Shown: positions 1 to 64,000 of the stretch, piece after piece | How the letters are laid out: the number at the start of each line of letters is the position of its first letter | Position numbering within the stretch: position 1 is the stretch's first letter | From: Sphingomicrobium flavum | GTDB taxonomy: Bacteria; Pseudomonadota; Alphaproteobacteria; Sphingomonadales; Sphingomonadaceae | Reading direction: 5' to 3' | Assembly (NCBI RefSeq): GCF_024721605.1 | Contig: NZ_CP102630.1 | Coordinates: 1-64,000, forward strand | DNA: 64,000 nucleotides | Translations under genes and position numbers: made by a program | The notes under the pieces: model-generated | The model's input: the letters and a program-made list of their open reading frames with translations, nothing else | Databases searched by the model: none | Told to the model about the DNA's origin: nothing

Positions 1-3000
1 CTGGACGATGCCGGCAATGTCGTGGGCGGCAGCTTCACCTATGAATATACGCTCACCGACAACACGCTCGATCATGACGCATCGGGTGAGGATAATGTGT
101 TCGACAATATTGCGGTCAACGTCACCGACGAAGATGGCGACAGCGCGGATGCCGAGCTCAATATCGAAATCGTCGATGACGTGCCCGATGCACGCGATGA
201 TGACGACAGCCTAACCGAAGGCGACCCGACCGCGACCGATGGCAATGTCATCACCGGCGCGGGCACCGCTGGCGGCCTTGGCGGCGTGGGTGCGGATACG
301 CAGGGCGCCGACGGCGCTCAGGTCTCGAGCGCGGGTGTCTATGTGGGCACCTACGGCACGCTGACGCTCAATGCGGACGGCAGCTACGATTATGTGCTGA
401 GCGATTTCGGCATCGACACGATGAACGCGCTGTCGGACGGTGAATCTGTCCAGGACAGCTTCGATTACACGCTGACCGATGGCGATCTCGACAGCGATTC
501 CGCGACGCTGACCATTACCATCAACGGTGAAAATGACGTGGTCACGCTCGGCCGCCTCGATGCGAGCCTTGCGGAACTGTCGGTCGATGAAGATGATCTG
601 TCGCCCGATGGTTCGGACCAGACGGACTCGCTGATCGACAGCGATATCTTCACCTTCACCAGCCCCGACGGTCTCGACGATGTAACCGTCGGCGGCGTCG
701 ATGTGGTCGTCGACGGTGTTTATGTCGGCGGGACGGTGATCATCGCGGGTGCCTATGGCACGCTGACCATCACCGGCTTCACGCCGGTTACCGATAATGC
801 CGGCAACATCGTGAGCGGCAGTTTCTCCTACAGCTATGAGCTGAGCGCGAACACGCTCGACCATGACGCGCTGGGCGAAGACGCGGTGTTCGATAATTTC
901 GCGGTGGTCGCCACCGACGATGATGGCGATATCGCCAATGGCAGTCTGGATGTCCAGGTGGTCGACGATGTGCCCGAAGCGAACGACGACGAAGACAGCC
1001 TGAGCGAAGGCGGTCCGACCTCGACCGACGGCAATGTGATCACCGGTGCGGGCACCGACAGCGGTGCGCTCGGCGCGGATGTCGAGGGCGCGGACGGCGC
1101 GGTTGTTTCCACGCCCGGCGTCTACGTCGGCACCTACGGCACCCTGACCCTGGGCGCTGACGGTGGCTACACCTATGTGCTGAACGAGCTCGGTATCGCC
1201 ACCATGAACGCGCTGACCGAGGGCGAGAGCGTGTCCGAAGATTTCGGCTACACGCTGACCGATGGCGACAATGACAGCGACGATGCGACGCTGACCATCA
1301 TCCTCAACGGCGAAAACGATATCGTCACCATCAATGGCCTCGACGGCCAAGGTGCCGAAGAAGTCGTCGATGAAGATGATCTTCCGGATGGCAGCTCGCC
1401 CAACCCCGCTGCGCTGATCCAGGATGGCAATTTCAGCTTCGACAGCCCGGATGGCGTGGACGATGTCACCATCGGTGGCACGCTGGTAGTGATCAATGGT
1501 GTCTACCAGGGCGACCAGACGATCACCACGCAATATGGCGAACTGACCATCACCGGCTTCACGCCTGTGACGGATGCGGGCGGCACGATTATCGGCGGTA
1601 CCTTTACCTACGATTATGAGCTGACCGACAACACGCTTGATCATGATGCGGCCGGCCAGGACAATGTGTTCGACGACATTACCGTTATCGTCACCGACGA
1701 AGACGGCGATAGCGACACTGCCGAGCTCAACATCCAGGTCATCGATGATGTCCCGGTTGCGGAAGACGATTTCGATAGCGATATCGTGGAAGACGGTCCG
1801 ACCTCGACTGGCGGCAACGTCATCACCGGTGCAGGCACCGATGGCGGCCTCGACGGTGCTGGTTCGGACACGCTGGGCGCCGATGGCGCTGCCGTTTCCA
1901 ATCCGGGCGTGTATATTGGTGCCTATGGTACCCTGACGCTAGGCGCCGATGGCGGATACACTTATGTCATGTCTGCCGATGGTATCGCCGCGCTCGAGCT
2001 GTTGAGCGATGGCGAGACGCTGGAGGACAGCTTCGATTACACGCTGACCGACGGCGACTTGGATAGCGATCCGGCGACGCTGACCATCATCATGAACGGC
2101 CAGAACGATATCGTCGTCATCAACGGCCTCGATGTGAATGGCGGCGAAGCCACGATCGACGAAGACGATCTGGCGACGTCGACCGGCAACCCGACCGCAG
2201 GGGGCTCGGACGATACACCTGAATCCACCACGACCGCCCCGCTGCAGTTCGATTTCGAAAGCCCCGACGGGGTTGACGATGTCGTCATCGGCGGCACGAC
2301 GGTCATCCAGAATGGTGCGTTTCTTGGCGCGGTCACGATCGATTCGTCGATCGGCACGCTGAGCATCACCGACTTCACGCCCGACCTGTCGCCTGACGGC
2401 ACGGTCATCGGCGGGACCTTCACCTATACCTACACGCTCAATGACAATACGGCGCATCCCAACGCCGACGGTCAGAACAGCATTCAGGACAGCTTCGCGG
2501 TCAGCGTGACCGACGAGGATGGCGATTTTGCCAACGCCTCGCTCGACATCAACGTGGTCGACGATGTGCCGACGGCTGTCGATGACGGCTCGCTGCTTGC
2601 GCCGATCGACATTCCGGAAGACACGGCGACGCAGATCGACGTGTTCTCAAATGACGAGCAGGGCGCCGATGGCGTAGTGACGGGCGACATCACGCTTGTC
2701 ACCGATGCGACCAACGGCACCGTCGTCTATGATGGCAATGGCTTCTTCACCTACACGCCCGATGATGGCTATGCGGGTCCCGATCAGTTCGAATATCAGA
2801 TCGTGGACGCGGACGGCGATGTCTCGACCGCCATCGTCTATCTCAATGTAGCGGACGATTCGCTGCCCATCATCGACGATGCCGACAATGTCGCGCTCGA
2901 TGAAGACGGCTTTGGCGATGCCAATAGCGACGACGGCCAGACGGATCCGCTGGAAGTCACAGGCAACGGCCTGCTGGTCAACAGCGGTACCGTAGACGTC

Positions 3001-6000
3001 AATTTTGGCGCCGATGTTCCGGCCAACGAAGCAGACGCGCTGGCGCAGTTCAGCTGGGTCGATACGGCCGCGCTCGATAATTTCCTGGACGCCAATGGCA
3101 CCGACGTGACCTTCGCCATTGTTGGCGGCGACCTCGTCGGTTCGGCCGGTGGGCAGGATGTCATCCGCATCGAGCTGGACGGCGCGGCGATCAACGGCAC
3201 TGTGGTGACCTATACCTATAAGGTCACGCTCCTGCAGGAGCTGGATCATCAGGATGGCGACGATAGCGAAGCGCTTGCAACCCTCGCGGGCGTGACGTTC
3301 GAGATCAGCGATCCCGATACGTCCTTCACGACGCAAGGTAATTTCGACGTCACCATCCAGGACGATGTTCCGGAAACCGACGTTGCGGGCGATACCAGCG
3401 TGGTCGAAGGCGAGACGGCTTCGGGCACGTGGAGCACGGTGGTAGGCGCGGACAATCCGGGCGCGACCGTGGTGATCTTCAATGGCGCCGAATATGCCAT
3501 CGACGAAGCGATCGCGACGGGCAACGGCACGCTGACGGTCAATGCCGACGGCACCTGGGACTTTGTTTCCAACGATAATCTGGACAATGACCTGGCGCAG
3601 GGCATCAGCTTCACCGTCCGCACCACCGATGGCGACGGCGACGTTGCCGAGGACACGCAGGACGTCACCATCACCGATGGCGCCGGTCCGCTGGGCGGCG
3701 ACACGCTGAGCCTGACGGTGGATGACGAAGCGCTCAACGATGACGGCAACACGCCGGGTTCGACCGCTGAAGTCGATGACGGCCAGCTCAGCTTCACTGC
3801 TGGGTCGGACGATCTGACCAGCTTCGCCTTCGATACTGACCTGTCGAACCTGGACAGCAGCCTGACCTGGGTGCGTGTCAACGACACCACCATCACGGGT
3901 AGCGATGGCGGCCGCCTGGTCGTCACGCTGACCCTGTCGGCGCCGGCTTCGATCGCGGCGGGTGCTTCGGGTGACGTGACCGTCACCGCGACGCTCAACG
4001 ACGAATATAACGACCATCCGCTGTTCACGCAGGACGACACGTTCGACCTTGGCGATGTGACGGTCGTGGCTGCCGACCAGGATGGCGACAGCGCTACTGG
4101 CACGGTCAGCCTGTTCGTTTCCGATGACGTTCCGACCGCCGATGTCACTGGCGATGTGACCGTGATCGAAGGCCAGACCGCCTCGGGCAGCTGGAATGTC
4201 AGCATGGGTGCAGACCAGCCGGGTTCGGTCGTGGTCATCTTCGGCGGCGCCGAATATGCCATCGACGAAGCGATCGCGACCGGCAATGGCACGCTGACGG
4301 TCAATGCCGACGGCACCTGGGACTTCGTGGCCGATGATAATCTGGACAATAATGTGGCCCAGGCCATCAGCTTCACGATCCAGGCGACCGATGCTGACGA
4401 CGATGTGGCATCGGATGTGCAGAATGTCACCATCACCGATGGCGCCGGTCCGCTGGGCGGCGACACGTTAAGCCTGACGGTCGACGACGAGGCACTCAAT
4501 TCAGGTGGCAGCGATCCGGCATCGAGCGCTGAAGTGGACGATGGCCAGCTCAGCTTTACCGCCGGGTCTGACGATCTCACCGGCTTCGTATTCGATACCG
4601 ATCTGACCAACCTCGACAGCAGCCTGACCTGGTCGCGTGTCAATGACACCACAATCACGGGCAGCGATGGTGGCCGCCTGGTCGTGACGCTGACCCTGTC
4701 GGCCCCGGCATCGATTGCCGCGGGTGCAACGGGCGACGTGACCGTCACGGCGACGTTGAACGATGAGTATAACGACCATCCGCTGTTCACGCAGGACGAC
4801 ACGTTCGACCTTGGCGATGTAGCTGTGGTCGCTTCGGACCAGGATGGCGACAGCGCCACTGGCACGGTCAGCCTGTTCGTCTCCGACGACGTTCCGACGG
4901 CAGTGGACGATGGTTCTTCGGCTCCGGGTGCAGGCCTGCCGATTCCAGAAGATACCGCCACGCTGATCGACGTCTTCGACAATGACGTCCCGGGCGCGGA
5001 TGGCGTTCAAAGTGGTGCTATCGCGTTGAACACCGGGCCGGCGAACGGAACCGCTGTCTATATCGGCGATGGCATGTTCCTCTACACGCCGAACGATGGG
5101 TTCGAAGGCGATGACAGCTTCACCTACATCATCCGGGACGGCGACAATGATGAGTCGGTTGCGACGGTCTATGTGACGGTCGCCGAGGACAGCACGCCGT
5201 TCGTCGGTCCGGCCGGCAATATGCTGGTCGATGAAGACGGCGTTGCAGGGTCTAATGTCGACAGCAATCCTCTGCAGACCAACCCGGCGGAAACCACGTC
5301 GACGGGCCTTTCGACCGACAGCTCCAGCGTGACGGTGAACTTCGATAACGATGTGCCGGATGATCTGGATGCGTCGATCATCTTTATCAACGCAGCGGAC
5401 CTCAACGACCAGCTCACGCAGAACGATGTCGATATCGTTTTCAGCATCGACGCTGACGGCAATATCGAGGGTCGCCTCGACAATGTCGCCAACACGCTGG
5501 TGCTCGAAATCTCGCTTACGGGTGCGACCGACAATCTCGATGGCACGGTCACCTATGGCTATGACGTCGAGCTGTTCGGTCCGGTCGACCAGGCCGATGA
5601 CGAAAGCGAGAACACGATCACGCTGACAGGTGTCCAGTTCCAGGTCACCGACAGCGATCTCGATACCGCAACCGGCAGCTTCAACGTGTCGATCACGGAC
5701 GATGTGCCGAGCATGGGCGAGATCGAAGACGGTTCGTCGACCAATGATCCGGACGACATTGCCAACCCGCCGTTCGTGGGCGACCTCAACTTCACCGACA
5801 GCCTTGATGGCGTCGAAAGCGTGACGATCACTGCGAATGTCACGGGCATCACGTCTGACGGCAAGTCGCTGATCACCGAGCAGTCGGGCAACGTACTGAC
5901 GGCCTTTGCCGATAATGACGGCAGCGGCACGATCAATGCCGGCGACACGGCGGTCTTCACGATCACGGTGGATCCGGATGCCGGAACCTCGGGCGAATAT

Positions 6001-7488
6001 GAATTCGACCTGCTTGCTCCGCTGGACGGAGAGGTCGTGCCGGTGCCAATCGGTGGCTCCAACAAAGCTGCTGGTGGTCCTGTGGACTCGGTCATTCTGT
6101 TTGACGGTAATCCGAAGAGCGGTCCGGTCGATGATCTGGCGGTGGTGTCCGGCTTCTTCTGGAACCCCAGCGCAGCCGATCTTGCCGCCTGGAAGGCCGG
6201 TGCCGATGCCGACACGTTGAGCACTGGCCTGACCAATGGCCAGGTCAACGGATCGCTTGGCGGTTGGGGTGTTGCCAACAACAACTTCACCACCGGCGAA
6301 CTGCTCAACTGGGACTTCGGGCCGGAAGCGCTCGACAATCCGGACGGCCCTGGCGGCTTCTCGCCGCCGGGTGGCACGACCCTGCCGACGGTGACCACGG
6401 CCGAATTCGGCTTTGCCAACTTCGCCGACAACGAAGTCATTCACTATGTGGTGCACTTTACCGACGGCAGTCCGTCGGTGGGTGGTTCCTTCAACATCGG
6501 CAGCCTTGCCGATGGTCAGGGCAACGACAAGGTCTGGTTCTTCGACGGTCAGGGCAAGGCGATCGCGGACATCGAGATGTACTCGCAGGCATCGGGTTCG
6601 GGTAAGGTCTACCTGTCTTCTGTCGGCACCACTGCCGAAGATATCGATATCGATATCCCGGTCACCATCACCATCGAAGACAATGACGGTGACACAGTGA
6701 GCGACGATTTCACGATCAATGTCGCGCAGATCGGCAGCCCGTTCCTGGCCAGCTTCGGCAAGCAGGCGCTCAACGCCGACAATGACAATCTGCTCATGCA
6801 GCAGCAGAGCTTCAGCCAATCGCTGATGATGGGTACGGCCATTGCCATGGGCTTCGGCCTGCAGAGCCAGGGTTCGCTGGAAGGCGTGGAAATGACCTAT
6901 TCGGTCGACCCCATGATGATGCAGCTGCCGACGGTGCCCATGCTGGACGGTCCGATGCTGTCGCTTGACGATTATGGCATCGGCGGGCTGGATCTCACCG
7001 CCATGTCGGCTGATCTGGGCGGCGATAATGCTGTCACCACCATGGTTGCGGGCCGCGAGGCCATCGACCTTGGCGGGATCGAGGGCGCGGGCTTTGCACC
7101 CGCCGCGATCGAGCAGGTCGCCTTCGATGCAGGTACCACGATGCCGATGCCGGCCAATGATGGCTTCGCAGCCTTCGGCGGCGGTGACATCGCGATGCCG
7201 GGCGCAGAAGGGATGCTGATGCTGGCACAGGCCGGCCGCGTCCCCGCCGAAGGGCTGGGCGACATCCTCGCCGACGCCTTGGACGGGGGCGAATCGAACC
7301 CGCTCGATGCGGCGCTCGCCAGCCTGGGCGGCGACAATGGCATGGTCATGGAAATGGCCGACTTCGCCAATGTCGCGATGTGGGACAATGGAGTGTTTGG
7401 TAGCTTTACGCCGGCCGCTCCTGAAGTCATGGTGATGGATGCAATGGTGCTTCATCACGATGCGGTGACGCCGGCAGTGAACGGCTAA
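1..7488 (+). CDS. Giant modular type I secretion adhesin-like protein (3' part)
   Basis: The reading frame is already open at base 1, so the true start lies upstream; about 2,495 residues are visible. The protein is acidic, Asp/Gly/Thr-rich and built from VCBS/T1SS-143/DUF5801-like beta modules that each end in a DDVP motif. Module starts fall at nt 175, 964, 1744, 2560, 3361, 4123 and 4885, followed by a unique C-terminal region from 5698. Three early modules are alike (A), 2560 and 4885 are alike (B), and 3361 and 4123 are near-identical twins (C), giving the order AAABCCB. The last ~250 residues are rich in Met, Ala and Gly and lack GGxGxD RTX nonapeptides, which is unusual for a type I substrate. 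The TolC, ABC and HlyD genes directly downstream make secretion by that machinery likely. The adhesin role is inferred from architecture and context. Confidence 0.9.
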   Translation: MDDAGNVVGGSFTYEYTLTDNTLDHDASGEDNVFDNIAVNVTDEDGDSADAELNIEIVDDVPDARDDDDSLTEGDPTATDGNVITGAGTAGGLGGVGADTQGADGAQVSSAGVYVGTYGTLTLNADGSYDYVLSDFGIDTMNALSDGESVQDSFDYTLTDGDLDSDSATLTITINGENDVVTLGRLDASLAELSVDEDDLSPDGSDQTDSLIDSDIFTFTSPDGLDDVTVGGVDVVVDGVYVGGTVIIAGAYGTLTITGFTPVTDNAGNIVSGSFSYSYELSANTLDHDALGEDAVFDNFAVVATDDDGDIANGSLDVQVVDDVPEANDDEDSLSEGGPTSTDGNVITGAGTDSGALGADVEGADGAVVSTPGVYVGTYGTLTLGADGGYTYVLNELGIATMNALTEGESVSEDFGYTLTDGDNDSDDATLTIILNGENDIVTINGLDGQGAEEVVDEDDLPDGSSPNPAALIQDGNFSFDSPDGVDDVTIGGTLVVINGVYQGDQTITTQYGELTITGFTPVTDAGGTIIGGTFTYDYELTDNTLDHDAAGQDNVFDDITVIVTDEDGDSDTAELNIQVIDDVPVAEDDFDSDIVEDGPTSTGGNVITGAGTDGGLDGAGSDTLGADGAAVSNPGVYIGAYGTLTLGADGGYTYVMSADGIAALELLSDGETLEDSFDYTLTDGDLDSDPATLTIIMNGQNDIVVINGLDVNGGEATIDEDDLATSTGNPTAGGSDDTPESTTTAPLQFDFESPDGVDDVVIGGTTVIQNGAFLGAVTIDSSIGTLSITDFTPDLSPDGTVIGGTFTYTYTLNDNTAHPNADGQNSIQDSFAVSVTDEDGDFANASLDINVVDDVPTAVDDGSLLAPIDIPEDTATQIDVFSNDEQGADGVVTGDITLVTDATNGTVVYDGNGFFTYTPDDGYAGPDQFEYQIVDADGDVSTAIVYLNVADDSLPIIDDADNVALDEDGFGDANSDDGQTDPLEVTGNGLLVNSGTVDVNFGADVPANEADALAQFSWVDTAALDNFLDANGTDVTFAIVGGDLVGSAGGQDVIRIELDGAAINGTVVTYTYKVTLLQELDHQDGDDSEALATLAGVTFEISDPDTSFTTQGNFDVTIQDDVPETDVAGDTSVVEGETASGTWSTVVGADNPGATVVIFNGAEYAIDEAIATGNGTLTVNADGTWDFVSNDNLDNDLAQGISFTVRTTDGDGDVAEDTQDVTITDGAGPLGGDTLSLTVDDEALNDDGNTPGSTAEVDDGQLSFTAGSDDLTSFAFDTDLSNLDSSLTWVRVNDTTITGSDGGRLVVTLTLSAPASIAAGASGDVTVTATLNDEYNDHPLFTQDDTFDLGDVTVVAADQDGDSATGTVSLFVSDDVPTADVTGDVTVIEGQTASGSWNVSMGADQPGSVVVIFGGAEYAIDEAIATGNGTLTVNADGTWDFVADDNLDNNVAQAISFTIQATDADDDVASDVQNVTITDGAGPLGGDTLSLTVDDEALNSGGSDPASSAEVDDGQLSFTAGSDDLTGFVFDTDLTNLDSSLTWSRVNDTTITGSDGGRLVVTLTLSAPASIAAGATGDVTVTATLNDEYNDHPLFTQDDTFDLGDVAVVASDQDGDSATGTVSLFVSDDVPTAVDDGSSAPGAGLPIPEDTATLIDVFDNDVPGADGVQSGAIALNTGPANGTAVYIGDGMFLYTPNDGFEGDDSFTYIIRDGDNDESVATVYVTVAEDSTPFVGPAGNMLVDEDGVAGSNVDSNPLQTNPAETTSTGLSTDSSSVTVNFDNDVPDDLDASIIFINAADLNDQLTQNDVDIVFSIDADGNIEGRLDNVANTLVLEISLTGATDNLDGTVTYGYDVELFGPVDQADDESENTITLTGVQFQVTDSDLDTATGSFNVSITDDVPSMGEIEDGSSTNDPDDIANPPFVGDLNFTDSLDGVESVTITANVTGITSDGKSLITEQSGNVLTAFADNDGSGTINAGDTAVFTITVDPDAGTSGEYEFDLLAPLDGEVVPVPIGGSNKAAGGPVDSVILFDGNPKSGPVDDLAVVSGFFWNPSAADLAAWKAGADADTLSTGLTNGQVNGSLGGWGVANNNFTTGELLNWDFGPEALDNPDGPGGFSPPGGTTLPTVTTAEFGFANFADNEVIHYVVHFTDGSPSVGGSFNIGSLADGQGNDKVWFFDGQGKAIADIEMYSQASGSGKVYLSSVGTTAEDIDIDIPVTITIEDNDGDTVSDDFTINVAQIGSPFLASFGKQALNADNDNLLMQQQSFSQSLMMGTAIAMGFGLQSQGSLEGVEMTYSVDPMMMQLPTVPMLDGPMLSLDDYGIGGLDLTAMSADLGGDNAVTTMVAGREAIDLGGIEGAGFAPAAIEQVAFDAGTTMPMPANDGFAAFGGGDIAMPGAEGMLMLAQAGRVPAEGLGDILADALDGGESNPLDAALASLGGDNGMVMEMADFANVAMWDNGVFGSFTPAAPEVMVMDAMVLHHDAVTPAVNG
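175..2559 (+). repeat. Three tandem adhesin modules, type A
   Basis: Three successive coding modules run from one DDVP motif to the next (175-963, 964-1743, 1744-2559; about 263, 260 and 272 codons). Each carries the same ordered landmarks: TDGNVITGAGT, YVGTYGTLTL or a close variant, YTLTDGD, and (in most) NTLDHDA near the end. The third ends in a divergent NTAHPNADG version. A fourth, partial unit occupies bases 1-174. Nucleotide identity is only moderate, which suggests old duplication followed by divergence. Confidence 0.85.
3361..4884 (+). repeat. Exact-length tandem duplication of a 762-bp adhesin module
   Basis: Two modules of exactly 762 bp (254 codons) lie head to tail at 3361-4122 and 4123-4884. 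Both encode AEYAIDEAIATGNGTLTVNA, the DGAGPLGGDTLSLTVDDEAL segment and LFTQDDTFDLGDV at the same offsets, with long identical nucleotide stretches. Equal length and high identity suggest recent duplication or gene conversion. A repeat this long can recombine and change adhesin length. Confidence 0.9.
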
Positions 7489-7497
7489 CCCATGAAT

Positions 7498-7530
7498 TTG
7501 AGGCCCCTTCGGTGGACGAAGGGGCCTCAA
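7498..7530 (+). terminator. Perfect 14-bp hairpin after the adhesin gene
   Basis: A perfect inverted repeat (7498-7511 and 7517-7530, loop of five bases) sits ten bases after the adhesin stop and 36 bases before the tolC start. The stem is GC-rich but no T-run follows, so it is not a textbook Rho-independent terminator. It may be a partial terminator, or an mRNA stabiliser that sets adhesin level apart from exporter level. Confidence 0.6.
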
Positions 7531-7566
7531 GCGTTACTGAGAAATGGACCAGAAGAGGGGCATATC

Positions 7567-8988
7567 ATGAAGAAGCACTGGACGAATATCGTTCCCGGAG
7601 CGGTGCTGATGGCTACCGCCTTTGCCACCCCGGCAAGCGGCGTGGATCTGAAGACTGCGATTCAGCAGGCATTGCAGACCAATCCCGAAATTCACCAGGC
7701 CGTGCAGAACAAGGCCGCGACCCAGTGGGAGCGCAAGCAGGCCGAAGGGCTCTATTATCCGCGCGTTTCGGTCGAGCTTTCGGGCGGCGTTCGCGAACTG
7801 CAGAACCCCAGCCGTCGTGCGCTCGGGATCGCAACCGACACCCTGTATCCGCTGGAAGCACAGGCCATGGTCGAGCAACTGCTGATGGACAACGGCGCGC
7901 GCGAACATGACATCCGCTACCAGGCGGCCCGGACCGATGCGGCCGCGGCCCGGATCGAAGAGCGCAGCGAATTCATCGCGCTTAATACGGCGCGTGCCTA
8001 TATCGACTATATCCTGCAGCAGCGCCTCGTCGCTATCGAGCTGGACAATGCGGCGTTCCACCAGCGCCTCACCAACGATCTGCGCGAAGGCGTGCGCTCC
8101 GGCTCGATCTCGATCGCCGACCAGCAGCAGGCCGAAGAGCGACTGCGTGCGGCATCGGCAAGGGTCGTGGAAGCCGAAGAAGGCCTCGACGCCGCTGCGA
8201 TCGAATTCCAGAAGCTGACCGGTATGCCGATCGGCGATGTGACCATGCCGCCCGACCTGTCGGCTGCCATGCCCGCCTCGCTCTACGAAGCCGAAATGAT
8301 CGCCAAGGAAAACAGCCCGCTGGTGGCCGAATCCGCAGCCGATCTCGCAGCGCAGCGCGAACTGATCATGAAGGCCAAGGCCGAAATGGGCCCGACCTTC
8401 AGCCTGGAAGGCCGCGTGCGCGTGGGCCAGGACATTGACGGCTTTGCCGGCGACACTACCGACGCGCTGGCGCGCGGCGTGATGCGCTGGACCCTGTTTG
8501 ACGGCATGCGCAACAGCGCCAATGTGCGCGAACAGCAGAGCCGCGCCAACCAGCAGCAGGCACTGATGTTCCAGCGCCAGCGTGAAGCGCTCGAAGATAT
8601 CCGCGTGGCGTGGAGCCGCCTGCAGAACCAGGGTCGCCTGGTGGGCGAACTCCAGGGCCAGAGCAATGTGTCGGACGACCTGCTGATTTCCTATCGGGAA
8701 CAGTTCAATGTCGGCCGCCGCTCGCTGCTCGACGTGCTCGATGCGCAGAATACGCGTGCCAACGTGCAGGCGCAGCTGCAGGTCGCCACGCTGGCACAGC
8801 TCTACGCACAATATCGCGTGCTGGCCTCGACCAACCGCCTGCTCGAAGCGATGGGGCTGCAGATGGCCACCGAAGCGTGGAGCAACGAACGTGATGAATA
8901 TAATGTTCTTCCGGTCTATCCGGGCGACTATTCGGAAGAGGTGATTCACCGTCCGATTCCTGTCGGCCCGCCGGCTGGGGACGAATAA
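7567..8988 (+). CDS. TolC-family outer-membrane channel of a type I secretion system
   Basis: Encodes about 473 residues with a signal peptide (roughly 1-23, ending ATPASG) and two OEP repeats rich in heptad-like Ala/Gln/Glu helices, as in TolC/LapE/AggA proteins. It would form the outer-membrane exit duct for the adhesin. The ATG at 7567 is chosen because it opens the signal peptide (MKKHWTN) and follows a GAGGGG ribosome site; an upstream in-frame start at 7492 would put the terminator-like hairpin inside the gene. It leads the exporter operon, 18 bases before the ABC gene. Confidence 0.93.
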   Translation: MKKHWTNIVPGAVLMATAFATPASGVDLKTAIQQALQTNPEIHQAVQNKAATQWERKQAEGLYYPRVSVELSGGVRELQNPSRRALGIATDTLYPLEAQAMVEQLLMDNGAREHDIRYQAARTDAAAARIEERSEFIALNTARAYIDYILQQRLVAIELDNAAFHQRLTNDLREGVRSGSISIADQQQAEERLRAASARVVEAEEGLDAAAIEFQKLTGMPIGDVTMPPDLSAAMPASLYEAEMIAKENSPLVAESAADLAAQRELIMKAKAEMGPTFSLEGRVRVGQDIDGFAGDTTDALARGVMRWTLFDGMRNSANVREQQSRANQQQALMFQRQREALEDIRVAWSRLQNQGRLVGELQGQSNVSDDLLISYREQFNVGRRSLLDVLDAQNTRANVQAQLQVATLAQLYAQYRVLASTNRLLEAMGLQMATEAWSNERDEYNVLPVYPGDYSEEVIHRPIPVGPPAGDE

Positions 8989-9007
8989 GCGAAGATGGGA
9001 ACGGGGT

Positions 9008-11152
9008 TTGAGCTTCGACAGTCTATTGGATAGCGCACACGCGCGGGAGATCGACCCCGTTCTCGATTGCTTGGGTTATATCGCCCGCACGCAGGACCGG
9101 CCTTCATCGCCGGTCCTTTTGCGTGCGGGTCTCGCTGTTAACGATGCCGGTTTACTACCTTTTCACCAGGTCGAGCCGGCGCTCGACCAGGCAGGCATGC
9201 GCGGCATGCCCGTCACGCGCAAATTGCGCGGCTGGAAGGATCGCGATCTGCCGGCCATCCTCGAACTGGAAGGCGGCCGCGCGGTCGTCCTGCTCGAAAC
9301 CCGCGACGGACAGGCGCGCATCCACGCGCCCGGCGTCGAAGAGGATGTCTGGACCGACCTCGACGAAATCGCCGAGGCCTATACCGGCCAGGCGGTGGTG
9401 GTCGAACCCGATCCGACCAAGGAACGCGAAGGCGAACGTCCCTGGGACAAGGCCAAGCGCACCCACTGGTTCTGGTCCGAAGTCTGGAAGGCGCGCCGCG
9501 CTTTCTGGCCCGTCATCTTTGCCGCGCTGGTGATCAACCTTCTGGCGCTGGCGGTGCCGCTGTTCACGATGAACGTCTATGACCGCATCATCCCCAACAA
9601 TGCGGTAAGCTCGCTCTGGGTCCTGGCGCTGGGCGTCGTGCTGGCTTTGGGCTTCGATTATATGTTGCGGCTCGCGCGCGGCCAATTGGTCGATGAAATC
9701 GGGCGCAAGCTGGACGAGCGCTACAGCCAGAAAATCTTCGAAAAGGTCATGAACCTTCCCCTGTCCGAGCGGCAGGGGTCGACCGGCGCCTTTGCGCGGC
9801 GCGTGTCGGAATATGAAATGGTGCGCGATTTCTTCGCCTCCACCTCGGTAGTGCTGCTGGTGGACATCGCCTTCATGGTGATTTTCCTGGGCTTCATCGC
9901 CTTCTTTGCGGGCTGGCTGGTGTTCGTGCCGATCGCGGGCATCGTGTTGATGCTGGTGGCGGGCGTGGGCGTGCAGCGCGCGATGGGCCGCACCGCCGTG
10001 GACGCCCAGGCCGACAGCTCGCTTCAGCATAGCGTGCTGGTCGAGAGCATTTCGGGCGTGGAGACGCTGAAGTCCGCCGGTGCAGAAGGACAGATGCTGG
10101 GCCGCTGGAAACGTTTTTCGGCGATGAGCGGGGCGACGCAGGAAAAGATGCGCCGCCTGACCTCGATCGCCGTCAACCTGGCCTCGGTGGCGCAGCAGGC
10201 GATGAGCGTTGGTCTGATCATCGGCGGCTTCTATCTGTTCAACAATGGCGACATCACGATGGGCGCGATCATCGCGATCGTGATGATTGCCGGCCGCGCG
10301 ATGAGCCCGGTCGGGCAGTTCGCGCTGCTGATGACGCGCGGCAAGCAGGCCATGACGACGCTGGATTCGATCCAGCAGATGATGGAAGCGCCCGATGAGC
10401 GCACCATGGTCACCCGCTCGATCGTCCCTGAAATCCGCGAGGGCCGGATCGAATTGAAGGACCTGGCCTTCCGTTATCCGGGCGCACCGACGGATAGCCT
10501 GTCGGACCTCAATTTCTCGGTCACCCCGGGCGAGAAGATCGGCATTATCGGGCGGGTCGCGTCGGGCAAGTCGACACTGGGTCGCCTGCTCTGCGGGCTC
10601 TACGCGCCGAGCGAAGGGGTGATGACGGTCGATGGCCTCGACAGCCGCCAATATCATCCGCACCAGCTTCGGCAGGCCTTCCGCTTCGTCGGGCAGGATG
10701 CTGATCTCTTCTCGGGCACGGTGCGCGACAATCTGATGCTGGGTGCTGCGCGGGCGAGTGACGAGCAGTTGATCGATGCGGTCAAGAAATCGGGCGCGGA
10801 CATTTTCCTCAGCCAGGGTGCGTCGGGGTTCGACCTGACGGTGGGCGAGCGCGGCGGTCGGCTGTCGGGCGGGCAGCGCACCTTGCTGGTGCTGGCGCGC
10901 GCGCTGGTCAGCCCGTCCAAGATGCTGTTCCTCGATGAACCGACGGGCAATATGGACACACAGACCGAGCTTTATTTCATCGATCGGGTGAAGCAGGCGC
11001 TCGATCCTCAGCAGACGCTGATCGTGTCGACGCATCGCCACAACATGCTCAAGATCGTCGATCGCCTGCTGGTGATCGATGGCGGCAAGATCGTGGCTGA
11101 CGGCCCGCGCGATGAGGTACTGGCCAGGCTCAAGCAGGCCAGCCAGTCATGA
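9008..11152 (+). CDS. Type I secretion ABC transporter, permease/ATPase (LapB-like)
   Basis: About 714 residues in the LapB/HlyB layout: an N-terminal C39-peptidase-like domain (about 1-130) without an evident catalytic Cys-His pair, a six-helix membrane domain (about 160-430), and an ATPase domain. Walker A is GRVASGKST near residue 514, the signature LSGGQ near 618, and Walker B (FLDEP) near 640. It would drive ATP-dependent export of the adhesin through HlyD and TolC. The start is uncertain: TTG at 9008 is used because the conserved DPVLDCL segment begins soon after, but TTG at 9026 is also possible. It overlaps the next gene by ATGA. Confidence 0.93.
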   Translation: MSFDSLLDSAHAREIDPVLDCLGYIARTQDRPSSPVLLRAGLAVNDAGLLPFHQVEPALDQAGMRGMPVTRKLRGWKDRDLPAILELEGGRAVVLLETRDGQARIHAPGVEEDVWTDLDEIAEAYTGQAVVVEPDPTKEREGERPWDKAKRTHWFWSEVWKARRAFWPVIFAALVINLLALAVPLFTMNVYDRIIPNNAVSSLWVLALGVVLALGFDYMLRLARGQLVDEIGRKLDERYSQKIFEKVMNLPLSERQGSTGAFARRVSEYEMVRDFFASTSVVLLVDIAFMVIFLGFIAFFAGWLVFVPIAGIVLMLVAGVGVQRAMGRTAVDAQADSSLQHSVLVESISGVETLKSAGAEGQMLGRWKRFSAMSGATQEKMRRLTSIAVNLASVAQQAMSVGLIIGGFYLFNNGDITMGAIIAIVMIAGRAMSPVGQFALLMTRGKQAMTTLDSIQQMMEAPDERTMVTRSIVPEIREGRIELKDLAFRYPGAPTDSLSDLNFSVTPGEKIGIIGRVASGKSTLGRLLCGLYAPSEGVMTVDGLDSRQYHPHQLRQAFRFVGQDADLFSGTVRDNLMLGAARASDEQLIDAVKKSGADIFLSQGASGFDLTVGERGGRLSGGQRTLLVLARALVSPSKMLFLDEPTGNMDTQTELYFIDRVKQALDPQQTLIVSTHRHNMLKIVDRLLVIDGGKIVADGPRDEVLARLKQASQS
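9084..9129 (+). other. Terminator-like hairpin inside the 5' end of the ABC gene
   Basis: Arms CCCGCACGC (9084-9092) and GCGTGCGGG (9121-9129) enclose a second perfect stem GGACCGG/CCGGTCC (9094-9100, 9110-9116), with TTTT at 9117-9120. The combined stem is about 16-17 bp, begins 76 bases after the proposed start, and lies within conserved coding sequence. It could be an intragenic attenuator or a translational control element. Confidence 0.5.
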
Positions 11153-12159
11153 TGCAGCTGCGCTCCTTCAAGCCCACGCGCATGGAAGTCGCCGCGCTGA
11201 TCATGGCGCTGGTGCTGGGCGTGATCGCGCTGGGCGAAACGCGCCAGGCGCCCGCGCAGGCGGCCGTTTCGGTCCCGCTGATGCCGGTCGAAGCCAAGGC
11301 GCTGATCGATGCGACAACGGGCGCCGACCTGGTCGCCTTCGAAGCGGTCGGCCAGTCGGCGCAGATGATCAACGCATCCTTGCCGTTCGACCGGGCGGGT
11401 CTGGATGCGGCGCGTCCCTTCGCCGGGGGCGGTGGTCGCGATTATGACCGTGCGCATCTGTGCCTCACCCAGGCCATCTACTATGAAGCCGGCTTCGAGC
11501 CCAAGGCGGGCCGCCGCGCGGTTGCGCAGGTCGTGCTGAACCGCGTTCGCCATCCCGCTTTCGCCAGCTCGGTCTGCGGGGTGGTCTATGAAGGCGCCAG
11601 GAAGCCCGTTTGCCAGTTCAGCTTCACCTGCGACGGCTCGCTCGAGCGGCGGCCGCAGGCGGCGGCCTGGGCCGAAGCCAAGCAGATCGCACGCGAGGCG
11701 CTGGGCGGCCATGTCGAGGCATCGGTCGGCACCGCAACGCATTATCATGCCGATTATGTCGCGCCGAAATGGGCGCCCAAGCTGACCAAGGTCGACAAGC
11801 TGGGGGCGCATATCTTCTATCGCTGGCCGGGCAGCTGGGGGCGTCGCAGCGCCTTTGGCCAGGCCTATCGCGGCGAGCCTTACGATCCCGCCTCGCTGCG
11901 CCCGACCCGCTATCTGGGCAAGACCATCACCGAGGAAATCATTGCTGCGGTCGAGCCCGAAGTGCCGGCCGGCCCCGCCGTCGCGCGGGCGGAAAATGAT
12001 GTCGGCGGGCTGCTCGACACGAGCAAGGGCTGGACGCTTTCCATTCCCGATCCTGCCGAAGCGAGTGCGGGCGCCAAGGCGCTCGAGCGGCAGCAGCAGG
12101 GACTTCAGAATATCGCGGTCGCCGACACCGGCACCGCCAGTCAGACGGGTGCACGATGA
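11149..12159 (+). CDS. SleB/CwlJ-type cell-wall hydrolase inside the exporter operon
   Basis: About 336 residues: a short cytoplasmic start, one N-terminal membrane anchor (about 12-29), a linker, and a Hydrolase_2 (SleB) domain from about residue 100. The CLTQAIYYEAG segment (about 105-114) contains the probable catalytic Glu; NRVRHPAF, a Cys pair and ATHYHADYV follow as in this family. Such enzymes cleave peptidoglycan, and this one would act at the periplasmic face. It overlaps both neighbours by ATGA, so it is translationally coupled to the ABC and HlyD genes. A role in opening the wall for exporter assembly is inference. Confidence 0.9.
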   Translation: MMQLRSFKPTRMEVAALIMALVLGVIALGETRQAPAQAAVSVPLMPVEAKALIDATTGADLVAFEAVGQSAQMINASLPFDRAGLDAARPFAGGGGRDYDRAHLCLTQAIYYEAGFEPKAGRRAVAQVVLNRVRHPAFASSVCGVVYEGARKPVCQFSFTCDGSLERRPQAAAWAEAKQIAREALGGHVEASVGTATHYHADYVAPKWAPKLTKVDKLGAHIFYRWPGSWGRRSAFGQAYRGEPYDPASLRPTRYLGKTITEEIIAAVEPEVPAGPAVARAENDVGGLLDTSKGWTLSIPDPAEASAGAKALERQQQGLQNIAVADTGTASQTGAR

Positions 12160-13442
12160 ACGCCTTTTCCTTTATCAACGGCGACAAGGCCAAATCGAAG
12201 GCGCCGATGGGCTCTGCGCAAAAAACGATCATGCTGATCGGCATTGCGTTCGCGCTGTTCCTGATCTGGGGCGCGATCGCGCAGGTAGACGAAGTGACGC
12301 GGGGCCAGGGGGAAGTCATCCCTTCGGGCCGCATCCAGCTGATCCAGTCGTCCGAGCCGGCCATCATCGAGGAATTGCTGGTCCGTTCGGGCCAGACGGT
12401 GGAGCGCGGACAGCTGCTGGCGCGGCTGGACGACACGCAGAGCGCCTCCGAACTGGGCCAGATCGAAGCTGAAACGCAGTCGCTCCAGGCGCGCGAAGCA
12501 CGGCTGCGCGCCGAAGGCACCGGGGCGGCATTGAGCTGCGTCGGGGCAGGGTGCAGCGATGAACAGCAGGTCAGCGCGGCCCGCCGTTCGGCCTTGAGCA
12601 GCCGGGTCAGCGCCCTGGCCGCGCAGGCCGAACAGTCACGCCGCGATGCCGGCGAAGCGCAGGCCACGATCGACAGCCTTACCAGCTCGCTGCGGCTGGC
12701 GCGGCAGAATGTGACCCGCCTAGAGCCGTTGGCCGCGCGCAATATCGTGCCGCAGACCGAACTGGATACGGCGCGGCGCGAAGTGATCGATCTTGAAGGC
12801 CGGATCGCCGCTGCACGCGAACAGCGCGGCCGCGCCCAGGCTGCGGTCAACGAAGCCAATGCGCAGGCCGCCGAAGCGCGCGCCAGCTTCCGCCAGGAAG
12901 CGCTCGACGAGCGCAGCCGCGTCGCCGAGCGCATCGCGGTCAACGAACAATCGCTGCGCGGCGCCGAAGGGCGCGTGGCGCGAACCGAATTGCGCTCGCC
13001 CGTCAACGGCGTCGTCAACGACGTGCAGGTCACCACCATCGGCGGCTTCGTCCAGGCGGGCGAAAAGGTGATGGAAGTGGTGCCGGTGGGCGACAAGTTG
13101 CTGGTGGAAACCCGCGTCCGCCCGGCGGACATCGCCTTCGTGGCGGTGGGCGACAAGGCACTGGTCACCGTGACCGCCTATGATTTTTCCATCTATGGCG
13201 GGCTGGAAGGCAAGGTGGTGCAGGTCAGTGCCGACAGCCTCTATGACGAGGTCGAGCGCGAAGCCTATTTCAACGTCATCGTCGAAACCGACCGTGCATT
13301 CCTTGAAAATAAGGGGCGCCGCCTGCCGATCACGCCGGGCATGATGACCGACACCCAGATCATCACCGGGCGCAAGAGCGTGCTCGCTTACCTGTTAAAG
13401 CCTATCCAGAAGGCGACCAACGAAGCGCTGCGCGAGCGTTAG
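12156..13442 (+). CDS. HlyD-family type I secretion periplasmic adaptor (LapC-like)
   Basis: About 428 residues: cytoplasmic N-terminus, one membrane helix (about 23-44), a lipoyl half-motif (GEVIPSGRIQLIQ), a long Ala/Glu/Arg coiled-coil hairpin (about 95-280), the second lipoyl half (RTELRSPVNGVV), and a beta-barrel ending in the family's PGMMTDTQIITGRKSVL segment. It would bridge the ABC transporter and TolC. It overlaps the wall hydrolase by ATGA. Its stop overlaps the convergent protease gene by four bases, so no classical terminator separates them. Confidence 0.95.
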   Translation: MNAFSFINGDKAKSKAPMGSAQKTIMLIGIAFALFLIWGAIAQVDEVTRGQGEVIPSGRIQLIQSSEPAIIEELLVRSGQTVERGQLLARLDDTQSASELGQIEAETQSLQAREARLRAEGTGAALSCVGAGCSDEQQVSAARRSALSSRVSALAAQAEQSRRDAGEAQATIDSLTSSLRLARQNVTRLEPLAARNIVPQTELDTARREVIDLEGRIAAAREQRGRAQAAVNEANAQAAEARASFRQEALDERSRVAERIAVNEQSLRGAEGRVARTELRSPVNGVVNDVQVTTIGGFVQAGEKVMEVVPVGDKLLVETRVRPADIAFVAVGDKALVTVTAYDFSIYGGLEGKVVQVSADSLYDEVEREAYFNVIVETDRAFLENKGRRLPITPGMMTDTQIITGRKSVLAYLLKPIQKATNEALRER

Positions 13443-14386
13443 AGCGCGAAGGACGGGATCGGCAGCGATGCCGTGATCGCGACCGGGACCTCAGAATATT
13501 TGCGCTGCGGACGGGCCGCGTCGGCGGTGAAGATGGGCGGCGCGACGGGCTGGCGCTCATAGCCGTGGGTCCAGCGCCCCGTCGACGCATAGGTCAGGAT
13601 CGGGCGGAAATCGGCGATGGCGTTGGCATCTTCGATGCGGTCGGTATTGTTGTCGAGCACGAGGAACTTGCCCTCGCTGCGCACCACCAGCACCGCATGA
13701 TCGGCGCGGCGGATGAGATCCTTGGCTACGACCAGATAGAGATCGTCGGCGCGGAAACCCGCGGCTTTCAGCATCGCCATCTTGGCAATCGCATAATCTT
13801 CGCAATCGCCGCGGCCTGCGGCCAGCGTATCGGAAGCGCGCACCCAGCGGTCACGCACGCCGAAGCGGTCGAGGTCTTCCACGAAGGAAACGCGGTCGTT
13901 GACGTAGCGGTTGATCGCCTCGATCGCTTCGCGTTCGGAGGTGCTGGCCACCATGCGAGCGAAGTCGGCGGCGGCGCCATGGACGGGCGCGCGCGCGACA
14001 GTGTTCCAGCGGGTGTCAAAGGGCGTGCGGTCGACCTCGAGCGCGATGGTGCCGAAAATATCGGGGCGGCTGGCATGGGCAGCCTTGACGACGCGGTGGG
14101 CGGGCAACGACGCAGCGGTATAGCTGGCAGCCGGCGCGATGGGCGCGCCAAACGTCACCGATGCGGTGGTGGCGCCATTCTGATTCGACATGATGGCGGC
14201 GAGGCTGGAGGTCTGGCCGCCGAGGATTGCGTTCGACTTCGCGCTGGTCACCGGCGCATGATAGGCGGCGAGCTGCGGCGCCGCGGCATGCGGGTCGAGG
14301 CTGTCGGTGGCCGACGCGCTCGTCGCGGCGAAGGGCGCCGTGAAGAGGGCAAGGCCAGCGGTCAGGACAGTTCGCGTCTTCATCAT
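13439..14386 (-). CDS. Transglutaminase-like cysteine protease (BTLCP, LapG-type)
   Basis: About 315 residues with a signal peptide and a bacterial transglutaminase-like cysteine peptidase domain (PF06035 type). The triad is visible: Cys195 in GRGDCEDYA, His230 in ADHAVLV and Asp245 in LDNNTD. LapG relatives cut the periplasmic N-terminal anchor of giant adhesins and so release them from the cell when c-di-GMP falls. Lying end-to-end with the exporter operon, it probably processes the adhesin, but the expected cleavage site is upstream of the window and no LapD-like receptor is visible here. The tandem ATG at 14386/14383 directly precedes the signal peptide; an upstream TTG at 14413 is less likely. 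Confidence 0.88.
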   Translation of the reverse strand: MMKTRTVLTAGLALFTAPFAATSASATDSLDPHAAAPQLAAYHAPVTSAKSNAILGGQTSSLAAIMSNQNGATTASVTFGAPIAPAASYTAASLPAHRVVKAAHASRPDIFGTIALEVDRTPFDTRWNTVARAPVHGAAADFARMVASTSEREAIEAINRYVNDRVSFVEDLDRFGVRDRWVRASDTLAAGRGDCEDYAIAKMAMLKAAGFRADDLYLVVAKDLIRRADHAVLVVRSEGKFLVLDNNTDRIEDANAIADFRPILTYASTGRWTHGYERQPVAPPIFTADAARPQRKYSEVPVAITASLPIPSFAL

Positions 14387-14460
14387 GCCCAGACTTTTTG
14401 CAGGACAAGACAAAATTCCGGCTAAGGGCCACGGTTAGCCCCGAATTAACCATGGGCTAT

Positions 14461-15246
14461 TCAGTCCGCAGCGGACACAAATCGCTCCACGAGGGAATTG
14501 AAGGCGTCAGGACGCTCCGCATTGGCGAGGTGTCCGGCCCCTTTTACGATCGCCACTTCGCTGCCCTTAACCAGTTGTGACAAGGCGCGGCTGAGCGCGG
14601 GCGGGGTCACCTGGTCTTCATCGCCGCAGGGTATGAGGGTGGGGATCGCAATGGCGGCCGCACGCTCGCGTTGATCGGCCAGCCAGACTGCCTCGGCGCC
14701 CTGGGCATAGGTGGAGACGGGGATGGCGGCCATGGTTTCGATGACTTCGTCGCGCAGCCCCGCAGGCGGCTTATCGCCGAGCAGGACATCGACGCGTGCT
14801 TCGGCGAGCGCGCGCATCCCGATCTGTTGCGCGGCACTGGTCGAGCGGTCGTAGATACCCTGCCCATCTGGGTGCACGGCAAAGCTGTCAGCGATGATAA
14901 GGCTGGCGCAGCGCTGCGGCGCGAGCGTGGCCATGGCGATCGCCACCACCCCGCCCAGGGAAAGCCCGCAAATATGCGCACGGTCGATGGCCACGGCATC
15001 GAGCAGCGCAATCATCGCGCGCGCATAATCATCGCGGCTGGTCGCTTCGACGGGCGCGCTGTCGCCATAGCCCGGATAATCGGCAGCCAGCGCGTGGCGC
15101 GTCTGGCCGAAATGATCGAGCTGGGGGCGCCAGACGCTCTTGTCCGATCCGACGCCGTGGAGGAACAGGATGGGCAGGCCCGTGGGGTCTTGCGGGCGGG
15201 CCTGGAGCAGGCCGATGCGCCCCGCAGCGGTGTCGATCGCGTTCAT
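14461..15246 (-). CDS. Alpha/beta-fold hydrolase
   Basis: About 261 residues with the canonical fold: oxyanion strand LFLHGVGSDKSVW (about 28-40), nucleophile elbow GLSLGG with Ser96, an acid in CGDEDQVTP, and the His in GAGHLANAERP near the C-terminus. It resembles 3-oxoadipate enol-lactonase and related esterases, but no catabolic partners are present, so the substrate is unknown. The ATG at 15246 begins the conserved region; the open frame further upstream overlaps the divergent ferredoxin-like gene and is not credible. Confidence 0.88.
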   Translation of the reverse strand: MNAIDTAAGRIGLLQARPQDPTGLPILFLHGVGSDKSVWRPQLDHFGQTRHALAADYPGYGDSAPVEATSRDDYARAMIALLDAVAIDRAHICGLSLGGVVAIAMATLAPQRCASLIIADSFAVHPDGQGIYDRSTSAAQQIGMRALAEARVDVLLGDKPPAGLRDEVIETMAAIPVSTYAQGAEAVWLADQRERAAAIAIPTLIPCGDEDQVTPPALSRALSQLVKGSEVAIVKGAGHLANAERPDAFNSLVERFVSAAD

Positions 15247-15310
15247 GGCACCATGATGCCCGCGCTTCACCGCTTTGCAAGCCCATGCTTTGGCCCTAGC
15301 GTGGCGCGCG

Positions 15311-15841
15311 ATGAGCAGCATGAGTGTCAATGGCGATCCCGTGCGGTTCCGGCTCGATCCGGAGACGCCGCTGATCTTTGCGCTGCGCGATGCGGCCAAT
15401 CTGACAGGCGCCAAATATGGCTGCGACGATGGTAGCTGCCATGCCTGCACGGTGATCGTCGACGGGCAGGCGGTGCGCAGCTGCCAGGTCAGGCTGCGCG
15501 ACCTTGAAGGTGCGGCGGTGACGACGATCGAGGGCTTGTCGGCCGGTGGCCAGCATCCCGTGCAGAAAGCCTGGGCCGAGGAAAATGCCAGCCTGTGCGG
15601 ATTTTGCGAGCCGGGCATGATCATGGCGATGGCGGCGCTGCTGGCGACCAATGGCCGGCCCGACGCCAAGGATTTCGCCGCGCTGCCCAATGCCTGCCCC
15701 TGCGGCGGGGGCGCCGGGTTCATCCGCGCCGGGCTGGCGGCGGCGCGGGCGGTGCAGGCCGATGAAGCGCCGGTCGAGCCGCCTCAAGCCGAGCCCGAGG
15801 CCAGCGAAAGCGCGCAAAATGCGCCGCAACAGGCGCAATAG
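15311..15841 (+). CDS. Orphan [2Fe-2S] protein like the small subunit of molybdenum hydroxylases
   Basis: About 176 residues. It matches the electron-transfer subunit of the xanthine dehydrogenase/isoquinoline 1-oxidoreductase family. All eight cluster ligands are visible: Cys38, 43, 46 and 58 for the plant-ferredoxin cluster, and Cys96, 99, 129 and 131 for the helical cluster. The usual CGYCQ motif is CGFCE here and NxCRCG is NACPCG. A Pro/Glu/Gln-rich tail of about 30 residues follows. No molybdopterin-binding large subunit lies nearby, so its partner is unknown. The start may instead be ATG 15320. Confidence 0.85.
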   Translation: MSSMSVNGDPVRFRLDPETPLIFALRDAANLTGAKYGCDDGSCHACTVIVDGQAVRSCQVRLRDLEGAAVTTIEGLSAGGQHPVQKAWAEENASLCGFCEPGMIMAMAALLATNGRPDAKDFAALPNACPCGGGAGFIRAGLAAARAVQADEAPVEPPQAEPEASESAQNAPQQAQ

Positions 15842-15915
15842 GTTCAGCTTCGGCTCATCTTGCCTGTGCCACTTCCTGTCATAACGAGTGCGTATTTTTG
15901 TGAGGAGATTCGCGG

Positions 15916-16854
15916 ATGAGAAGCGCGATCACACTGGCGCTGGCCATGGCCCTTGTGGCGCCTGCCGCGGCTGCCGCCGATCTTGAAGGGCTGGATTCCG
16001 GCCTCGAACAGCGAGCCGATCCCGACCGCGACGATGTCGGCGAGCGCAAGGCGCAGCGCGCCAAGGAACGGCGCGCGCAGCGGAGCGAAGCCCGCAGCGA
16101 ACGGCGCAGCGAAAACCGTGAAGTGCGCCAGGAGCGCCGCAAACAGCGTGTAGAAGCGCGCCCCGAACGGCGTGAACGGCGGGCCGAGCGCCGCGACGAG
16201 CGCCCGGTCGAACGCGTGTCGGTTCGCCCCGGCCGCGACATCACCGTCGATCGCACGCGCCAGGTCGAACGGCGCGACAACCGCATCGAGCGGCGCCGCG
16301 ACCAGCGCGTCGACCGCATCGAGCGCCGCGACCAGCGCACCGACCGCATCGAGAACCGCCGCGACCAGCGCACACAGCGGGTCCGCGACCAGCGCGATGA
16401 GAATGTCGCGCGTTATCGCGACAGCGGCCCGCTCTACGAGCGCGTGCGCGAACGCCAGCGCGAAGCGCGCCGCGATGCACGCCGTGACGGCTATCGTGAC
16501 GGTTATCGCGAAGCCCGCCGCGACTATCGCGACGGCAATTATCGCCACTGGCAGCGTAACGAATGGCGTCGTGACCGTCGGTATGACTGGCGCCATTATC
16601 GCGATCGCAACCGGTCGATCTTCCGCGTCGGCGTCTATTACGATCCGTTCGGCTATAATTATCGCCGCTTCGACATCGGTTATCGCCTGTGGCCCAACTA
16701 TTATAACCAGCGCTACTGGATCAGCGATCCGTGGCACTATCGCCTGCCGCCGGCCTATGGGCCCTACCGCTGGGTGCGTTATTATGACGATGCGCTGCTG
16801 GTGAATATCTATACCGGCAATGTCGTCGACGTATTGTACGACTTCTTCTGGTAG
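15916..16854 (+). CDS. RcnB-family secreted protein with a long Arg-rich region
   Basis: About 312 residues: signal peptide (about 1-22), then about 180 residues packed with Arg/Glu/Asp/Gln repeats of the RRDQR type, then a Tyr/Trp-rich domain. The C-terminus (LPPAYGPYRWVRYYDDALLV, then YTGNVVDVLYDFFW) is the RcnB signature. RcnB in E. coli is a periplasmic protein linked to nickel/cobalt homeostasis; a metal role here is only by family. A GAGGAG ribosome site precedes the ATG, and a strong terminator follows at 16877. Confidence 0.85.
   Translation: MRSAITLALAMALVAPAAAAADLEGLDSGLEQRADPDRDDVGERKAQRAKERRAQRSEARSERRSENREVRQERRKQRVEARPERRERRAERRDERPVERVSVRPGRDITVDRTRQVERRDNRIERRRDQRVDRIERRDQRTDRIENRRDQRTQRVRDQRDENVARYRDSGPLYERVRERQREARRDARRDGYRDGYREARRDYRDGNYRHWQRNEWRRDRRYDWRHYRDRNRSIFRVGVYYDPFGYNYRRFDIGYRLWPNYYNQRYWISDPWHYRLPPAYGPYRWVRYYDDALLVNIYTGNVVDVLYDFFW
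16255..16410 (+). repeat. Imperfect coding repeats for Arg-rich segment
   Basis: Imperfect units containing the codons for RIERRDQRxDR recur with a spacing of roughly 30-36 bases within the RcnB-like gene. They encode charged low-complexity sequence and are likely to vary in copy number by slippage. Confidence 0.6.
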
Positions 16855-16876
16855 TCGCGCGCAGCATATCTTGAGG

Positions 16877-16909
16877 AAAGGGGCGTTGCCTTCGGGCAGC
16901 GCCCTTTTT
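16877..16909 (+). terminator. Rho-independent terminator after the RcnB-like gene
   Basis: Stem GGGCGTTGCC (16881-16890) pairs with GGCAGCGCCC (16895-16904) around a stable TTCG tetraloop with one G-T pair. It is preceded by AAAG and followed by TTTTT (16905-16909). This is the clearest intrinsic terminator in the window and ends the gene before it. Confidence 0.85.
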
Positions 16910-17020
16910 CCATCCGCGCCCGCCGTTCGCAGAAGCGGGAGCAAGTCTGGGCGAATTGCGTTCGATCCCGTGATGGGCCGCGCTAGGGTCGTGCCCAAAT
17001 ATTCTTGAAGGTTTCAATCC

Positions 17021-18874
17021 ATGAAGTTCGTCGCCACCTCGCTTGCCGCCACCAGCCTGTTTGCCCTCGCCGCCTGCGGCCAGACCTATACCGGGCCAGA
17101 ACCCCGGTCAGCCGCGGTGCCGCCTGCCGCCGACTCGCAACATGGAATGGTGAGCGAGGAAGAGGCGCATGATGCGCTGTTCGCCATCTTCGCCGCATCG
17201 GACGAGGAGAATCTCAAGCGCAACCCGATCTTCGCGCTGTTTCGCGGGGATACGCGCTATGCCGATCAGTTCGGCGACTATCTGACCGATGAATATGACG
17301 ATGCTTCGCGGGCAGCGGCGCGGCATAATCTGGAAGCGCTGGCGGGGGTCCCGCGCGAGGCGCTGAGCGAGACCGACAAGATCGCCTACGACGTGTTCGA
17401 ATATGATCAGGAACAGACGCTGATCGACAATAGCCCCGAATTGCTGGCGCTCACCAATGTGCGCCCACTCAATCATTTTTCGGGCTTTCATACCTTTTAT
17501 CCCACCTTTGCGAGCGGGCAGGGCGCGGCGCCCTTCGCCACGGTCGAGGATTATGAGAATAACCTGAAGCGGCATCGCCAGTTCGCGGCGCTGATGGACC
17601 GCACGGTCGCCAAGTTCCGCGAAGGCATGGCTTCAGGGGTGCTGGAAACCAAGCTGACTATCGGCAATGTGATCGAGCAGTTCGATACCCAGCTGGCGCT
17701 GCCGCCGGAGGAATCGCCTTTCTTCGGCCCGACGACCAGGTTCCCGGACGATTTTTCGGAGGCGGACAAGGCGCGGCTGACGGCGCAATATCGCGACGTC
17801 ATCGCCACCGAGCTTTACCCCGCCTTCACCCGCGTGCGCGATTTCCTGCGCGATGAATATTATCCGGTCGCGCGAGATAGCGTGGGCCTGTCGCAGATGA
17901 AGGGCGGGGCCAAGCTGTATGACCGGCTGATCGAGGGATCGACGACGCTGCCGCTGACCGCCGATTATTTGCACAATCTGGGGCTCAGTGAAGTGGCGCG
18001 GATCCGGCAGGGGATGGAAGAGGTCAAGCGCGAGGTCGAGTTTGAAGGAACGCTCAAGGAATTTTTCGAGTTCATCCGCACCGACCCGCAATTCAAGCCT
18101 GAAAGCCGCGAATGGCTGACCGAGGATTATTATCGCATCGGCCGCATCGTCGATGAAGAGATTGGCGACTATTTCGGCACGCTGCCCAAGACGCCGCTGG
18201 AAATCCGCCCCTACGAGCCCTTCCGCGAAAAGTTCGAAGCAGGCGGCAGCTACAGCCAGGGCACGCCCGACGGGTCGCGGCCCGGCATCTTCTATTTCAA
18301 CGCCTATGACCTGGGCAGCCGCACGACGCCGGGCAATGTGACGCTCTACCTGCACGAAGGCGCGCCGGGGCATCATTTCCAGATCAGCCTGGCGGCTGAA
18401 AATGAGGCATTGCCCGCCTTCATCCGCTTCGGCGGCAATACCGCTTATGTCGAAGGCTGGGCGCTCTATGCCGAGACGCTGGGTTATGAGATGGGGCTGT
18501 TCGACGAGCCCTATGCGCGCTTCGGGACGCTCAATGACGAGATGCTGCGCGCGATGCGTCTGGTGGTCGACACGGGCCTGCATTCCAAGGGTTGGACCCG
18601 CGAACAGTCGATCGCCTACATGCTCGACAATTCAGGCATGGGCGAGACCGACGCCACCAGCGAGGTCGAACGCTATATCGCCATTCCCAGCCAGGCGCTG
18701 GCCTACAAGGTGGGCGCCCTTAAAATCCAGGAACTGCGCGCCAAGGCCGAAGCTGCGCTGGGCGATGAGTTCGACATCAAGGGATTTCACGATCAGGTGC
18801 TGATGACCGGCGCCTTGCCGCTGCCAGTGCTGGAAAAGAAGATCGACGACTGGATCGCCTCACAGGGCGGCTGA
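17021..18874 (+). CDS. DUF885-family lipoprotein, probable zinc-dependent hydrolase
   Basis: About 617 residues with a lipoprotein signal (LFALAAC, lipidated Cys19), so it is probably anchored in the envelope. The body matches DUF885 proteins, remote relatives of metallocarboxypeptidases. HEGAPGHHFQ (about 445-454) supplies likely zinc ligands, and a downstream Glu-containing helix (YVEGWALYAETLG) fits the third ligand. The substrate is unknown; peptide hydrolysis is likely from the fold. Length is typical for the family. It stands alone between the upstream terminator and a small hydrophilic gene. Confidence 0.88.
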   Translation: MKFVATSLAATSLFALAACGQTYTGPEPRSAAVPPAADSQHGMVSEEEAHDALFAIFAASDEENLKRNPIFALFRGDTRYADQFGDYLTDEYDDASRAAARHNLEALAGVPREALSETDKIAYDVFEYDQEQTLIDNSPELLALTNVRPLNHFSGFHTFYPTFASGQGAAPFATVEDYENNLKRHRQFAALMDRTVAKFREGMASGVLETKLTIGNVIEQFDTQLALPPEESPFFGPTTRFPDDFSEADKARLTAQYRDVIATELYPAFTRVRDFLRDEYYPVARDSVGLSQMKGGAKLYDRLIEGSTTLPLTADYLHNLGLSEVARIRQGMEEVKREVEFEGTLKEFFEFIRTDPQFKPESREWLTEDYYRIGRIVDEEIGDYFGTLPKTPLEIRPYEPFREKFEAGGSYSQGTPDGSRPGIFYFNAYDLGSRTTPGNVTLYLHEGAPGHHFQISLAAENEALPAFIRFGGNTAYVEGWALYAETLGYEMGLFDEPYARFGTLNDEMLRAMRLVVDTGLHSKGWTREQSIAYMLDNSGMGETDATSEVERYIAIPSQALAYKVGALKIQELRAKAEAALGDEFDIKGFHDQVLMTGALPLPVLEKKIDDWIASQGG

Positions 18875-18932
18875 CGGAACGATGGCGTCGGCCCATGCGC
18901 TTGTTTCCCGAGACTTTCAGAGGAGCAAGAAC

Positions 18933-19151
18933 ATGGCCGACGTCAATTCAAACCCCGCCCAGAGCCGCACCGGCGGCCCCTCCATCGCTTCGACCGGCGC
19001 GACCGACCAGACCAACCAGGTCGACAGCCAGAAGGGCGATGAAGCCAACGCCATCGGCGTGAAGGACAAGGGCAACCAGGCACCCCATGCCGGCCCAACC
19101 GGCGGCGGCAAGCAGCCGACCGACCCGGTTCAGAACGAGCCTGAAGAGTAA
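18933..19151 (+). CDS. Small hydrophilic protein of unknown function
   Basis: About 72 residues, rich in Gly, Asn, Gln, Pro, Thr and Asp, with no signal peptide, membrane segment or cysteine, and probably disordered. The ATG at 18933 is supported by an AGAGGAG ribosome site about seven bases upstream, better than the upstream in-frame start at 18882. It is transcribed after the DUF885 gene and ends two bases from the convergent LysRS stop. Composition recalls small stress-associated proteins, but I cannot assign a family. Confidence 0.65.
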   Translation: MADVNSNPAQSRTGGPSIASTGATDQTNQVDSQKGDEANAIGVKDKGNQAPHAGPTGGGKQPTDPVQNEPEE

Positions 19152-19152
19152 C

Positions 19153-20751
19153 CTATTTGGCGCTTTCTAGCGCCTCGGCGATCAGCTTTCGGCTTTCCTC
19201 GACGCCATAGAGCGCGATGAAGCTGCCCATGCGGGGCCCTTGCTCGGAACCGAGCAGGGTCTCGTATAGTGCCCTGAACCAGTCACGCAGCGAGGCGAAC
19301 TCGTACCGTTTGCCGACTTCGAAGACGATGTTCTGGATCTCTTCGGCAGAGGTGGCAGGGTCGACCCCGGCCAATTCGGCGTCGAGATCGGCCAATGCCT
19401 TGGCTTCCATTTCTGTGGGCGCGCGGCGCTCCAGGCCCGGGACTACGAAATCGCGGGCGTAATTGACCGCCAGCCCGATCAGTTCATCCAGTTCGGGTTC
19501 GCTCTCAGGAGATGTGCCCGGCGCATAGCGCTGCACGAACTTCCACGCGATATGTTTGTCCTGCACGCCCGGCAAGCTGACCAGGTTGAGAAGCAGGCCA
19601 TAGGTCAGCGGCAGCGTGGCACTTGGCACCTTGCCGCCATGGATATGATGGACCGGATTGCCGAGCTGCTTGTCGAGCGGCTGGTCGGCATAATTGCCGC
19701 GAAACTGCCAATATTCGTCGACCGCGCGGGGCACGGCGCCGACATGAAGGTTCTTCGCCTTCTTGGGTTCGCGGTAGATGTAGAAGGCCAGGCTTTCGCG
19801 GCTGCCATAAGCCAGCCATTCGTCGATCGACAGGCCATTGCCCTTGGACTTGGAAATCTTTTCGCCATTGGCGTCGAGGAACATCTCGTAGATCATGCCT
19901 TCGGGCCGGCGCCCACCCAGTACCTGCGCGATGCGGCCCGACTGGACGACCGTATCGGTATGGTCCTTGCCGCTCATTTCATAATCGACGCCGAGCGCCA
20001 CCCAGCGCATGGCGAAATCGACCTTCCACTGCAGCTTCGACTTGCCCGACAGGATCGACTGTTCGATCGTCTCACCTTCATGATCGGTGAAGCGGATGAT
20101 GCCGGCATCGGCGTCGACGACCTCGACCGGCACTTGCAGGACGACCCCGTTCTTTTCGCTGATCGGCAGGACCGGCGAATAGGTCTGGCGGCGTTCTTCG
20201 CGCAGGGTCGGCAGCATGATGCCCATGATGGCGTGGAAATTGCGAAGCACGTTGCGCAACTGCTCGTCGAACGCGCCGCCATTGTAGCGGTCGGCAGCCG
20301 AGATGAAGTCGTAATCGAAGCCATAATGATCGAGGAAGCGGCGCAGCATCGCATTGTTGTGCGCGGCGAAGCTTTCATCGTCGGTATCGAACGGATTGGG
20401 GATGCGCGACAGGGGCTTGCCAAGATGTTCGGCCAGCATCTGCGGCTGCGGCACATTGTCCGGCACCTTGCGCATACCGTCCATATCGTCGGAAAAGGCG
20501 ATCAGGCGGGTGCGACCGTCTTCGGGCTTGTAGCCCATCAGCTCTTCATAAGCGTGGCGGACCATTGTGGTGCGCAGCACTTCATTGAAGGTGCCGATAT
20601 GCGGCAGGCCCGAGGGGCCATAGCCTGTCTCGAAAATGACCGGACCATCCTTGCCCCCCGGATAGCGTTTGGCGAGCCGCTTGGCCTCTTCATAAGGCCA
20701 TGCCTTGGAATTGCGGGCGGCGTCGGACAGCTGCTGGGGGTCGATGGTCAT
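19153..20751 (-). CDS. lysS: Class I lysyl-tRNA synthetase
   Basis: About 532 residues. It charges tRNA-Lys with lysine. This is the class I (archaeal-type, sometimes called lysK) enzyme: the HIGH-type motif is PHIG in GPSGLPHIGT near residue 40 and the KMSKS-type motif is KISKSKGNG. Both are absent from class II LysRS. Alphaproteobacteria commonly carry this form, so it fits the organism. The ATG at 20751 opens the conserved protein, with a weak AGG ribosome site upstream. Confidence 0.95.
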   Translation of the reverse strand: MTIDPQQLSDAARNSKAWPYEEAKRLAKRYPGGKDGPVIFETGYGPSGLPHIGTFNEVLRTTMVRHAYEELMGYKPEDGRTRLIAFSDDMDGMRKVPDNVPQPQMLAEHLGKPLSRIPNPFDTDDESFAAHNNAMLRRFLDHYGFDYDFISAADRYNGGAFDEQLRNVLRNFHAIMGIMLPTLREERRQTYSPVLPISEKNGVVLQVPVEVVDADAGIIRFTDHEGETIEQSILSGKSKLQWKVDFAMRWVALGVDYEMSGKDHTDTVVQSGRIAQVLGGRRPEGMIYEMFLDANGEKISKSKGNGLSIDEWLAYGSRESLAFYIYREPKKAKNLHVGAVPRAVDEYWQFRGNYADQPLDKQLGNPVHHIHGGKVPSATLPLTYGLLLNLVSLPGVQDKHIAWKFVQRYAPGTSPESEPELDELIGLAVNYARDFVVPGLERRAPTEMEAKALADLDAELAGVDPATSAEEIQNIVFEVGKRYEFASLRDWFRALYETLLGSEQGPRMGSFIALYGVEESRKLIAEALESAK

Positions 20752-20793
20752 GTTGCGCCTGCTAACTGCGCGCGCGGCGCAGCGCAAGTGGCG

Positions 20794-22143
20794 CTAGGAC
20801 AGGGGCGTAAGCGGCGTAGCGCTGCCCCGGTCGCTGCGCGGTGCAGTCATCACCTGCCCATCATCGGCGCGCCAGATGAGGTCGTCGGTGGCGCGGGCGT
20901 GGAGCGCACCATCGCCAAGCGGGCCAAGATAGAAGGTGAAGGCGTCGCCCAGATCGACCAGCGTCAGCATCAGGCAGGTGCACCCTTTCTCCTCCGCGAT
21001 CGTGATCGCTCCATAGGATGAATGGGCGTAGCGGCCGATGAGACTGCGATGGGCATCGCCCGGATCCACGACGGCCGGGCTGGGGCGCGGATCGGGCAGC
21101 GGGCCCTCGCCAATGACGGCGACCAGTCGCTGTTCCATATCCATCATGGGCAGACCGAACAGATTGCCGGCAAAAGCGATGGCGCGGCGGTCCCCGGTCC
21201 AGACCATGGCATTGGCGCCATAGCCCGGCAGCGTGCCCTGCAGCGACAGGCGCGCGCCCTCACCGTCTTCGCGCAAGTTGATCGATCCCAAGGCGCGTTC
21301 GCCTTCGAACAGTTGCGGATGAGCGCCCGAGGCAAGGAAATCGGCCCAGCGGGCGAGATCATCCAGCGTGGCCACTAGGCCCGACCCGCCGACTTCGGGT
21401 GCCTGGAGCGGGGGAGCGAGCGCCACCTGCGCCGATGGCCCGACCATATAGGGCGTCGCCGCGCGGGCAGCGTCCTGCGCCCTGGGCGATATTTCAGCAT
21501 CAAGGAGCCCCGCCGGATCGAGCGCGATCCGCTTGGCCGCTTCTGCATAGGATTGTCCGCTGACAGCCTCGATCGCTTCGGCGATCAGGGCATAGCCGAC
21601 ATTGGAATAGGCCCGCTTCCCGACCGGGCCGAGCCGCTGTGGATCCGCCACCAGCCATGCCGATGCGGGGGTGGCGACAGGATCGTGGTCGGCCGGAAAG
21701 TCGCGCGGCAGGCCGGCGCGGTGGAGCAACACGTCGCGAACAGTCGCCTGCGAGCGCCCGGCGAAGGCGGGGAAATGGTTGGCCATGGGCGCATCGAGAT
21801 CGACCACGCCTTCGCTTGCCAAGCCCAGCAAGGTGACAGCGGTGACACTCTTGGTCACCGAACCCAGACCGTAGCGCGTGCCAGCCCCATGCTGTGTCTT
21901 CGACGCGATATCGGCATAGCCATAATGGCGCGTGACGATGCTGCCATCTTCGAGCCGGACGCGGATGGCGCCGGAAAAGTCGCCAGCATCGGCCAGCGGG
22001 GTGAAATAGGCATCCAGCCGTTCGGCCACGCGCTGCGCCTCGGCAGAGGGCGATGGTGTCGTGGCGGTAGCCGAAGCGATGGGCGCTGCCGGGGTGCAGC
22101 CCGCAAGCGCAAGCAGGCCGATGATGGGAAGGATGCTCTTCAT
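20794..22143 (-). CDS. Serine hydrolase, beta-lactamase class C/PBP-like lipoprotein
   Basis: About 449 residues with a lipoprotein signal (LLALAGC, Cys16). The penicillin-binding fold motifs are present: SxxK as Ser95-Val-Thr-Lys98 and YxN as Tyr179-Ser-Asn181. Relatives include esterases, D-aminopeptidases and beta-lactamase-like proteins, so neither a resistance nor an esterase role can be chosen from sequence. The gene diverges from the DinG-like helicase; an AT-rich perfect palindrome and a TTGACA box sit just upstream of its start. Confidence 0.87.
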   Translation of the reverse strand: MKSILPIIGLLALAGCTPAAPIASATATTPSPSAEAQRVAERLDAYFTPLADAGDFSGAIRVRLEDGSIVTRHYGYADIASKTQHGAGTRYGLGSVTKSVTAVTLLGLASEGVVDLDAPMANHFPAFAGRSQATVRDVLLHRAGLPRDFPADHDPVATPASAWLVADPQRLGPVGKRAYSNVGYALIAEAIEAVSGQSYAEAAKRIALDPAGLLDAEISPRAQDAARAATPYMVGPSAQVALAPPLQAPEVGGSGLVATLDDLARWADFLASGAHPQLFEGERALGSINLREDGEGARLSLQGTLPGYGANAMVWTGDRRAIAFAGNLFGLPMMDMEQRLVAVIGEGPLPDPRPSPAVVDPGDAHRSLIGRYAHSSYGAITIAEEKGCTCLMLTLVDLGDAFTFYLGPLGDGALHARATDDLIWRADDGQVMTAPRSDRGSATPLTPLS

Positions 22144-22152
22144 CAGCCAGCC

Positions 22153-22178
22153 GTATTATCCAAATAATACAGTGTCAA
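22153..22178 (-). promoter_or_regulatory. Promoter/operator: TTGACA box plus perfect AT-rich dyad
   Basis: On the minus strand a consensus TTGACA (22178-22173) is followed by a perfect dyad, arms GTATTAT and ATAATAC around four bases (22153-22170). The dyad contains GATAAT and TAATAC, possible -10 boxes. It ends about ten bases before the serine-hydrolase ATG, and no ribosome site lies between. Such an AT-rich palindrome stands out in this GC-rich DNA and looks like a repressor site. Confidence 0.6.
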
Positions 22179-22245
22179 TGGCCAAGGCAGCGGAGATTGA
22201 TTTCGACCCGTTGCCCTTTCGTTCTCTGCATTGCATCAAGGCGAG

Positions 22246-24942
22246 GTGTCACCGCCGCTGCCTCTCCCTGCGCTCCATGCGACCCATGCCGGGATCTGGC
22301 GTGCCGACGGCAAGGGCGAGGTACGCAGCCTGGGGCGGGGTGAGGCGATCGCCAGAGCGGCGGAAACGCCGCATATCATCCTCAATGCGCCATTGATCGG
22401 GGAGCGGCTGGGCACGCCTGAGATTTCGGGGCTCGACCTTTTGGAACTGTTCGCCTTCATCCATCCGGCGCGCTTTGCCGTGCCGACCGTGGCGGGGATG
22501 GCGCGGGCGGTGGGGCTGGAGGTGCCGGGGGACGAGATGGCGGCGGCGCGGACGCTGCAGGCCATTGCGGTGCGGCTGCTCGATGTCACTGAAGATCAGG
22601 ATTGGGCCGAGCGTGAGGGAGCGTGGACGACCAATCGCACCTTGCAGCGCCATGGCTGGCCCTGGTCGCCGCTGGTCGATGCGCGGTTGCCGGCGCCGCG
22701 CAAGATGGAACGCGCTCTGTTCAGTCGCTTGCCCGAATGGGAGGAAAAAGCCGACCCGCCGCCGCCGCGCACCGTGACGCTGGGCGATGAGGAAGCGCGC
22801 GCCCGGCTGGCGGCGCTCGTCGGCAAGGGCGCCGAAGTGCGCGAAGGGCAGCGGGCGATGGCGGCCGAGGCCACGCATGTGTTCGATCCTCGCAACCGAC
22901 CGGGCGAGCCCAACATGCTGCTTGCTGATGCGGGCACGGGGATCGGCAAGACGCTGGCCTATCTGGCCCCCGCCTCGCTCTGGGCCGAGAAATCGGGCGG
23001 GACGGTGTGGGTGTCCACCTATACCAAGGCGTTGCAGCGCCAGCTGGACGGCGAAGGCGCGCGGCTGTTCCCCGACAAGGAGGAGCGCGATGCCAGGATC
23101 GTGGTGCGCAAGGGACGCGAGAATTATCTCTGCCTGTTGAACCTGGAAGATGCGATGCAGGGCGGCTTCCTGGGCCGTGCGGCGGTGCTGGCGCAGCTGG
23201 TCGGGCGCTGGGCGGGCTATTCGAAGGATGGCGATATGGTGGGCGGCGACTTGCCGGGCTGGTTGCCCAGCCTGTTCCGCCGCGCGGGGGCGACCGCGCT
23301 GACCGACCGGCGCGGCGAATGCGTCTATGCCGGCTGCCCACATTATCGCCGCTGCTTGATCGAGCGTGCCGAGCGGGCCGGGCGCGAGGCCGATATCGTC
23401 ATCGCCAACCATGCGCTGGTGATGGTCAATGCCGCGCGCGCCCGGCCCGGCGCGCCGACGCGGATCGTCTTCGACGAGGGCCATCACCTGTTCGATGCCG
23501 CCGACAGCACTTTTGCCGCCGCGCTGACCGGGCGCGAGGCGATCGAGCTGCGGCGCTGGATCATCGGCCCCGAAGGCAAGTCGCGCGGGCGCAGGCGAGG
23601 GCTGGAAGCGCGGCTGATGGACGTCGCCAGCTATGACGAGGAAGGCGCGCTGGCGCTGCACGAGGCGGTCAAGGCGGCGCAGCAGTTGAACAGCGAGGGC
23701 TGGCTCGGCCGGATCGGTGAGGGGGATCCGTGGGGGCCGATCGAGAAGCTGTTCGCCGAGGTGCGATCGATGACCTATGCCCGTGCCAGTGCGCAGGATG
23801 CGGGATACGGGCTGGAAACCGAGCTGGCCGAGCCCGATGGCGCGCTGGTGGAGGCGGCGGAGGCGGCGCTTGAAGCGCTGGAGGCGATCGCCAAGCCCTT
23901 GGCCCGCCTGTCGCGGCGGCTCGAGGCGGTGCTGGAAGATGCGCCCGACTGGCTCGACAGCCAGGCGCGGGCGCGGGTCGAAGGCTCGATCCTGGCGATG
24001 GGGTGGCGGCGCGAGACGCTGGCGGCATGGATGGCGATGCTGGGGCGGATCGGCGGGGCCGGCGATCCCGATTTCGTCGACTGGCTGGCCATCGCGCGGG
24101 TCGAAGGGCGCGAATATGATGTCGGGCTGCATCGCCACTGGCTCGACCCCACCCGGCCGCTGGCCAAGGCGGTGCTGGAGCCTGCGCATGGGGTGCTGGT
24201 CACCTCGGCGACGCTGCGCAATGGCGGCGACTGGAGCGCGGCCGAAGCGCGCACGGGTGCGGCGCATCTCGACAAGCCTGCCGCTCATTTCGAGGCGAAA
24301 AGCCCGTTCGATTATGCCGGGCAGACCGAAGTGCTGATCGTCAATGATCTGGGGCGCGACAATGTGCCGGCGCTGGCCGGGGCCTATGCGCGGCTGATCG
24401 AGGCGGCGGGGGGCGGGACGCTGGGGCTGTTCACGGCGATCAAGCGGTTGCGCGCGGTTCATGCCCGCATCGCCGACCGGCTGGCACGGGCAGGGTTGCC
24501 GCTCTACGCCCAGCATGTCGATCCCATCGATACCGGCACATTGGTCGACATCTTCCGCGACGATCCGCGTGCCAGCCTGCTCGGCACCGATGCTTTGCGC
24601 GACGGGGTGGACGTGCCGGGCGACAGCTTGCGGCTGGTGGTGATGGAGCGGGTGCCCTGGCCGCGCCCGACCGTGCTGCACGGGGCGCGGCGGCTGGCGG
24701 GAGGCGGCAGCGAGTATGATGACCGCGTCGTGCGGGCCAAGCTGGCGCAGGCATATGGGCGGCTGGTGCGGCGGCAGGGGGATCGCGGCTTTTTCGTGCT
24801 GTTGTCGGCGGCCACGCCATCGCGATTGCTTAGCGCCTTCCCGGAAGGCGTCAATGTGCATCGATTGCCGCTGGACGAAGCGGTCATTCGCGTGAAGGAA
24901 GGGCTGGCCGAGACTGTGGCGGGGGACCGAATCGATGCCTGA
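22246..24942 (+). CDS. DinG/XPD-like Fe-S DNA helicase
   Basis: About 898 residues; superfamily 2 helicase with Walker A AGTGIGKT (about residue 228), DEGHH Walker B (about 410), SATLRNGG, and motif VI-like QAYGRLVRRQGDRG near the end. Four Cys between motifs (one in ENYLC, three in GECVYAGCPHYRRC) are placed like the iron-sulfur ligands of XPD/DinG. It probably unwinds damaged or structured DNA. An N-terminal domain of about 200 residues precedes the motor. The start is uncertain: GTG 22246 or TTG 22231; an in-frame stop at 22198 excludes anything earlier. Confidence 0.88.
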   Translation: MSPPLPLPALHATHAGIWRADGKGEVRSLGRGEAIARAAETPHIILNAPLIGERLGTPEISGLDLLELFAFIHPARFAVPTVAGMARAVGLEVPGDEMAAARTLQAIAVRLLDVTEDQDWAEREGAWTTNRTLQRHGWPWSPLVDARLPAPRKMERALFSRLPEWEEKADPPPPRTVTLGDEEARARLAALVGKGAEVREGQRAMAAEATHVFDPRNRPGEPNMLLADAGTGIGKTLAYLAPASLWAEKSGGTVWVSTYTKALQRQLDGEGARLFPDKEERDARIVVRKGRENYLCLLNLEDAMQGGFLGRAAVLAQLVGRWAGYSKDGDMVGGDLPGWLPSLFRRAGATALTDRRGECVYAGCPHYRRCLIERAERAGREADIVIANHALVMVNAARARPGAPTRIVFDEGHHLFDAADSTFAAALTGREAIELRRWIIGPEGKSRGRRRGLEARLMDVASYDEEGALALHEAVKAAQQLNSEGWLGRIGEGDPWGPIEKLFAEVRSMTYARASAQDAGYGLETELAEPDGALVEAAEAALEALEAIAKPLARLSRRLEAVLEDAPDWLDSQARARVEGSILAMGWRRETLAAWMAMLGRIGGAGDPDFVDWLAIARVEGREYDVGLHRHWLDPTRPLAKAVLEPAHGVLVTSATLRNGGDWSAAEARTGAAHLDKPAAHFEAKSPFDYAGQTEVLIVNDLGRDNVPALAGAYARLIEAAGGGTLGLFTAIKRLRAVHARIADRLARAGLPLYAQHVDPIDTGTLVDIFRDDPRASLLGTDALRDGVDVPGDSLRLVVMERVPWPRPTVLHGARRLAGGGSEYDDRVVRAKLAQAYGRLVRRQGDRGFFVLLSAATPSRLLSAFPEGVNVHRLPLDEAVIRVKEGLAETVAGDRIDA

Positions 24943-25432
24943 ACTCTTGATCCTGCGCCATGCCAAGTCGGACTGGGGCGATGCGAGCCTGCGTGACTTC
25001 GACCGGCCGCTCAACAGGCGGGGCCGAAAGACGGCGCCCGAAATGGGCAAGGTCATCAGCGCGATCGGCCGGATCGACCATGTCGTCGCCAGCCCGGCCA
25101 AAAGGGTGGTCGAGACGCTGGAAGGCGTTTCCAGCACCTGCAGCCTGCCCGAGATCGAGTTTGATCCCGCCCTCTATGGCGCATCGACGCAGGAGTTGAT
25201 GACCGCGCTGCGAGCGATTCCCGATGGGACCGAGCGGGCGCTGATTGCCGGGCATAATCCCGGGCTGCACTGGCTCGCCATGGCGCTGACCGAGGACGAT
25301 CATTCGGCCTATGTGCTGGATGAAAAATTCCCGACCGCGGCGCTGGCGCATATCGCCTTTGACGGCGACTGGTCGGCGCTCAATTCGGGATCGGGACGCT
25401 TGCTCGACTTCGTGCGGCCGAGCGATCTTTAG
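24935..25432 (+). CDS. SixA-like histidine phosphatase
   Basis: About 165 residues of the histidine phosphatase superfamily. The catalytic LRHAKSDW (Arg8, His9) opens the protein, and the second active-site His lies in AGHNPGLHWLA. SixA removes phosphate from phosphohistidine in phosphorelay proteins; the target here is unknown. It overlaps the helicase gene by eight bases, so the two are probably co-transcribed. It converges with the merR gene with a four-base overlap. Confidence 0.88.
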   Translation: MPELLILRHAKSDWGDASLRDFDRPLNRRGRKTAPEMGKVISAIGRIDHVVASPAKRVVETLEGVSSTCSLPEIEFDPALYGASTQELMTALRAIPDGTERALIAGHNPGLHWLAMALTEDDHSAYVLDEKFPTAALAHIAFDGDWSALNSGSGRLLDFVRPSDL

Positions 25433-25794
25433 GCGTCGAGCGCAGCCTGGAGGCGGTCGCGCAGGCCGCGCAGGCGCTGCAAATCAACCGCAGGGGTTGC
25501 GAGCGGCGAGGGCGCCGGGGCGGCAGCCAATGGCGGCGATGCGACAGTTTCCGCACTGCCGTCGCGCAGCGCCTTTTGCGCGCCCTTGATGGTGTAGCCC
25601 TGCTGGCCAAGCAGGCGCTGGATCCGGCGCGCGACTTCGACATCTGCGGGGCGGTAATAGCGGCGATTGCCTGCCCTTTTGAGCGGGCTGAGCTGGGAGA
25701 ATTTGCTCTCCCAATAGCGCAGGATATGCTGGGCGACCCCCAATTCGTCGGAAAGCTCTCCGATCGTGAGGAAGGCACCCGGCTCCTTCGACAT
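25429..25794 (-). CDS. MerR-family regulator downstream of ihfA
   Basis: About 121 residues with an N-terminal winged-helix MerR domain (FLTIGELSDELG, then HILRYWESKF and RAGNRRYY) and a Pro/Ala-rich short tail without metal-binding Cys. This is the MerR homologue that follows ihfA in many proteobacteria; its target is not known. Its ATG overlaps the ihfA stop as TGATG, indicating coupling. Confidence 0.9.
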   Translation of the reverse strand: MSKEPGAFLTIGELSDELGVAQHILRYWESKFSQLSPLKRAGNRRYYRPADVEVARRIQRLLGQQGYTIKGAQKALRDGSAETVASPPLAAAPAPSPLATPAVDLQRLRGLRDRLQAALDA

Positions 25795-26114
25795 CAGGCG
25801 ATCTTGTCGCGCATGATCTGGCTGGCGCGGAAAGTCATGACGCGGCGCGGTGCGATCGGCACTTCGACGCCGGTCTTGGGATTGCGACCGATGCGTTCGC
25901 CCTTGTCGCGCAGCACGAAGCTGCCAAAGCCCGAAATCTTCACATTGTCGCCCGTCGAGAGCGAGTGGCACATGTGATAGAGCACGCGCTCGACCATGGT
26001 CGCGCTTTCGGCGCGGCTCAGGCCCAACTTGGTGTGGACGATGTCCGCCAGGTCGGCGCGCGTGAGCGTACCGCTATCCTGGTCATGCGAACGGGCAATC
26101 CCCGCATCAGCCAT
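25794..26114 (-). CDS. ihfA: Integration host factor subunit alpha
   Basis: About 106 residues of the HU/IHF family, containing KISGFGSF and [12 protein letters not shown], the DNA-bending beta-arm signature. With IHF-beta it bends DNA for replication, recombination and transcription. A very strong AAGGGGGG ribosome site precedes the ATG. It lies downstream of fabH, in the usual proteobacterial rpmF-plsX-fabH-ihfA order. Confidence 0.95.
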
Positions 26115-26207
26115 AAAATCCCCCCTTGGCGACCCTTAACGGGCCGTGGTCAAACATGGTTCGGCATAACACCGATGACCAGACCTTTGCTTAATTTTCC
26201 AGTGGAT

Positions 26208-27161
26208 TCAATAGCGAAGCGCAGCCGCGCCCCAGGTTAATCCGCCGCCCATCGCTTCCATCACCACCATGTCGCCGCGCTGGATGCGCCCGTCGCGCAC
26301 GGCGACGTCGAAGGCCAGCGGCACCGAGGCGGCCGAGGTATTGGCATGCTGGTCGACGGTGACGATCACCTTGTCGGCGGGCAGCGACAATTTCTTGGCG
26401 GTGGCATCGAGGATGCGGGCATTGGCCTGGTGGGGCACGACCCAGTCGATATCGGCGGCGGTCATGCCGGCCGCTTCCATGACTTCATTCAAAACTTCGG
26501 CAAGATTGACCACCGCGTGGCGGAAGACCTCGCGCCCGCGCATGCGCAGATGGCCGACCGTCTGCGTGGTCGAGGGGCCGCCATCGACATAGAGCAATTC
26601 ATTATGATGGCCGGCGGCGTGCAGCCGGGTGGCGAGGATGCCGTCTTCGCCTTCGCGCGATTCGAGCACCAGCGCGCCCGCACCATCGCCGAAGAGGACG
26701 CAGGTCGTGCGGTCTTCCCAGTCGAGGATGCGGCTGAAGGTTTCGGCGCCGATCACCAATGCGCGCCTGGCATTGCCGCCGCGCAGCATCGAATCGGAGA
26801 CCGTCAGTGCATAGAGAAAGCCGGTGCAGACCGCCGCGACGTCGAAAGCGATGCAATCTTTGATGCCCAGATTGGCCTGGACAGTGGTGGCGGTGGCGGG
26901 GAAGGTCTGATCGGGCGTGGCGGTGGCCAGCACGATGAGGTCGATATCGGCGGCGTCGATCCCTGCGGCTTCGAGCGCCTTCTTCGCTGCTTCGGTCGCG
27001 AGCGAGGATGTGGTTTCGCTGTCGTCGGCAAGGTAGCGCTGGCGGATGCCGGTGCGCTCGATGATCCATTCATTGGTGGTATCGACGCTTTGCGCCAGTT
27101 CTTCATTGGTGACGCAGCGCTTGGGCAGCGCGGAGCCGGAGCCGAGAATGACAGAGCCCAT
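26208..27161 (-). CDS. fabH: Beta-ketoacyl-ACP synthase III
   Basis: About 317 residues. It condenses acetyl-CoA with malonyl-ACP to start fatty-acid synthesis. The catalytic triad is complete: Cys112 in AAVCTGF, His244 in VPHQANARI and Asn274 in HANTSAAS. Length is normal. The start overlaps the plsX stop by one base, so the two are translationally coupled. Confidence 0.97.
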
Positions 27162-28207
27162 CAGGCCTCGTCCCCGTCATGGAAGGCATGGGCGCGGAAA
27201 TTGTCGAGATCTTCGGAAATCTTGCGGGTGATGTCGTTGCGCACCATCGAGGCGGCGACATTGATCGCGTTGGCTACCCCCTTGTCGGTAGCGCCGCCAT
27301 GCGACTTCACCACCAGGCCGTTGAGGCCCAGGAAGACCGCGCCATTATGATTGTTGGGATCAAGATGCACCTTCAACAGGTGCAGCGCCGGCCTGGACAA
27401 AGCAAAGCCTGCCTTGGACCGAAGCGATGAAGTGAAGGCGCGGCGCAACAGGTCGGTGACGAAGCGCGCGGTGCCCTCGGCAGTCTTCAGCGCGATATTG
27501 CCCGAAAAGCCGTCGGTCACGACCACATCGACATCGCCGCGCGACAGTTTGTCGCCTTCGGTGAAGCCGTCGAAGCGCATCCGCAAATAATCGGCATCGC
27601 GCAGCAGCCCGGCGGCTTCCTTGAGCTCGTCGGTGCCCTTCAATTCCTCGGTGCCGATGTTGAGCAGCTTCACGCGCGGCTTTTCGATATCGAGCACGGT
27701 GCGCGCGTAAGCCGAACCCATCACCGCGAACTGGACGAGGTTTTGCGCGTCGCATTCGGTATTGGCACCCAGATCAAGCATGACGAGGTCATTATCGCCA
27801 AGCGTGGGCAGCAGCGCGGACAGCGCCGGTCGGTCGATCCCGCTCATCGTGCGCAGCGCCAGTTTGGCAATCGCCATCAGCGCGCCGGTATTGCCACCGG
27901 ATACCGCGGCATCCGCCTTGCCGTCTTTCACGGCGTTGATCGCCATGCCCATCGAGGTGCCCTTGGCGCGGCGGATGGCCTGGCTGGGCTTTTCGGTGGC
28001 GGCGATGGATTCTTCGGTGTGGAAGATTTGCGCGCCCTCGAGCACGGCATGCTTGGCCAGCTCGGGCGCAATCAGCGATTCGTCGCCATAAAAATCGAAA
28101 TGGAGGTCGGCATCCTTGCCACGCGCGATCGCCGCCCCGGCAACCATCGTTGCCGGACCGACGTCTCCACCCATGGCGTCAATCGCGATGCGGGGGTTGG
28201 CAGTCAC
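27161..28207 (-). CDS. plsX: Phosphate acyltransferase
   Basis: About 348 residues. PlsX converts acyl-ACP to acyl-phosphate for phospholipid synthesis. Signature stretches are IAIDAMGGD at the N-terminus, [29 protein letters not shown] and the closing [12 protein letters not shown]. It lies between rpmF (20 bases upstream) and fabH (one-base overlap) in the standard lipid-synthesis cluster. Confidence 0.97.
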
Positions 28208-28227
28208 CTTAGCGCCCCGCGACCCAC

Positions 28228-28407
28228 TTAGTCTTCCGGAGCGATGACTTCGCGGCCGTTATAATGACCGCAGGCGTCGCACAGATTGTGCGGACGCTTC
28301 AGTTCGCCGCAATTGGGGCATTCCTGGAATGCAGCCGGCGACAGCGAATGATGGCTGCGACGCATGTTACGCTTTGACGGCGAAGTTTTTCTTTTAGGTA
28401 CGGCCAT
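28228..28407 (-). CDS. rpmF: 50S ribosomal protein L32
   Basis: A 59-residue protein beginning [20 protein letters not shown], with the four Cys of the L32 zinc ribbon (CPNC and CDAC). It is part of the large ribosomal subunit. An AAGGTG ribosome site precedes the ATG. It is the first gene of the rpmF-plsX-fabH-ihfA-merR cluster, driven by the promoter at 28516-28543. Confidence 0.96.
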
Positions 28408-28515
28408 GACGGCACCTTAGCCCTTAACTAGTTCCAAAAAAATCAGCGACACTCCACGCGCCCAGTCGTCTCGGAAGAAACCCGAAGGCGGCGCCGGAAT
28501 GTCGCGAACGGGCGC

Positions 28516-28543
28516 TCTATAGCGGAAAAGAGCGCGCTTGCAA
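28516..28543 (-). promoter_or_regulatory. Sigma-70-type promoter of the rpmF cluster
   Basis: On the minus strand TTGCAA (28543-28538) and TATAGA (28521-28516) are separated by 16 bases, in the only gap upstream of rpmF. It lies directly after the stop codon of the metallo-hydrolase gene, giving an rpmF leader of roughly 100 bases. Confidence 0.65.
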
Positions 28544-28547
28544 CCAT

Positions 28548-29213
28548 TCAGGCGCGTTGCAGCACCCGGTCTGCCACAAAGGGGTTGCTCTGACGCTCGG
28601 CCCCGAAGGTGGACATGGGGCCATGGCCGGGCACGAAGGCGGTATCATCGCCCATCGGCCAGAGCCGCTGGGTAATCGAATCGAGCAATTGCTGGTGATT
28701 GCCCAAGGGGAAATCGGTGCGGCCGATGGAGCCTTTGAACAAGACATCGCCGACCAGCGCCAGTTTCGATTCGGCATGGTGGAAGACGACATGGCCTGGG
28801 GTGTGGCCGGGGCAGTGGCGCACGGTAAAGGTAAGCTCGCCCACCGTCACCTCATCGCCGTCGACCAGCCAGCGGTCCGATTCGAAAGGCTTGCCCATGA
28901 CGCCATATTTCTTGCCGTCATCCTCCAGCCGCGCGATCCAGAAGCGATCTTCCTCATGCGGGCCTTCGATGGGGAGGTCCAGCTCTTCAGCCAGGATGCC
29001 CGCCGATCCGCAATGATCGATATGGCCGTGGGTCAGGATGATCTTTTCCATTTCCACCCCGGTCTGGGCGATGGCGGCCTTCAGCTTGTCGAGATCACCG
29101 CCCGGATCGCACAATGCCGCCTTGTTGGTCTTGGTGCACCAGACCAGGGTGCAATTCTGCTGCAGCGGCGTCACCGGGATGATGGCGGCCTTCAGGGGTG
29201 GATTATCGCTCAT
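28548..29213 (-). CDS. Metallo-beta-lactamase-fold hydrolase (glyoxalase II/YcbL-like)
   Basis: About 221 residues. Metal ligands are in THGHIDHCG (His62, His64, Asp66, His67), the His in CPGHTPGHV, the Asp in LVGDVLF and the His in VPGHGP. It most resembles short YcbL-type glyoxalase II relatives that hydrolyse thioesters. It follows the M19 peptidase gene by 11 bases, so the three minus-strand hydrolase genes may share a transcript. Confidence 0.9.
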   Translation of the reverse strand: MSDNPPLKAAIIPVTPLQQNCTLVWCTKTNKAALCDPGGDLDKLKAAIAQTGVEMEKIILTHGHIDHCGSAGILAEELDLPIEGPHEEDRFWIARLEDDGKKYGVMGKPFESDRWLVDGDEVTVGELTFTVRHCPGHTPGHVVFHHAESKLALVGDVLFKGSIGRTDFPLGNHQQLLDSITQRLWPMGDDTAFVPGHGPMSTFGAERQSNPFVADRVLQRA

Positions 29214-29224
29214 GGCGCGGCGGC

Positions 29225-30445
29225 CTAATCCTCCATGTCCGGCTTGTCGAGCGCGGGCTCGACATCGGCCATGGAAGCGGCAGTGGCCTCGGCGCCGCGC
29301 AGGGCGCGCAGGAAATTGCCGCCTGCCAGCTTGGCGAGATTTTCATCGCTCCAGCCGCGCCGGATCAATTCGGCGAAGAGGTTGGGATAGTCATCGACCG
29401 AATCGAGACCCGGAATGGTCGAGCTGATCCCGTCGAAATCGCCGCCGATGCCGACATGGTCATGGCCCGCGACGCGCGCGATATGCTCGACATGGTCGGC
29501 AACCTTGGCGACCGAGGTGACGGGGCGCGGATTGGCCTCGTCCCAGGCGGCGAGGGCAGCGGCCTTGCCATCGGGATTGCCGGTGTAGAGCGAAGCGAGC
29601 CGTGCTTCTTCCGCATCGCGCATGGCTCCGTAAGCCCAAATCTCATTCTCGATGAAGCTGGGCACGAAGGTCACCATCACCACGCCGCCATTGTCGGCAA
29701 GGCGCTGGAGCACGCTGTCGGGCACGTTGCGCGGATGACCGCCTACGGCGCGGGCGGAGGAATGGGAGAAGATGACGGGCGCCTTCGACACGTCGAGCGT
29801 GTCGTGCATCGCGTCTTCGGTGACATGGCTGAGGTCCACCAGCATGCCGACACGGTTCATTTCCGCCACGACGATGCGCCCGAAGTCCGACAGGCCGCCA
29901 TGCTTGGGATCGTCGGTCGCGCTGTCGGCCCAGCCGGTCGTCGCCGAATGGGTCAGCGTCATGTAGATGGCGCCCAATTTGCGGAACTGGCGCAGCGCGG
30001 CGAGGTTGCCGCCAATCTGGTGCCCGCCTTCGATGCCGGCAAAGGAGGCGATGCGGCCCGAGGCGTGGATGGCTTCGATCTCGTCTGCCGTATCGGCCCA
30101 GGCCAGCGTCTCGGGATAGGCGGCGATCAGGCGGTCGGTAATGTCGATCTGTTCGATCGTGTAGCGGATCGCCTCGTCACCGGTCACGCTGGCGGGGATA
30201 TAGACCGACCAGAGCTGGGCGCCGACGCGGCCCTGCTTGAGGCGCTCCATATCGGTGTGGAGATCGTCGGCCCCCGCCGCCAGATTGTCGACCGCAAAGT
30301 CGCGGCCGCGCACCTGGATGGGAAGGTCGTTATGCCCGTCGACCAGCGGGGTCTGCGCCAGGATGCGGTCGATCCGCGCCTTGGTATCGGCATCGATGGC
30401 AGGCTGGGTCGCCAGCGCGCTTGCCGCCAGGAGGGTGAGGATCAT
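29225..30445 (-). CDS. Membrane dipeptidase, M19 family
   Basis: About 406 residues with a short signal peptide. Zinc ligands of the renal-dipeptidase family are complete: His38 and Asp40 (DGHND), Glu139 (GIEGGH), His207 (DLSHV), His228 (FSHSSAR) and the DFDG aspartate. It probably hydrolyses dipeptides in the periplasm. It overlaps the S9 peptidase stop by ATGA, so the pair could degrade peptides in sequence. It is a useful reference for the degenerate relative at 49535. Confidence 0.92.
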   Translation of the reverse strand: MILTLLAASALATQPAIDADTKARIDRILAQTPLVDGHNDLPIQVRGRDFAVDNLAAGADDLHTDMERLKQGRVGAQLWSVYIPASVTGDEAIRYTIEQIDITDRLIAAYPETLAWADTADEIEAIHASGRIASFAGIEGGHQIGGNLAALRQFRKLGAIYMTLTHSATTGWADSATDDPKHGGLSDFGRIVVAEMNRVGMLVDLSHVTEDAMHDTLDVSKAPVIFSHSSARAVGGHPRNVPDSVLQRLADNGGVVMVTFVPSFIENEIWAYGAMRDAEEARLASLYTGNPDGKAAALAAWDEANPRPVTSVAKVADHVEHIARVAGHDHVGIGGDFDGISSTIPGLDSVDDYPNLFAELIRRGWSDENLAKLAGGNFLRALRGAEATAASMADVEPALDKPDMED

Positions 30446-32385
30446 TGCGTGGCTCCCTTGTTCAGGACCTGATCCCAGAAGAGCAGGCTGGCCCAGAATT
30501 GGTAATCCTGATTTTCCTTCTTGCGGAAGCCATGGCCTTCATTTTCGCCGACGAGATACCAGACGTCCTGGCCGTTGGCGCGCACGCGTTCGACCAATTG
30601 GTCGGCTTCCGATTTGGGGACGCGCGGATCGTTGGCGCCCTGGATGACGAAGAGCGGGTCTTCGACTTCCTCGATCCGGTTTAGTGGCGAGATTTCCTCC
30701 AGCTTGGCGCGCTGGGCGGGATCGCGCTCGTCGCCATATTCGGCGCGGCGCAGGTCGCGGCGATAATCCTGCGTATTTTCAAGGAAGGTAACGAAGTTGG
30801 AGATGGCGACGTTGCAGAGCGCACCGTTGAGCTGGTCCTTGTAGGCCAGGATCGAGGCATAGCACATATAGCCGCCATAGCTGCCCCCGGTGACGCCGAT
30901 ATTGGCGGCATCGATGGCGGGGTCGGCGCCCAGCGTGTCGAGAAAGGCGCCGATATCCTTGACGCTGTCTTCGCGCAGGAAGGGGCCGTTATCGAGGCTG
31001 ACGAAGCGGCGGCCGAAGCCCGTCGAGCCGCGCACATTGGGGTAGAAGAGCGCAATGCCCAGTTCGTTCAGATAATAATTGCTCGATCCGCGAAAGCCCG
31101 GCTGGAACTGGCCCTCGGGGCCGCCATGGATCGACACGATGAGCGGGCGCTCACCCGGGAATTTGGCGGGATCGGGGCGGTAGAGCCAGCCCGAAACCTT
31201 TTCGCCATCGAAGCTGGCGACTTCGACCAGTTCGGCCTCGACATTGACTTCAGGATTGAGCCCGCCGGTTTCCGACTTGGTCCAGCGCGTGACGGCATGG
31301 GTTGCGGGATCGATCGAATAGGCATCGGACGGGCTGCGCGCCGAGGTAAAGGTGAAGCCAAGCGGACCCCAGGGCGCAAATTCCAGGCTGCCAATCAGGC
31401 CCGGGGGCAGCGTTTCGACGCGTTTCTCTTCCCCGCTGGCAGTGTCGTAAAACCAGAGCTGGCTCGCGCCCTTTTCGTTGGTGACGACGGCCAGCGTGCC
31501 GCCATCCTCGCTCATCGCGAAGCCCGTCACTTCCCAGCCGCCGAAATCACCCGTGGGGGTAAAGGCGCCACTCTCACGGTCGAGCGTGCCCAGCCGCTTG
31601 ATGTCGCTGCCAATGTCGGCGGCGGTCCAGATGGTGCCGTCGGGCGCTTCTTCAAAGCCGCCAAAGGCTTCGTCCGGCTCGATCGCGCGCAGCGGCCGCG
31701 CCTGGCCGGTGGCGAGGTCGACGGCGTAGAGATCCATATTGGTGACCGAGGTATAATGGACGACCATCAACTCGCTGCCGTCCTTGGAGAAGCCGCCGGG
31801 AAAATAACCCACAGTCGGGGCCTGAAAGACCATGCGCGCGGTCGAGGGGTCGGCGGGGTCCATGACGTAGATGTCGCCTTCGCGCCCGTTGCGCTTGGTG
31901 GAAGAGTAAGCGATCAGCTTGCCATCTTCGGTAAAGCCGCCAAAGCCGTTGCGGCTTTCCCCGTCGGTCAAGAGGACAAGCTGGCCATTTTCCCAGCGAT
32001 AGAGCTGCGAGAATTCGCTGCCGCCGGCATCCTTGGAAATGATGATGGTCGAGCCGGTGGGATCGATCGAGCCGCCGACCGGTTCGGCCTCAAAGGTCAG
32101 TTGCTGGCGCATCCCCATCGGCATGGCGACCTTGTGCAACTGGCCGACATTGCCGAAGCGGGTCGAGATCAGCATCGAGCGATCGCTGGCATCCCAGCCG
32201 CCAAAGCCTGCCGTGCGATATTCCAGATAGGGGCGGGTCTTTTCCGGAAGCTCGCTTGGAATGTCGGGCATGCCGCTGGCGGTCAGCTCGGCGGGTTTGG
32301 CGACCTGCGCAATCGCCGGGGCGGTCAGCGCGGTGGTCGAAAGCGCGGTGGCGAGGGCGCCGAGCGCCAAGCTGCGGATGGCCAT
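30442..32385 (-). CDS. S9-family prolyl oligopeptidase
   Basis: About 647 residues: signal peptide (ending APAIA near 23), a beta-propeller with SPDG-like blades (to about 390), and a C-terminal alpha/beta hydrolase. The nucleophile is in GGSYGGYM, the Asp in QGANDPRVP and the His in NEGHGFRKKEN. It likely cleaves oligopeptides, perhaps at proline or as an acyl-peptidase. ATG 32385 is chosen for its AGGGAGAAG ribosome site. It heads the three-gene hydrolase operon. Confidence 0.93.
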   Translation of the reverse strand: MAIRSLALGALATALSTTALTAPAIAQVAKPAELTASGMPDIPSELPEKTRPYLEYRTAGFGGWDASDRSMLISTRFGNVGQLHKVAMPMGMRQQLTFEAEPVGGSIDPTGSTIIISKDAGGSEFSQLYRWENGQLVLLTDGESRNGFGGFTEDGKLIAYSSTKRNGREGDIYVMDPADPSTARMVFQAPTVGYFPGGFSKDGSELMVVHYTSVTNMDLYAVDLATGQARPLRAIEPDEAFGGFEEAPDGTIWTAADIGSDIKRLGTLDRESGAFTPTGDFGGWEVTGFAMSEDGGTLAVVTNEKGASQLWFYDTASGEEKRVETLPPGLIGSLEFAPWGPLGFTFTSARSPSDAYSIDPATHAVTRWTKSETGGLNPEVNVEAELVEVASFDGEKVSGWLYRPDPAKFPGERPLIVSIHGGPEGQFQPGFRGSSNYYLNELGIALFYPNVRGSTGFGRRFVSLDNGPFLREDSVKDIGAFLDTLGADPAIDAANIGVTGGSYGGYMCYASILAYKDQLNGALCNVAISNFVTFLENTQDYRRDLRRAEYGDERDPAQRAKLEEISPLNRIEEVEDPLFVIQGANDPRVPKSEADQLVERVRANGQDVWYLVGENEGHGFRKKENQDYQFWASLLFWDQVLNKGATQ

Positions 32386-32507
32386 GATTCTTCTCCCTGT
32401 TTCCTGTTGGCGGGGACACAAGCAAAGGCGGGAGGTGGTGGCAAGGGCGCGGTGCGTCGTTTGTCGAATGCTTGCTGATTGGGGCCGGCTCGGCCAAAGC
32501 GGCGGCG

Positions 32508-34265
32508 ATGCTGATCCTCTTCGACGATGCGCGCCCCGGCGCCACCGGCCCCTTCCGGCTCTATCGCGATCCTGTCGAGATCATCAGCGCGCAGGCGATG
32601 GACGAGGTGCGACCCGCATTGGAGCGGCTGCGCGCGGCGCTGGCGGCGGGGAATCATGTTGCGGGCTTCCTGGCTTATGAGGCGGGTTACGCGCTGGACG
32701 ACAAGCTTTGGGCTTCGGCGCGGGGGTGCGACGGGCCGCTGCTGCGGTTCGGGGTGTTCGACGACGCGCAGTTGCTGGGGGCGGACGAGCGCAACGCGCT
32801 GCTCGGCGCGGCAGGCGAAGCTGCGCTGCTGGAGCCGCGCCCACGGGTCAGCGAAAAGGATTATGTGGCCGCAGTCGCCAAGGTGCAGGCGCAGTTGCTG
32901 GCGGGCGATCATTATCAGGCCAATCTGACCTTTCCCAACGATGTGATTGTGGCGGGCGATCCACTGGCGCTCTACGCCAAGCTGCGGCGCAGCGGGGGCG
33001 GGGCCTGGGGCGGGGTGCTGGTCCATGAGGACGGCGCGCTGGTATCGCTTTCGCCCGAACAGTTCTTCAGCCTGACTTCGGGTAAATTGTTCGCGCGGCC
33101 GATGAAGGGCACGGCGGCGCGCCATGCCAACCATGAAGCCGACCGGATGCAGGCCGACATGCTGGTCGCCGATGAAAAGCAGCGCGCCGAAAATCTGATG
33201 ATCGTCGACCTGCTGCGCAACGATCTGGCGCGGGTGGCGGAAACCGGTAGCGTTGCGGTGCCGCGCCTGTTCCATATCGAAACCTATCCCACGCTCCACC
33301 AGATGGTGAGCGAAGTGACCGCGAGGCTGCGCCAGGGCTGCGATGCGGTCGATGTGCTGGAAGTGATCTTTCCCTGCGGTTCGGTTACCGGTGCGCCCAA
33401 GATTGCGGCGATGGAAGCGCTTCGCGCGCTCGAGCCAGAGGCACGCGGTGCCTATACCGGATCCATGGGGTGGATCGAGCCGCCCCGCGCGGATGGCAGC
33501 GCGGGCGATGCCAGCTTCAACGTGCTGATCCGTACAATCGAGATTGTATCAGGAAGGCCACAGGCGCGGCTCGGATTGGGATCGGGGCTTGTCGTGGACA
33601 GCAATGCCGAGGATGAATGGGCGGAATGCCGGCTCAAGGGGGAATTTGTGGCAGCGGCTGCTCGGGACTTCGATCTGATTGAAACCATGCGATACGAACC
33701 GGCGGAGGGGATCTGCCGGCTGGAAGCGCATCTGGAACGGATGAAGGACAGCGCAGCGGCGCTGGGCTTCACCTTCGACCGCCATGAAGCGCGCAACGAA
33801 TTGCAGGCCGCCACCTTCGGCAAGTCCGACATACGGCGGGTGCGACTGCTCTTGAGCCCGTCGGGCGCGATGGCGATCGAGCTGCTCCAGATGGAGCGGT
33901 GGAGCGAACCGTTGCGCGTGAATGTCCGCCCCTTGCCGGTGCCGCCTGACGATTTCCGGCTGGCGCACAAGACCAGTTGCCGCGGCTTCTATGACGAAGC
34001 GCGGCGCGAAGCGGGCGGCGATGAAGTGCTGTTCGAGGACGAGGCAGGCTTCTTGACCGAAGGCAGCTGGACCAGCCTGTTCGTCGAGAAGGATGGCATG
34101 CTCGTCACCCCGCCGCTGTCGCGCGGGCTGCTGCCGGGTGTGCTGCGCGCGCAGTTGATCGCCGACGGCAAGGCGATCGAGGGCGACCTGACGCGGGCCG
34201 ACCTGTTGGGCGGCTTTTACCTCGGCAATTCGGCGCGCGGTCTGCTGCGGGCCGAGCTTGCCTAG
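32508..34265 (+). CDS. pabB: Fused aminodeoxychorismate synthase component I and lyase (PabB-PabC)
   Basis: About 585 residues. The first ~385 form a chorismate-binding domain with RPMKGTAARH, RAENLMIVDLLRNDLA, IETYPTLHQMVSEV and PCGSVTGAPKI. The rest is a class IV PLP aminotransferase-fold domain (FDLIETMRYEP, then RGLLPGVLR). Together they make p-aminobenzoate for folate, with a separate PabA glutaminase. ATG 32508 begins the conserved part; a TTG at 32472 is possible. Its stop overlaps the convergent pdeM gene by four bases. Confidence 0.93.
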   Translation: MLILFDDARPGATGPFRLYRDPVEIISAQAMDEVRPALERLRAALAAGNHVAGFLAYEAGYALDDKLWASARGCDGPLLRFGVFDDAQLLGADERNALLGAAGEAALLEPRPRVSEKDYVAAVAKVQAQLLAGDHYQANLTFPNDVIVAGDPLALYAKLRRSGGGAWGGVLVHEDGALVSLSPEQFFSLTSGKLFARPMKGTAARHANHEADRMQADMLVADEKQRAENLMIVDLLRNDLARVAETGSVAVPRLFHIETYPTLHQMVSEVTARLRQGCDAVDVLEVIFPCGSVTGAPKIAAMEALRALEPEARGAYTGSMGWIEPPRADGSAGDASFNVLIRTIEIVSGRPQARLGLGSGLVVDSNAEDEWAECRLKGEFVAAAARDFDLIETMRYEPAEGICRLEAHLERMKDSAAALGFTFDRHEARNELQAATFGKSDIRRVRLLLSPSGAMAIELLQMERWSEPLRVNVRPLPVPPDDFRLAHKTSCRGFYDEARREAGGDEVLFEDEAGFLTEGSWTSLFVEKDGMLVTPPLSRGLLPGVLRAQLIADGKAIEGDLTRADLLGGFYLGNSARGLLRAELA

Positions 34266-34924
34266 GCGGCAATCGGGAAGCGCAGCAGCCGGTCGGAAAT
34301 CGCGACCAGCGCCGCGGCCTCGCCCCCCATCGCTTTCATGATTTCAGGATGATCTGCATCGAGCCCGCCGGTCAGCGCGCCATAGGCCGGCAGGATCATC
34401 TTGCGATCGCTCGCCACGAAGCAGCGGCGCGAGACGCGGCGGCCGCGCGCCTTGACCCGGAGCTTGGGGTGGAAATGGCCCGACAATTCGGGGCGCGGCT
34501 CGCCCGGCACGGCTTCATGGCGCAGCACCAGCCCGTCCATCACCATTTCCTCGACGATCCGCCCGCCGCAATGGTCAATCATGCCGACGTCATGGTTGCC
34601 GGTAATCCAGATCCAGTCGACGCTCGCGGTCAGCCTGGTAAGAAGCGTACGCGCGGCATCGGGCAGCCGCTCGCAGCCGAAACTGTCATGGAAGCTGTCG
34701 CCGAGGCAGGCCACCGTCGTCGCCCCGCTGGTCGCGATATCGCCCTCCACCAGTTCCAGCGTGGCATGGCTGTCATAAGGCGGCAGCATCTGGCCAAAGC
34801 GCGCGAACCAGCTGGCCTTTTCAAGATGCAGGTCGGCGATCAGCAGCGCCTTGGCCTCGGGCCAGAAGAGCGCGCCGGACGCCAGTACCTGAAAGTTACG
34901 ACCTGCGAACGAAAGGGGAACCAT
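34262..34924 (-). CDS. pdeM: Ligase-associated DNA-damage-response endonuclease PdeM
   Basis: About 220 residues, a calcineurin-like metallophosphoesterase with ADLHLEK, CLGDSFHD, TGNHD and SGHFHPK metal motifs. This is the PdeM subfamily that normally clusters with an ATP-dependent DNA ligase, a DEXH helicase and an MBL-fold exonuclease. The helicase (35781) and exonuclease (38437) are nearby, but the ligase is not. Confidence 0.9.
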   Translation of the reverse strand: MVPLSFAGRNFQVLASGALFWPEAKALLIADLHLEKASWFARFGQMLPPYDSHATLELVEGDIATSGATTVACLGDSFHDSFGCERLPDAARTLLTRLTASVDWIWITGNHDVGMIDHCGGRIVEEMVMDGLVLRHEAVPGEPRPELSGHFHPKLRVKARGRRVSRRCFVASDRKMILPAYGALTGGLDADHPEIMKAMGGEAAALVAISDRLLRFPIAA

Positions 34925-34951
34925 GCACCACCCATAAGCGGGCGACGCGAT

Positions 34952-35407
34952 TCATTCCAAGTGATTTATCACATGATCGCGCAGCGCCCGGGCATCGTGG
35001 AGCGCATTATGCGGCACTTCGCTGTTGGCGGCGGTGGAAAAGCCCGACAGGTCGAGCAGCTTCAAGGTCAGCGGCGGCACGCTGACCATGCGCCCGGGGC
35101 CGGTGATGAGCAGCATCGAGATCTGCGCCAGATCCTCGGGCCAGTCGGCGCAGATGACGGGTTCGTCGTCATGAGCGAGGAAGGCGGCGAGCGCATGGGC
35201 TGCATCCTCGCGCCGCATGGGCTTTTCACGCAGCGCCTCGGGGACGGTGTCGAGATAGGGGACGACATGGCGTTCGACCCAGGGATCGGTGATCAGATCG
35301 ACATCGAGGCGGACATAGAGTTCCTCGCCGCCATCTTCGGGCACCAGCGCCAGGCTTAAAAGCTTGCCGCCAAAGCCGTCATATTCGGTGTCGCAGAAAT
35401 AGCGCAT
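34952..35407 (-). CDS. DEDD-type 3'-5' exoribonuclease (Rv2179c-like)
   Basis: About 151 residues. The DxE pair in FCDTEYDG opens the protein, an Asp lies in CADWPEDL, and HNALHDARAL supplies the final His/Asp, consistent with the RNase T-like DEDDh fold of Rv2179c-type proteins. It probably trims RNA 3' ends. ATG 35407 is chosen because the catalytic strand starts there; the longer open frame overlaps the small lipoprotein gene upstream. Confidence 0.85.
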   Translation of the reverse strand: MRYFCDTEYDGFGGKLLSLALVPEDGGEELYVRLDVDLITDPWVERHVVPYLDTVPEALREKPMRREDAAHALAAFLAHDDEPVICADWPEDLAQISMLLITGPGRMVSVPPLTLKLLDLSGFSTAANSEVPHNALHDARALRDHVINHLE

Positions 35408-35439
35408 GGACTTGGACTGAACCCGCGGCGCCGAAGAGT

Positions 35440-35736
35440 CTAGTCTTCTTCCGGCGGGATGAATTCGGGCTTGGGCGCGCATTCGCGGTCGTCCTTGAGC
35501 GCCTCGACGCATTCCTTCTCCCATTTGCGCAGCGCCTTGCCATGCGCTTCTTCGGCCTTGCGCATTTCGCGCCCGCGCTTTTCATCGGCTTCGGACTGGC
35601 TGGTGGTGACCGCATCGACGCCTGAAGACACCACCTTCACAGGCAGGGTCGCGACATCGACGGCGGTCTCGGCAACCTGGGCGACGACGCAGCCCGAGGT
35701 CAGCGGAGCGAGGAGGAGAAGAGCAAATATACGCAT
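35440..35736 (-). CDS. Small lipoprotein of unknown function
   Basis: About 98 residues with a lipoprotein signal (LLAPLTSGC, Cys16), a short Val/Ala-rich segment, then a charged helical region (about 48-80) and an acidic Pro/Glu tail. It resembles small lipoproteins I recall from sphingomonads, but I know no function. It precedes the exoribonuclease gene on the same strand by 32 bases. Confidence 0.75.
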   Translation of the reverse strand: MRIFALLLLAPLTSGCVVAQVAETAVDVATLPVKVVSSGVDAVTTSQSEADEKRGREMRKAEEAHGKALRKWEKECVEALKDDRECAPKPEFIPPEED

Positions 35737-35780
35737 GACGCCGCCCTCTTAGCGCAAAAGCCTGTTCTTTGGGTGAACAA

Positions 35781-38192
35781 TCAGTCGAGCCGCATCGCTT
35801 CGGCGACCAGCGCCTCTTCGGCGGCGACCAGCAGCGCTTCGTCGGTCGCGCCGCCGGGGGCCTGCTCGCGCCCGATATTGACCATCAGCGGCACCGCCAT
35901 GGGGGTCACGCGCTCGGCCTTTACATGCACCATCGTGTCGGCGGCGCGGTCGACCAGTCGCACCAGACGGCCAAGCTCGGTCATGCGCGCGCGGGCATCT
36001 TCCCAGGCGGCGCGCAGCAAGAGATGTTCGGGCTCATATTTCTTGAGCACGTCATAGATGAGGTCGGTGGAAAAGCTGACCTGCTTGCCGGTCTTGCGCT
36101 TGCCCGGATGCTGGCGCTCGACCAGCCCGCCAATGACCGCGACCTCGCGGAAGGCGCGGCGCAGCAGGTGCGATTCCTCGACCCACTCCTTGAACTCCTC
36201 CTCAAGAATATCGGGCGAGAAGAGCGGGCGTGGATCGTCGACCGGCTCGATCGAACTGATGGCGAGCGCATAATCATTGGCGACCCAGCTCATCGGCTTG
36301 AGGCCGGCCTGGTCCATCCGCTTGGTGACCAGCATGCCGAGCGACTGGTGCGCGTTCCAGCCTTCGAAGCTGTAGACGCACATATAGTGATAGCCTTCGT
36401 GCGGGAAGGTTTCGACCAGCAGCTCGTGGGGTTCGGGCAGCAGCGAGCGGCGCGACTGGACGTCGAGCCATTCGCGCACATCGTCGGGGAAGCGCGACCA
36501 GCTGCCCCGATCGGCAAGGAAGCCGCGCACGCGATTGGCCAGGTGCGTCGACATGCTCATGCGCTGGCCGCCATAGCTGACGATGCGGCCCGTCTGGGTC
36601 GAGGCGCGCACAAGGATGTCGCTGTCGCGAAAGCCTTCGACCTCAAGGCTGAGGCCCGAGAAGAAGAAGGCGTCACCCACCGACAGGGTCGACCCGAAGC
36701 TTTCCTCGACCCGGCCGATATGGCGACCGTTCCTGAAGCGCAAATCCATCATGACATTGTCGACAATGACCCCGGCATTGAGCCGATGCTTTTGCGCCAC
36801 GACGGGGGCGGTGATACGCCACTTGCCGGGCTCCATCTCCACCAGCCGGCGATATTTGTCATAGGCTTTGAGCGCATAGCCGCCGGTGGCGTTGAGCTCG
36901 AGCACGCGGCGCCAGGTGTCGGCGTCCAGATTGCCATAGGGCGCGGCGGTGCGGATTTCGCCGAGCAGCTCGGCCTCGTCGAACGGCCCCGCGCAGGCCA
37001 CGCCCATGACATGCTGGGCGAGCACGTCGAGCGCGCCGGGGCGGAAGATTTCGGGGTCGAGCTCATGATCGGCGATGGCATCGAGGCAGGCGCGCGCTTC
37101 GAGATATTCGAAGCGGTTGCCGGGCACGATCATGCCCTTGGAGGCTTCATCCAAGCGGTGATTGGCGCGGCCGACGCGCTGGAGGAAACGCGACGAGCCC
37201 TTGGGGCTGCCCATCTGCGCGACCAGATCGACATTGCCCCAGTCGAGCCCCATGTCGAGACTGGCAGTGGCGACCAGGCCGCGCAGCCGCCCGTCGGCCA
37301 TGGCAGCTTCGACCTTGCGCCGCGCTTCGACCGACAGGCTGCCATGATGGACGCCGATCGGCAGCTGCTTCTCATTAGCCGACCACAGGTCCTGGAAGAT
37401 GAGTTCGCACAAGGAGCGGGTGTTGCAAAAGATGATCGAGGCATCATGCTCCTCGATCAGCTGCATCACCTGGCCCGCGGCATAACGGCCCGAATGGCCC
37501 GACCAGGGGACGCGGTCCTCAGGCGTGAGGATGGAGAGGTCGGGGGTGGCGCCGGGCTCGCCGGCGACCAGTCGAACGCTGTCAATATCGCCATCGGTCG
37601 ACAGCCAGCCGCGATAGGCGTCGGGATCGGAAATGGTGGCGGACAGGCCGATGCGGCGCAGGTCGGGCGCAAGCTTTTGCAGCCGGGCCATGGCGAGGCT
37701 GAGCAGATCGCCGCGCTTTTCCTTGGCGAAGGCGTGGATTTCATCGACGATGATGGTCTTGAGGCCGGCAAACATCTGCTCCGCCTCGGGATAGGAGATG
37801 AGCAGGCTGAGGCTTTCGGGCGTGGTCAGCAGCATTTGCGGCGGGCGGGTGCGCTGGCGCTGCTTGCGGCTCGATGGGGTATCGCCCGATCGCGTTTCGA
37901 CGCGGATGGGCAGCCCCATTTCCTCGATCGGGGTGAGGAGGTTGCGCTGCACGTCGACCGCAAGCGCCTTCAGGGGCGAGATGTAGAGGGTGTGGAGCCC
38001 CTCGCTCGGCGCATCGATCAAATCGATGATCGAGGGCAGGAAGCCCGCCAGCGTCTTGCCAGCGCCGGTGGCGGCGACCAGCAGGACATTCTCGCCCGCG
38101 CGGCCCGCCTCCACCATGGCGCGCTGATGGTCGCGCAGGCGCCAGTCGCGCCCCGCAAACCATCGTTCAATGACGTCGGGAAGCGGCGTCAG
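35781..38192 (-). CDS. Ligase-associated DEXH-box helicase (Lhr-like), apparent CTG start
   Basis: About 803 residues. Motifs: Walker A ATGAGKTLAGF, DEIH box, SATI, VGRANHR (motif VI). It belongs to the Lhr-like helicases of the ligase-associated DNA-repair set. The first ATG (38117) would lose 25 conserved residues, including WF...RDHQRAM, a Q-motif-like element just before Walker A. Those codons are open back to a CTG at 38192, which overlaps the stop of the small upstream gene as CTGA, exactly where an ATG is expected. No ATG, GTG or TTG lies in between. Initiation at CTG is therefore inferred. Confidence 0.85.
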   Translation of the reverse strand: MTPLPDVIERWFAGRDWRLRDHQRAMVEAGRAGENVLLVAATGAGKTLAGFLPSIIDLIDAPSEGLHTLYISPLKALAVDVQRNLLTPIEEMGLPIRVETRSGDTPSSRKQRQRTRPPQMLLTTPESLSLLISYPEAEQMFAGLKTIIVDEIHAFAKEKRGDLLSLAMARLQKLAPDLRRIGLSATISDPDAYRGWLSTDGDIDSVRLVAGEPGATPDLSILTPEDRVPWSGHSGRYAAGQVMQLIEEHDASIIFCNTRSLCELIFQDLWSANEKQLPIGVHHGSLSVEARRKVEAAMADGRLRGLVATASLDMGLDWGNVDLVAQMGSPKGSSRFLQRVGRANHRLDEASKGMIVPGNRFEYLEARACLDAIADHELDPEIFRPGALDVLAQHVMGVACAGPFDEAELLGEIRTAAPYGNLDADTWRRVLELNATGGYALKAYDKYRRLVEMEPGKWRITAPVVAQKHRLNAGVIVDNVMMDLRFRNGRHIGRVEESFGSTLSVGDAFFFSGLSLEVEGFRDSDILVRASTQTGRIVSYGGQRMSMSTHLANRVRGFLADRGSWSRFPDDVREWLDVQSRRSLLPEPHELLVETFPHEGYHYMCVYSFEGWNAHQSLGMLVTKRMDQAGLKPMSWVANDYALAISSIEPVDDPRPLFSPDILEEEFKEWVEESHLLRRAFREVAVIGGLVERQHPGKRKTGKQVSFSTDLIYDVLKKYEPEHLLLRAAWEDARARMTELGRLVRLVDRAADTMVHVKAERVTPMAVPLMVNIGREQAPGGATDEALLVAAEEALVAEAMRLD

Positions 38193-38368
38193 GCGTCACC
38201 GTCGCGGCGCTCTGCCGCTTCATGCTCGGCCTCGTAGAGATCGTGGGTTGCCTGCTCGGTCTTTTCCATCGGAATCTTGCTCTGCTTGTTCTTCGTGATG
38301 ACGTAAACGAACACGACGACGAGCAGGATCGCCCCGATGATGGCGATGAGGCCCAGGCCTTCGAACAT
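38189..38368 (-). CDS. Small single-pass membrane protein
   Basis: A 59-residue protein: one N-terminal membrane helix (about 5-25, LGLIAIIGAILLVVVFVYVI) then a charged cytoplasmic-type tail rich in Lys, Glu and His. The AAAGGAGAA ribosome site before ATG 38368 is strong. Its stop overlaps the helicase start, so the two are translationally coupled. Function unknown. Confidence 0.75.
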   Translation of the reverse strand: MFEGLGLIAIIGAILLVVVFVYVITKNKQSKIPMEKTEQATHDLYEAEHEAAERRDGDA

Positions 38369-38424
38369 GATAATTCTCCTTTGCGAATGACGCTTGCCGG
38401 GAACTTTGCCGGCGTCTCACCCAC

Positions 38425-38430
38425 TATAAT
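38425..38430 (+). promoter_or_regulatory. Consensus -10 box placed for a leaderless transcript
   Basis: A perfect TATAAT ends six bases before the exonuclease ATG at 38437, with a weak -35 (ACTTTG) 16 bases upstream and no ribosome site between. Transcription would begin at or very near the A of the ATG. Confidence 0.6.
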
Positions 38431-38436
38431 GCGGCA

Positions 38437-39435
38437 ATGCCCCGCTTGGGTTCCTGGATCGAGCCATTTCCTGAAGGCATTTACGTCAAGCCGGCGGACG
38501 CGTGGGTCGATCCCTCGCAGCCCAAGGCGAAGGCGCTGGTGACGCATGGCCATGCCGATCATGCCCGCGGCGGGCATGGCGAAGTGTGGGCGACGCCCGA
38601 AACGCTGGCCATCATGGGCGTGCGCTATGGCGAACAGACCGAACGGCCCGTGCAGCTGGGCGAGGTGATGCGCGTGGGCGAGGTGGATGTGAGCTTCATC
38701 CCCGCCGGCCATGTGCTGGGTTCGGCGCAGATCCTGCTTGAATATGGCGGCGAACGGGTGGTGGTTTCGGGCGATTACAAGCGGCGCGAGGACCCGACCT
38801 GCGCGCCCTTCGTGGTGACGCCCTGCGACATCTTCATTTCCGAAGCGACCTTCGGGCTGCCCGTCTTTCGCCATCCGCCCACCGGCGCGGAGGTCGACAA
38901 ATTGACGGCGCGGCTGGCGGCCGAGCCGACGCGCTGTGTGCTCGTGGGGGCCTATGCATTGGGCAAGGCGCAGCGCGTGGTCAAGGAGCTTCGCGAAAGG
39001 GGCCATCACCAGCCCATTTACTATCACAGCGCGATGGAGCGGCTGTGCAATCTCTACCAGGAGCTTGGCGTCGATCTTGGCGAGCTACGCCCCGTTGCCG
39101 AGGCGACCAAGGACGAGATGCGCGGGCATATCATCATCTGTCCGCCGGGCGCGCTCAACGACCGCTGGTCACGCCGCTTGCCCGAACCGATCACCGCCAT
39201 GGCCTCGGGCTGGATGCGCATCCGCCAGCGCGCGCGGCAACGCAATGTCGAGCTGCCGCTGATCATTTCCGACCATGCCGACTGGGACGAGCTGACGACC
39301 ACGATCAGGCAGGTCGCGCCCAAGGAGGTGTGGATCACCCATGGCCGTGAGGATGCGCTGCTGCACTGGTGCATGCTCAACCAGATCAAGGGCAGGGCGC
39401 TGAACCTTGTCGGGCGCGAGGATGAGGATGACTAG
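38437..39435 (+). CDS. Ligase-associated MBL-fold exonuclease
   Basis: About 332 residues of the beta-CASP/Artemis-like metallo-beta-lactamase group. The metal motif THGHADHARGGH lies near residues 36-47, then PAGHVLGSAQ, SGDYKRRED and the C-terminal SDHADWDEL. Relatives form the ligase-associated DNA-damage-response set. It diverges from the small membrane protein and helicase genes. Its stop overlaps the convergent phosphomutase gene by four bases. Translation is probably leaderless (see 38425). Confidence 0.92.
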   Translation: MPRLGSWIEPFPEGIYVKPADAWVDPSQPKAKALVTHGHADHARGGHGEVWATPETLAIMGVRYGEQTERPVQLGEVMRVGEVDVSFIPAGHVLGSAQILLEYGGERVVVSGDYKRREDPTCAPFVVTPCDIFISEATFGLPVFRHPPTGAEVDKLTARLAAEPTRCVLVGAYALGKAQRVVKELRERGHHQPIYYHSAMERLCNLYQELGVDLGELRPVAEATKDEMRGHIIICPPGALNDRWSRRLPEPITAMASGWMRIRQRARQRNVELPLIISDHADWDELTTTIRQVAPKEVWITHGREDALLHWCMLNQIKGRALNLVGREDEDD

Positions 39436-40793
39436 CTGCGGCTGACGCCCAGCTTGCCCAATTCCTGGTCGATCTGCGCTACCAGTCGCTCAAGCCCGGC
39501 TTCGTCGCTGGCTTCGGCGCGGGCGGCGAGGACGTCCTGTGTGTTGGAGGCGCGTAGCAGCCACCAGCCGTCTTCCGTCGACACGCGGGCTCCATCGGTG
39601 TCGTCGATGTCGGCGCCTGCGGCGCGCAGATTGGCCAGCAGCTGCTCGATGATCGCGAACTTGTCCTTGTCGCCGACCGGGAAACGCATTTCGGGGGTGG
39701 AGACGGCGGGCGGCATTTCGTCGCGCAATTGCGCCAGCGATTTGCCGGACGCGGCGACGGCCTCGATCAGGCGGACGGCGGCATAGAGCGCATCGTCAAA
39801 ACCGTACCAGCGATGCTTGAAGAAGATATGCCCGCTCATCTCGCCCGCCAGCGGGGCGCCGGTTTCGGCCATCTTGGACTTGATGAGGCTGTGCCCCGTT
39901 TTCCACATCAAGGGCTCGCCGCCCAACGCTGCGACATGTTCGAAGAAGGTGCGGCTGGCCTTCACATCCGCGATGATGGTGGCGCCGGGATGCGCCTCCA
40001 GCACCGGGCCTGACAGCAGCATCAATATCTGGTCGCCCCAGATGACGCGGCCCTGGCCATCGACCGCGCCGATCCGGTCGCCATCACCGTCAAAGGCAAT
40101 CCCGAAGTCGAGCTCATTTTCACGCACCATGTCCTTGAGATGGGCGAGATTTTTCTCGACGGTCGGATCGGGATGGTGGTGGGGGAAGCTGCCATCGACC
40201 TGGCTGAACAATACGAAATGTTCGCCGGGCAGGCGCTCGACCAGCATTTCGAGCAGCGGCCCCGCGGCGCCATTGCCGGCGTCCCAGCCAATCCTGAACT
40301 CGCCGCCCTCAAAATCATCGACCAGCCGATCGGCATAAGCGGCATTGATGTCGATCGCCTCGACGCTGCCCGCGCCCTCCGACCAGTCGCCGGACGCTGC
40401 GATGCGGCCAAGCTGCTGGATCGCCTCGCCATGGACCGACTTGCCTTCGAGCAGCATCTTGAAGCCGTTATAGTCGCCCGGATTATGGCTGCCGGTGACC
40501 TGGATGCCGCCCATGACGTCTTCGGTCGCCGCAGCATAATAGAGCATCGGCGAGGGCCCCATGCCCACGCTGAGCACGTCCATCCCACCTGCGGTCAGCC
40601 CCTCGATCAGCGCAGCCTCGAGGCGCGGCGAATGGTCGCGGCCATCGCGGCCCACTGCGATGCGGCCCGTGCCGCCCGCCATGGTGGCATAGGCCCGGCC
40701 GAGCGCTCTTGCGTCCGCTTCATCCAGCGTTTCGCCCACCACGCCGCGAATATCATATTGGCGCAGGATGGACGGGTCGAAGCGGTGACTCAT
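39432..40793 (-). CDS. Phosphomannomutase/phosphoglucomutase
   Basis: About 453 residues of the alpha-D-phosphohexomutase family, PgmG/AlgC type. The phosphoserine is Ser102 in VTGSHNPG, the metal loop is DGDGDR, sugar specificity is GEMSGH, and the C-terminal phosphate loop is RASNTQ. It interconverts hexose 1- and 6-phosphates for polysaccharide and LPS precursors. It follows mipZ on the same strand by six bases. Confidence 0.94.
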   Translation of the reverse strand: MSHRFDPSILRQYDIRGVVGETLDEADARALGRAYATMAGGTGRIAVGRDGRDHSPRLEAALIEGLTAGGMDVLSVGMGPSPMLYYAAATEDVMGGIQVTGSHNPGDYNGFKMLLEGKSVHGEAIQQLGRIAASGDWSEGAGSVEAIDINAAYADRLVDDFEGGEFRIGWDAGNGAAGPLLEMLVERLPGEHFVLFSQVDGSFPHHHPDPTVEKNLAHLKDMVRENELDFGIAFDGDGDRIGAVDGQGRVIWGDQILMLLSGPVLEAHPGATIIADVKASRTFFEHVAALGGEPLMWKTGHSLIKSKMAETGAPLAGEMSGHIFFKHRWYGFDDALYAAVRLIEAVAASGKSLAQLRDEMPPAVSTPEMRFPVGDKDKFAIIEQLLANLRAAGADIDDTDGARVSTEDGWWLLRASNTQDVLAARAEASDEAGLERLVAQIDQELGKLGVSRS

Positions 40794-40799
40794 TGGTGC

Positions 40800-41588
40800 T
40801 TAGGCGACCAGTGTTGCCGAGGAATTGAGCGGCGGCACGTCGAGGCCGGAGATCATCTCGCGCAATTCCTGGCGCGCGGTGACATGGCCGATTTGCACAT
40901 CGCTCATATGCTCCAGATCGAGCAGCGTCAGGCCCTTGGGGAACAGCTCGCGATAGACGACGCGTTCGGACAGGCCCGGAATGACGCGATAACCGACGCG
41001 GCGCGCCAGTTCATCCAGCGCAGCGCCGACGCGGCGAAGATTGTGGCTGTCGATATGCTGGAGGCGGTTGCGCAGCACGACCCAGTCGACGCTCTTGCCC
41101 GTGGCCTGGGCGCGGCGCTGGCGGCTGTTCCAGATCAGCTCGGCATAGAAGCTCGGGCGGGTGATCTTGTAGGTATCGGGATCGACTTGGCCGATGAGGT
41201 CAAGATCGACGAAACTGTCATTCATCGGCGTGACCAGCGTGTCCGCCTTGAGGATCGCGGCCTTGGCGATATCGTCGTCGCGGCCCGGTGTATCGATGAT
41301 GATGACATTGGCGTTGGAAGCCAGCTGGTCGACCGCGGCCTCGAATTCCTCGACCGTGCGGCCTTCCAGCACGGCATAGCTGGCCTGCGGCAGGGTGACG
41401 CCCTCGCGCTTGATCGTCGCGCTGCGGTTTTCAAGGTAGCGAGTCATGGTCCGCTGGCGCTCATCGAGGTCGAGCGCGGCGACCTTGTAGCCCGATGCGG
41501 CCAGCGCGACGGCGGTATGCACCGCGGTGGTGGATTTGCCCGTTCCGCCCTTTTCATTGGCGAAGATGATGAAATGCGGTTGGCCCAT
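40800..41588 (-). CDS. mipZ: Division-plane ATPase MipZ
   Basis: About 262 residues, a ParA/MinD-type ATPase with deviant Walker A NEKGGTGKST near residues 11-20, IIDTPGRDDD, and the MipZ-type C-terminus (FPKGLTLLDL). In Caulobacter MipZ forms gradients from the ParB-bound origin and blocks FtsZ away from midcell. The ATG at 41588 has an AAAGGAAAGG ribosome site; the longer open frame would run into panC. The gene diverges from panC. Confidence 0.93.
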   Translation of the reverse strand: MGQPHFIIFANEKGGTGKSTTAVHTAVALAASGYKVAALDLDERQRTMTRYLENRSATIKREGVTLPQASYAVLEGRTVEEFEAAVDQLASNANVIIIDTPGRDDDIAKAAILKADTLVTPMNDSFVDLDLIGQVDPDTYKITRPSFYAELIWNSRQRRAQATGKSVDWVVLRNRLQHIDSHNLRRVGAALDELARRVGYRVIPGLSERVVYRELFPKGLTLLDLEHMSDVQIGHVTARQELREMISGLDVPPLNSSATLVA

Positions 41589-41651
41589 GGCCTTTCCTTT
41601 TCCCCCGGTATAACGCGACTTCACCGAATCTCTATCGGAGGCCAAAGCGGC

Positions 41652-42500
41652 GTGCAAATCATTCGTGGGATGAAAGGGTTGCGACAGGCGGTCGCGGCGC
41701 TGGGCGATGAAGGCAGCATCGCGCTGGTCCCTACCATGGGCGCCCTGCACGACGGGCACCTGGCGCTGGTGGGCGAAGCGCTGCGCCGCGCCGACAAGGT
41801 GATCGCCACCATCTTCGTCAATCCGCTCCAGTTCAACGACAAGGGCGATCTCGATCGCTATCCGCGCACAGAGGAAGAGGACGCCGCGCGGCTGGAGGCG
41901 GCGGGCTGCGATCTGTTATGGATCCCTAGCGCCGAGGATTTCTATCCCGATGGCTTTGGCACCACCGTCCATGTGGGCGGCCTGACCGAGCGGTGGGAAG
42001 GCGAACATCGCCCAGGCCATTTTGACGGGGTCACGACGGTCGTCGCCAAATTGTTCACGGGCGTGCTGCCCGATATCGCGATCTTCGGCGAAAAGGATTT
42101 CCAGCAATTGGCGATCATCCGCCGCATGACGGCCGACCTCGGCATGCCGATCGAGATTGTCGGCGTGCCCACGGTGCGCGCAGAGGACGGGCTGGCGCTA
42201 TCTTCGCGCAATGCGCTGTTGAGCGATGACGAGCGCCGCCGTGCGCGCGGACTGCACGATGCGCTGGCGAGCGCCAAGCGCGCGATCGAGGCGGGCGGGG
42301 ACGTGGCTCCCGCGCTGGACGAGACCCGGGCGAAGCTGGAAATTAGCGGCTTCGGCAAGGTCGATTATGTCGCTTTGGTCGATGCCGAGACGCTCGAACC
42401 GGTCGAAAATGCAACTGGCGAGATGCGGCTGATTGCCGCCGTTTTCCTCGGAAAAGTGCGGCTGATCGACAATATGCGTGTCGTTTCGGATACAGTCTGA
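41652..42500 (+). CDS. panC: Pantothenate synthetase
   Basis: About 282 residues. It joins pantoate and beta-alanine to make pantothenate (coenzyme A pathway). Motifs: MGALHDGHL (HIGH type), FVNPLQF, EKDFQQL and ALSSRN. The GTG at 41652 begins the family's usual VQIIR start and follows GGAGG at 41637. The reading frame is open far upstream, through mipZ and the phosphomutase on the opposite strand; that is a GC-rich shadow, not a fusion. Confidence 0.95.
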   Translation: MQIIRGMKGLRQAVAALGDEGSIALVPTMGALHDGHLALVGEALRRADKVIATIFVNPLQFNDKGDLDRYPRTEEEDAARLEAAGCDLLWIPSAEDFYPDGFGTTVHVGGLTERWEGEHRPGHFDGVTTVVAKLFTGVLPDIAIFGEKDFQQLAIIRRMTADLGMPIEIVGVPTVRAEDGLALSSRNALLSDDERRRARGLHDALASAKRAIEAGGDVAPALDETRAKLEISGFGKVDYVALVDAETLEPVENATGEMRLIAAVFLGKVRLIDNMRVVSDTV

Positions 42501-42502
42501 CC

Positions 42503-42540
42503 ATTATGGATAATGCGCGTTAACCATTTCTTTAACGCGC
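42503..42540 (+). promoter_or_regulatory. Two adjacent dyads in the leader of the Sel1-like gene
   Basis: ATTAT-GG-ATAAT (42503-42514) is followed at once by GCGCGTTAA/TTAACGCGC (42515-42523, 42532-42540) around eight bases. They sit between panC and the Sel1-like gene. No T-run follows, so they look more like operator or promoter elements than a terminator. GATAAT in the first dyad could be a -10 box. Confidence 0.45.
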
Positions 42541-42581
42541 GAATCGCAAAGTCCTCCCAACGACAAAACAGGGGAAGACAA

Positions 42582-42890
42582 ATGGCGATTTCTCAGAAAA
42601 GTGCTGAATTCCTGATCCAGTCCCGCCTGGCGGATGCCGAACAGGGCGATATCGACGCGCTGTTCGAGCTGGGTGTCTCTTATTCGACCGGTCGCGGGGG
42701 CGTGGCGGTCGATCTCATCGAGGCGCACAAATTCTTCAATCTTGCCGCGCTCAACGGCGATACGCGGGGCCAGCATTGCCGCGCGGAAATCTCGATCGAG
42801 ATGACGGCGCGTGAAATTGCCGAAGCCCAGCGTTCGGCCCGCGCCTGGCTGGCCGCAACCGGCGGCATGACTGCTCGTCACGCCGCCTAA
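42582..42890 (+). CDS. Small Sel1-repeat protein
   Basis: About 102 residues with one Sel1-like (TPR-type) unit, ALFELGVSYSTGRGG then AHKFFNLAALNGD. Such repeats mediate protein contacts. No signal peptide is visible. ATG 42582 has an AGGGGAAG ribosome site five bases upstream and is preferred to the in-frame start at 42513. The final codons (GGMTARHAA) are duplicated in the DNA just after the stop. Confidence 0.75.
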   Translation: MAISQKSAEFLIQSRLADAEQGDIDALFELGVSYSTGRGGVAVDLIEAHKFFNLAALNGDTRGQHCRAEISIEMTAREIAEAQRSARAWLAATGGMTARHAA

Positions 42891-42939
42891 TTATCGGCCT
42901 CCGGCGGTTGGCGGCATGACTGCGCGTCACGCCACCTGA
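42861..42939 (+). repeat. Direct repeat of the Sel1 gene tail
   Basis: The 29 bases ending at the Sel1-like stop (42861-42889) recur at 42910-42939 with two or three differences, offset by 49 bases. The copy would encode the same GGMTARHA end but lies after the stop, so it looks like a small tandem duplication remnant. Confidence 0.6.
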
Positions 42940-42960
42940 TTGCATCATCGCTCGTCGGGA

Positions 42961-43482
42961 CTAGCGGACGACGACGGTGACCGCGCGGCGGTTCTGCGCC
43001 CAGGCCTGCTCGCTCGAGCCGACGGCCACCGGGCGTTCCTTGCCCCAACTCAGCGTCGTCAGGCGCGTTGCGGGGACACCCTGGCTCACCAGATAATCGC
43101 GCGCCGCATTGGCGCGGCGTTCACCCAGTGCAAGGTTATATTCGCGCGTGCCGCGTTCGTCGGCATGGCCTTCGATTGAGGCCCGGACGGTGGGATTGGC
43201 CATCATCCACTGTGCCTGCGCCGCCAGCGTCGCCTTGGCGGGCTCATCCAGCAGATGCTCGTCGGTCGAGAAATAGACCGTGTCCGAACCCGCATTGGCG
43301 ATGAGGTCCGCCTGCGCGCCCGGCAGCTCGACCAGGTCGACTTCATCATCGGCGGCAGTGGTGGTGCCGGTGGACGGAATGTCGGTCGTCGTGCCGGCGC
43401 TTTCGACGGCCTTGTCCTTGTTGGCGCAGGCGCCAAGGGTGAGGGCAAGGGCGCTGAGCCCCGCAATCGCTACATGACGCAT
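42961..43482 (-). CDS. pal: Peptidoglycan-associated lipoprotein Pal
   Basis: About 173 residues: lipoprotein signal (LALTLGAC), a Thr/Ser linker, and an OmpA-like domain with GHADERGTREYN and LGERRANAARDYL, which bind peptidoglycan. Pal anchors the outer membrane with the Tol complex during division. ATG 43482 is preferred over 43488 because the GGGAGA ribosome site is eight bases from it and only two from the other. It ends the tol operon. Confidence 0.95.
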   Translation of the reverse strand: MRHVAIAGLSALALTLGACANKDKAVESAGTTTDIPSTGTTTAADDEVDLVELPGAQADLIANAGSDTVYFSTDEHLLDEPAKATLAAQAQWMMANPTVRASIEGHADERGTREYNLALGERRANAARDYLVSQGVPATRLTTLSWGKERPVAVGSSEQAWAQNRRAVTVVVR

Positions 43483-43513
43483 AATCATTCTCCCTTTCTC
43501 AAGAAGGCTTCTC

Positions 43514-44851
43514 TCAATTCTTCAACGGCGACCAGCTGGGATCGGATCCCCCCAGCGGGGTCGGCATAAGACGCACACGCCCGCCAGCCGCGGGCACTGC
43601 ATAAAGGCTGGCTTCACCGCTGCCCTGCTGGGTGCGGTGGAACATCACGAACTGGCCGTTGGGGGCCCAGCTGGGGCCTTCGTCCTGCCAGCTGTTGGTC
43701 AGCATGCGCTCGCCCCGGCCCGAGGGCGGGACCACGCCGATACGGAAGGCGCCGCCGCCGATGCGGGTAAAGGCGATGAGGTCGCCGCGCGGGCTCCAGA
43801 CGGGTGAGGCATAGGCACCGCCGCCAAAGCTGATGCGGCGCTGGTTCGAGCCATCGGCGTCCATCACATAAAGCTGCTGGGAGCCAGATCGGTCGCTTTC
43901 GAAGACGATCCGGCGACCGTCGGGCGAATAGCTGGGCGAAGTGTCGACCCCGGCCGCATCGGTCAGGCGCCGCGGCGTGCCGCCACGCGCGCCGACGACG
44001 TAGATGTCGCTATTGCCGAAAGTGCCCATCGAAAAGACGATGTTGCGGCCATCGGGCGAAAAGCGCGGCGCAAAAGTGAAGGCGGTGCCGGGCACCAGCA
44101 GGCGATCCTGGCCGGTCGCGAGATCGAGCACGCGGGCGCGGGCGCGGCGGCCCTTATAGCTCATATAGACAAGCTGCGAGCCGTCGGGGCTGAAGCGCGG
44201 GGTAACCACCGTGTCGGTGCCATCGGTGAGGTAGCGGTGGTTGGAGCCGTCGCTGTCCATGATGGCGATGCGCTTGACGCGGTTATTCTTGGGGCCGGTT
44301 TCGGCGACATAGACGACGCGCGTGTCGAGGAAGGGGTCTTCGCCGGTCAGGCGGTTGTAGACGACATCGGCGCATTTGTGCGCGGCGCGGCGCCAATCCT
44401 CGGCAGCCACGGCAAAGCCTTCGCGCGCCAGTTCGCGGCGGGTGACGGTGTCGAAGACGTAGCAGCCGACCGTGATGCGGCCATCGGAGCGGGCTTCGAC
44501 AAAGCCCGAGACCAAAGCGGTCGCACCCGCGCGGCGCCATTCGTCAAAGGCCGGATCGGTGACTTCGTCATAATTGAGCCCGCGAAGGCCGGTCGGCCCG
44601 ATGGGGGTGATGGTGCCGGTGAAGCGCAAGTCCGAGGCGATCACTTCGGACACCGAGCGCGACAGCGCCACGGTGTTGCCCGCCGCGGTATCCTGCGGGC
44701 GCGTTACCGCCATGACGGGGACGGCAACCGGCTGGTTGCCTTCCTGGCCGCCGACGATGTCGACTTCGATGGGGGGCGGATCACCAGCCTGCGCGAGCGC
44801 GGCAGCGGGCAGCGCGGCAAGGGCGATCAACGCGGTGAGGATGATCTTCAT
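43514..44851 (-). CDS. tolB: Tol-Pal system protein TolB
   Basis: About 445 residues with a signal peptide (to about 20), an N-terminal alpha/beta domain, and a six-blade beta-propeller whose blades carry repeated FSPDG or close variants. TolB is the periplasmic partner that cycles between TolA and Pal. Position between tolA and pal is canonical. Confidence 0.96.
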   Translation of the reverse strand: MKIILTALIALAALPAAALAQAGDPPPIEVDIVGGQEGNQPVAVPVMAVTRPQDTAAGNTVALSRSVSEVIASDLRFTGTITPIGPTGLRGLNYDEVTDPAFDEWRRAGATALVSGFVEARSDGRITVGCYVFDTVTRRELAREGFAVAAEDWRRAAHKCADVVYNRLTGEDPFLDTRVVYVAETGPKNNRVKRIAIMDSDGSNHRYLTDGTDTVVTPRFSPDGSQLVYMSYKGRRARARVLDLATGQDRLLVPGTAFTFAPRFSPDGRNIVFSMGTFGNSDIYVVGARGGTPRRLTDAAGVDTSPSYSPDGRRIVFESDRSGSQQLYVMDADGSNQRRISFGGGAYASPVWSPRGDLIAFTRIGGGAFRIGVVPPSGRGERMLTNSWQDEGPSWAPNGQFVMFHRTQQGSGEASLYAVPAAGGRVRLMPTPLGGSDPSWSPLKN

Positions 44852-44864
44852 AAGCGGGGGCTCC

Positions 44865-45614
44865 TCAAGGCAGGTTATAGGTCATGTTGATGCTTTTCCA
44901 CCCGCCGCTTGGCGTGTCGTAAAGCTCTCTGGGCAGGCGCAGCGGCGAGCAATCGACATAGCTGTTGATCGCCAGGTCCTTCACCCGTTCCTCATAGCGT
45001 TGATTGTCGGGCGTGACGCCCGACGTGCGCACGACGCGCGGCGGGCTGGTCAGCCGGCCATCGGGTGCGAGGTGCAGCGACAAGGTGACGCGGATCTGGT
45101 TGGCGCCGGGGCCGGGGCTGATCTGGCGATTGGCGCAGGGCTGAATCTGGCGCTGGATATCGCGGGCGATCGAGCGGACCGCAGCTGCGTCGAAGGTGGG
45201 CGCGGCGGGGGTCGGATTGGTTGCCCTGCCATTGCCGCCGACCCCGTCCAGCAGGCCATCGAGCCGATCGGTGTTGCGCGGCGGCGTGCGCGGCGGCGTA
45301 CGCGGCGGCGTGCGTGGTGGCGTCGGTCGCGGCGTCGGTTGCGCGCGCGGCGGTGGCGGCGTTGGCTGGGCCAGCGGAGGCAGCGGGGTCGGTTCGGGCT
45401 CGGCAGGTGTCGGCGCGGCGGGCGCGGGTTCGGGCGCCTGTGCCTGCGGCGCCTTGGAAACCAGCCCGACATCCTCGACGAAATCCACGCTGATGGCGGG
45501 CGGCTCGGGCGGGCTGACGACCTTGGCGAGGCTCAATGACAGGGCAGCGATCAGCGCGACGTGGAAGCCCACCGAAAGGCCCGTGCCTGTCCATTCCGCG
45601 CGGTCGAGCTTCAC
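44865..45614 (-). CDS. tolA: TolA-like envelope protein
   Basis: About 249 residues: cytoplasmic start, one membrane helix (about 12-32), a long Pro/Ala/Arg linker, and a C-terminal TonB/TolA-like domain with two Cys. TolA transmits proton-motive energy from TolQ/TolR to TolB/Pal. The linker is Pro-rich (PTPPRTPPRTPP) instead of the long helical one in E. coli. The GTG start overlaps the tolR stop as GTGA. Confidence 0.9.
   Translation of the reverse strand: MKLDRAEWTGTGLSVGFHVALIAALSLSLAKVVSPPEPPAISVDFVEDVGLVSKAPQAQAPEPAPAAPTPAEPEPTPLPPLAQPTPPPPRAQPTPRPTPPRTPPRTPPRTPPRNTDRLDGLLDGVGGNGRATNPTPAAPTFDAAAVRSIARDIQRQIQPCANRQISPGPGANQIRVTLSLHLAPDGRLTSPPRVVRTSGVTPDNQRYEERVKDLAINSYVDCSPLRLPRELYDTPSGGWKSINMTYNLP
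45277..45324 (-). repeat. Four 12-bp tandem repeats in the TolA linker
   Basis: Units of CGCGGCGGCGTG or close variants begin at 45277, 45289, 45301 and 45313. On the coding strand they spell the TPPR repeats of the Pro-rich linker, and they could change number by slippage. Confidence 0.75.
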
Positions 45615-46054
45615 CGGTCGCCTTCCCCTACCGATACCAGCGCGATGCGGTTGAGGCCGGCGCGATTGAGTTCGCCCATCACGCGCATGACGTCGCCATA
45701 ATCGAGGCTGCGGTCGGCGCGCAGGTAGATGCGGCGGCCCTCGGGCGGCGCGGGCTGGGCGGCGATGGCGGCCAGGCGGGCGGGCAGGTCTGCAGCCTCG
45801 ATCGCGGCATCATCGATGGAGATTTGTCCGTCGCGGTCGATCGACAGCTGCACCGGCTCCATATTCTGGTCGAGTGTCTCGGCACGGCTTTCGGGCAGGT
45901 CCACGGCGACGCCCGCGACCAGCAGCGGCGCGGTGACCATGAAGATGATCAACAGCACCAGCATGACGTCGACCAGCGGCGTCACGTTGATTTCCGCCAT
46001 CGGCGCGCGCTTGCCGCGGCGCCCCTTGCGGGAAGAGATGGCGCCCATCGCCAT
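45611..46054 (-). CDS. tolR: Tol-Pal system protein TolR
   Basis: About 147 residues of the ExbD/TolR family: one membrane helix (about 25-47) with the conserved Asp in NVTPLVDVMLVLLIIF, and a periplasmic domain. With TolQ it forms the proton-driven motor. It abuts tolQ (one-base overlap) and overlaps tolA by GTGA. Confidence 0.96.
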   Translation of the reverse strand: MAMGAISSRKGRRGKRAPMAEINVTPLVDVMLVLLIIFMVTAPLLVAGVAVDLPESRAETLDQNMEPVQLSIDRDGQISIDDAAIEAADLPARLAAIAAQPAPPEGRRIYLRADRSLDYGDVMRVMGELNRAGLNRIALVSVGEGDR

Positions 46055-46740
46055 CAGGTGCGATCCAGCTCGCGGCTCAAGGTGGCCTGGAACTTGTCGG
46101 CAAAGCGGCCAAGCTCGGCCTCGTAAAGGTCGAGGCGGTGGGTCAAGCGGTTATAGGCGATGACCGCAGGAATGGCGGCGAACAGGCCGATGGCGGTGGC
46201 GAACAGCGCCTCGGCAATGCCAGGCGCGACCACCGCGAGCGAGGTATTGTTGGCCCCGGCAATCGCGGTGAAGCTTCGCATGATGCCCCACACCGTGCCG
46301 AACAGGCCGACAAAGGGCGCGACCGAACCCACGGTGGCGAGGATGTTCAAGCGGTCGGACAGGCGATCCAGTTCGCCCGCAATCGCGCCGTCGCTCGCCA
46401 TTGCGATACGCTCGCGCACTGCGGCCTTGTCGGCGACGGTACCGCGGGTGGAGCGCCGCCATTCGTCGAGCGCGGCCGACAGGATGGCGGCGGGGGGCAA
46501 TTTGTCCTTGCCGCGCCGGTCGTAAAAGGCGTCGATATCGTCGGCCTTCCAGAAATCGGCGATATAGCTCTTGGTCTTGCGACGGATGGCGGTGAGGCGC
46601 GAGCTATGGGTGAAGATGATCGCCCAGGTCCAGATCGAGGCAGCGAGCAGCCCGATCATGACCGCCTTCACGACGATATCGGCCTGGAGGAACAGGTTCA
46701 TGGGGCTCATCAAGTCGCCCGTGGCAGTCAATTCCGTCAT
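46054..46740 (-). CDS. tolQ: Tol-Pal system protein TolQ
   Basis: About 228 residues of the MotA/TolQ/ExbB family with three membrane helices (about 22-42, 135-157 and 170-192). The second begins at LATVGSVAPFVGLFGTVWGI, a hallmark of the family. It is the motor stator for the Tol system. Its ATG overlaps the ybgC stop as ATGA. Confidence 0.96.
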   Translation of the reverse strand: MTELTATGDLMSPMNLFLQADIVVKAVMIGLLAASIWTWAIIFTHSSRLTAIRRKTKSYIADFWKADDIDAFYDRRGKDKLPPAAILSAALDEWRRSTRGTVADKAAVRERIAMASDGAIAGELDRLSDRLNILATVGSVAPFVGLFGTVWGIMRSFTAIAGANNTSLAVVAPGIAEALFATAIGLFAAIPAVIAYNRLTHRLDLYEAELGRFADKFQATLSRELDRT

Positions 46741-47192
46741 TCTTCCCCTTCGGCCAGAATGGCCTTGAATTTGTCGATCCAGTCCGCCGGCTGGCGGATC
46801 GGCCGCCCTTCGGGCGACAGCAATGCTGCGGTCACCCTCGCATCGGCCAAGACTTCACTTCCGCGCATGACTCGCTGATGAATGGAACAGCTGGCAGCGC
46901 GAATTTTGGTCACCTTGCTGACCACCAAAAGATCATCGTCGAGCTTGGCGGGGCGTTTCCATTTGATGTCCATCTCGGTCACCGCATAGGTCCCTTCGCC
47001 CGCCTCATGCGCGGCGCGCTGGTCGATGCCGACGGCGCGCAGCATGTCGGAACGGGCGCGTTCGAAGAAACGCAGATAATTGGCGTGATAGACGATGGCG
47101 GACAGGTCGGTATCTTCAAAATAGACAGTCAGGGCGAAATGATGCTCATTGCCCGTGAAGCCGCCGCGATAAGGTGCCCGAAAATCCGTCAT
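46737..47192 (-). CDS. ybgC: Tol-Pal-associated acyl-CoA thioesterase
   Basis: About 151 residues with a hot-dog fold. The catalytic Asp motif is VYFEDTDLSAIVYHANYLRFFERAR without the usual Gly in that loop. It hydrolyses acyl-CoA or acyl-ACP thioesters and is the standard first gene of tol operons. It overlaps tolQ by ATGA. Confidence 0.95.
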   Translation of the reverse strand: MTDFRAPYRGGFTGNEHHFALTVYFEDTDLSAIVYHANYLRFFERARSDMLRAVGIDQRAAHEAGEGTYAVTEMDIKWKRPAKLDDDLLVVSKVTKIRAASCSIHQRVMRGSEVLADARVTAALLSPEGRPIRQPADWIDKFKAILAEGEE

Positions 47193-47237
47193 TTCCGCCG
47201 CTCTAGCGGGCTAAGAGGTCGCTTCAAAGAGTATCCG

Positions 47238-48404
47238 TCATTCGTTCGACGAAATGTTGCTTTGCGGCGTCCGGCTGCCCAACGCGTCGACCGAGGCGAT
47301 CAGATCGTTCTGGGCGATGGAAATGTCGGCCAGATGCTTGCCCCAGCCGGTGAGGAAGATGCCGAACTGGCCGACTTCGCCGCCGACGCGGTCGGTGCGC
47401 ACGTCGCCCGGCCCCTTGGCGCTGCGCACTTCAAGATAGCCGCGCGGGCCATCGTTGACGCAGCGGCCTTCCATCAGGTCGGGCGTGGTGATGTAGGCGG
47501 TCGGCGGGGCGCCGGTGGAGGACCAGCGCACCGGACCGCCGGGAACGGGATAGGATGAGCGCGCAAACCAGAAGCTGTCCAATTTCTCCCAGCCCATGCT
47601 GCCGGGATTGGCCGGATTGACGCAGGCGACGGTCTGGCCGGGCACGTTGGAGACGCCGAACAAGGCGTTGGACTGGGGCGGCTTGCCCGCTTCGAACGTC
47701 ACCCAGCTCATCACGCAGCCGGTCTGGCTGGGCCGGGTGCAAAGCGGGGTCTGCTTGAAGCTGCCGCCGACCGTCTTGCCTTCGGGAACGCGAATATTCC
47801 ATCCGGGCAAGATGGCGCGCAGCATGCGTTTGTGCGCCGGCGTGCCCTCGATCTCGTTCGCGATCAGTTGCTCGAGCATGATCGAGCCCTGGCTGTGGCC
47901 GATCAGGACGAAGGGACGGCCGTCATTGCGGTTGGCGAGATAATCCTTCCACGCCGCCGCGACATCCGAATAGGCGATGATGCCGGGCTGACTGACATCG
48001 CCGCCCGTGGTCGCTACCGCAATCGCCGCCATCGTCATCTGGCGATACATGGGCGCGAAGGGACGGCAGACGCTCGACAGGCGGGAAAATTGATATTGGG
48101 CGACGAATTTCTCTTCGGAGGAAGAGGGCGTGAGGTCGCTGTTCAACCCGCTGTCACGGCTGACGGTGGGATAGACGTAGAAACAGTCGACGGCCGGCGC
48201 CTTGGCGGCAGCGCTGACGATCTGCGGGCCATAGCCCTTGGGCCCCAACGGCGTGACCGACAATGGCATCGAGCAGATGTCGTTGCGCCCCGGCAGGCAG
48301 AGCCAGTTGGCGGGGCTGGCATAATCGGGCGCGGATGGTTGAGCCGCGGCGGGCTGGGCGGCAAGGCCCAGGCTCGCGGCGATGGCAGCCAGCATGACAC
48401 GCAT
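47238..48404 (-). CDS. DUF3089-family secreted hydrolase
   Basis: About 388 residues with a signal peptide (ending AQPAAA near 21). The DUF3089 fold is an alpha/beta hydrolase; the nucleophile elbow is GHSQGS (Ser171), with CFYVYPTV as an upstream landmark. Likely a lipase or esterase of unknown substrate. Its ATG overlaps the ruvB stop (TAATG), so it is coupled to that gene and sits between ruvB and the tol genes. Confidence 0.88.
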   Translation of the reverse strand: MRVMLAAIAASLGLAAQPAAAQPSAPDYASPANWLCLPGRNDICSMPLSVTPLGPKGYGPQIVSAAAKAPAVDCFYVYPTVSRDSGLNSDLTPSSSEEKFVAQYQFSRLSSVCRPFAPMYRQMTMAAIAVATTGGDVSQPGIIAYSDVAAAWKDYLANRNDGRPFVLIGHSQGSIMLEQLIANEIEGTPAHKRMLRAILPGWNIRVPEGKTVGGSFKQTPLCTRPSQTGCVMSWVTFEAGKPPQSNALFGVSNVPGQTVACVNPANPGSMGWEKLDSFWFARSSYPVPGGPVRWSSTGAPPTAYITTPDLMEGRCVNDGPRGYLEVRSAKGPGDVRTDRVGGEVGQFGIFLTGWGKHLADISIAQNDLIASVDALGSRTPQSNISSNE

Positions 48405-49438
48405 TACTTCGACCCTTCGAACAGTCCGTCCTGCGCGCCCTTGGGCGGGGTCAGGCCAAGATGGGTCCAGCCCCTGCCGTTGAGCGCACGCCCTCTTGCC
48501 GTGCGGGCAATGAGTCCCAGCTGAATGAGATAAGGCTCGATCACATCCTCGATCGTATCGCGCGGTTCGCTAAGGCCGGCAGCCAGCGTTTCGACGCCCA
48601 CAGGGCCGCCGCCATAAAGATCGGCGATCATGGTGAGGTAGCGCCGATCCATCGCGTCGAGGCCGAGTTCGTCGATTTCGAGCCGACGCAGCGCGCGGTC
48701 GGCGGTGGCAGCATCGATATTGTCGGCGCCGGCGGCATGGGCGAAATCGCGCACGCGGCGCAGCAGGCGACCGGCGATACGCGGGGTGCCGCGGCTGCGC
48801 CGGGCAATCTCCACCGCGCCATCTTCGGCCACGGGGGCATGGAGCAAGCGGGCGGCGCGGCGCACCACTTCGGTCAATTCCTCGACCGTGTAGAAATTGA
48901 GGCGCACGGGAATGCCGAAGCGATCGCGCAGCGGGGTGGTGAGCAGCCCCTGCCGGGTGGTCGCGCCCACCAAAGTGAATTGGGGCAGCTCGATGCGGAC
49001 CGAACGCGCGCTCGGCCCTTCGCCGATCATAATGTCGAGCGCGCGGTCTTCCATCGCGGGATAGAGCACCTCCTCGACCGCAGGATTCAAGCGGTGGATT
49101 TCGTCGATGAAGAGGACGTCGCCATCCTCAAGATTGGTCAAGAGCGCAGCAAGATCGCCCGACTTGGCGATGACGGGCCCCGAAGTGGCGCGAAAGCCTA
49201 CGCCCATTTCCTTGGCGAGGATGCCCGCCAACGTCGTCTTCCCCAGCCCCGGCGGGCCGAAGAAGAGGACATGGTCCAGGGCTTCCGACCGACTCTTCGC
49301 GGCATTGACGAAGATGCGCAGATTTTCCCGCGCGCCCTGCTGCCCGATAAATTCATCGAGGCTCTTGGGGCGCAGCGCTGCGTCCGCATCCTCGGGCGTG
49401 CGTTCGGGCGTGGAAAGGCGGTCGGGATCAGTGGCCAT
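48404..49438 (-). CDS. ruvB: Holliday junction helicase RuvB
   Basis: About 344 residues, AAA+ ATPase that drives branch migration with RuvA. Walker A is GPPGLGKT (61-68), Walker B is IDEIH (111-115), then GATTRQG with the sensor, and a C-terminal winged helix. Length is normal. In most proteobacteria it directly follows ruvA, but here an opposite-strand gene intervenes. Confidence 0.97.
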
Positions 49439-49534
49439 GCATCACCCTAACCCGCCTTTGCCGCGATGGCAGCAGGAAATTGTGGATTTGCGATTTGCAG
49501 CCTAGGCTCGCGCCAACATCGGGGGAGAATCGGC

Positions 49535-50665
49535 ATGTGGACACGGCGCGCGATGATGGGTGGCACGGCAGCAGCAATGGCTGCAGCGCCGCTGGTGGCG
49601 TCAAAACGGATGCAGGCAGCCAATCGCGATGGCTGGTTCGAGCGCGCGGTGGTGATCGACGGGCTGAGCGATTTTTCCGATCCCTATAATGATGACGGCC
49701 ATCTGCGCATGTCCGATCGGGGCTGGGCCGAAAATGTGGCGACGGGGCTCGATTGCGTGTGCATCACATTGCGCCCGGTCGGCTTTGCCGAGAATGCCTG
49801 GCAGGCGTTTGAAGATTCGGTCGAAACCTATAGCAATCGCATCGCCGCCAATCCCGATCGGCTGGTGCTGATCCGCGAGGCAGCGGACGTGCTGACCGCC
49901 AAGCAAGCGGGCAAGATCGGCATGCTGTTCGGCACGCAGGACACGATCATGATTGGCACCGATCTGGGCCGCCTTGCCAAGATGCGCGAGATGGGCACGC
50001 GGATCGTGCAGGTCACCTATAACCTGCGCAATCTGGCGGGCGATGGCGCGCTGGAAGAAGCCGATGGCGGCCTGTCGCGGCTTGGCTATGCCATGATCGA
50101 GGAGATTGAAGCGCAGAAGATGCTGCTCGACCTGTCGCATGGCGGCGCACGCACCATGGCGCAGGCGGCGGCCAAGGCGAGCAGGCCATTGGTTATCAGC
50201 CATACCGGAGCACGGGCGCTCTACGATCATCCGCGCGCGACCGGCGATGCGACGATGAAGGCGGTGGCGGACAAGGGCGGGGTGATCGGCCTTTATTTCA
50301 TCCCCTATCTCAGCGCTGCCGAGGTGCCGACCGGGGAGACGGTGCTGAACCATCTGGATCATATCAAGAATGTCGCGGGCGAGGATGCGGTGGGCCTGTC
50401 CACCGACAATGGCACCTTACCTTGGACGCTGGATGAAAAGCAGCGCGAGGAATTGCGCGCCAACCAGAAATATCGGATCGACAATGGCATCGCCGCGCCG
50501 GGCGAAACGATGAATTTCCTGCCCTTCGTGCCGGACTATAATGTCATCGACCTCTACCAGCGCGTGGCCGAGGACCTGATGGACAAGCGCGGCTGGACCG
50601 TCAGCCAGGCCGAGAAATTGGTCGGCGGCAATTTCCTGCGGGTTTATCGGGACGGTTTCGGCTGA
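49535..50665 (+). CDS. M19 dipeptidase homologue with altered zinc site
   Basis: About 376 residues with a twin-arginine-like signal (MWTRRAMMGG). It aligns with M19 dipeptidases, keeping the two His of the second metal site (His202 in DLSHGG, His223 in ISHTGAR). At the first site the HxD motif is Leu44-Ser-Asp46 (DGLSD), and the bridging Glu is Gln135 (FGTQD). It may bind one metal, have a different substrate, or be inactive. ATG 49535 follows GGGGGAG. It is inserted on the opposite strand between ruvA and ruvB. Confidence 0.87.
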   Translation: MWTRRAMMGGTAAAMAAAPLVASKRMQAANRDGWFERAVVIDGLSDFSDPYNDDGHLRMSDRGWAENVATGLDCVCITLRPVGFAENAWQAFEDSVETYSNRIAANPDRLVLIREAADVLTAKQAGKIGMLFGTQDTIMIGTDLGRLAKMREMGTRIVQVTYNLRNLAGDGALEEADGGLSRLGYAMIEEIEAQKMLLDLSHGGARTMAQAAAKASRPLVISHTGARALYDHPRATGDATMKAVADKGGVIGLYFIPYLSAAEVPTGETVLNHLDHIKNVAGEDAVGLSTDNGTLPWTLDEKQREELRANQKYRIDNGIAAPGETMNFLPFVPDYNVIDLYQRVAEDLMDKRGWTVSQAEKLVGGNFLRVYRDGFG

Positions 50666-51262
50666 TTATTTCGCCGCTTTCTTGAGCGCCATCCTGACCA
50701 GGGCATCGATGGTTGCGTCCGCGCCCAATTCTTCCTGCGCGGCAGCGACAGCGCGGCTGGCTTCGGCGGGTTTGAAGCCGAGGCCGGCAAGGGCGGAAAG
50801 GGCGTCGTTGGCGGTGCTGCCCTTGGGCGCGGCGCCGGGGCTGGTGCCGGCCAAGGCTGGCGTGCCCAGCTTTCCGGCCAGTTCATTGACGATGCGTTGG
50901 GCCAGCTTGGGGCCGACGCCATTGGCCCGAGCGACCATCGCCTTGTCGCCGTGCGCCACGGCGGTGGCCAATTCTTCCGGCGTCAACACCGACTGGATGG
51001 CCAGCGCGACGCGGCCGCCGACACCCTGGACACTGGTGAGGTGGCGGAAATTTTCGCGCTCGGCAGCGCTGGCGAAACCGTAAAGCGTCATCGCATCTTC
51101 GCGCACCTGCATTTCGGTCAGCAGCATGACATGGCCGCCAATCGCGCCGATCGCCTCCAGCGTGCGGGCGGAGACATGGACGAGATAGCCGACGCCCTGC
51201 ACGTCGAGGACGCAGGTGTCGGTGCCGATTTCGGCAAGCTTTCCGGTGAGGCGCGCGATCAT
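50666..51262 (-). CDS. ruvA: Holliday junction protein RuvA
   Basis: About 198 residues: N-terminal OB fold ([13 protein letters not shown]), helix-hairpin-helix DNA contacts ([13 protein letters not shown], then [13 protein letters not shown]), and the C-terminal RuvB-binding domain. It binds four-way junctions. It begins 25 bases after ruvC and converges directly with the M19 homologue. Confidence 0.96.
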
Positions 51263-51287
51263 GCTGCCACGCTAGCGCGGTGGTGGA

Positions 51288-51776
51288 TTAGCGCAAGCCG
51301 CTCTTTCCAGCGGGCAGATGGTGGGCATGGGTGATGGCGACGGCCAACGCATCGGCAGCATCGGGGCCGGCTATGCTGACACCCGGCAGCAGCACCTTCA
51401 CCATAGCATGGATTTGCGCCTTCTCCGCCGCGCCCGTGCCGACCACCGCTTTCTTGACGAGCCGCGGCGCATATTCGCCGACCGCAATGCCGGTGCGGGC
51501 GATCGACAGCAGAAGCGCGCCGCGGGCCTGGGCCAGCTTGAGCGTCGATTGTGCATTCTTGTTAACGAAGATTTCCTCGGCCGCTGCCGCATCGGGCGCA
51601 TGATCGGCCAGGATGGCGTCGAGCTGGCTAGCAAGGTGCGAGAGGCGCGCGGGCAGCGGCTCTTTGGCGTCCGATTTGATCTGGCCGTTGGCGAGATGGC
51701 GGATGCGGTTGCCCTCCGCCTCGATCAGCCCCCAGCCGGTGATGCCGAGCCCCGGATCCAGCCCCAATATCTTCAT
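51288..51776 (-). CDS. ruvC: Holliday junction resolvase RuvC
   Basis: About 162 residues with the RNase H-like acidic site: Asp7 in [12 protein letters not shown], the Glu of AAEEIF, and the Asp residues in [12 protein letters not shown]. It cuts Holliday junctions. It overlaps the DUF3147 gene by four bases (ATGA). Confidence 0.96.
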
Positions 51777-52123
51777 AAATTGATGCCGATCCGCGGGCCG
51801 AACCAGGCCATGGCGAGATAGAGCGCGACCGTCAGCAGGCAGCCCGCGATCAGCGCGGGGTGGAAATCCCAGCCCTGGCGCAGGAGCCAGGGGATAAGCA
51901 GGAACATGGGCAGGCTGGGCAGCACGAACCAGAAGGTGGCTTCGCTATGATGCGCCATGTTGGCGGCATCGGGCTTTTCGCGCCACAGCCACAGCATGGC
52001 GAGGATCGAGACCAGGGGCAGCGAAGCGACCAGCGCTCCCCAGGCCGGGAAGCGTTTGGCGATTTCCGATACCAGCGCGATGATGAAGCCGCTGATCAGT
52101 GCCTTGGTGATCAGCCAGCCCAT
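51773..52123 (-). CDS. DUF3147-family membrane protein
   Basis: About 116 residues with four predicted membrane helices and little else. DUF3147 proteins have no known function. It is embedded between yebC and ruvC and overlaps ruvC by ATGA. Confidence 0.82.
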
Positions 52124-52125
52124 CG

Positions 52126-52878
52126 TCAGTCGGCCTGGCCGAGGCGTTCCAGTTCGGCGTCGGAGAATGTGTAATTGCCCCAGACAGTCTGGACGTCATC
52201 ATCATCTTCCAGCGCGTCGATCAGCTTGACCAGCTGGTCGGCATCCTTGCCCTCGACTTCGGTTTCCATATGCGGGCGCCAGGCCAGTTTGGCGGTTTCG
52301 GGTTCGCCCAGCACCTTTTCCAGCGCCGACGATACTTCGTGCAGCTGGTCGGCCTCGGTCCAGATGGTGTGCGTTTCCTCATCCGACTGGATATCGTCCG
52401 CGCCCGCTTCCATCGCCGCTTCGAGGACCTTTTCCTCATCATGGTCGGCGGCCTTATATTCGATCAGACCAAGCCGGTCGAAGCTGTGTGCGACCGCGCC
52501 GGTCGAGCCCAGATTGCCGCCATTCTTGGACAGGATGGTGCGCACGTTGGTAGCGGTGCGGTTGCGATTGTCGCTCAGCGTTTCGATAATCAGCGCGATG
52601 CCGTTCGGGCCATAGCCCTCATAGCGGATTTCTTCATAATCATCGCCTTCGGACACCGAGGCCTTGTCGATCGCCTTCTTGATATTGTCCTTGGGCATCG
52701 ACTGTTTGAGCGCGGTGTTGACCGCGAGCCTGAGGCGCGGGTTCATGTCCGGATCTGGCAGCCCCATCTTGGCCGCGACGGTGATTTCGCGCGACAGCTT
52801 GGAAAAGAGCGCCGAGCGCTTCTTGTCCTGCGCGCCCTTGCGATGCTTGATGTTGGCAAATTTACTATGGCCTGCCAT
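52126..52878 (-). CDS. yebC: YebC/PmpR-family transcription or translation factor
   Basis: About 250 residues beginning [18 protein letters not shown], the invariant YebC start, then [13 protein letters not shown] and EGYGPNGIA. Family members act as regulators and, in some species, help ribosomes pass stalls. It heads the yebC-ruvC-ruvA block. The start is fixed by the conserved N-terminus; the longer open frame upstream is not conserved. Confidence 0.95.
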
Positions 52879-52931
52879 GGGTCTCGTCTCGAATGTTTGA
52901 AAATATGCGCGCTGATTAGGGAGAAAGGTGC

Positions 52932-53342
52932 CTAGCTGTCCAGCCTTTCGGGGATCACGCCAATCTTGCGAAGGCGGTGCAGATCCACATCGCTGCGTCG
53001 ATCTCCAATGACGATCGGCACGGAGTTTCCCGGCCAACGCCGAGATATTTCCGCAAATAGCGCAGCGAAAGCAGGGGTCATGAGCTCATCCTGTCGATGA
53101 ACATTGCCCGATGGATGGGATATTCTGACGCCATCAAGCTCGAGCCCGGAGCCTATGTGACAAAAGATTGCGAGGATCGGGTTTGACTCGCGATCGGTCT
53201 CGGCTGCTCCGGGTGTGGCTATTCGATGCACTTCTAACTTGTAGCTGTAGTCAGGGCCCCCAAGAACGCGCAGTTTCAACCTATTGGCGTCGTCGATCAG
53301 CCAGCCCCCCGCTTCTCTTTTGAAGAAAATCGGCATGGACAT
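52932..53342 (-). CDS. Hypothetical protein, compositionally atypical
   Basis: About 136 residues, no signal peptide or membrane helix. It begins [16 protein letters not shown] after a short MS, and ends in a charged segment. The DNA has visibly lower GC and more varied codon use than its neighbours, with codons such as TTG, CTA and ATA-adjacent usage rarer elsewhere. No ribosome site is clear, so ATG 53342 or 53336 could start it. I recognise no family. Probably acquired by transfer. Confidence 0.6.
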
Positions 53343-53358
53343 GAGTTGCGAGTGTCGC

Positions 53359-53679
53359 CTAGCCCAGTTTGACCGCGGTGCCGGTGATCGAGATCATCAG
53401 CATCGAGCCGGCCTTGCCGAGCACTTCATAATCCAAGTCGCAGCCGACGATGGCGTCGCCGCCCAGCGCGCGGGCCTTTTCGACCATTTCGGTGATCGCT
53501 TCGCGCCGCGCGCGTTCTAGCACCTGTTCATAGGCGCCCGAACGGCCGCCGACGAGATCGGTGATCGAGGCGAAGATATCGCGGAACATGTTGGCGCCGA
53601 CGATGACCTCGCCCGTCGCGATGCCGAGATAATCCTTGATCTGGCGGCCTTCGATAGTGGGGGTAGTGGTGACGATCAT
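53359..53679 (-). CDS. YbjQ/UPF0145-family protein
   Basis: About 106 residues. The family signature is [12 protein letters not shown] with the closing [14 protein letters not shown]. YbjQ-type proteins form pentamers with a suspected heavy-metal-binding fold; function is not settled. A GGAGCC ribosome site precedes ATG 53679. Confidence 0.88.
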
Positions 53680-53707
53680 CGTTCGGCTCCTTGGTTGTGT
53701 TGATGCG

Positions 53708-53950
53708 TTATGCCATGCCCAGCGCGGCGCGATAGGTTTCGATCAGCGCATCCTGCTCCTGCAGTTCATGGCTTTCCATCTTCCGCAGCGCCACGATCTT
53801 GCGCATGATCTTGGTATCATAGCCATTGGCCTTGGCTTCGGCATAGACGTCCTTGATATCGTCGGCGATGCCCTTTCTTTCTTCCTCGAGCCGCTCGATA
53901 CGTTCGATCAGCAGGCGCAGCTGGTCGGCGGCAATGGCACCGTCACTCAT
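53708..53950 (-). CDS. gapR: Nucleoid-associated protein GapR (DUF2312)
   Basis: About 80 residues, nearly all helical: [19 protein letters not shown] then [13 protein letters not shown], the DUF2312 signature. In Caulobacter GapR encircles overtwisted AT-rich DNA and helps chromosome replication. The ATG at 53950 has a GGAGA ribosome site. It diverges from pyk. Confidence 0.92.
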
Positions 53951-54084
53951 GAAAATGTCTCCGAATCTTATGGTTTGGTTGGGTTCGGGCGAGGGCTTAG
54001 GCGAGGCGGGCGCATCGCTCAACCCGGTTGCGGCCATCGGTGGAACCGCTATGGGAAAGCTTACGCGACGATAAGGAATCCCCG

Positions 54085-55557
54085 ATGACCGAATTGATGA
54101 TGCCGCGCGAACGCAAGGTGAAGATCCTGGCGACGCTGGGCCCGGCATCCGACAGCCCGGAAATGATCGAGAAACTGATGCGCAAGGGTGTCGATGCCTT
54201 CCGCATCAACATGAGCCATGGCGAACGGGGCGACAAGGAAGCGCTGTTCCACCATATCCGCGCGCTGGAAAGCGAGCTGCGCCGCCCGACCACCATTCTC
54301 GTCGACTTGCAGGGCCCCAAGCTGCGCGTCGGCACCTTCGCCGAGGGCAAGGTGAAGCTGAAGAAGGGCGATGAATTCATCCTCGACCAGGATGATGCCG
54401 AGGGCGATGCCACCCGCGTGAAGCTGCCCCATCCCGAATTGTTCGAAGTGCTGCAGCCGGGCCACCTTTTGCTGATTGACGATGGCAAGATGCGGTTGCG
54501 CGCCAAGCATGTGAGCCCCGAGCGGATCGTCGCGACGGTCGAGGTGTCGGGCGTCATTTCCAACCGCAAGGGCGTCAACGTGCCCGACGTCGCGGTGCCG
54601 ATCCCCGCGCTCACCGAAAAGGATCGCAAGGATCTGGCCTTCGCGCTGGAAATGGATGCCGACTGGATCGCGCTGAGCTTCGTCCAGCGGCCCGAGGATG
54701 TCGCCGAAGCGCGCGAACTGATCGGCGCGCGCGCGGGCATCATGGCCAAGATCGAAAAACCCCAGGCGGTCGAACGGCTCGAGGAAATCCTCGAGCTGGC
54801 CGATGCGGTGATGGTGGCGCGCGGCGATCTGGGCGTCGAACTGCCGCCCGAACGCGTTCCGCCGGTGCAGAACAAGATCGTCGCCACAGCGCGCCATTTC
54901 GGCAAGCCCGTGGTGGTGGCGACGCAGATGCTGGAATCGATGATTTCGAGCCCGACGCCGACGCGCGCCGAAGTGAATGACGTGGCCGATGCCATTTATG
55001 ACGGCGCCGATGCGATCATGCTGTCGGCCGAAAGCGCGGCGGGCGACTATCCGGTCAAGGCCGTGCGGATGATGGACAAAATCGGCCGCGCGGTCGAAGA
55101 GGACGAGCGCTATCACGACCGCGTTCATTTCACCGAGACCAGTCCTGAAGCCACCACCGCCGACGCGCTGGCCGAAAGCGCGCGCGGGATTGCCAAGACG
55201 ATCGGGGCCAAGGCGATGGCCTGCTATACCTCTTCGGGCTCCACCGCGCGGCGCATTGCGCGCGAACGCCCGTCGGTGCCGCTGCTGGTGATGACCGCGT
55301 CCAAGAAGGTGGCGCGGCGGCTCGGCCTGCTGTGGGGCGTGCATGCGGTGCACACCCGCGACGTCAACAGCTTTGAGGAAATGGTGGCCAAGGCCAAGCG
55401 CATGGTGCTTCGCCACAAGATTGCCGGGCAGGGCGACCGCGTGGTCATCATGGCGGGCGTGCCCTTCGGCCAGTCGGGCAGCACCAATGTGGTGCATGTC
55501 GTCAAACTGGCGGGCGACGAACTGGAGACCTATCAGCGCAAGCTCGATCTGGACTAG
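54085..55557 (+). CDS. pyk: Pyruvate kinase
   Basis: About 490 residues. It makes pyruvate and ATP from phosphoenolpyruvate. Motifs: [25 protein letters not shown], the metal/K+ loop [24 protein letters not shown], and the catalytic MLESMI segment. The barrel, B and C domains are present at normal length. ATG 54085 has an AAGGAA ribosome site. Confidence 0.97.
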
Positions 55558-55615
55558 TCGTTCAGGCAACGGAAAGCGGGAGCAAGCGTTAGTGCGCGAT
55601 CAGGAGGTCGGGTAT

Positions 55616-56653
55616 ATGCGTTTGCTTCCGTTTGTTTTCGTCCCGTTCCTTGCAGCCTGCGCTACCCTTCCGGCGGTCGAGGGTGCGCCCAAGGGTGCGA
55701 AAATCGGCGCGGAGGGTTTTGCCACCGTGCTGGACGTCAGGCTGCCCGATTATAAGAAGATGATCGAACCCGAACCCGGCTATATCGGCTGGGAGGAGAG
55801 CTATGCCGCGGGTCATGGCATCAGTGTCGAGGAAGCGCGTGCGCGGCTGGCGGCGCAGCGCGAGGCCTTGCTGCTGGCCTATGAGGTCGATGGCAAGGGC
55901 AAGGCTGTCGCAGCGGACAATTATCTGGGCTTCAAGCTGGAGCATCATCCCGACTGGCGCTACGTTTTCTTTTTCAAGCGTGATCCGCAAGCCTCGCTGG
56001 CGCGCTTTACCGATCATCCGCGCTTTGTCGCCGCGCAGGGCGGCTTCAGCCGGGCGGAGCTGGACGTGCTTGTCAAGCCTTGGGCCGAGCGGTTCGAGGC
56101 GGCGGGCATCCTTGGCGGCTACACGATGAGCGAGATTGGCGAGCATTCCAGGGTGATGGTGGATGTGACCCGCGAGGAGTATGCGGCGATGGCCGCCAAG
56201 GCGAGCTGGGGCGATGTTCCCGAGGGCATCATGCTCGAATTCGTTCCTGACTATGCGTTACCCAGCGTGGACCCCAGGGTCGCGCCCTTTATCCGCGCCT
56301 TTGAAAATCATCCGACCGGCCAGTTCATTCAGTTGCTGGCGGGATCTGAAGCGAAGATCGTGCTCGACGATGGTTGCCTGCGGGTTGGCAGCAAGGGTGG
56401 GCCGCTCGCTTATTTCCATCGCTCGGTGGGGATTGGGCTGGATGACGCGGGATATATTTCGCTGATCGACCGGGCAACCGGAGCGCCAATGGCGCGGGTT
56501 GGGGAGATGATGAGCTGGGCCGGGCCGAACGGGGCACCGGAGGCCGAGGGCGCGGCGCGGTTGCAGGCGGCCTGCGGGCCGGGGCCGGTCGCCCATGTCG
56601 GGGCGCCGGGCAGCAAAATGGCTTCGGACATAAGGTATGGACATGATCGCTAG
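55616..56653 (+). CDS. Lipoprotein with a C-terminal domain shared with the next gene
   Basis: About 345 residues. A lipoprotein signal (PFLAAC, Cys16) precedes a charged N-terminal half. The C-terminal ~100 residues (IVLDDGCLRV, then ISLIDRATGAP, GEMMSWAGPNGAP, LQAACGPGPV) recur in the next gene. The ATG has an AGGAGG ribosome site. I recognise no family; an envelope role is inferred from the signal only. Confidence 0.8.
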   Translation: MRLLPFVFVPFLAACATLPAVEGAPKGAKIGAEGFATVLDVRLPDYKKMIEPEPGYIGWEESYAAGHGISVEEARARLAAQREALLLAYEVDGKGKAVAADNYLGFKLEHHPDWRYVFFFKRDPQASLARFTDHPRFVAAQGGFSRAELDVLVKPWAERFEAAGILGGYTMSEIGEHSRVMVDVTREEYAAMAAKASWGDVPEGIMLEFVPDYALPSVDPRVAPFIRAFENHPTGQFIQLLAGSEAKIVLDDGCLRVGSKGGPLAYFHRSVGIGLDDAGYISLIDRATGAPMARVGEMMSWAGPNGAPEAEGAARLQAACGPGPVAHVGAPGSKMASDIRYGHDR

Positions 56654-57542
56654 GTTCTTGCCGATGGCTGCGATGGCCGCGCTGATGGCGTGCGCGCCAC
56701 CCCCTGCCAACGAAACGGTCGAAGCGCCGCCGCCTGTGCCGGACGCGCTGCCGCTCTCCCCCATGCCGACCGGTGCCACGGCGGGGCCGAACGGGCTAAC
56801 CATCCTGTCCGCACCCAGCCCCGAATACGGGCCGGTTGCCCACTCGCTGGAACGCGACTGGACGCCGCGACGCGAAGCGACGACGAAGCCGCCCAGGGGC
56901 GCAGGCGCCGAGGTCCAGCGCTGGATTGACTGGCTGGAGCCTCAGGGCCTTTTGGCAGGTGCCGGATTTGCGCCGCCGCAGCTGGACCTGGCCATGACCG
57001 CCGAAGATTTCGATGCGTTGCTGGAAAAGGAGGGGCGCACCGCGCCGACCTATTTCGATTATAGTTTCGTTGCACCACTAAGGCGGCCTGCGCTGGCCGA
57101 TGATGCGCGTGAAGGCATCCGCCTGTGGCCTGCGTCCCCGGCGCGCAGCGGTGCCGGAAACCAGGCCGCCTATCACGGGCGGATCGTGCTGGATGATGGC
57201 TGTTTCTTCACCGTCGACGCGGCTGGCAAAAAGCAACTGGCATGGTTCCCCGCCGAGGCCGGGCTGATGCGCGATGAAGAGGGCTATCTGACGCTGGTCG
57301 ATCGCCGCTGGGGCCATATGCTCGGGCGGATCGGCGAGGAATTCATGTGGGCGGGGCCGAACCGCTTGCGTGACGGTGTGGATGATACGTCAAAGCTTCA
57401 GCGGCTGTGCGGCAACCATCCGATCCATGTGCTGAGCCTGCCGGAAGCGATGGAGAAGGTGTATGTGACCTATCCGCACCTGCGGACCGGCGCATCTGCC
57501 ACCAACGCCCCGCCCGCGCCGCCCAAGCCGCCCGGCAATTGA
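56643..57542 (+). CDS. Second lipoprotein of the pair
   Basis: About 299 residues with a lipoprotein signal (ALMAC) and a Pro-rich N-terminal region. The C-terminal half matches its neighbour: RIVLDDGCFFTV, YLTLVDRRWGH, GEEFMWAGPN and LQRLCGNHP. ATG 56643 is chosen because AAGG (56632-56635) is seven bases from it, versus one from ATG 56637. It overlaps the upstream gene, so the two are coupled. The two genes appear to descend from one duplication. Confidence 0.8.
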   Translation: MIARFLPMAAMAALMACAPPPANETVEAPPPVPDALPLSPMPTGATAGPNGLTILSAPSPEYGPVAHSLERDWTPRREATTKPPRGAGAEVQRWIDWLEPQGLLAGAGFAPPQLDLAMTAEDFDALLEKEGRTAPTYFDYSFVAPLRRPALADDAREGIRLWPASPARSGAGNQAAYHGRIVLDDGCFFTVDAAGKKQLAWFPAEAGLMRDEEGYLTLVDRRWGHMLGRIGEEFMWAGPNRLRDGVDDTSKLQRLCGNHPIHVLSLPEAMEKVYVTYPHLRTGASATNAPPAPPKPPGN

Positions 57543-57550
57543 CGCCTCGC

Positions 57551-57583
57551 CTCCTGTTGTGCCACCGCGCTTGCCAACAGGAG
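57551..57583 (+). promoter_or_regulatory. Hairpin that can mask the pccB ribosome site
   Basis: Arms CTCCTGTTG (57551-57559) and CAACAGGAG (57575-57583) are perfectly complementary around 15 bases. The downstream arm contains the AGGAG ribosome site of pccB, whose ATG is at 57594. Folding would block translation of the first propionate gene. Confidence 0.5.
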
Positions 57584-57593
57584 AGTGACGTTC

Positions 57594-59126
57594 ATGGGTA
57601 CGACGATCGAAGAGCTGGAGCGCAAGCGTGAGCAGGCGCGTCTCGGGGGCGGACAGAAGCGGATCGACCGCCAGCATGAAAAAGGCCGGCTGACCGCGCG
57701 AGAGCGGATCAGTGTCTTGCTCGACGAGGACAGTTTCGAAGAGCTCGACATGTTCGTTGAGCATAATTGCACCGATTTCGGCATGGAAGAGACCAAGGTT
57801 CCGGGCGACGGGGTCGTCACCGGTTCGGGCACCATCAATGGGCGCCTGACCTATGTCTTCGCGCAGGATTTCACCGTCTTCGGCGGGTCTTTGTCCGAGC
57901 GGCATGCCGAAAAGATCTGCAAGATCATGGATGCGGCGATGAAGGTCGGCGCGCCGGTGATCGGCCTCAACGATTCAGGCGGCGCGCGCATCCAGGAAGG
58001 CGTGGCCAGCCTTGGCGGCTATGCCGAAGTGTTCCAGCGCAACGTGCTGGCCTCCGGCGTGGTGCCGCAGCTCTCCGTCATCATGGGGCCGTGCGCGGGC
58101 GGCGCGGTCTATTCGCCCGCCATGACCGACTTCATCTTCATGGTGGAGGATAGCTCCTACATGTTCGTCACCGGGCCCGATGTGGTGAAGACGGTGACCA
58201 ATGAGGTGGTGACGCAGGAAGAACTGGGCGGCGCGATCACCCATACGCAGAAATCGGGCGTGGCCGATGTCAGCTTCGCCAACGATATCGATGCCTTGCT
58301 GGCGACGCGCGAATTCTTCTCCTATCTGCCGCTGTCCAACCGGCATGAGGTGCCCGAAGTCCCGACCGATGATCCCTGGGACCGTCTGGAAGACAGCCTC
58401 GACAGCGTGATCCCGCCTAACGCCAACCAGCCCTATGACATGCATGAGGTGATCAGGAAGGTGGCCGATGAAGGCCGCTTCTTCGAAATCCAGCCCAAGC
58501 ATGCCGCCAACATCATCGTCGGTTTCTGCCGGATCGAGGGCAAGACGGTGGGCGTGGTGGCGAACCAGCCGATGGTGCTGGCCGGCTGCCTCGATATCAA
58601 CGCGTCGAAAAAGGCCGGGCGCTTCGTGCGCTTCTGCGATGCCTTCGACATTCCGATCCTGACCTTTGTCGACGTGCCGGGTTTCCTGCCGGGCGTGGGG
58701 CAGGAGCATAATGGCATCATCAAGCATGGCGCCAAATTGCTGTTCGCCTATGCAGAAGCGACGGTGCCCAAGATCACGGTCATCACGCGCAAGGCCTATG
58801 GTGGCGCCTATGATGTGATGGCGTCCAAGCATCTGCGCGGCGATTTGAACTATGCCTGGCCGACTGCGGAAATCGCGGTGATGGGGGCCAAGGGCGCGGT
58901 CGAAATCATCTTCCGCCAGGACATGGACGATCCCGACAAGATCGCGGAGAAAACGAAGGAATATGAAGACCGCTTCGCCAACCCCTTCGTGGCGGCGAGC
59001 CGCGGTTATATCGACGAAGTGATCATGCCGCATTCGACCCGCAAACGGGTGGCGCTGGGGCTTCGCAAGCTGCGCGACAAGCAGCTGGAGAATCCCTGGA
59101 AGAAGCATGATAATATTCCGTTGTGA
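57594..59126 (+). CDS. pccB: Propionyl-CoA carboxylase, beta subunit
   Basis: About 510 residues, the usual length. The carboxyltransferase signature includes [16 protein letters not shown] and VDVPGFLPG, with AYGGAYDVM. It transfers carboxyl from biotin on the alpha subunit to propionyl-CoA, giving methylmalonyl-CoA. ATG 57594 follows AGGAGA; an in-frame GTG at 57585 is too close to the ribosome site. It starts the propionate operon and overlaps the next gene by GTGA. Confidence 0.95.
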
Positions 59127-59398
59127 TCCCTCAACTTGAGCAAGTTAAGGCGCTTCTCTGGGAGAAGTGGGACCCTATCGGGGTTAATGACCAACCTGAT
59201 TGGCCAAACGACGAATATGATGCCTACGCTTTTGCGATTTTCACAAAGATGAAGTCTGGTGCCAGTGAAGCGCATATCTGCCAATACCTGGAATGGCTTG
59301 CATCCGAGCGTATGGGCCTATCGCGAAGCAGTGGCCATGCAGATATTGCTCGGCAGATTGTAGCTATTTTTAAGGAGGCCAGCGATGAAACTCGGTAG
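59123..59398 (+). CDS. Small foreign-looking protein inserted in the propionate operon
   Basis: About 91 residues; no signal or membrane segment. It holds a WDPIGV...DEYDAY...[12 protein letters not shown] pattern that resembles DUF1871-like small proteins, a weak match. The DNA is visibly lower in GC than pccB and mce. Its GTG overlaps the pccB stop, and its own end overlaps mce by 14 bases, so it is translationally integrated despite its composition. Function unknown. Confidence 0.7.
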
Positions 59399-59804
59399 GC
59401 TCAACCATGTCGGCGTTGCGACGCCTTCCATCGAAACCTCCATCGCGCATTATCGCGAGACGATGGGCGCGGAGGTCATCACCGAGCCGTTCGACCTGCC
59501 CGAGCAGAAGGTGAAGGTCTGCTTTGTCGATACGCCCAACAGCCAGATCGAGCTGATCGAGCCGCTGGGCGCGGATTCGCCGCTGACCAATTTCCTCGAG
59601 AAGAACCCCTTGGGCGGGCAGCACCATCTCTGCTTCGAAGTGCCGGATATCGAGGAAGCGCGGTCTTACTTCGAATGCGCGGGCAAGCGCATCCTTGGCC
59701 CCACCCGGATCGGCGCGCACGGCACCCCCATCTTCTTCCTGCATCCCAAGGATATGGAAGGCGTGCTGACCGAAATCATGGAAAGCCCGAAGCAGGCGCA
59801 CTGA
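59385..59804 (+). CDS. mce: Methylmalonyl-CoA epimerase
   Basis: About 139 residues of the glyoxalase/vicinal-oxygen-chelate fold. Metal ligands appear as His8 (LNHVGVA), the His in GGQHHLCFE and the Glu in EGVLTEIME. It converts (S)- to (R)-methylmalonyl-CoA, linking PccAB to the mutase. An AAGGAGG ribosome site precedes the ATG. Confidence 0.95.
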   Translation: MKLGRLNHVGVATPSIETSIAHYRETMGAEVITEPFDLPEQKVKVCFVDTPNSQIELIEPLGADSPLTNFLEKNPLGGQHHLCFEVPDIEEARSYFECAGKRILGPTRIGAHGTPIFFLHPKDMEGVLTEIMESPKQAH

Positions 59805-60052
59805 TGTTTGGAGAAGGACGCACCGAAGAAATTGTTGTCGGCATCATTGCCCTGGTGCTGGCGCTGTTGCTCGCGGCGCGGGTGCGCTGGGCCGATGCGA
59901 CGGGCCAGATCCCGCTATGGCGCAAGCAGACGACGCGGGCCGAGCTGGGCGAGGCGAAGTTCCGCGCGCTGCAGGTCATCAATATCGCGGTGATGATGCT
60001 GTTGATCGTGGCCGGGCTGGATATGCTGCTGGGCCTCAACCTTCGGGGCTGA
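59804..60052 (+). CDS. Small two-helix membrane protein
   Basis: About 82 residues with two membrane helices (about 8-26 and 58-78). Its ATG overlaps the mce stop by one base. Located between the epimerase and mutase genes; function unknown. Confidence 0.72.
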   Translation: MFGEGRTEEIVVGIIALVLALLLAARVRWADATGQIPLWRKQTTRAELGEAKFRALQVINIAVMMLLIVAGLDMLLGLNLRG

Positions 60053-60088
60053 TTGCCCCCCTCATGCGTTCCCGCTAGGGAGGCCGCC

Positions 60089-62320
60089 ATGACAGACAAA
60101 GTGACCCGTTCCGACTGGCAGCAGCTTGCGGACAAGGAATCGAAGGGGCGCGACCTTCAGGTCACGACGCCCGAACATATCACGCTGAAAAATGTCTATG
60201 GGCCGGAGGATGTGGACGGGCTGGATCCCGGTTATCCCGGCCTGCCGCCTTATACCCGCGGGCCCTACGCCACCATGTATTCGGGAAGGCCGTGGACGAT
60301 CCGGCAATATGCGGGCTTCTCGACGGCCGAAGAGAGCAACGCTTTTTATCGCCGCAACCTGGCGGCCGGGCAGAAGGGGCTTTCGGTTGCTTTCGATCTG
60401 GCCACCCATCGCGGCTATGATAGCGATCATGAACGAGTCGCGGGCGATGTCGGCAAAGCGGGCGTCGCGATCGATACCGTCGAGGATATGAAGCTGCTGT
60501 TCGACGGCATCCCGCTGGATGAGATGTCGGTCAGCATGACCATGAACGGCGCGGTGCTGCCGGTGATGGCTTTCTATATCGTCGCGGGCGAGGAGCAGGG
60601 CGTGGACCATGCCCAGCTGACTGGCACGATCCAAAACGACATCCTCAAGGAATTCATGGTGCGGAACACCTATATCTATCCGCCCGCGCCATCGATGCGG
60701 ATCGTGTCCGACATCATCGCCTATACGAGCGAGGAAATGCCGCGCTTCAACAGCATTTCGATCAGCGGCTATCATATGCATGAGGCTGGTGCGACGGCGG
60801 TGCAGGAGCTGGCCTACACGCTGGCCGATGGCGTTGAATATGCGCGCACTGCGATGGCGGCGGGGATGGAGCTGGACAGCTTTGCCCCGCGTCTGTCCTT
60901 CTTCTTCGGCATCGGCATGAACTTCTTCATGGAAGTGGCCAAGCTGCGCGCCGCGCGGACCCTGTGGGCCGAGCTGATGACCGGCCTTGGCGCCAAGTCC
61001 GAGAAATCCAAGCTGCTGCGCACCCACTGCCAGACCTCTGGCGTGTCGCTGACCGAGCAGGATCCCTATAACAATATCGTGCGCACCACGATCGAGGCGA
61101 TGGCCGCGACACTGGGCGGCACCCAGTCGCTCCACACCAACAGCTTCGACGAGGCGATCGCGCTGCCGACCGATTTTTCGGCGCGGATCGCGCGCAACAC
61201 CCAGCTGATCCTGGCCGAGGAAAGCGGGATCACCGCGGTCGCCGATCCGCTCGGCGGGTCATATTATGTCGAGGCGCTGACGGCGGAACTGGTCGAGAAG
61301 GCCAAGGAGCTGATCGACGAGGTAGAAGCAGCTGGCGGCATGACCAAGGCGGTCGCTGCCGGCCTGCCCAAGCGCCATATCGAGGAAGCGGCGGCGGAAC
61401 GGGCGGCGAAGGTCGATACCGGCGCGACGGTGATCGTCGGCGTCAACAAATATCGCCTCAAGGACGAGCCCGAGATCGACATTCTCGACATCGACAATGC
61501 CAAGGTGCGCGCCAGCCAGATTGCGCGGATCGAGGATGTGAAGGCCAAGCGCGACAAGGCCGAAGTGAAGGCTGCGCTCGACGCGCTGGAAGAAGCGGCG
61601 CGATCTTCCCCCTCCGCTCACCCTGAGCTTGTCGAAGGGTCAGCGGAGGCAGGCGCTGAGAGGCTTCGACAGGCTCAGCCTGAGCGGGGTGGGGGTGCTG
61701 GTGAACAGAATTTGTTGAGGCTGTGCGTGAGAGCCGCCCGCGCGCGGGCGACCTTGGGTGAAATCTCCTATGCGCTGGAACGCGCCTTCGGGCGCTACGA
61801 TACCAAGCCGCAGCCCGTGTCCGGCATTTACGGCCAGCGCGCCGATGAGGCGTGGGAAGCGGCCAAGGATGGCACCGTCAAGGTCACCCAGCGCCTCGGC
61901 CGCGCGCCCAGGATGCTGGTCGCCAAAATGGGGCAGGACGGGCATGACCGCGGCGCCAATCTGGTCAGCTCCGCCTTTGGTGATCTCGGCTTCGATATCG
62001 TTGCCGGACCGCTGTTCCAGACGCCGGCGGAAGCGGCGAAGATGGCGGTCGATGAAGGCGTCGACGTGGTCGGCGCGTCCAGCCTGGCCGCGGGTCACAA
62101 GACGCTGATCCCCGAACTGATCGGGCACCTGAAAGAGATGGGTCGCAGCGACATCAAGGTCATCGCCGGCGGCGTCATCCCGCCGCAGGATTATGCATTC
62201 CTGCGCGATAAAGGAGTGCAGGCCATCTTCGGGCCGGGCACGAACCTCGCCGATGCGGCCGATGAGGTGCTGGCGCTCCTCGGCCACAACCGCCCGCCCA
62301 AGGAAGAGGTGGCAGAGTAA
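60089..62320 (+). CDS. scpA: Methylmalonyl-CoA mutase with palindrome-encoded linker insertion
   Basis: About 743 residues, some 25-30 more than usual. It converts (R)-methylmalonyl-CoA to succinyl-CoA with B12. The substrate barrel occupies the first ~500 residues; the cobalamin domain has [11 protein letters not shown] with His619, then SLAAGHKT and GGVIPPQDY. Residues about 506-540 ([11 protein letters not shown]... [12 protein letters not shown]) are encoded by an inserted palindromic repeat in the linker. An AGGGAGG ribosome site supports ATG 60089. It is in the propionate operon. Confidence 0.95.
61609..61695 (+). repeat. Sphingomonad palindromic repeat inserted in scpA
   Basis: Arms 61615-61637 and 61664-61686 are inverted repeats matching at 20 of 23 positions, with cores TGAGCTTGTCGAAG and CTTCGACAGGCTCA. 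An inner AGCGGAGG/CCTCCGCT pairing adds to the structure. This is the intergenic palindrome common in sphingomonads, here in frame inside a gene. Confidence 0.85.
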
Positions 62321-62766
62321 TGGTAATGCTTAGAAAGCAAATCAGCAAAATTGCGGTCATATTAGTGGTTTTGTTGGCAATTGGCATCTCAGGTCCAACA
62401 CCTGCATCTGCGTGCATCGTTATCCTAAAGGAAGGCGAAACATACGCCGAATATCGTGAGCGGCACTTGGCCACAGCCTTGGAGATTGATGGCAGTTTGA
62501 AACTGCATGAAAGACCTACTTCGGCCAACGGTGTTGACGCAGGCGATCGCGTGATTGCTCCTCTATTCGCAGGCGTAGTAACAGGCGCCAATGGGCAGCA
62601 ATACATGGTCAACTATCGTCCCGCCGGCACTTGGGTCGTGAATGATACCGCTTGTGGCATTTTTGCATTGCCCGAAAATGACATTGTCAGTGGCACCTTC
62701 TATCTTATCCGCGAAGACGATAGCGCCTATCGTTTGATGCATTTCGTTCCGGTTTCGGAGGACTAA
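62320..62766 (+). CDS. Secreted small protein, compositionally foreign, in the propionate operon
   Basis: About 148 residues with a signal peptide (ending PASA near 31) and a mature Cys-containing domain ([17 protein letters not shown], then [13 protein letters not shown]). No family is recognised. The DNA is much lower in GC than scpA and pccA. Its ATG overlaps the scpA stop and its TAA overlaps the pccA ATG (TAATG at both ends). It was probably acquired and fitted into the operon. Confidence 0.75.
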
Positions 62767-64000
62767 TGTTCAAGAAAATCCTGATCGCCAATCGCGGGGA
62801 AATTGCCTGCCGCGTGATGCGCACGGCCAAGAAGATGGGGATCGCCACGGTTGCGGTCTATTCCGATGCCGATGCCAAGGCGCCGCATGTCGAGATGGCC
62901 GATGAAGCCGTGCATATCGGCCCTGCGCCGGCGGCGGAAAGCTATCTGATCGCGGACAAGATCATCCAGGCCTGCAAGGATACGGGCGCCGAGGCAGTGC
63001 ATCCGGGCTATGGCTTCCTGTCCGAACGCGCGTCCTTCGTGGAAGCGCTCGACAAGGCCGGCATCGCCTTTATCGGCCCGCCTGCACCCGCCATCGCGGC
63101 AATGGGCGACAAGATTGAATCCAAGAAATTGGCCAAGGAAGCGGGCGTCAATGTGGTGCCCGGCTATCTCGGTGAAATTGCCGATACCGATGAAGCGGTG
63201 AAGATCGCCAATGATATCGGCTATCCGGTGATGATGAAGGCCTCGGCCGGGGGCGGCGGCAAGGGCATGCGGCTCGCCTTCAGCGAAAAGGATGTGCGCG
63301 AGGGCTTCGAGGCGACCAAGCGCGAGGGGCTCGCCTCATTCGGCGATGACCGCGTCTTCATCGAGAAATTCATCGAGGAACCGCGCCATATCGAAATCCA
63401 GGTGTTGGGCGATAAACATGGCAATATCGTCTATCTGGGCGAGCGCGAATGTTCGATCCAGCGCCGCCACCAGAAGGTGATCGAGGAAGCGCCGTCCCCC
63501 TTCGTGAGCCCTGAAATGCGCAAAAAGATGGGTGAACAGGCCGTCGCACTGGCCCGCGCCGTCGATTATCATTCGGCTGGCACGGTGGAGCTGATCGTTT
63601 CGGGCAAGGACAAGACGGGTGACGGTTTCTACTTCCTGGAAATGAACACCCGTCTGCAGGTCGAACATCCGGTCACCGAAGAGATTACCGGCGTCGACCT
63701 GGTCGAACAGATGATCCGCGTCGCCTATGGCGAGAAACTGCCCTTCGCGCAGGACGACATCAGCTATAACGGTTGGGCGATCGAGGCGCGCGTCTATGCC
63801 GAGGATCCCTATCGCGGCTTCCTCCCCTCCACCGGGCGGCTGACCACCTATCGCCCGCCTTATGAACAGCGCGACGATGAAGGCGTGGTGCGCGTCGATG
63901 ATGGCGTGGCCGAAGGCGGCGAAGTGTCGATGTTCTACGATCCGATGATCGCCAAGCTGATCACCCATGGCGAGGACCGCGAAACCGCGATCGACCTGGC
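62766..64000 (+). CDS. pccA: Propionyl/acetyl-CoA carboxylase, biotin-carboxylase (alpha) subunit, cut by window end
   Basis: The frame is open to the window end, so about 411 residues of a normally ~660-residue protein are visible. It begins [19 protein letters not shown], the biotin-carboxylase start, with the ATP-grasp loop [10 protein letters not shown], the catalytic [14 protein letters not shown] and RVYAEDP. The biotin domain lies beyond the window. It charges biotin with bicarbonate for pccB. A GGAGG ribosome site precedes the ATG. Confidence 0.95.

Follow-up and report, generated by a model that had tools for sequence, protein, structure and literature searches.

The window, a stretch of 64,000 nucleotides that makes up the first part of the Sphingomicrobium flavum contig NZ_CP102630.1, contains a gene for methylmalonyl-CoA mutase (scpA/mutA). 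The product scores 1193.5 against the NCBIfam mutase equivalog NF006944 (cut-off 876) and matches both PF01642 and PF02310, placing it among mutase large subunits. Its AlphaFold model superimposes on human MMUT (8dyj) in Foldseek with TM scores of 0.91/0.95. Between Arg505 and Asn541, a loop of 35 residues (506-540) replaces the GKE, GDE or GDG of the nearest relatives. The model is confident just outside this loop (pLDDT about 97) and poor within it (43-53), where a single weak helix (519-528) is predicted.

A reading made from sequence only had proposed that an in-frame palindrome at 61609-61695 adds about 30 residues to an enzyme that otherwise keeps its motifs. The inverted arms do lie inside the open frame, the net gain over the nearest relatives is 32 codons, and the invariant catalytic and B12-domain positions of the mutase alignment are all present. 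The in-frame palindromic insert is thus confirmed as real, and the enzyme would appear to have stayed unbroken, with its function retained. The coordinates given in that reading span the palindrome, and the stretch that differs from relatives is slightly longer. Its placement of the insert between the catalytic and B12 domains holds in part: the insert precedes the B12-binding match, but it lies inside the PF01642 match and not exactly between the two models.

Features of the mutase gene and its palindromic insert (positions in the window)
Feature	Positions	Strand	Basis or remark
Methylmalonyl-CoA mutase (scpA/mutA)	60089-62320	+	Open frame, stop 62318-62320; 743 aa plus stop
PF01642 (MM_CoA_mutase), residues 26-568, insert inside	60164-61792	+	Pfam profile match
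Last helix before insert, residues 490-505	61556-61603	+	AlphaFold model
Enlarged loop	61604-61708	+	35 codons vs 3 in nearest relatives, net +32 codons
Palindrome left arm, 30 nt	61608-61637	+	83% complementary to right arm
Repeat element core, CCGCTCACCC...CCTGAGCGG	61614-61687	+	Compared with consensus of 13 other twin copies
Palindrome right arm, 30 nt	61664-61693	+	
First helix after insert, residues 542-551	61712-61741	+	AlphaFold model
B12-binding domain, PF02310, residues 608-723	61910-62257	+	Pfam profile match

The inserted DNA is a dispersed, multi-copy element in its own genome. With up to 2 mismatches, the word CCTGAGCNTGTCGAAGG occurs twice in the window where 0.04 matches are expected; its exact form is found 18 times in the genome, and a looser arm core (CTGAGCN{2,3}GTCGAAG) 35 times, with no matches to the corresponding reversed controls. 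A chance palindrome is ruled out by these counts, the last of which is the genome-wide tally that the sequence-only reading had proposed as a check. Twin inverted arms are present in 14 copies including that of the mutase, which equals the consensus of the 13 others throughout both arms, differs from it in a shorter spacer, and agrees at 64 of 74 consensus positions. When genes are called by GC3, 12 of those 13 twins lie outside coding-like frames, the remaining one being near the end of a coding-like frame of 156 residues. Bacterial genomes are mostly coding, and selection against genic copies is therefore likely. An assembly artefact is unlikely, as the genome is a single contig of 2.34 Mb, and inserts are also present in three other genomes of few contigs (G009, G057 and G064, with 5, 1 and 3).

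REPINs are pairs of inverted palindromic arms that are moved by RAYT transposases. The window element resembles them in having two inverted arms with a short spacer, and in being dispersed and mostly intergenic. It differs in that no Y1_Tnp gene was found in its genome: a profile search with PF01797 gave 0 matches, while the same search gave matches in 5 of 14 control genomes. Movement by a RAYT in this genome was accordingly rejected.

The insert-free form that the sequence-only reading had suggested looking for is found in the nearest relatives in the tree (G018, G034 and G001), which have a linker of 60 residues between the anchors and whose genomes contain 0, 1 and 0 arms of the family to which the window element belongs (family A, arms with GTCGAAG). 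Elsewhere in the genus the same loop is repeatedly occupied. From a sample of 71 genomes, five without a mutase match (G026, G027, G035, G037, G050), one that matched only partly (G067) and one with an unreadable linker (G066, L171) were left out; among the remaining 64 mutases, 16 have inserts at a loop that otherwise has 3-4 codons. A search of 159 genomes across the family with an insert-free query matched 150, of which 25 were split at the linker, 123 were contiguous and 2 could not be resolved (G210, G233). Thus 25 of 148 resolved genomes are split; 24 of these were read, and G220 was counted by inference from two weak matches. The lack of an insert in the 123 contiguous genomes is judged from alignment span, and 30 of them were read.

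With the 16 of the genus, one from another genus (G072), those of L064, L065 (Sphingomonas yabuuchiae NS355) and L077, and those of 22 fetched family genomes, 42 insert-bearing genes were read, and the frame runs through the insert in every one. The inserts add 19-79 residues; the insert of 79 (L363, G187) is a tandem duplication in which the peptide VRPEP...STSSTRTDMSNTIADKNSP is repeated. Drafts of at least 100 contigs make up 12 of the 16 insert-bearing genus genomes and a minority of the 22 at family level. Two linkers that are longer by 2 (L143, G062) and 4 residues (L066) may carry deletion scars, and the VQDER of the G062 linker is similar to the right-hand end of one family-A insert (L033). 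One genome has a further mutase-like match, which is interrupted by a TGA stop (G124:C4:2681-3256).

The recurrence is confined to one site. In an alignment of 85 mutases, all 20 inserts of at least 10 residues fall at a single column (517 of 723), and no insert of that size occurs at any other internal site. Outside the family, none of 92 readable mutases has an insert at the loop, their linkers being 60-66 residues long. These 92 comprise 58 of the loci L078-L140 (59 of 63 were readable, and L090, a Sphingomonas, was removed, taxa being assigned from record titles), 3 genomes of order level, and 31 of 36 that were added at that level; unreadable linkers were those of L081, L109, L117, L140, L340, L342, L344, L349 and L351.

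In 41 of the 42 genes the insert contains palindromic-repeat DNA, among which three or more dissimilar families can be told apart. By arm pattern, 15 inserts belong to family A and 22 to family B (CCTCCCC...GGGGAGG), loose family-C matches inside A or B inserts being disregarded. The remainder are one composite of A and B, two of family C (CCCCGC...GCGGGG), one other palindrome with self-matching inverted arms (L077), and one insert that is not recognisably a repeat (L364, G196). Allowing 1-2 mismatches, the three arm patterns match 40 of 42 inserts, compared with 60 of 1348 flanking windows of the same length and 18 of 210 shuffled inserts. Of the 42 inserts, 14 still match these loose patterns when reversed; 13 of the 14 are family B, which makes this control weak for that family. 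The insert folds more strongly than every sampled nearby window of its length in 35 of 42 genes (18 of 20 and 17 of 22); the other 5 of the 22 family-level inserts do not exceed all their neighbours. A spacer of conserved sequence among relatives is ruled out, since the inserts vary in length and sequence.

Unrelated sequence at the same place in relatives had been named in the sequence-only reading as something that would speak against it, and such sequence is literally what was found. As 41 of 42 inserts are nonetheless palindromic-repeat DNA, the claim is generalised rather than refuted, and the proposal that a palindromic repeat became coding sequence in the mutase is supported.

Inserts are also repeats within their own genomes in the same-genus genomes, those of L064, L065 and L077, and G072, and may be so in further family members, from which samples of 20 kb were taken. 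Six same-genus genomes with family-A inserts contain 35, 117, 54, 8, 9 and 11 arms of that family (the three low counts being those of G063, G046 and G070), where the median of 48 insert-free genomes is 2. Ten genomes with family-B inserts have 6-39 family-B palindromes, against an insert-free median of 1. With the arms of the insert itself subtracted, these differences within the genus are significant by Mann-Whitney test (p 8e-7 for family B, p 0.0017 for family A). When kinship is taken into account by independent pairs, insert presence and repeat load are not significantly linked (median p 0.0625, range 0.008-0.69, from 8 pairs). Of the 47 genus genomes on the tree that lack an insert, 13 contain at least 10 repeats. 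The genomes of L064, L065 and L077 contain 74, 357 and 74 palindromes of the searched pattern (controls 1, 4 and 1), and G072 contains 32 of its insert type, 2 of them inside the insert (control 0). Twenty stretches of 20 kb from other insert-bearing family genomes yielded 12 arms, compared with 0 in controls; in 6 of the 20 there is a blastn match to the genome's own insert, and in 1 of 20 to the reversed insert.

The number of events was estimated from two quick trees, both based on the mutase gene alone. In the first (85 rows), 20 inserts need 18 changes, and branches with SH-aLRT of at least 95 force 12 of these. In the second, which has 133 rows (22 partial; the long branch of G007 excluded, and only fetched genomes representing the insert-free family members), 42 inserts need 25 gains or losses, of which 18 are forced by supported branches. 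The trait is clustered on the second tree beyond chance (25 changes vs a shuffled mean of 36), so that some inserts are inherited, and the changes may include losses. The mutase loop has gained or lost repeats on the order of twenty times, involving at least three dissimilar families.

Five readings of a family-A arm with a 2-nt centre are open, and the mutase does not use them equally. Among 21 exact family-A arms in 12 genes, some of which may share descent, all 10 in sense orientation encode (P/A/T)E(L/P)VE, and of the 11 in antisense orientation 5 encode LRQAQ and 6 STGS/STSS; the open readings LSLSK and FDRLR are absent from this set. Elsewhere, both can be found in some coding-like frames that are short or terminal. 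The confinement of mutase inserts to hydrophilic readings points to selection at the level of the protein.

A loop of TruB is probably a second hotspot, judging from the genes read. Inserts are present in 20 of 30 TruB loci (including L241 and L245 of G057 and G064, and L251-L270), a share that is inflated because the loci were the best matches when 68 genomes were searched with a query that has the insert. Several of these inserts look like palindromic repeats by eye; that of L259 does not. Inserts in TruB and in the mutase go together (10 of 14 vs 6 of 47, p 5.6e-5) in a test that ignores kinship and scores unread TruB genes as insert-free from alignment splits.

Repeats were also noted in other genes. 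In mutL of the window genome (G000, near 626446; L024), a single arm encodes PSTGSGQ, which is missing from four relatives. An ABC ATPase has repeat-derived residues before its C-terminal domain, apparently at the same site, in two species (L212, L242). A carboxyltransferase (PF01039) of G057 contains an in-frame family-A twin (L233), and the window's own carboxyltransferase, at 57585-59126, is without that peptide. A MurD-like ligase also holds a repeat. Two candidates were not counted: an RluA-like gene (near 1471708), in which an arm reads PSTGSGQ and alignment to E. coli RluA gives no net insertion, and the N-terminus of metH (near 1483621), where the start codon is unsure.

We consider it quite probable that repeats land widely, that most genic copies are selected away, and that a few permissive loops keep them. 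A putative mobiliser would scatter the repeats over the genome, and selection would then remove most copies that fall in genes. A few loops, that of the mutase and probably one of TruB, would retain them, those of the mutase in hydrophilic frames. The twin palindrome of the window would have entered the mutase after the split from the nearest relatives, and may have stayed because it is in frame, free of stops, and located in an inter-helix turn that tolerates extra length. The same loop would have captured dissimilar palindromic families many times across the Sphingomonadaceae.

The repeats, or the machinery that moves them, might instead recognise the DNA of the loop, in which case recurrence would reflect insertion bias and not selection. 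Family-B inserts start at the same codon in 19 of 22 genes, mostly as AAT-CCTCCCC or NNT-CCTCCCC, as a preferred target would produce; shared descent would also give this. Of 13 outer family-B copies at other places in G057 and G064, 12 likewise have a T before CCTCCCC, and this T may belong to the end of the element. Against such a preference, the loop is shared by families A, B and C, whose sequences differ, and family A is found with either arm first and at varying distance from the left anchor. TruB, a different gene, shows a similar pattern, and the hydrophilic readings point to selection on the protein. We therefore regard target-site preference as unlikely. That the loop is favoured as an adaptive linker, repeatedly recruited because an mRNA hairpin at the catalytic/B12 junction or a longer flexible tether aids folding or B12-domain motion, is in our estimate quite unlikely.

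A single ancestral insertion in the Sphingomonadaceae, later excised precisely from most lineages and replaced by other repeats in the rest, could account for the clustering of inserts on the larger tree. It could also explain the possible scars in L143 and L066, and the span of 588 nt in nine contiguous family genomes, about 4 residues above most. We nevertheless find it very unlikely: all 30 of the contiguous family-level genes read and 47 of 48 insert-free genes of the genus have exactly 60 residues between the anchors, as if never inserted, and supported branches force at least 18 changes. Sampled congeners differ in insert presence in eight other genera (by alignment split), and in one genus (g81) one species has family A (L353) and the other family B (L354). 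It is scarcely credible that the insert marks a dying or inactive mutase: it does look young in the window genome, which means that the low Ka/Ks on either side (0.07-0.13, compared with 0.09 between insert-free relatives) mostly reflects earlier history, but these conserved flanks are joined by intact invariant positions, and the frame is open in all 42 insert-bearing genes read.

In-frame palindromic repeats as such are of a known kind, since Rickettsia palindromic elements (RPEs) and intragenic REPs have already been reported. RPEs are the classic precedent for in-frame palindromic repeats in apparently functional proteins, as introduced in passages of PMC10969869 and PMC3733652. The window mutase likewise has a palindromic repeat in frame in a conserved gene, missing from close orthologues, and its protein may be functional too. 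It differs in host lineage, in size (a core of 74 nt vs an element of about 150 bp), and in that dissimilar families here converge on one loop.

GTAG- or CGTC-tagged REPs and REP dimers have been described within ORFs, where dimers or groups account for over half of the inserts and lengthen the product by 20-30 residues (PMC3733652). The same work lists truB of Erythrobacter litoralis and Sphingopyxis alaskensis as REP-bearing, and reports two Xanthomonas species in which REPs occupy nearly the same position of recB. Members of this REP superfamily end in a GTAG or CGTC tag, or one of its variants TGTC and CCTC, that adjoins the stem. CGTC stems measure 8-9 bp, and in nearly every case their first two positions are a complementary A and T (PMC3733652). 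In the window genome, the twins mostly read CCGCTCACCCTGAGC, with no GTAG or CGTC tag, and some single copies read TGTCCTGAGC. The consensus arms do not begin with A and T, and recurrence at the mutase loop is many-fold. The word "methylmalonyl" is absent from the main text of PMC3733652, whose target ORFs are listed in its Additional file 3. Among the titles and abstract openings listed in literature searches there was no earlier report of a mutase-loop hotspot, and the repeat word cctgagcctgtcgaag had no match in the literature text searched. What is new, as far as these searches go, is that several families have converged many times on a single loop.

In-frame palindromic repeats have so far been described mostly as scattered cases. 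The mutase loop is a natural insertion-scanning experiment that shows where a protein tolerates new sequence, and comparing its inserts tests whether the reading frame they encode is under selection. The question of how new protein segments arise from selfish DNA thereby becomes testable, with enzyme assays on natural variants.
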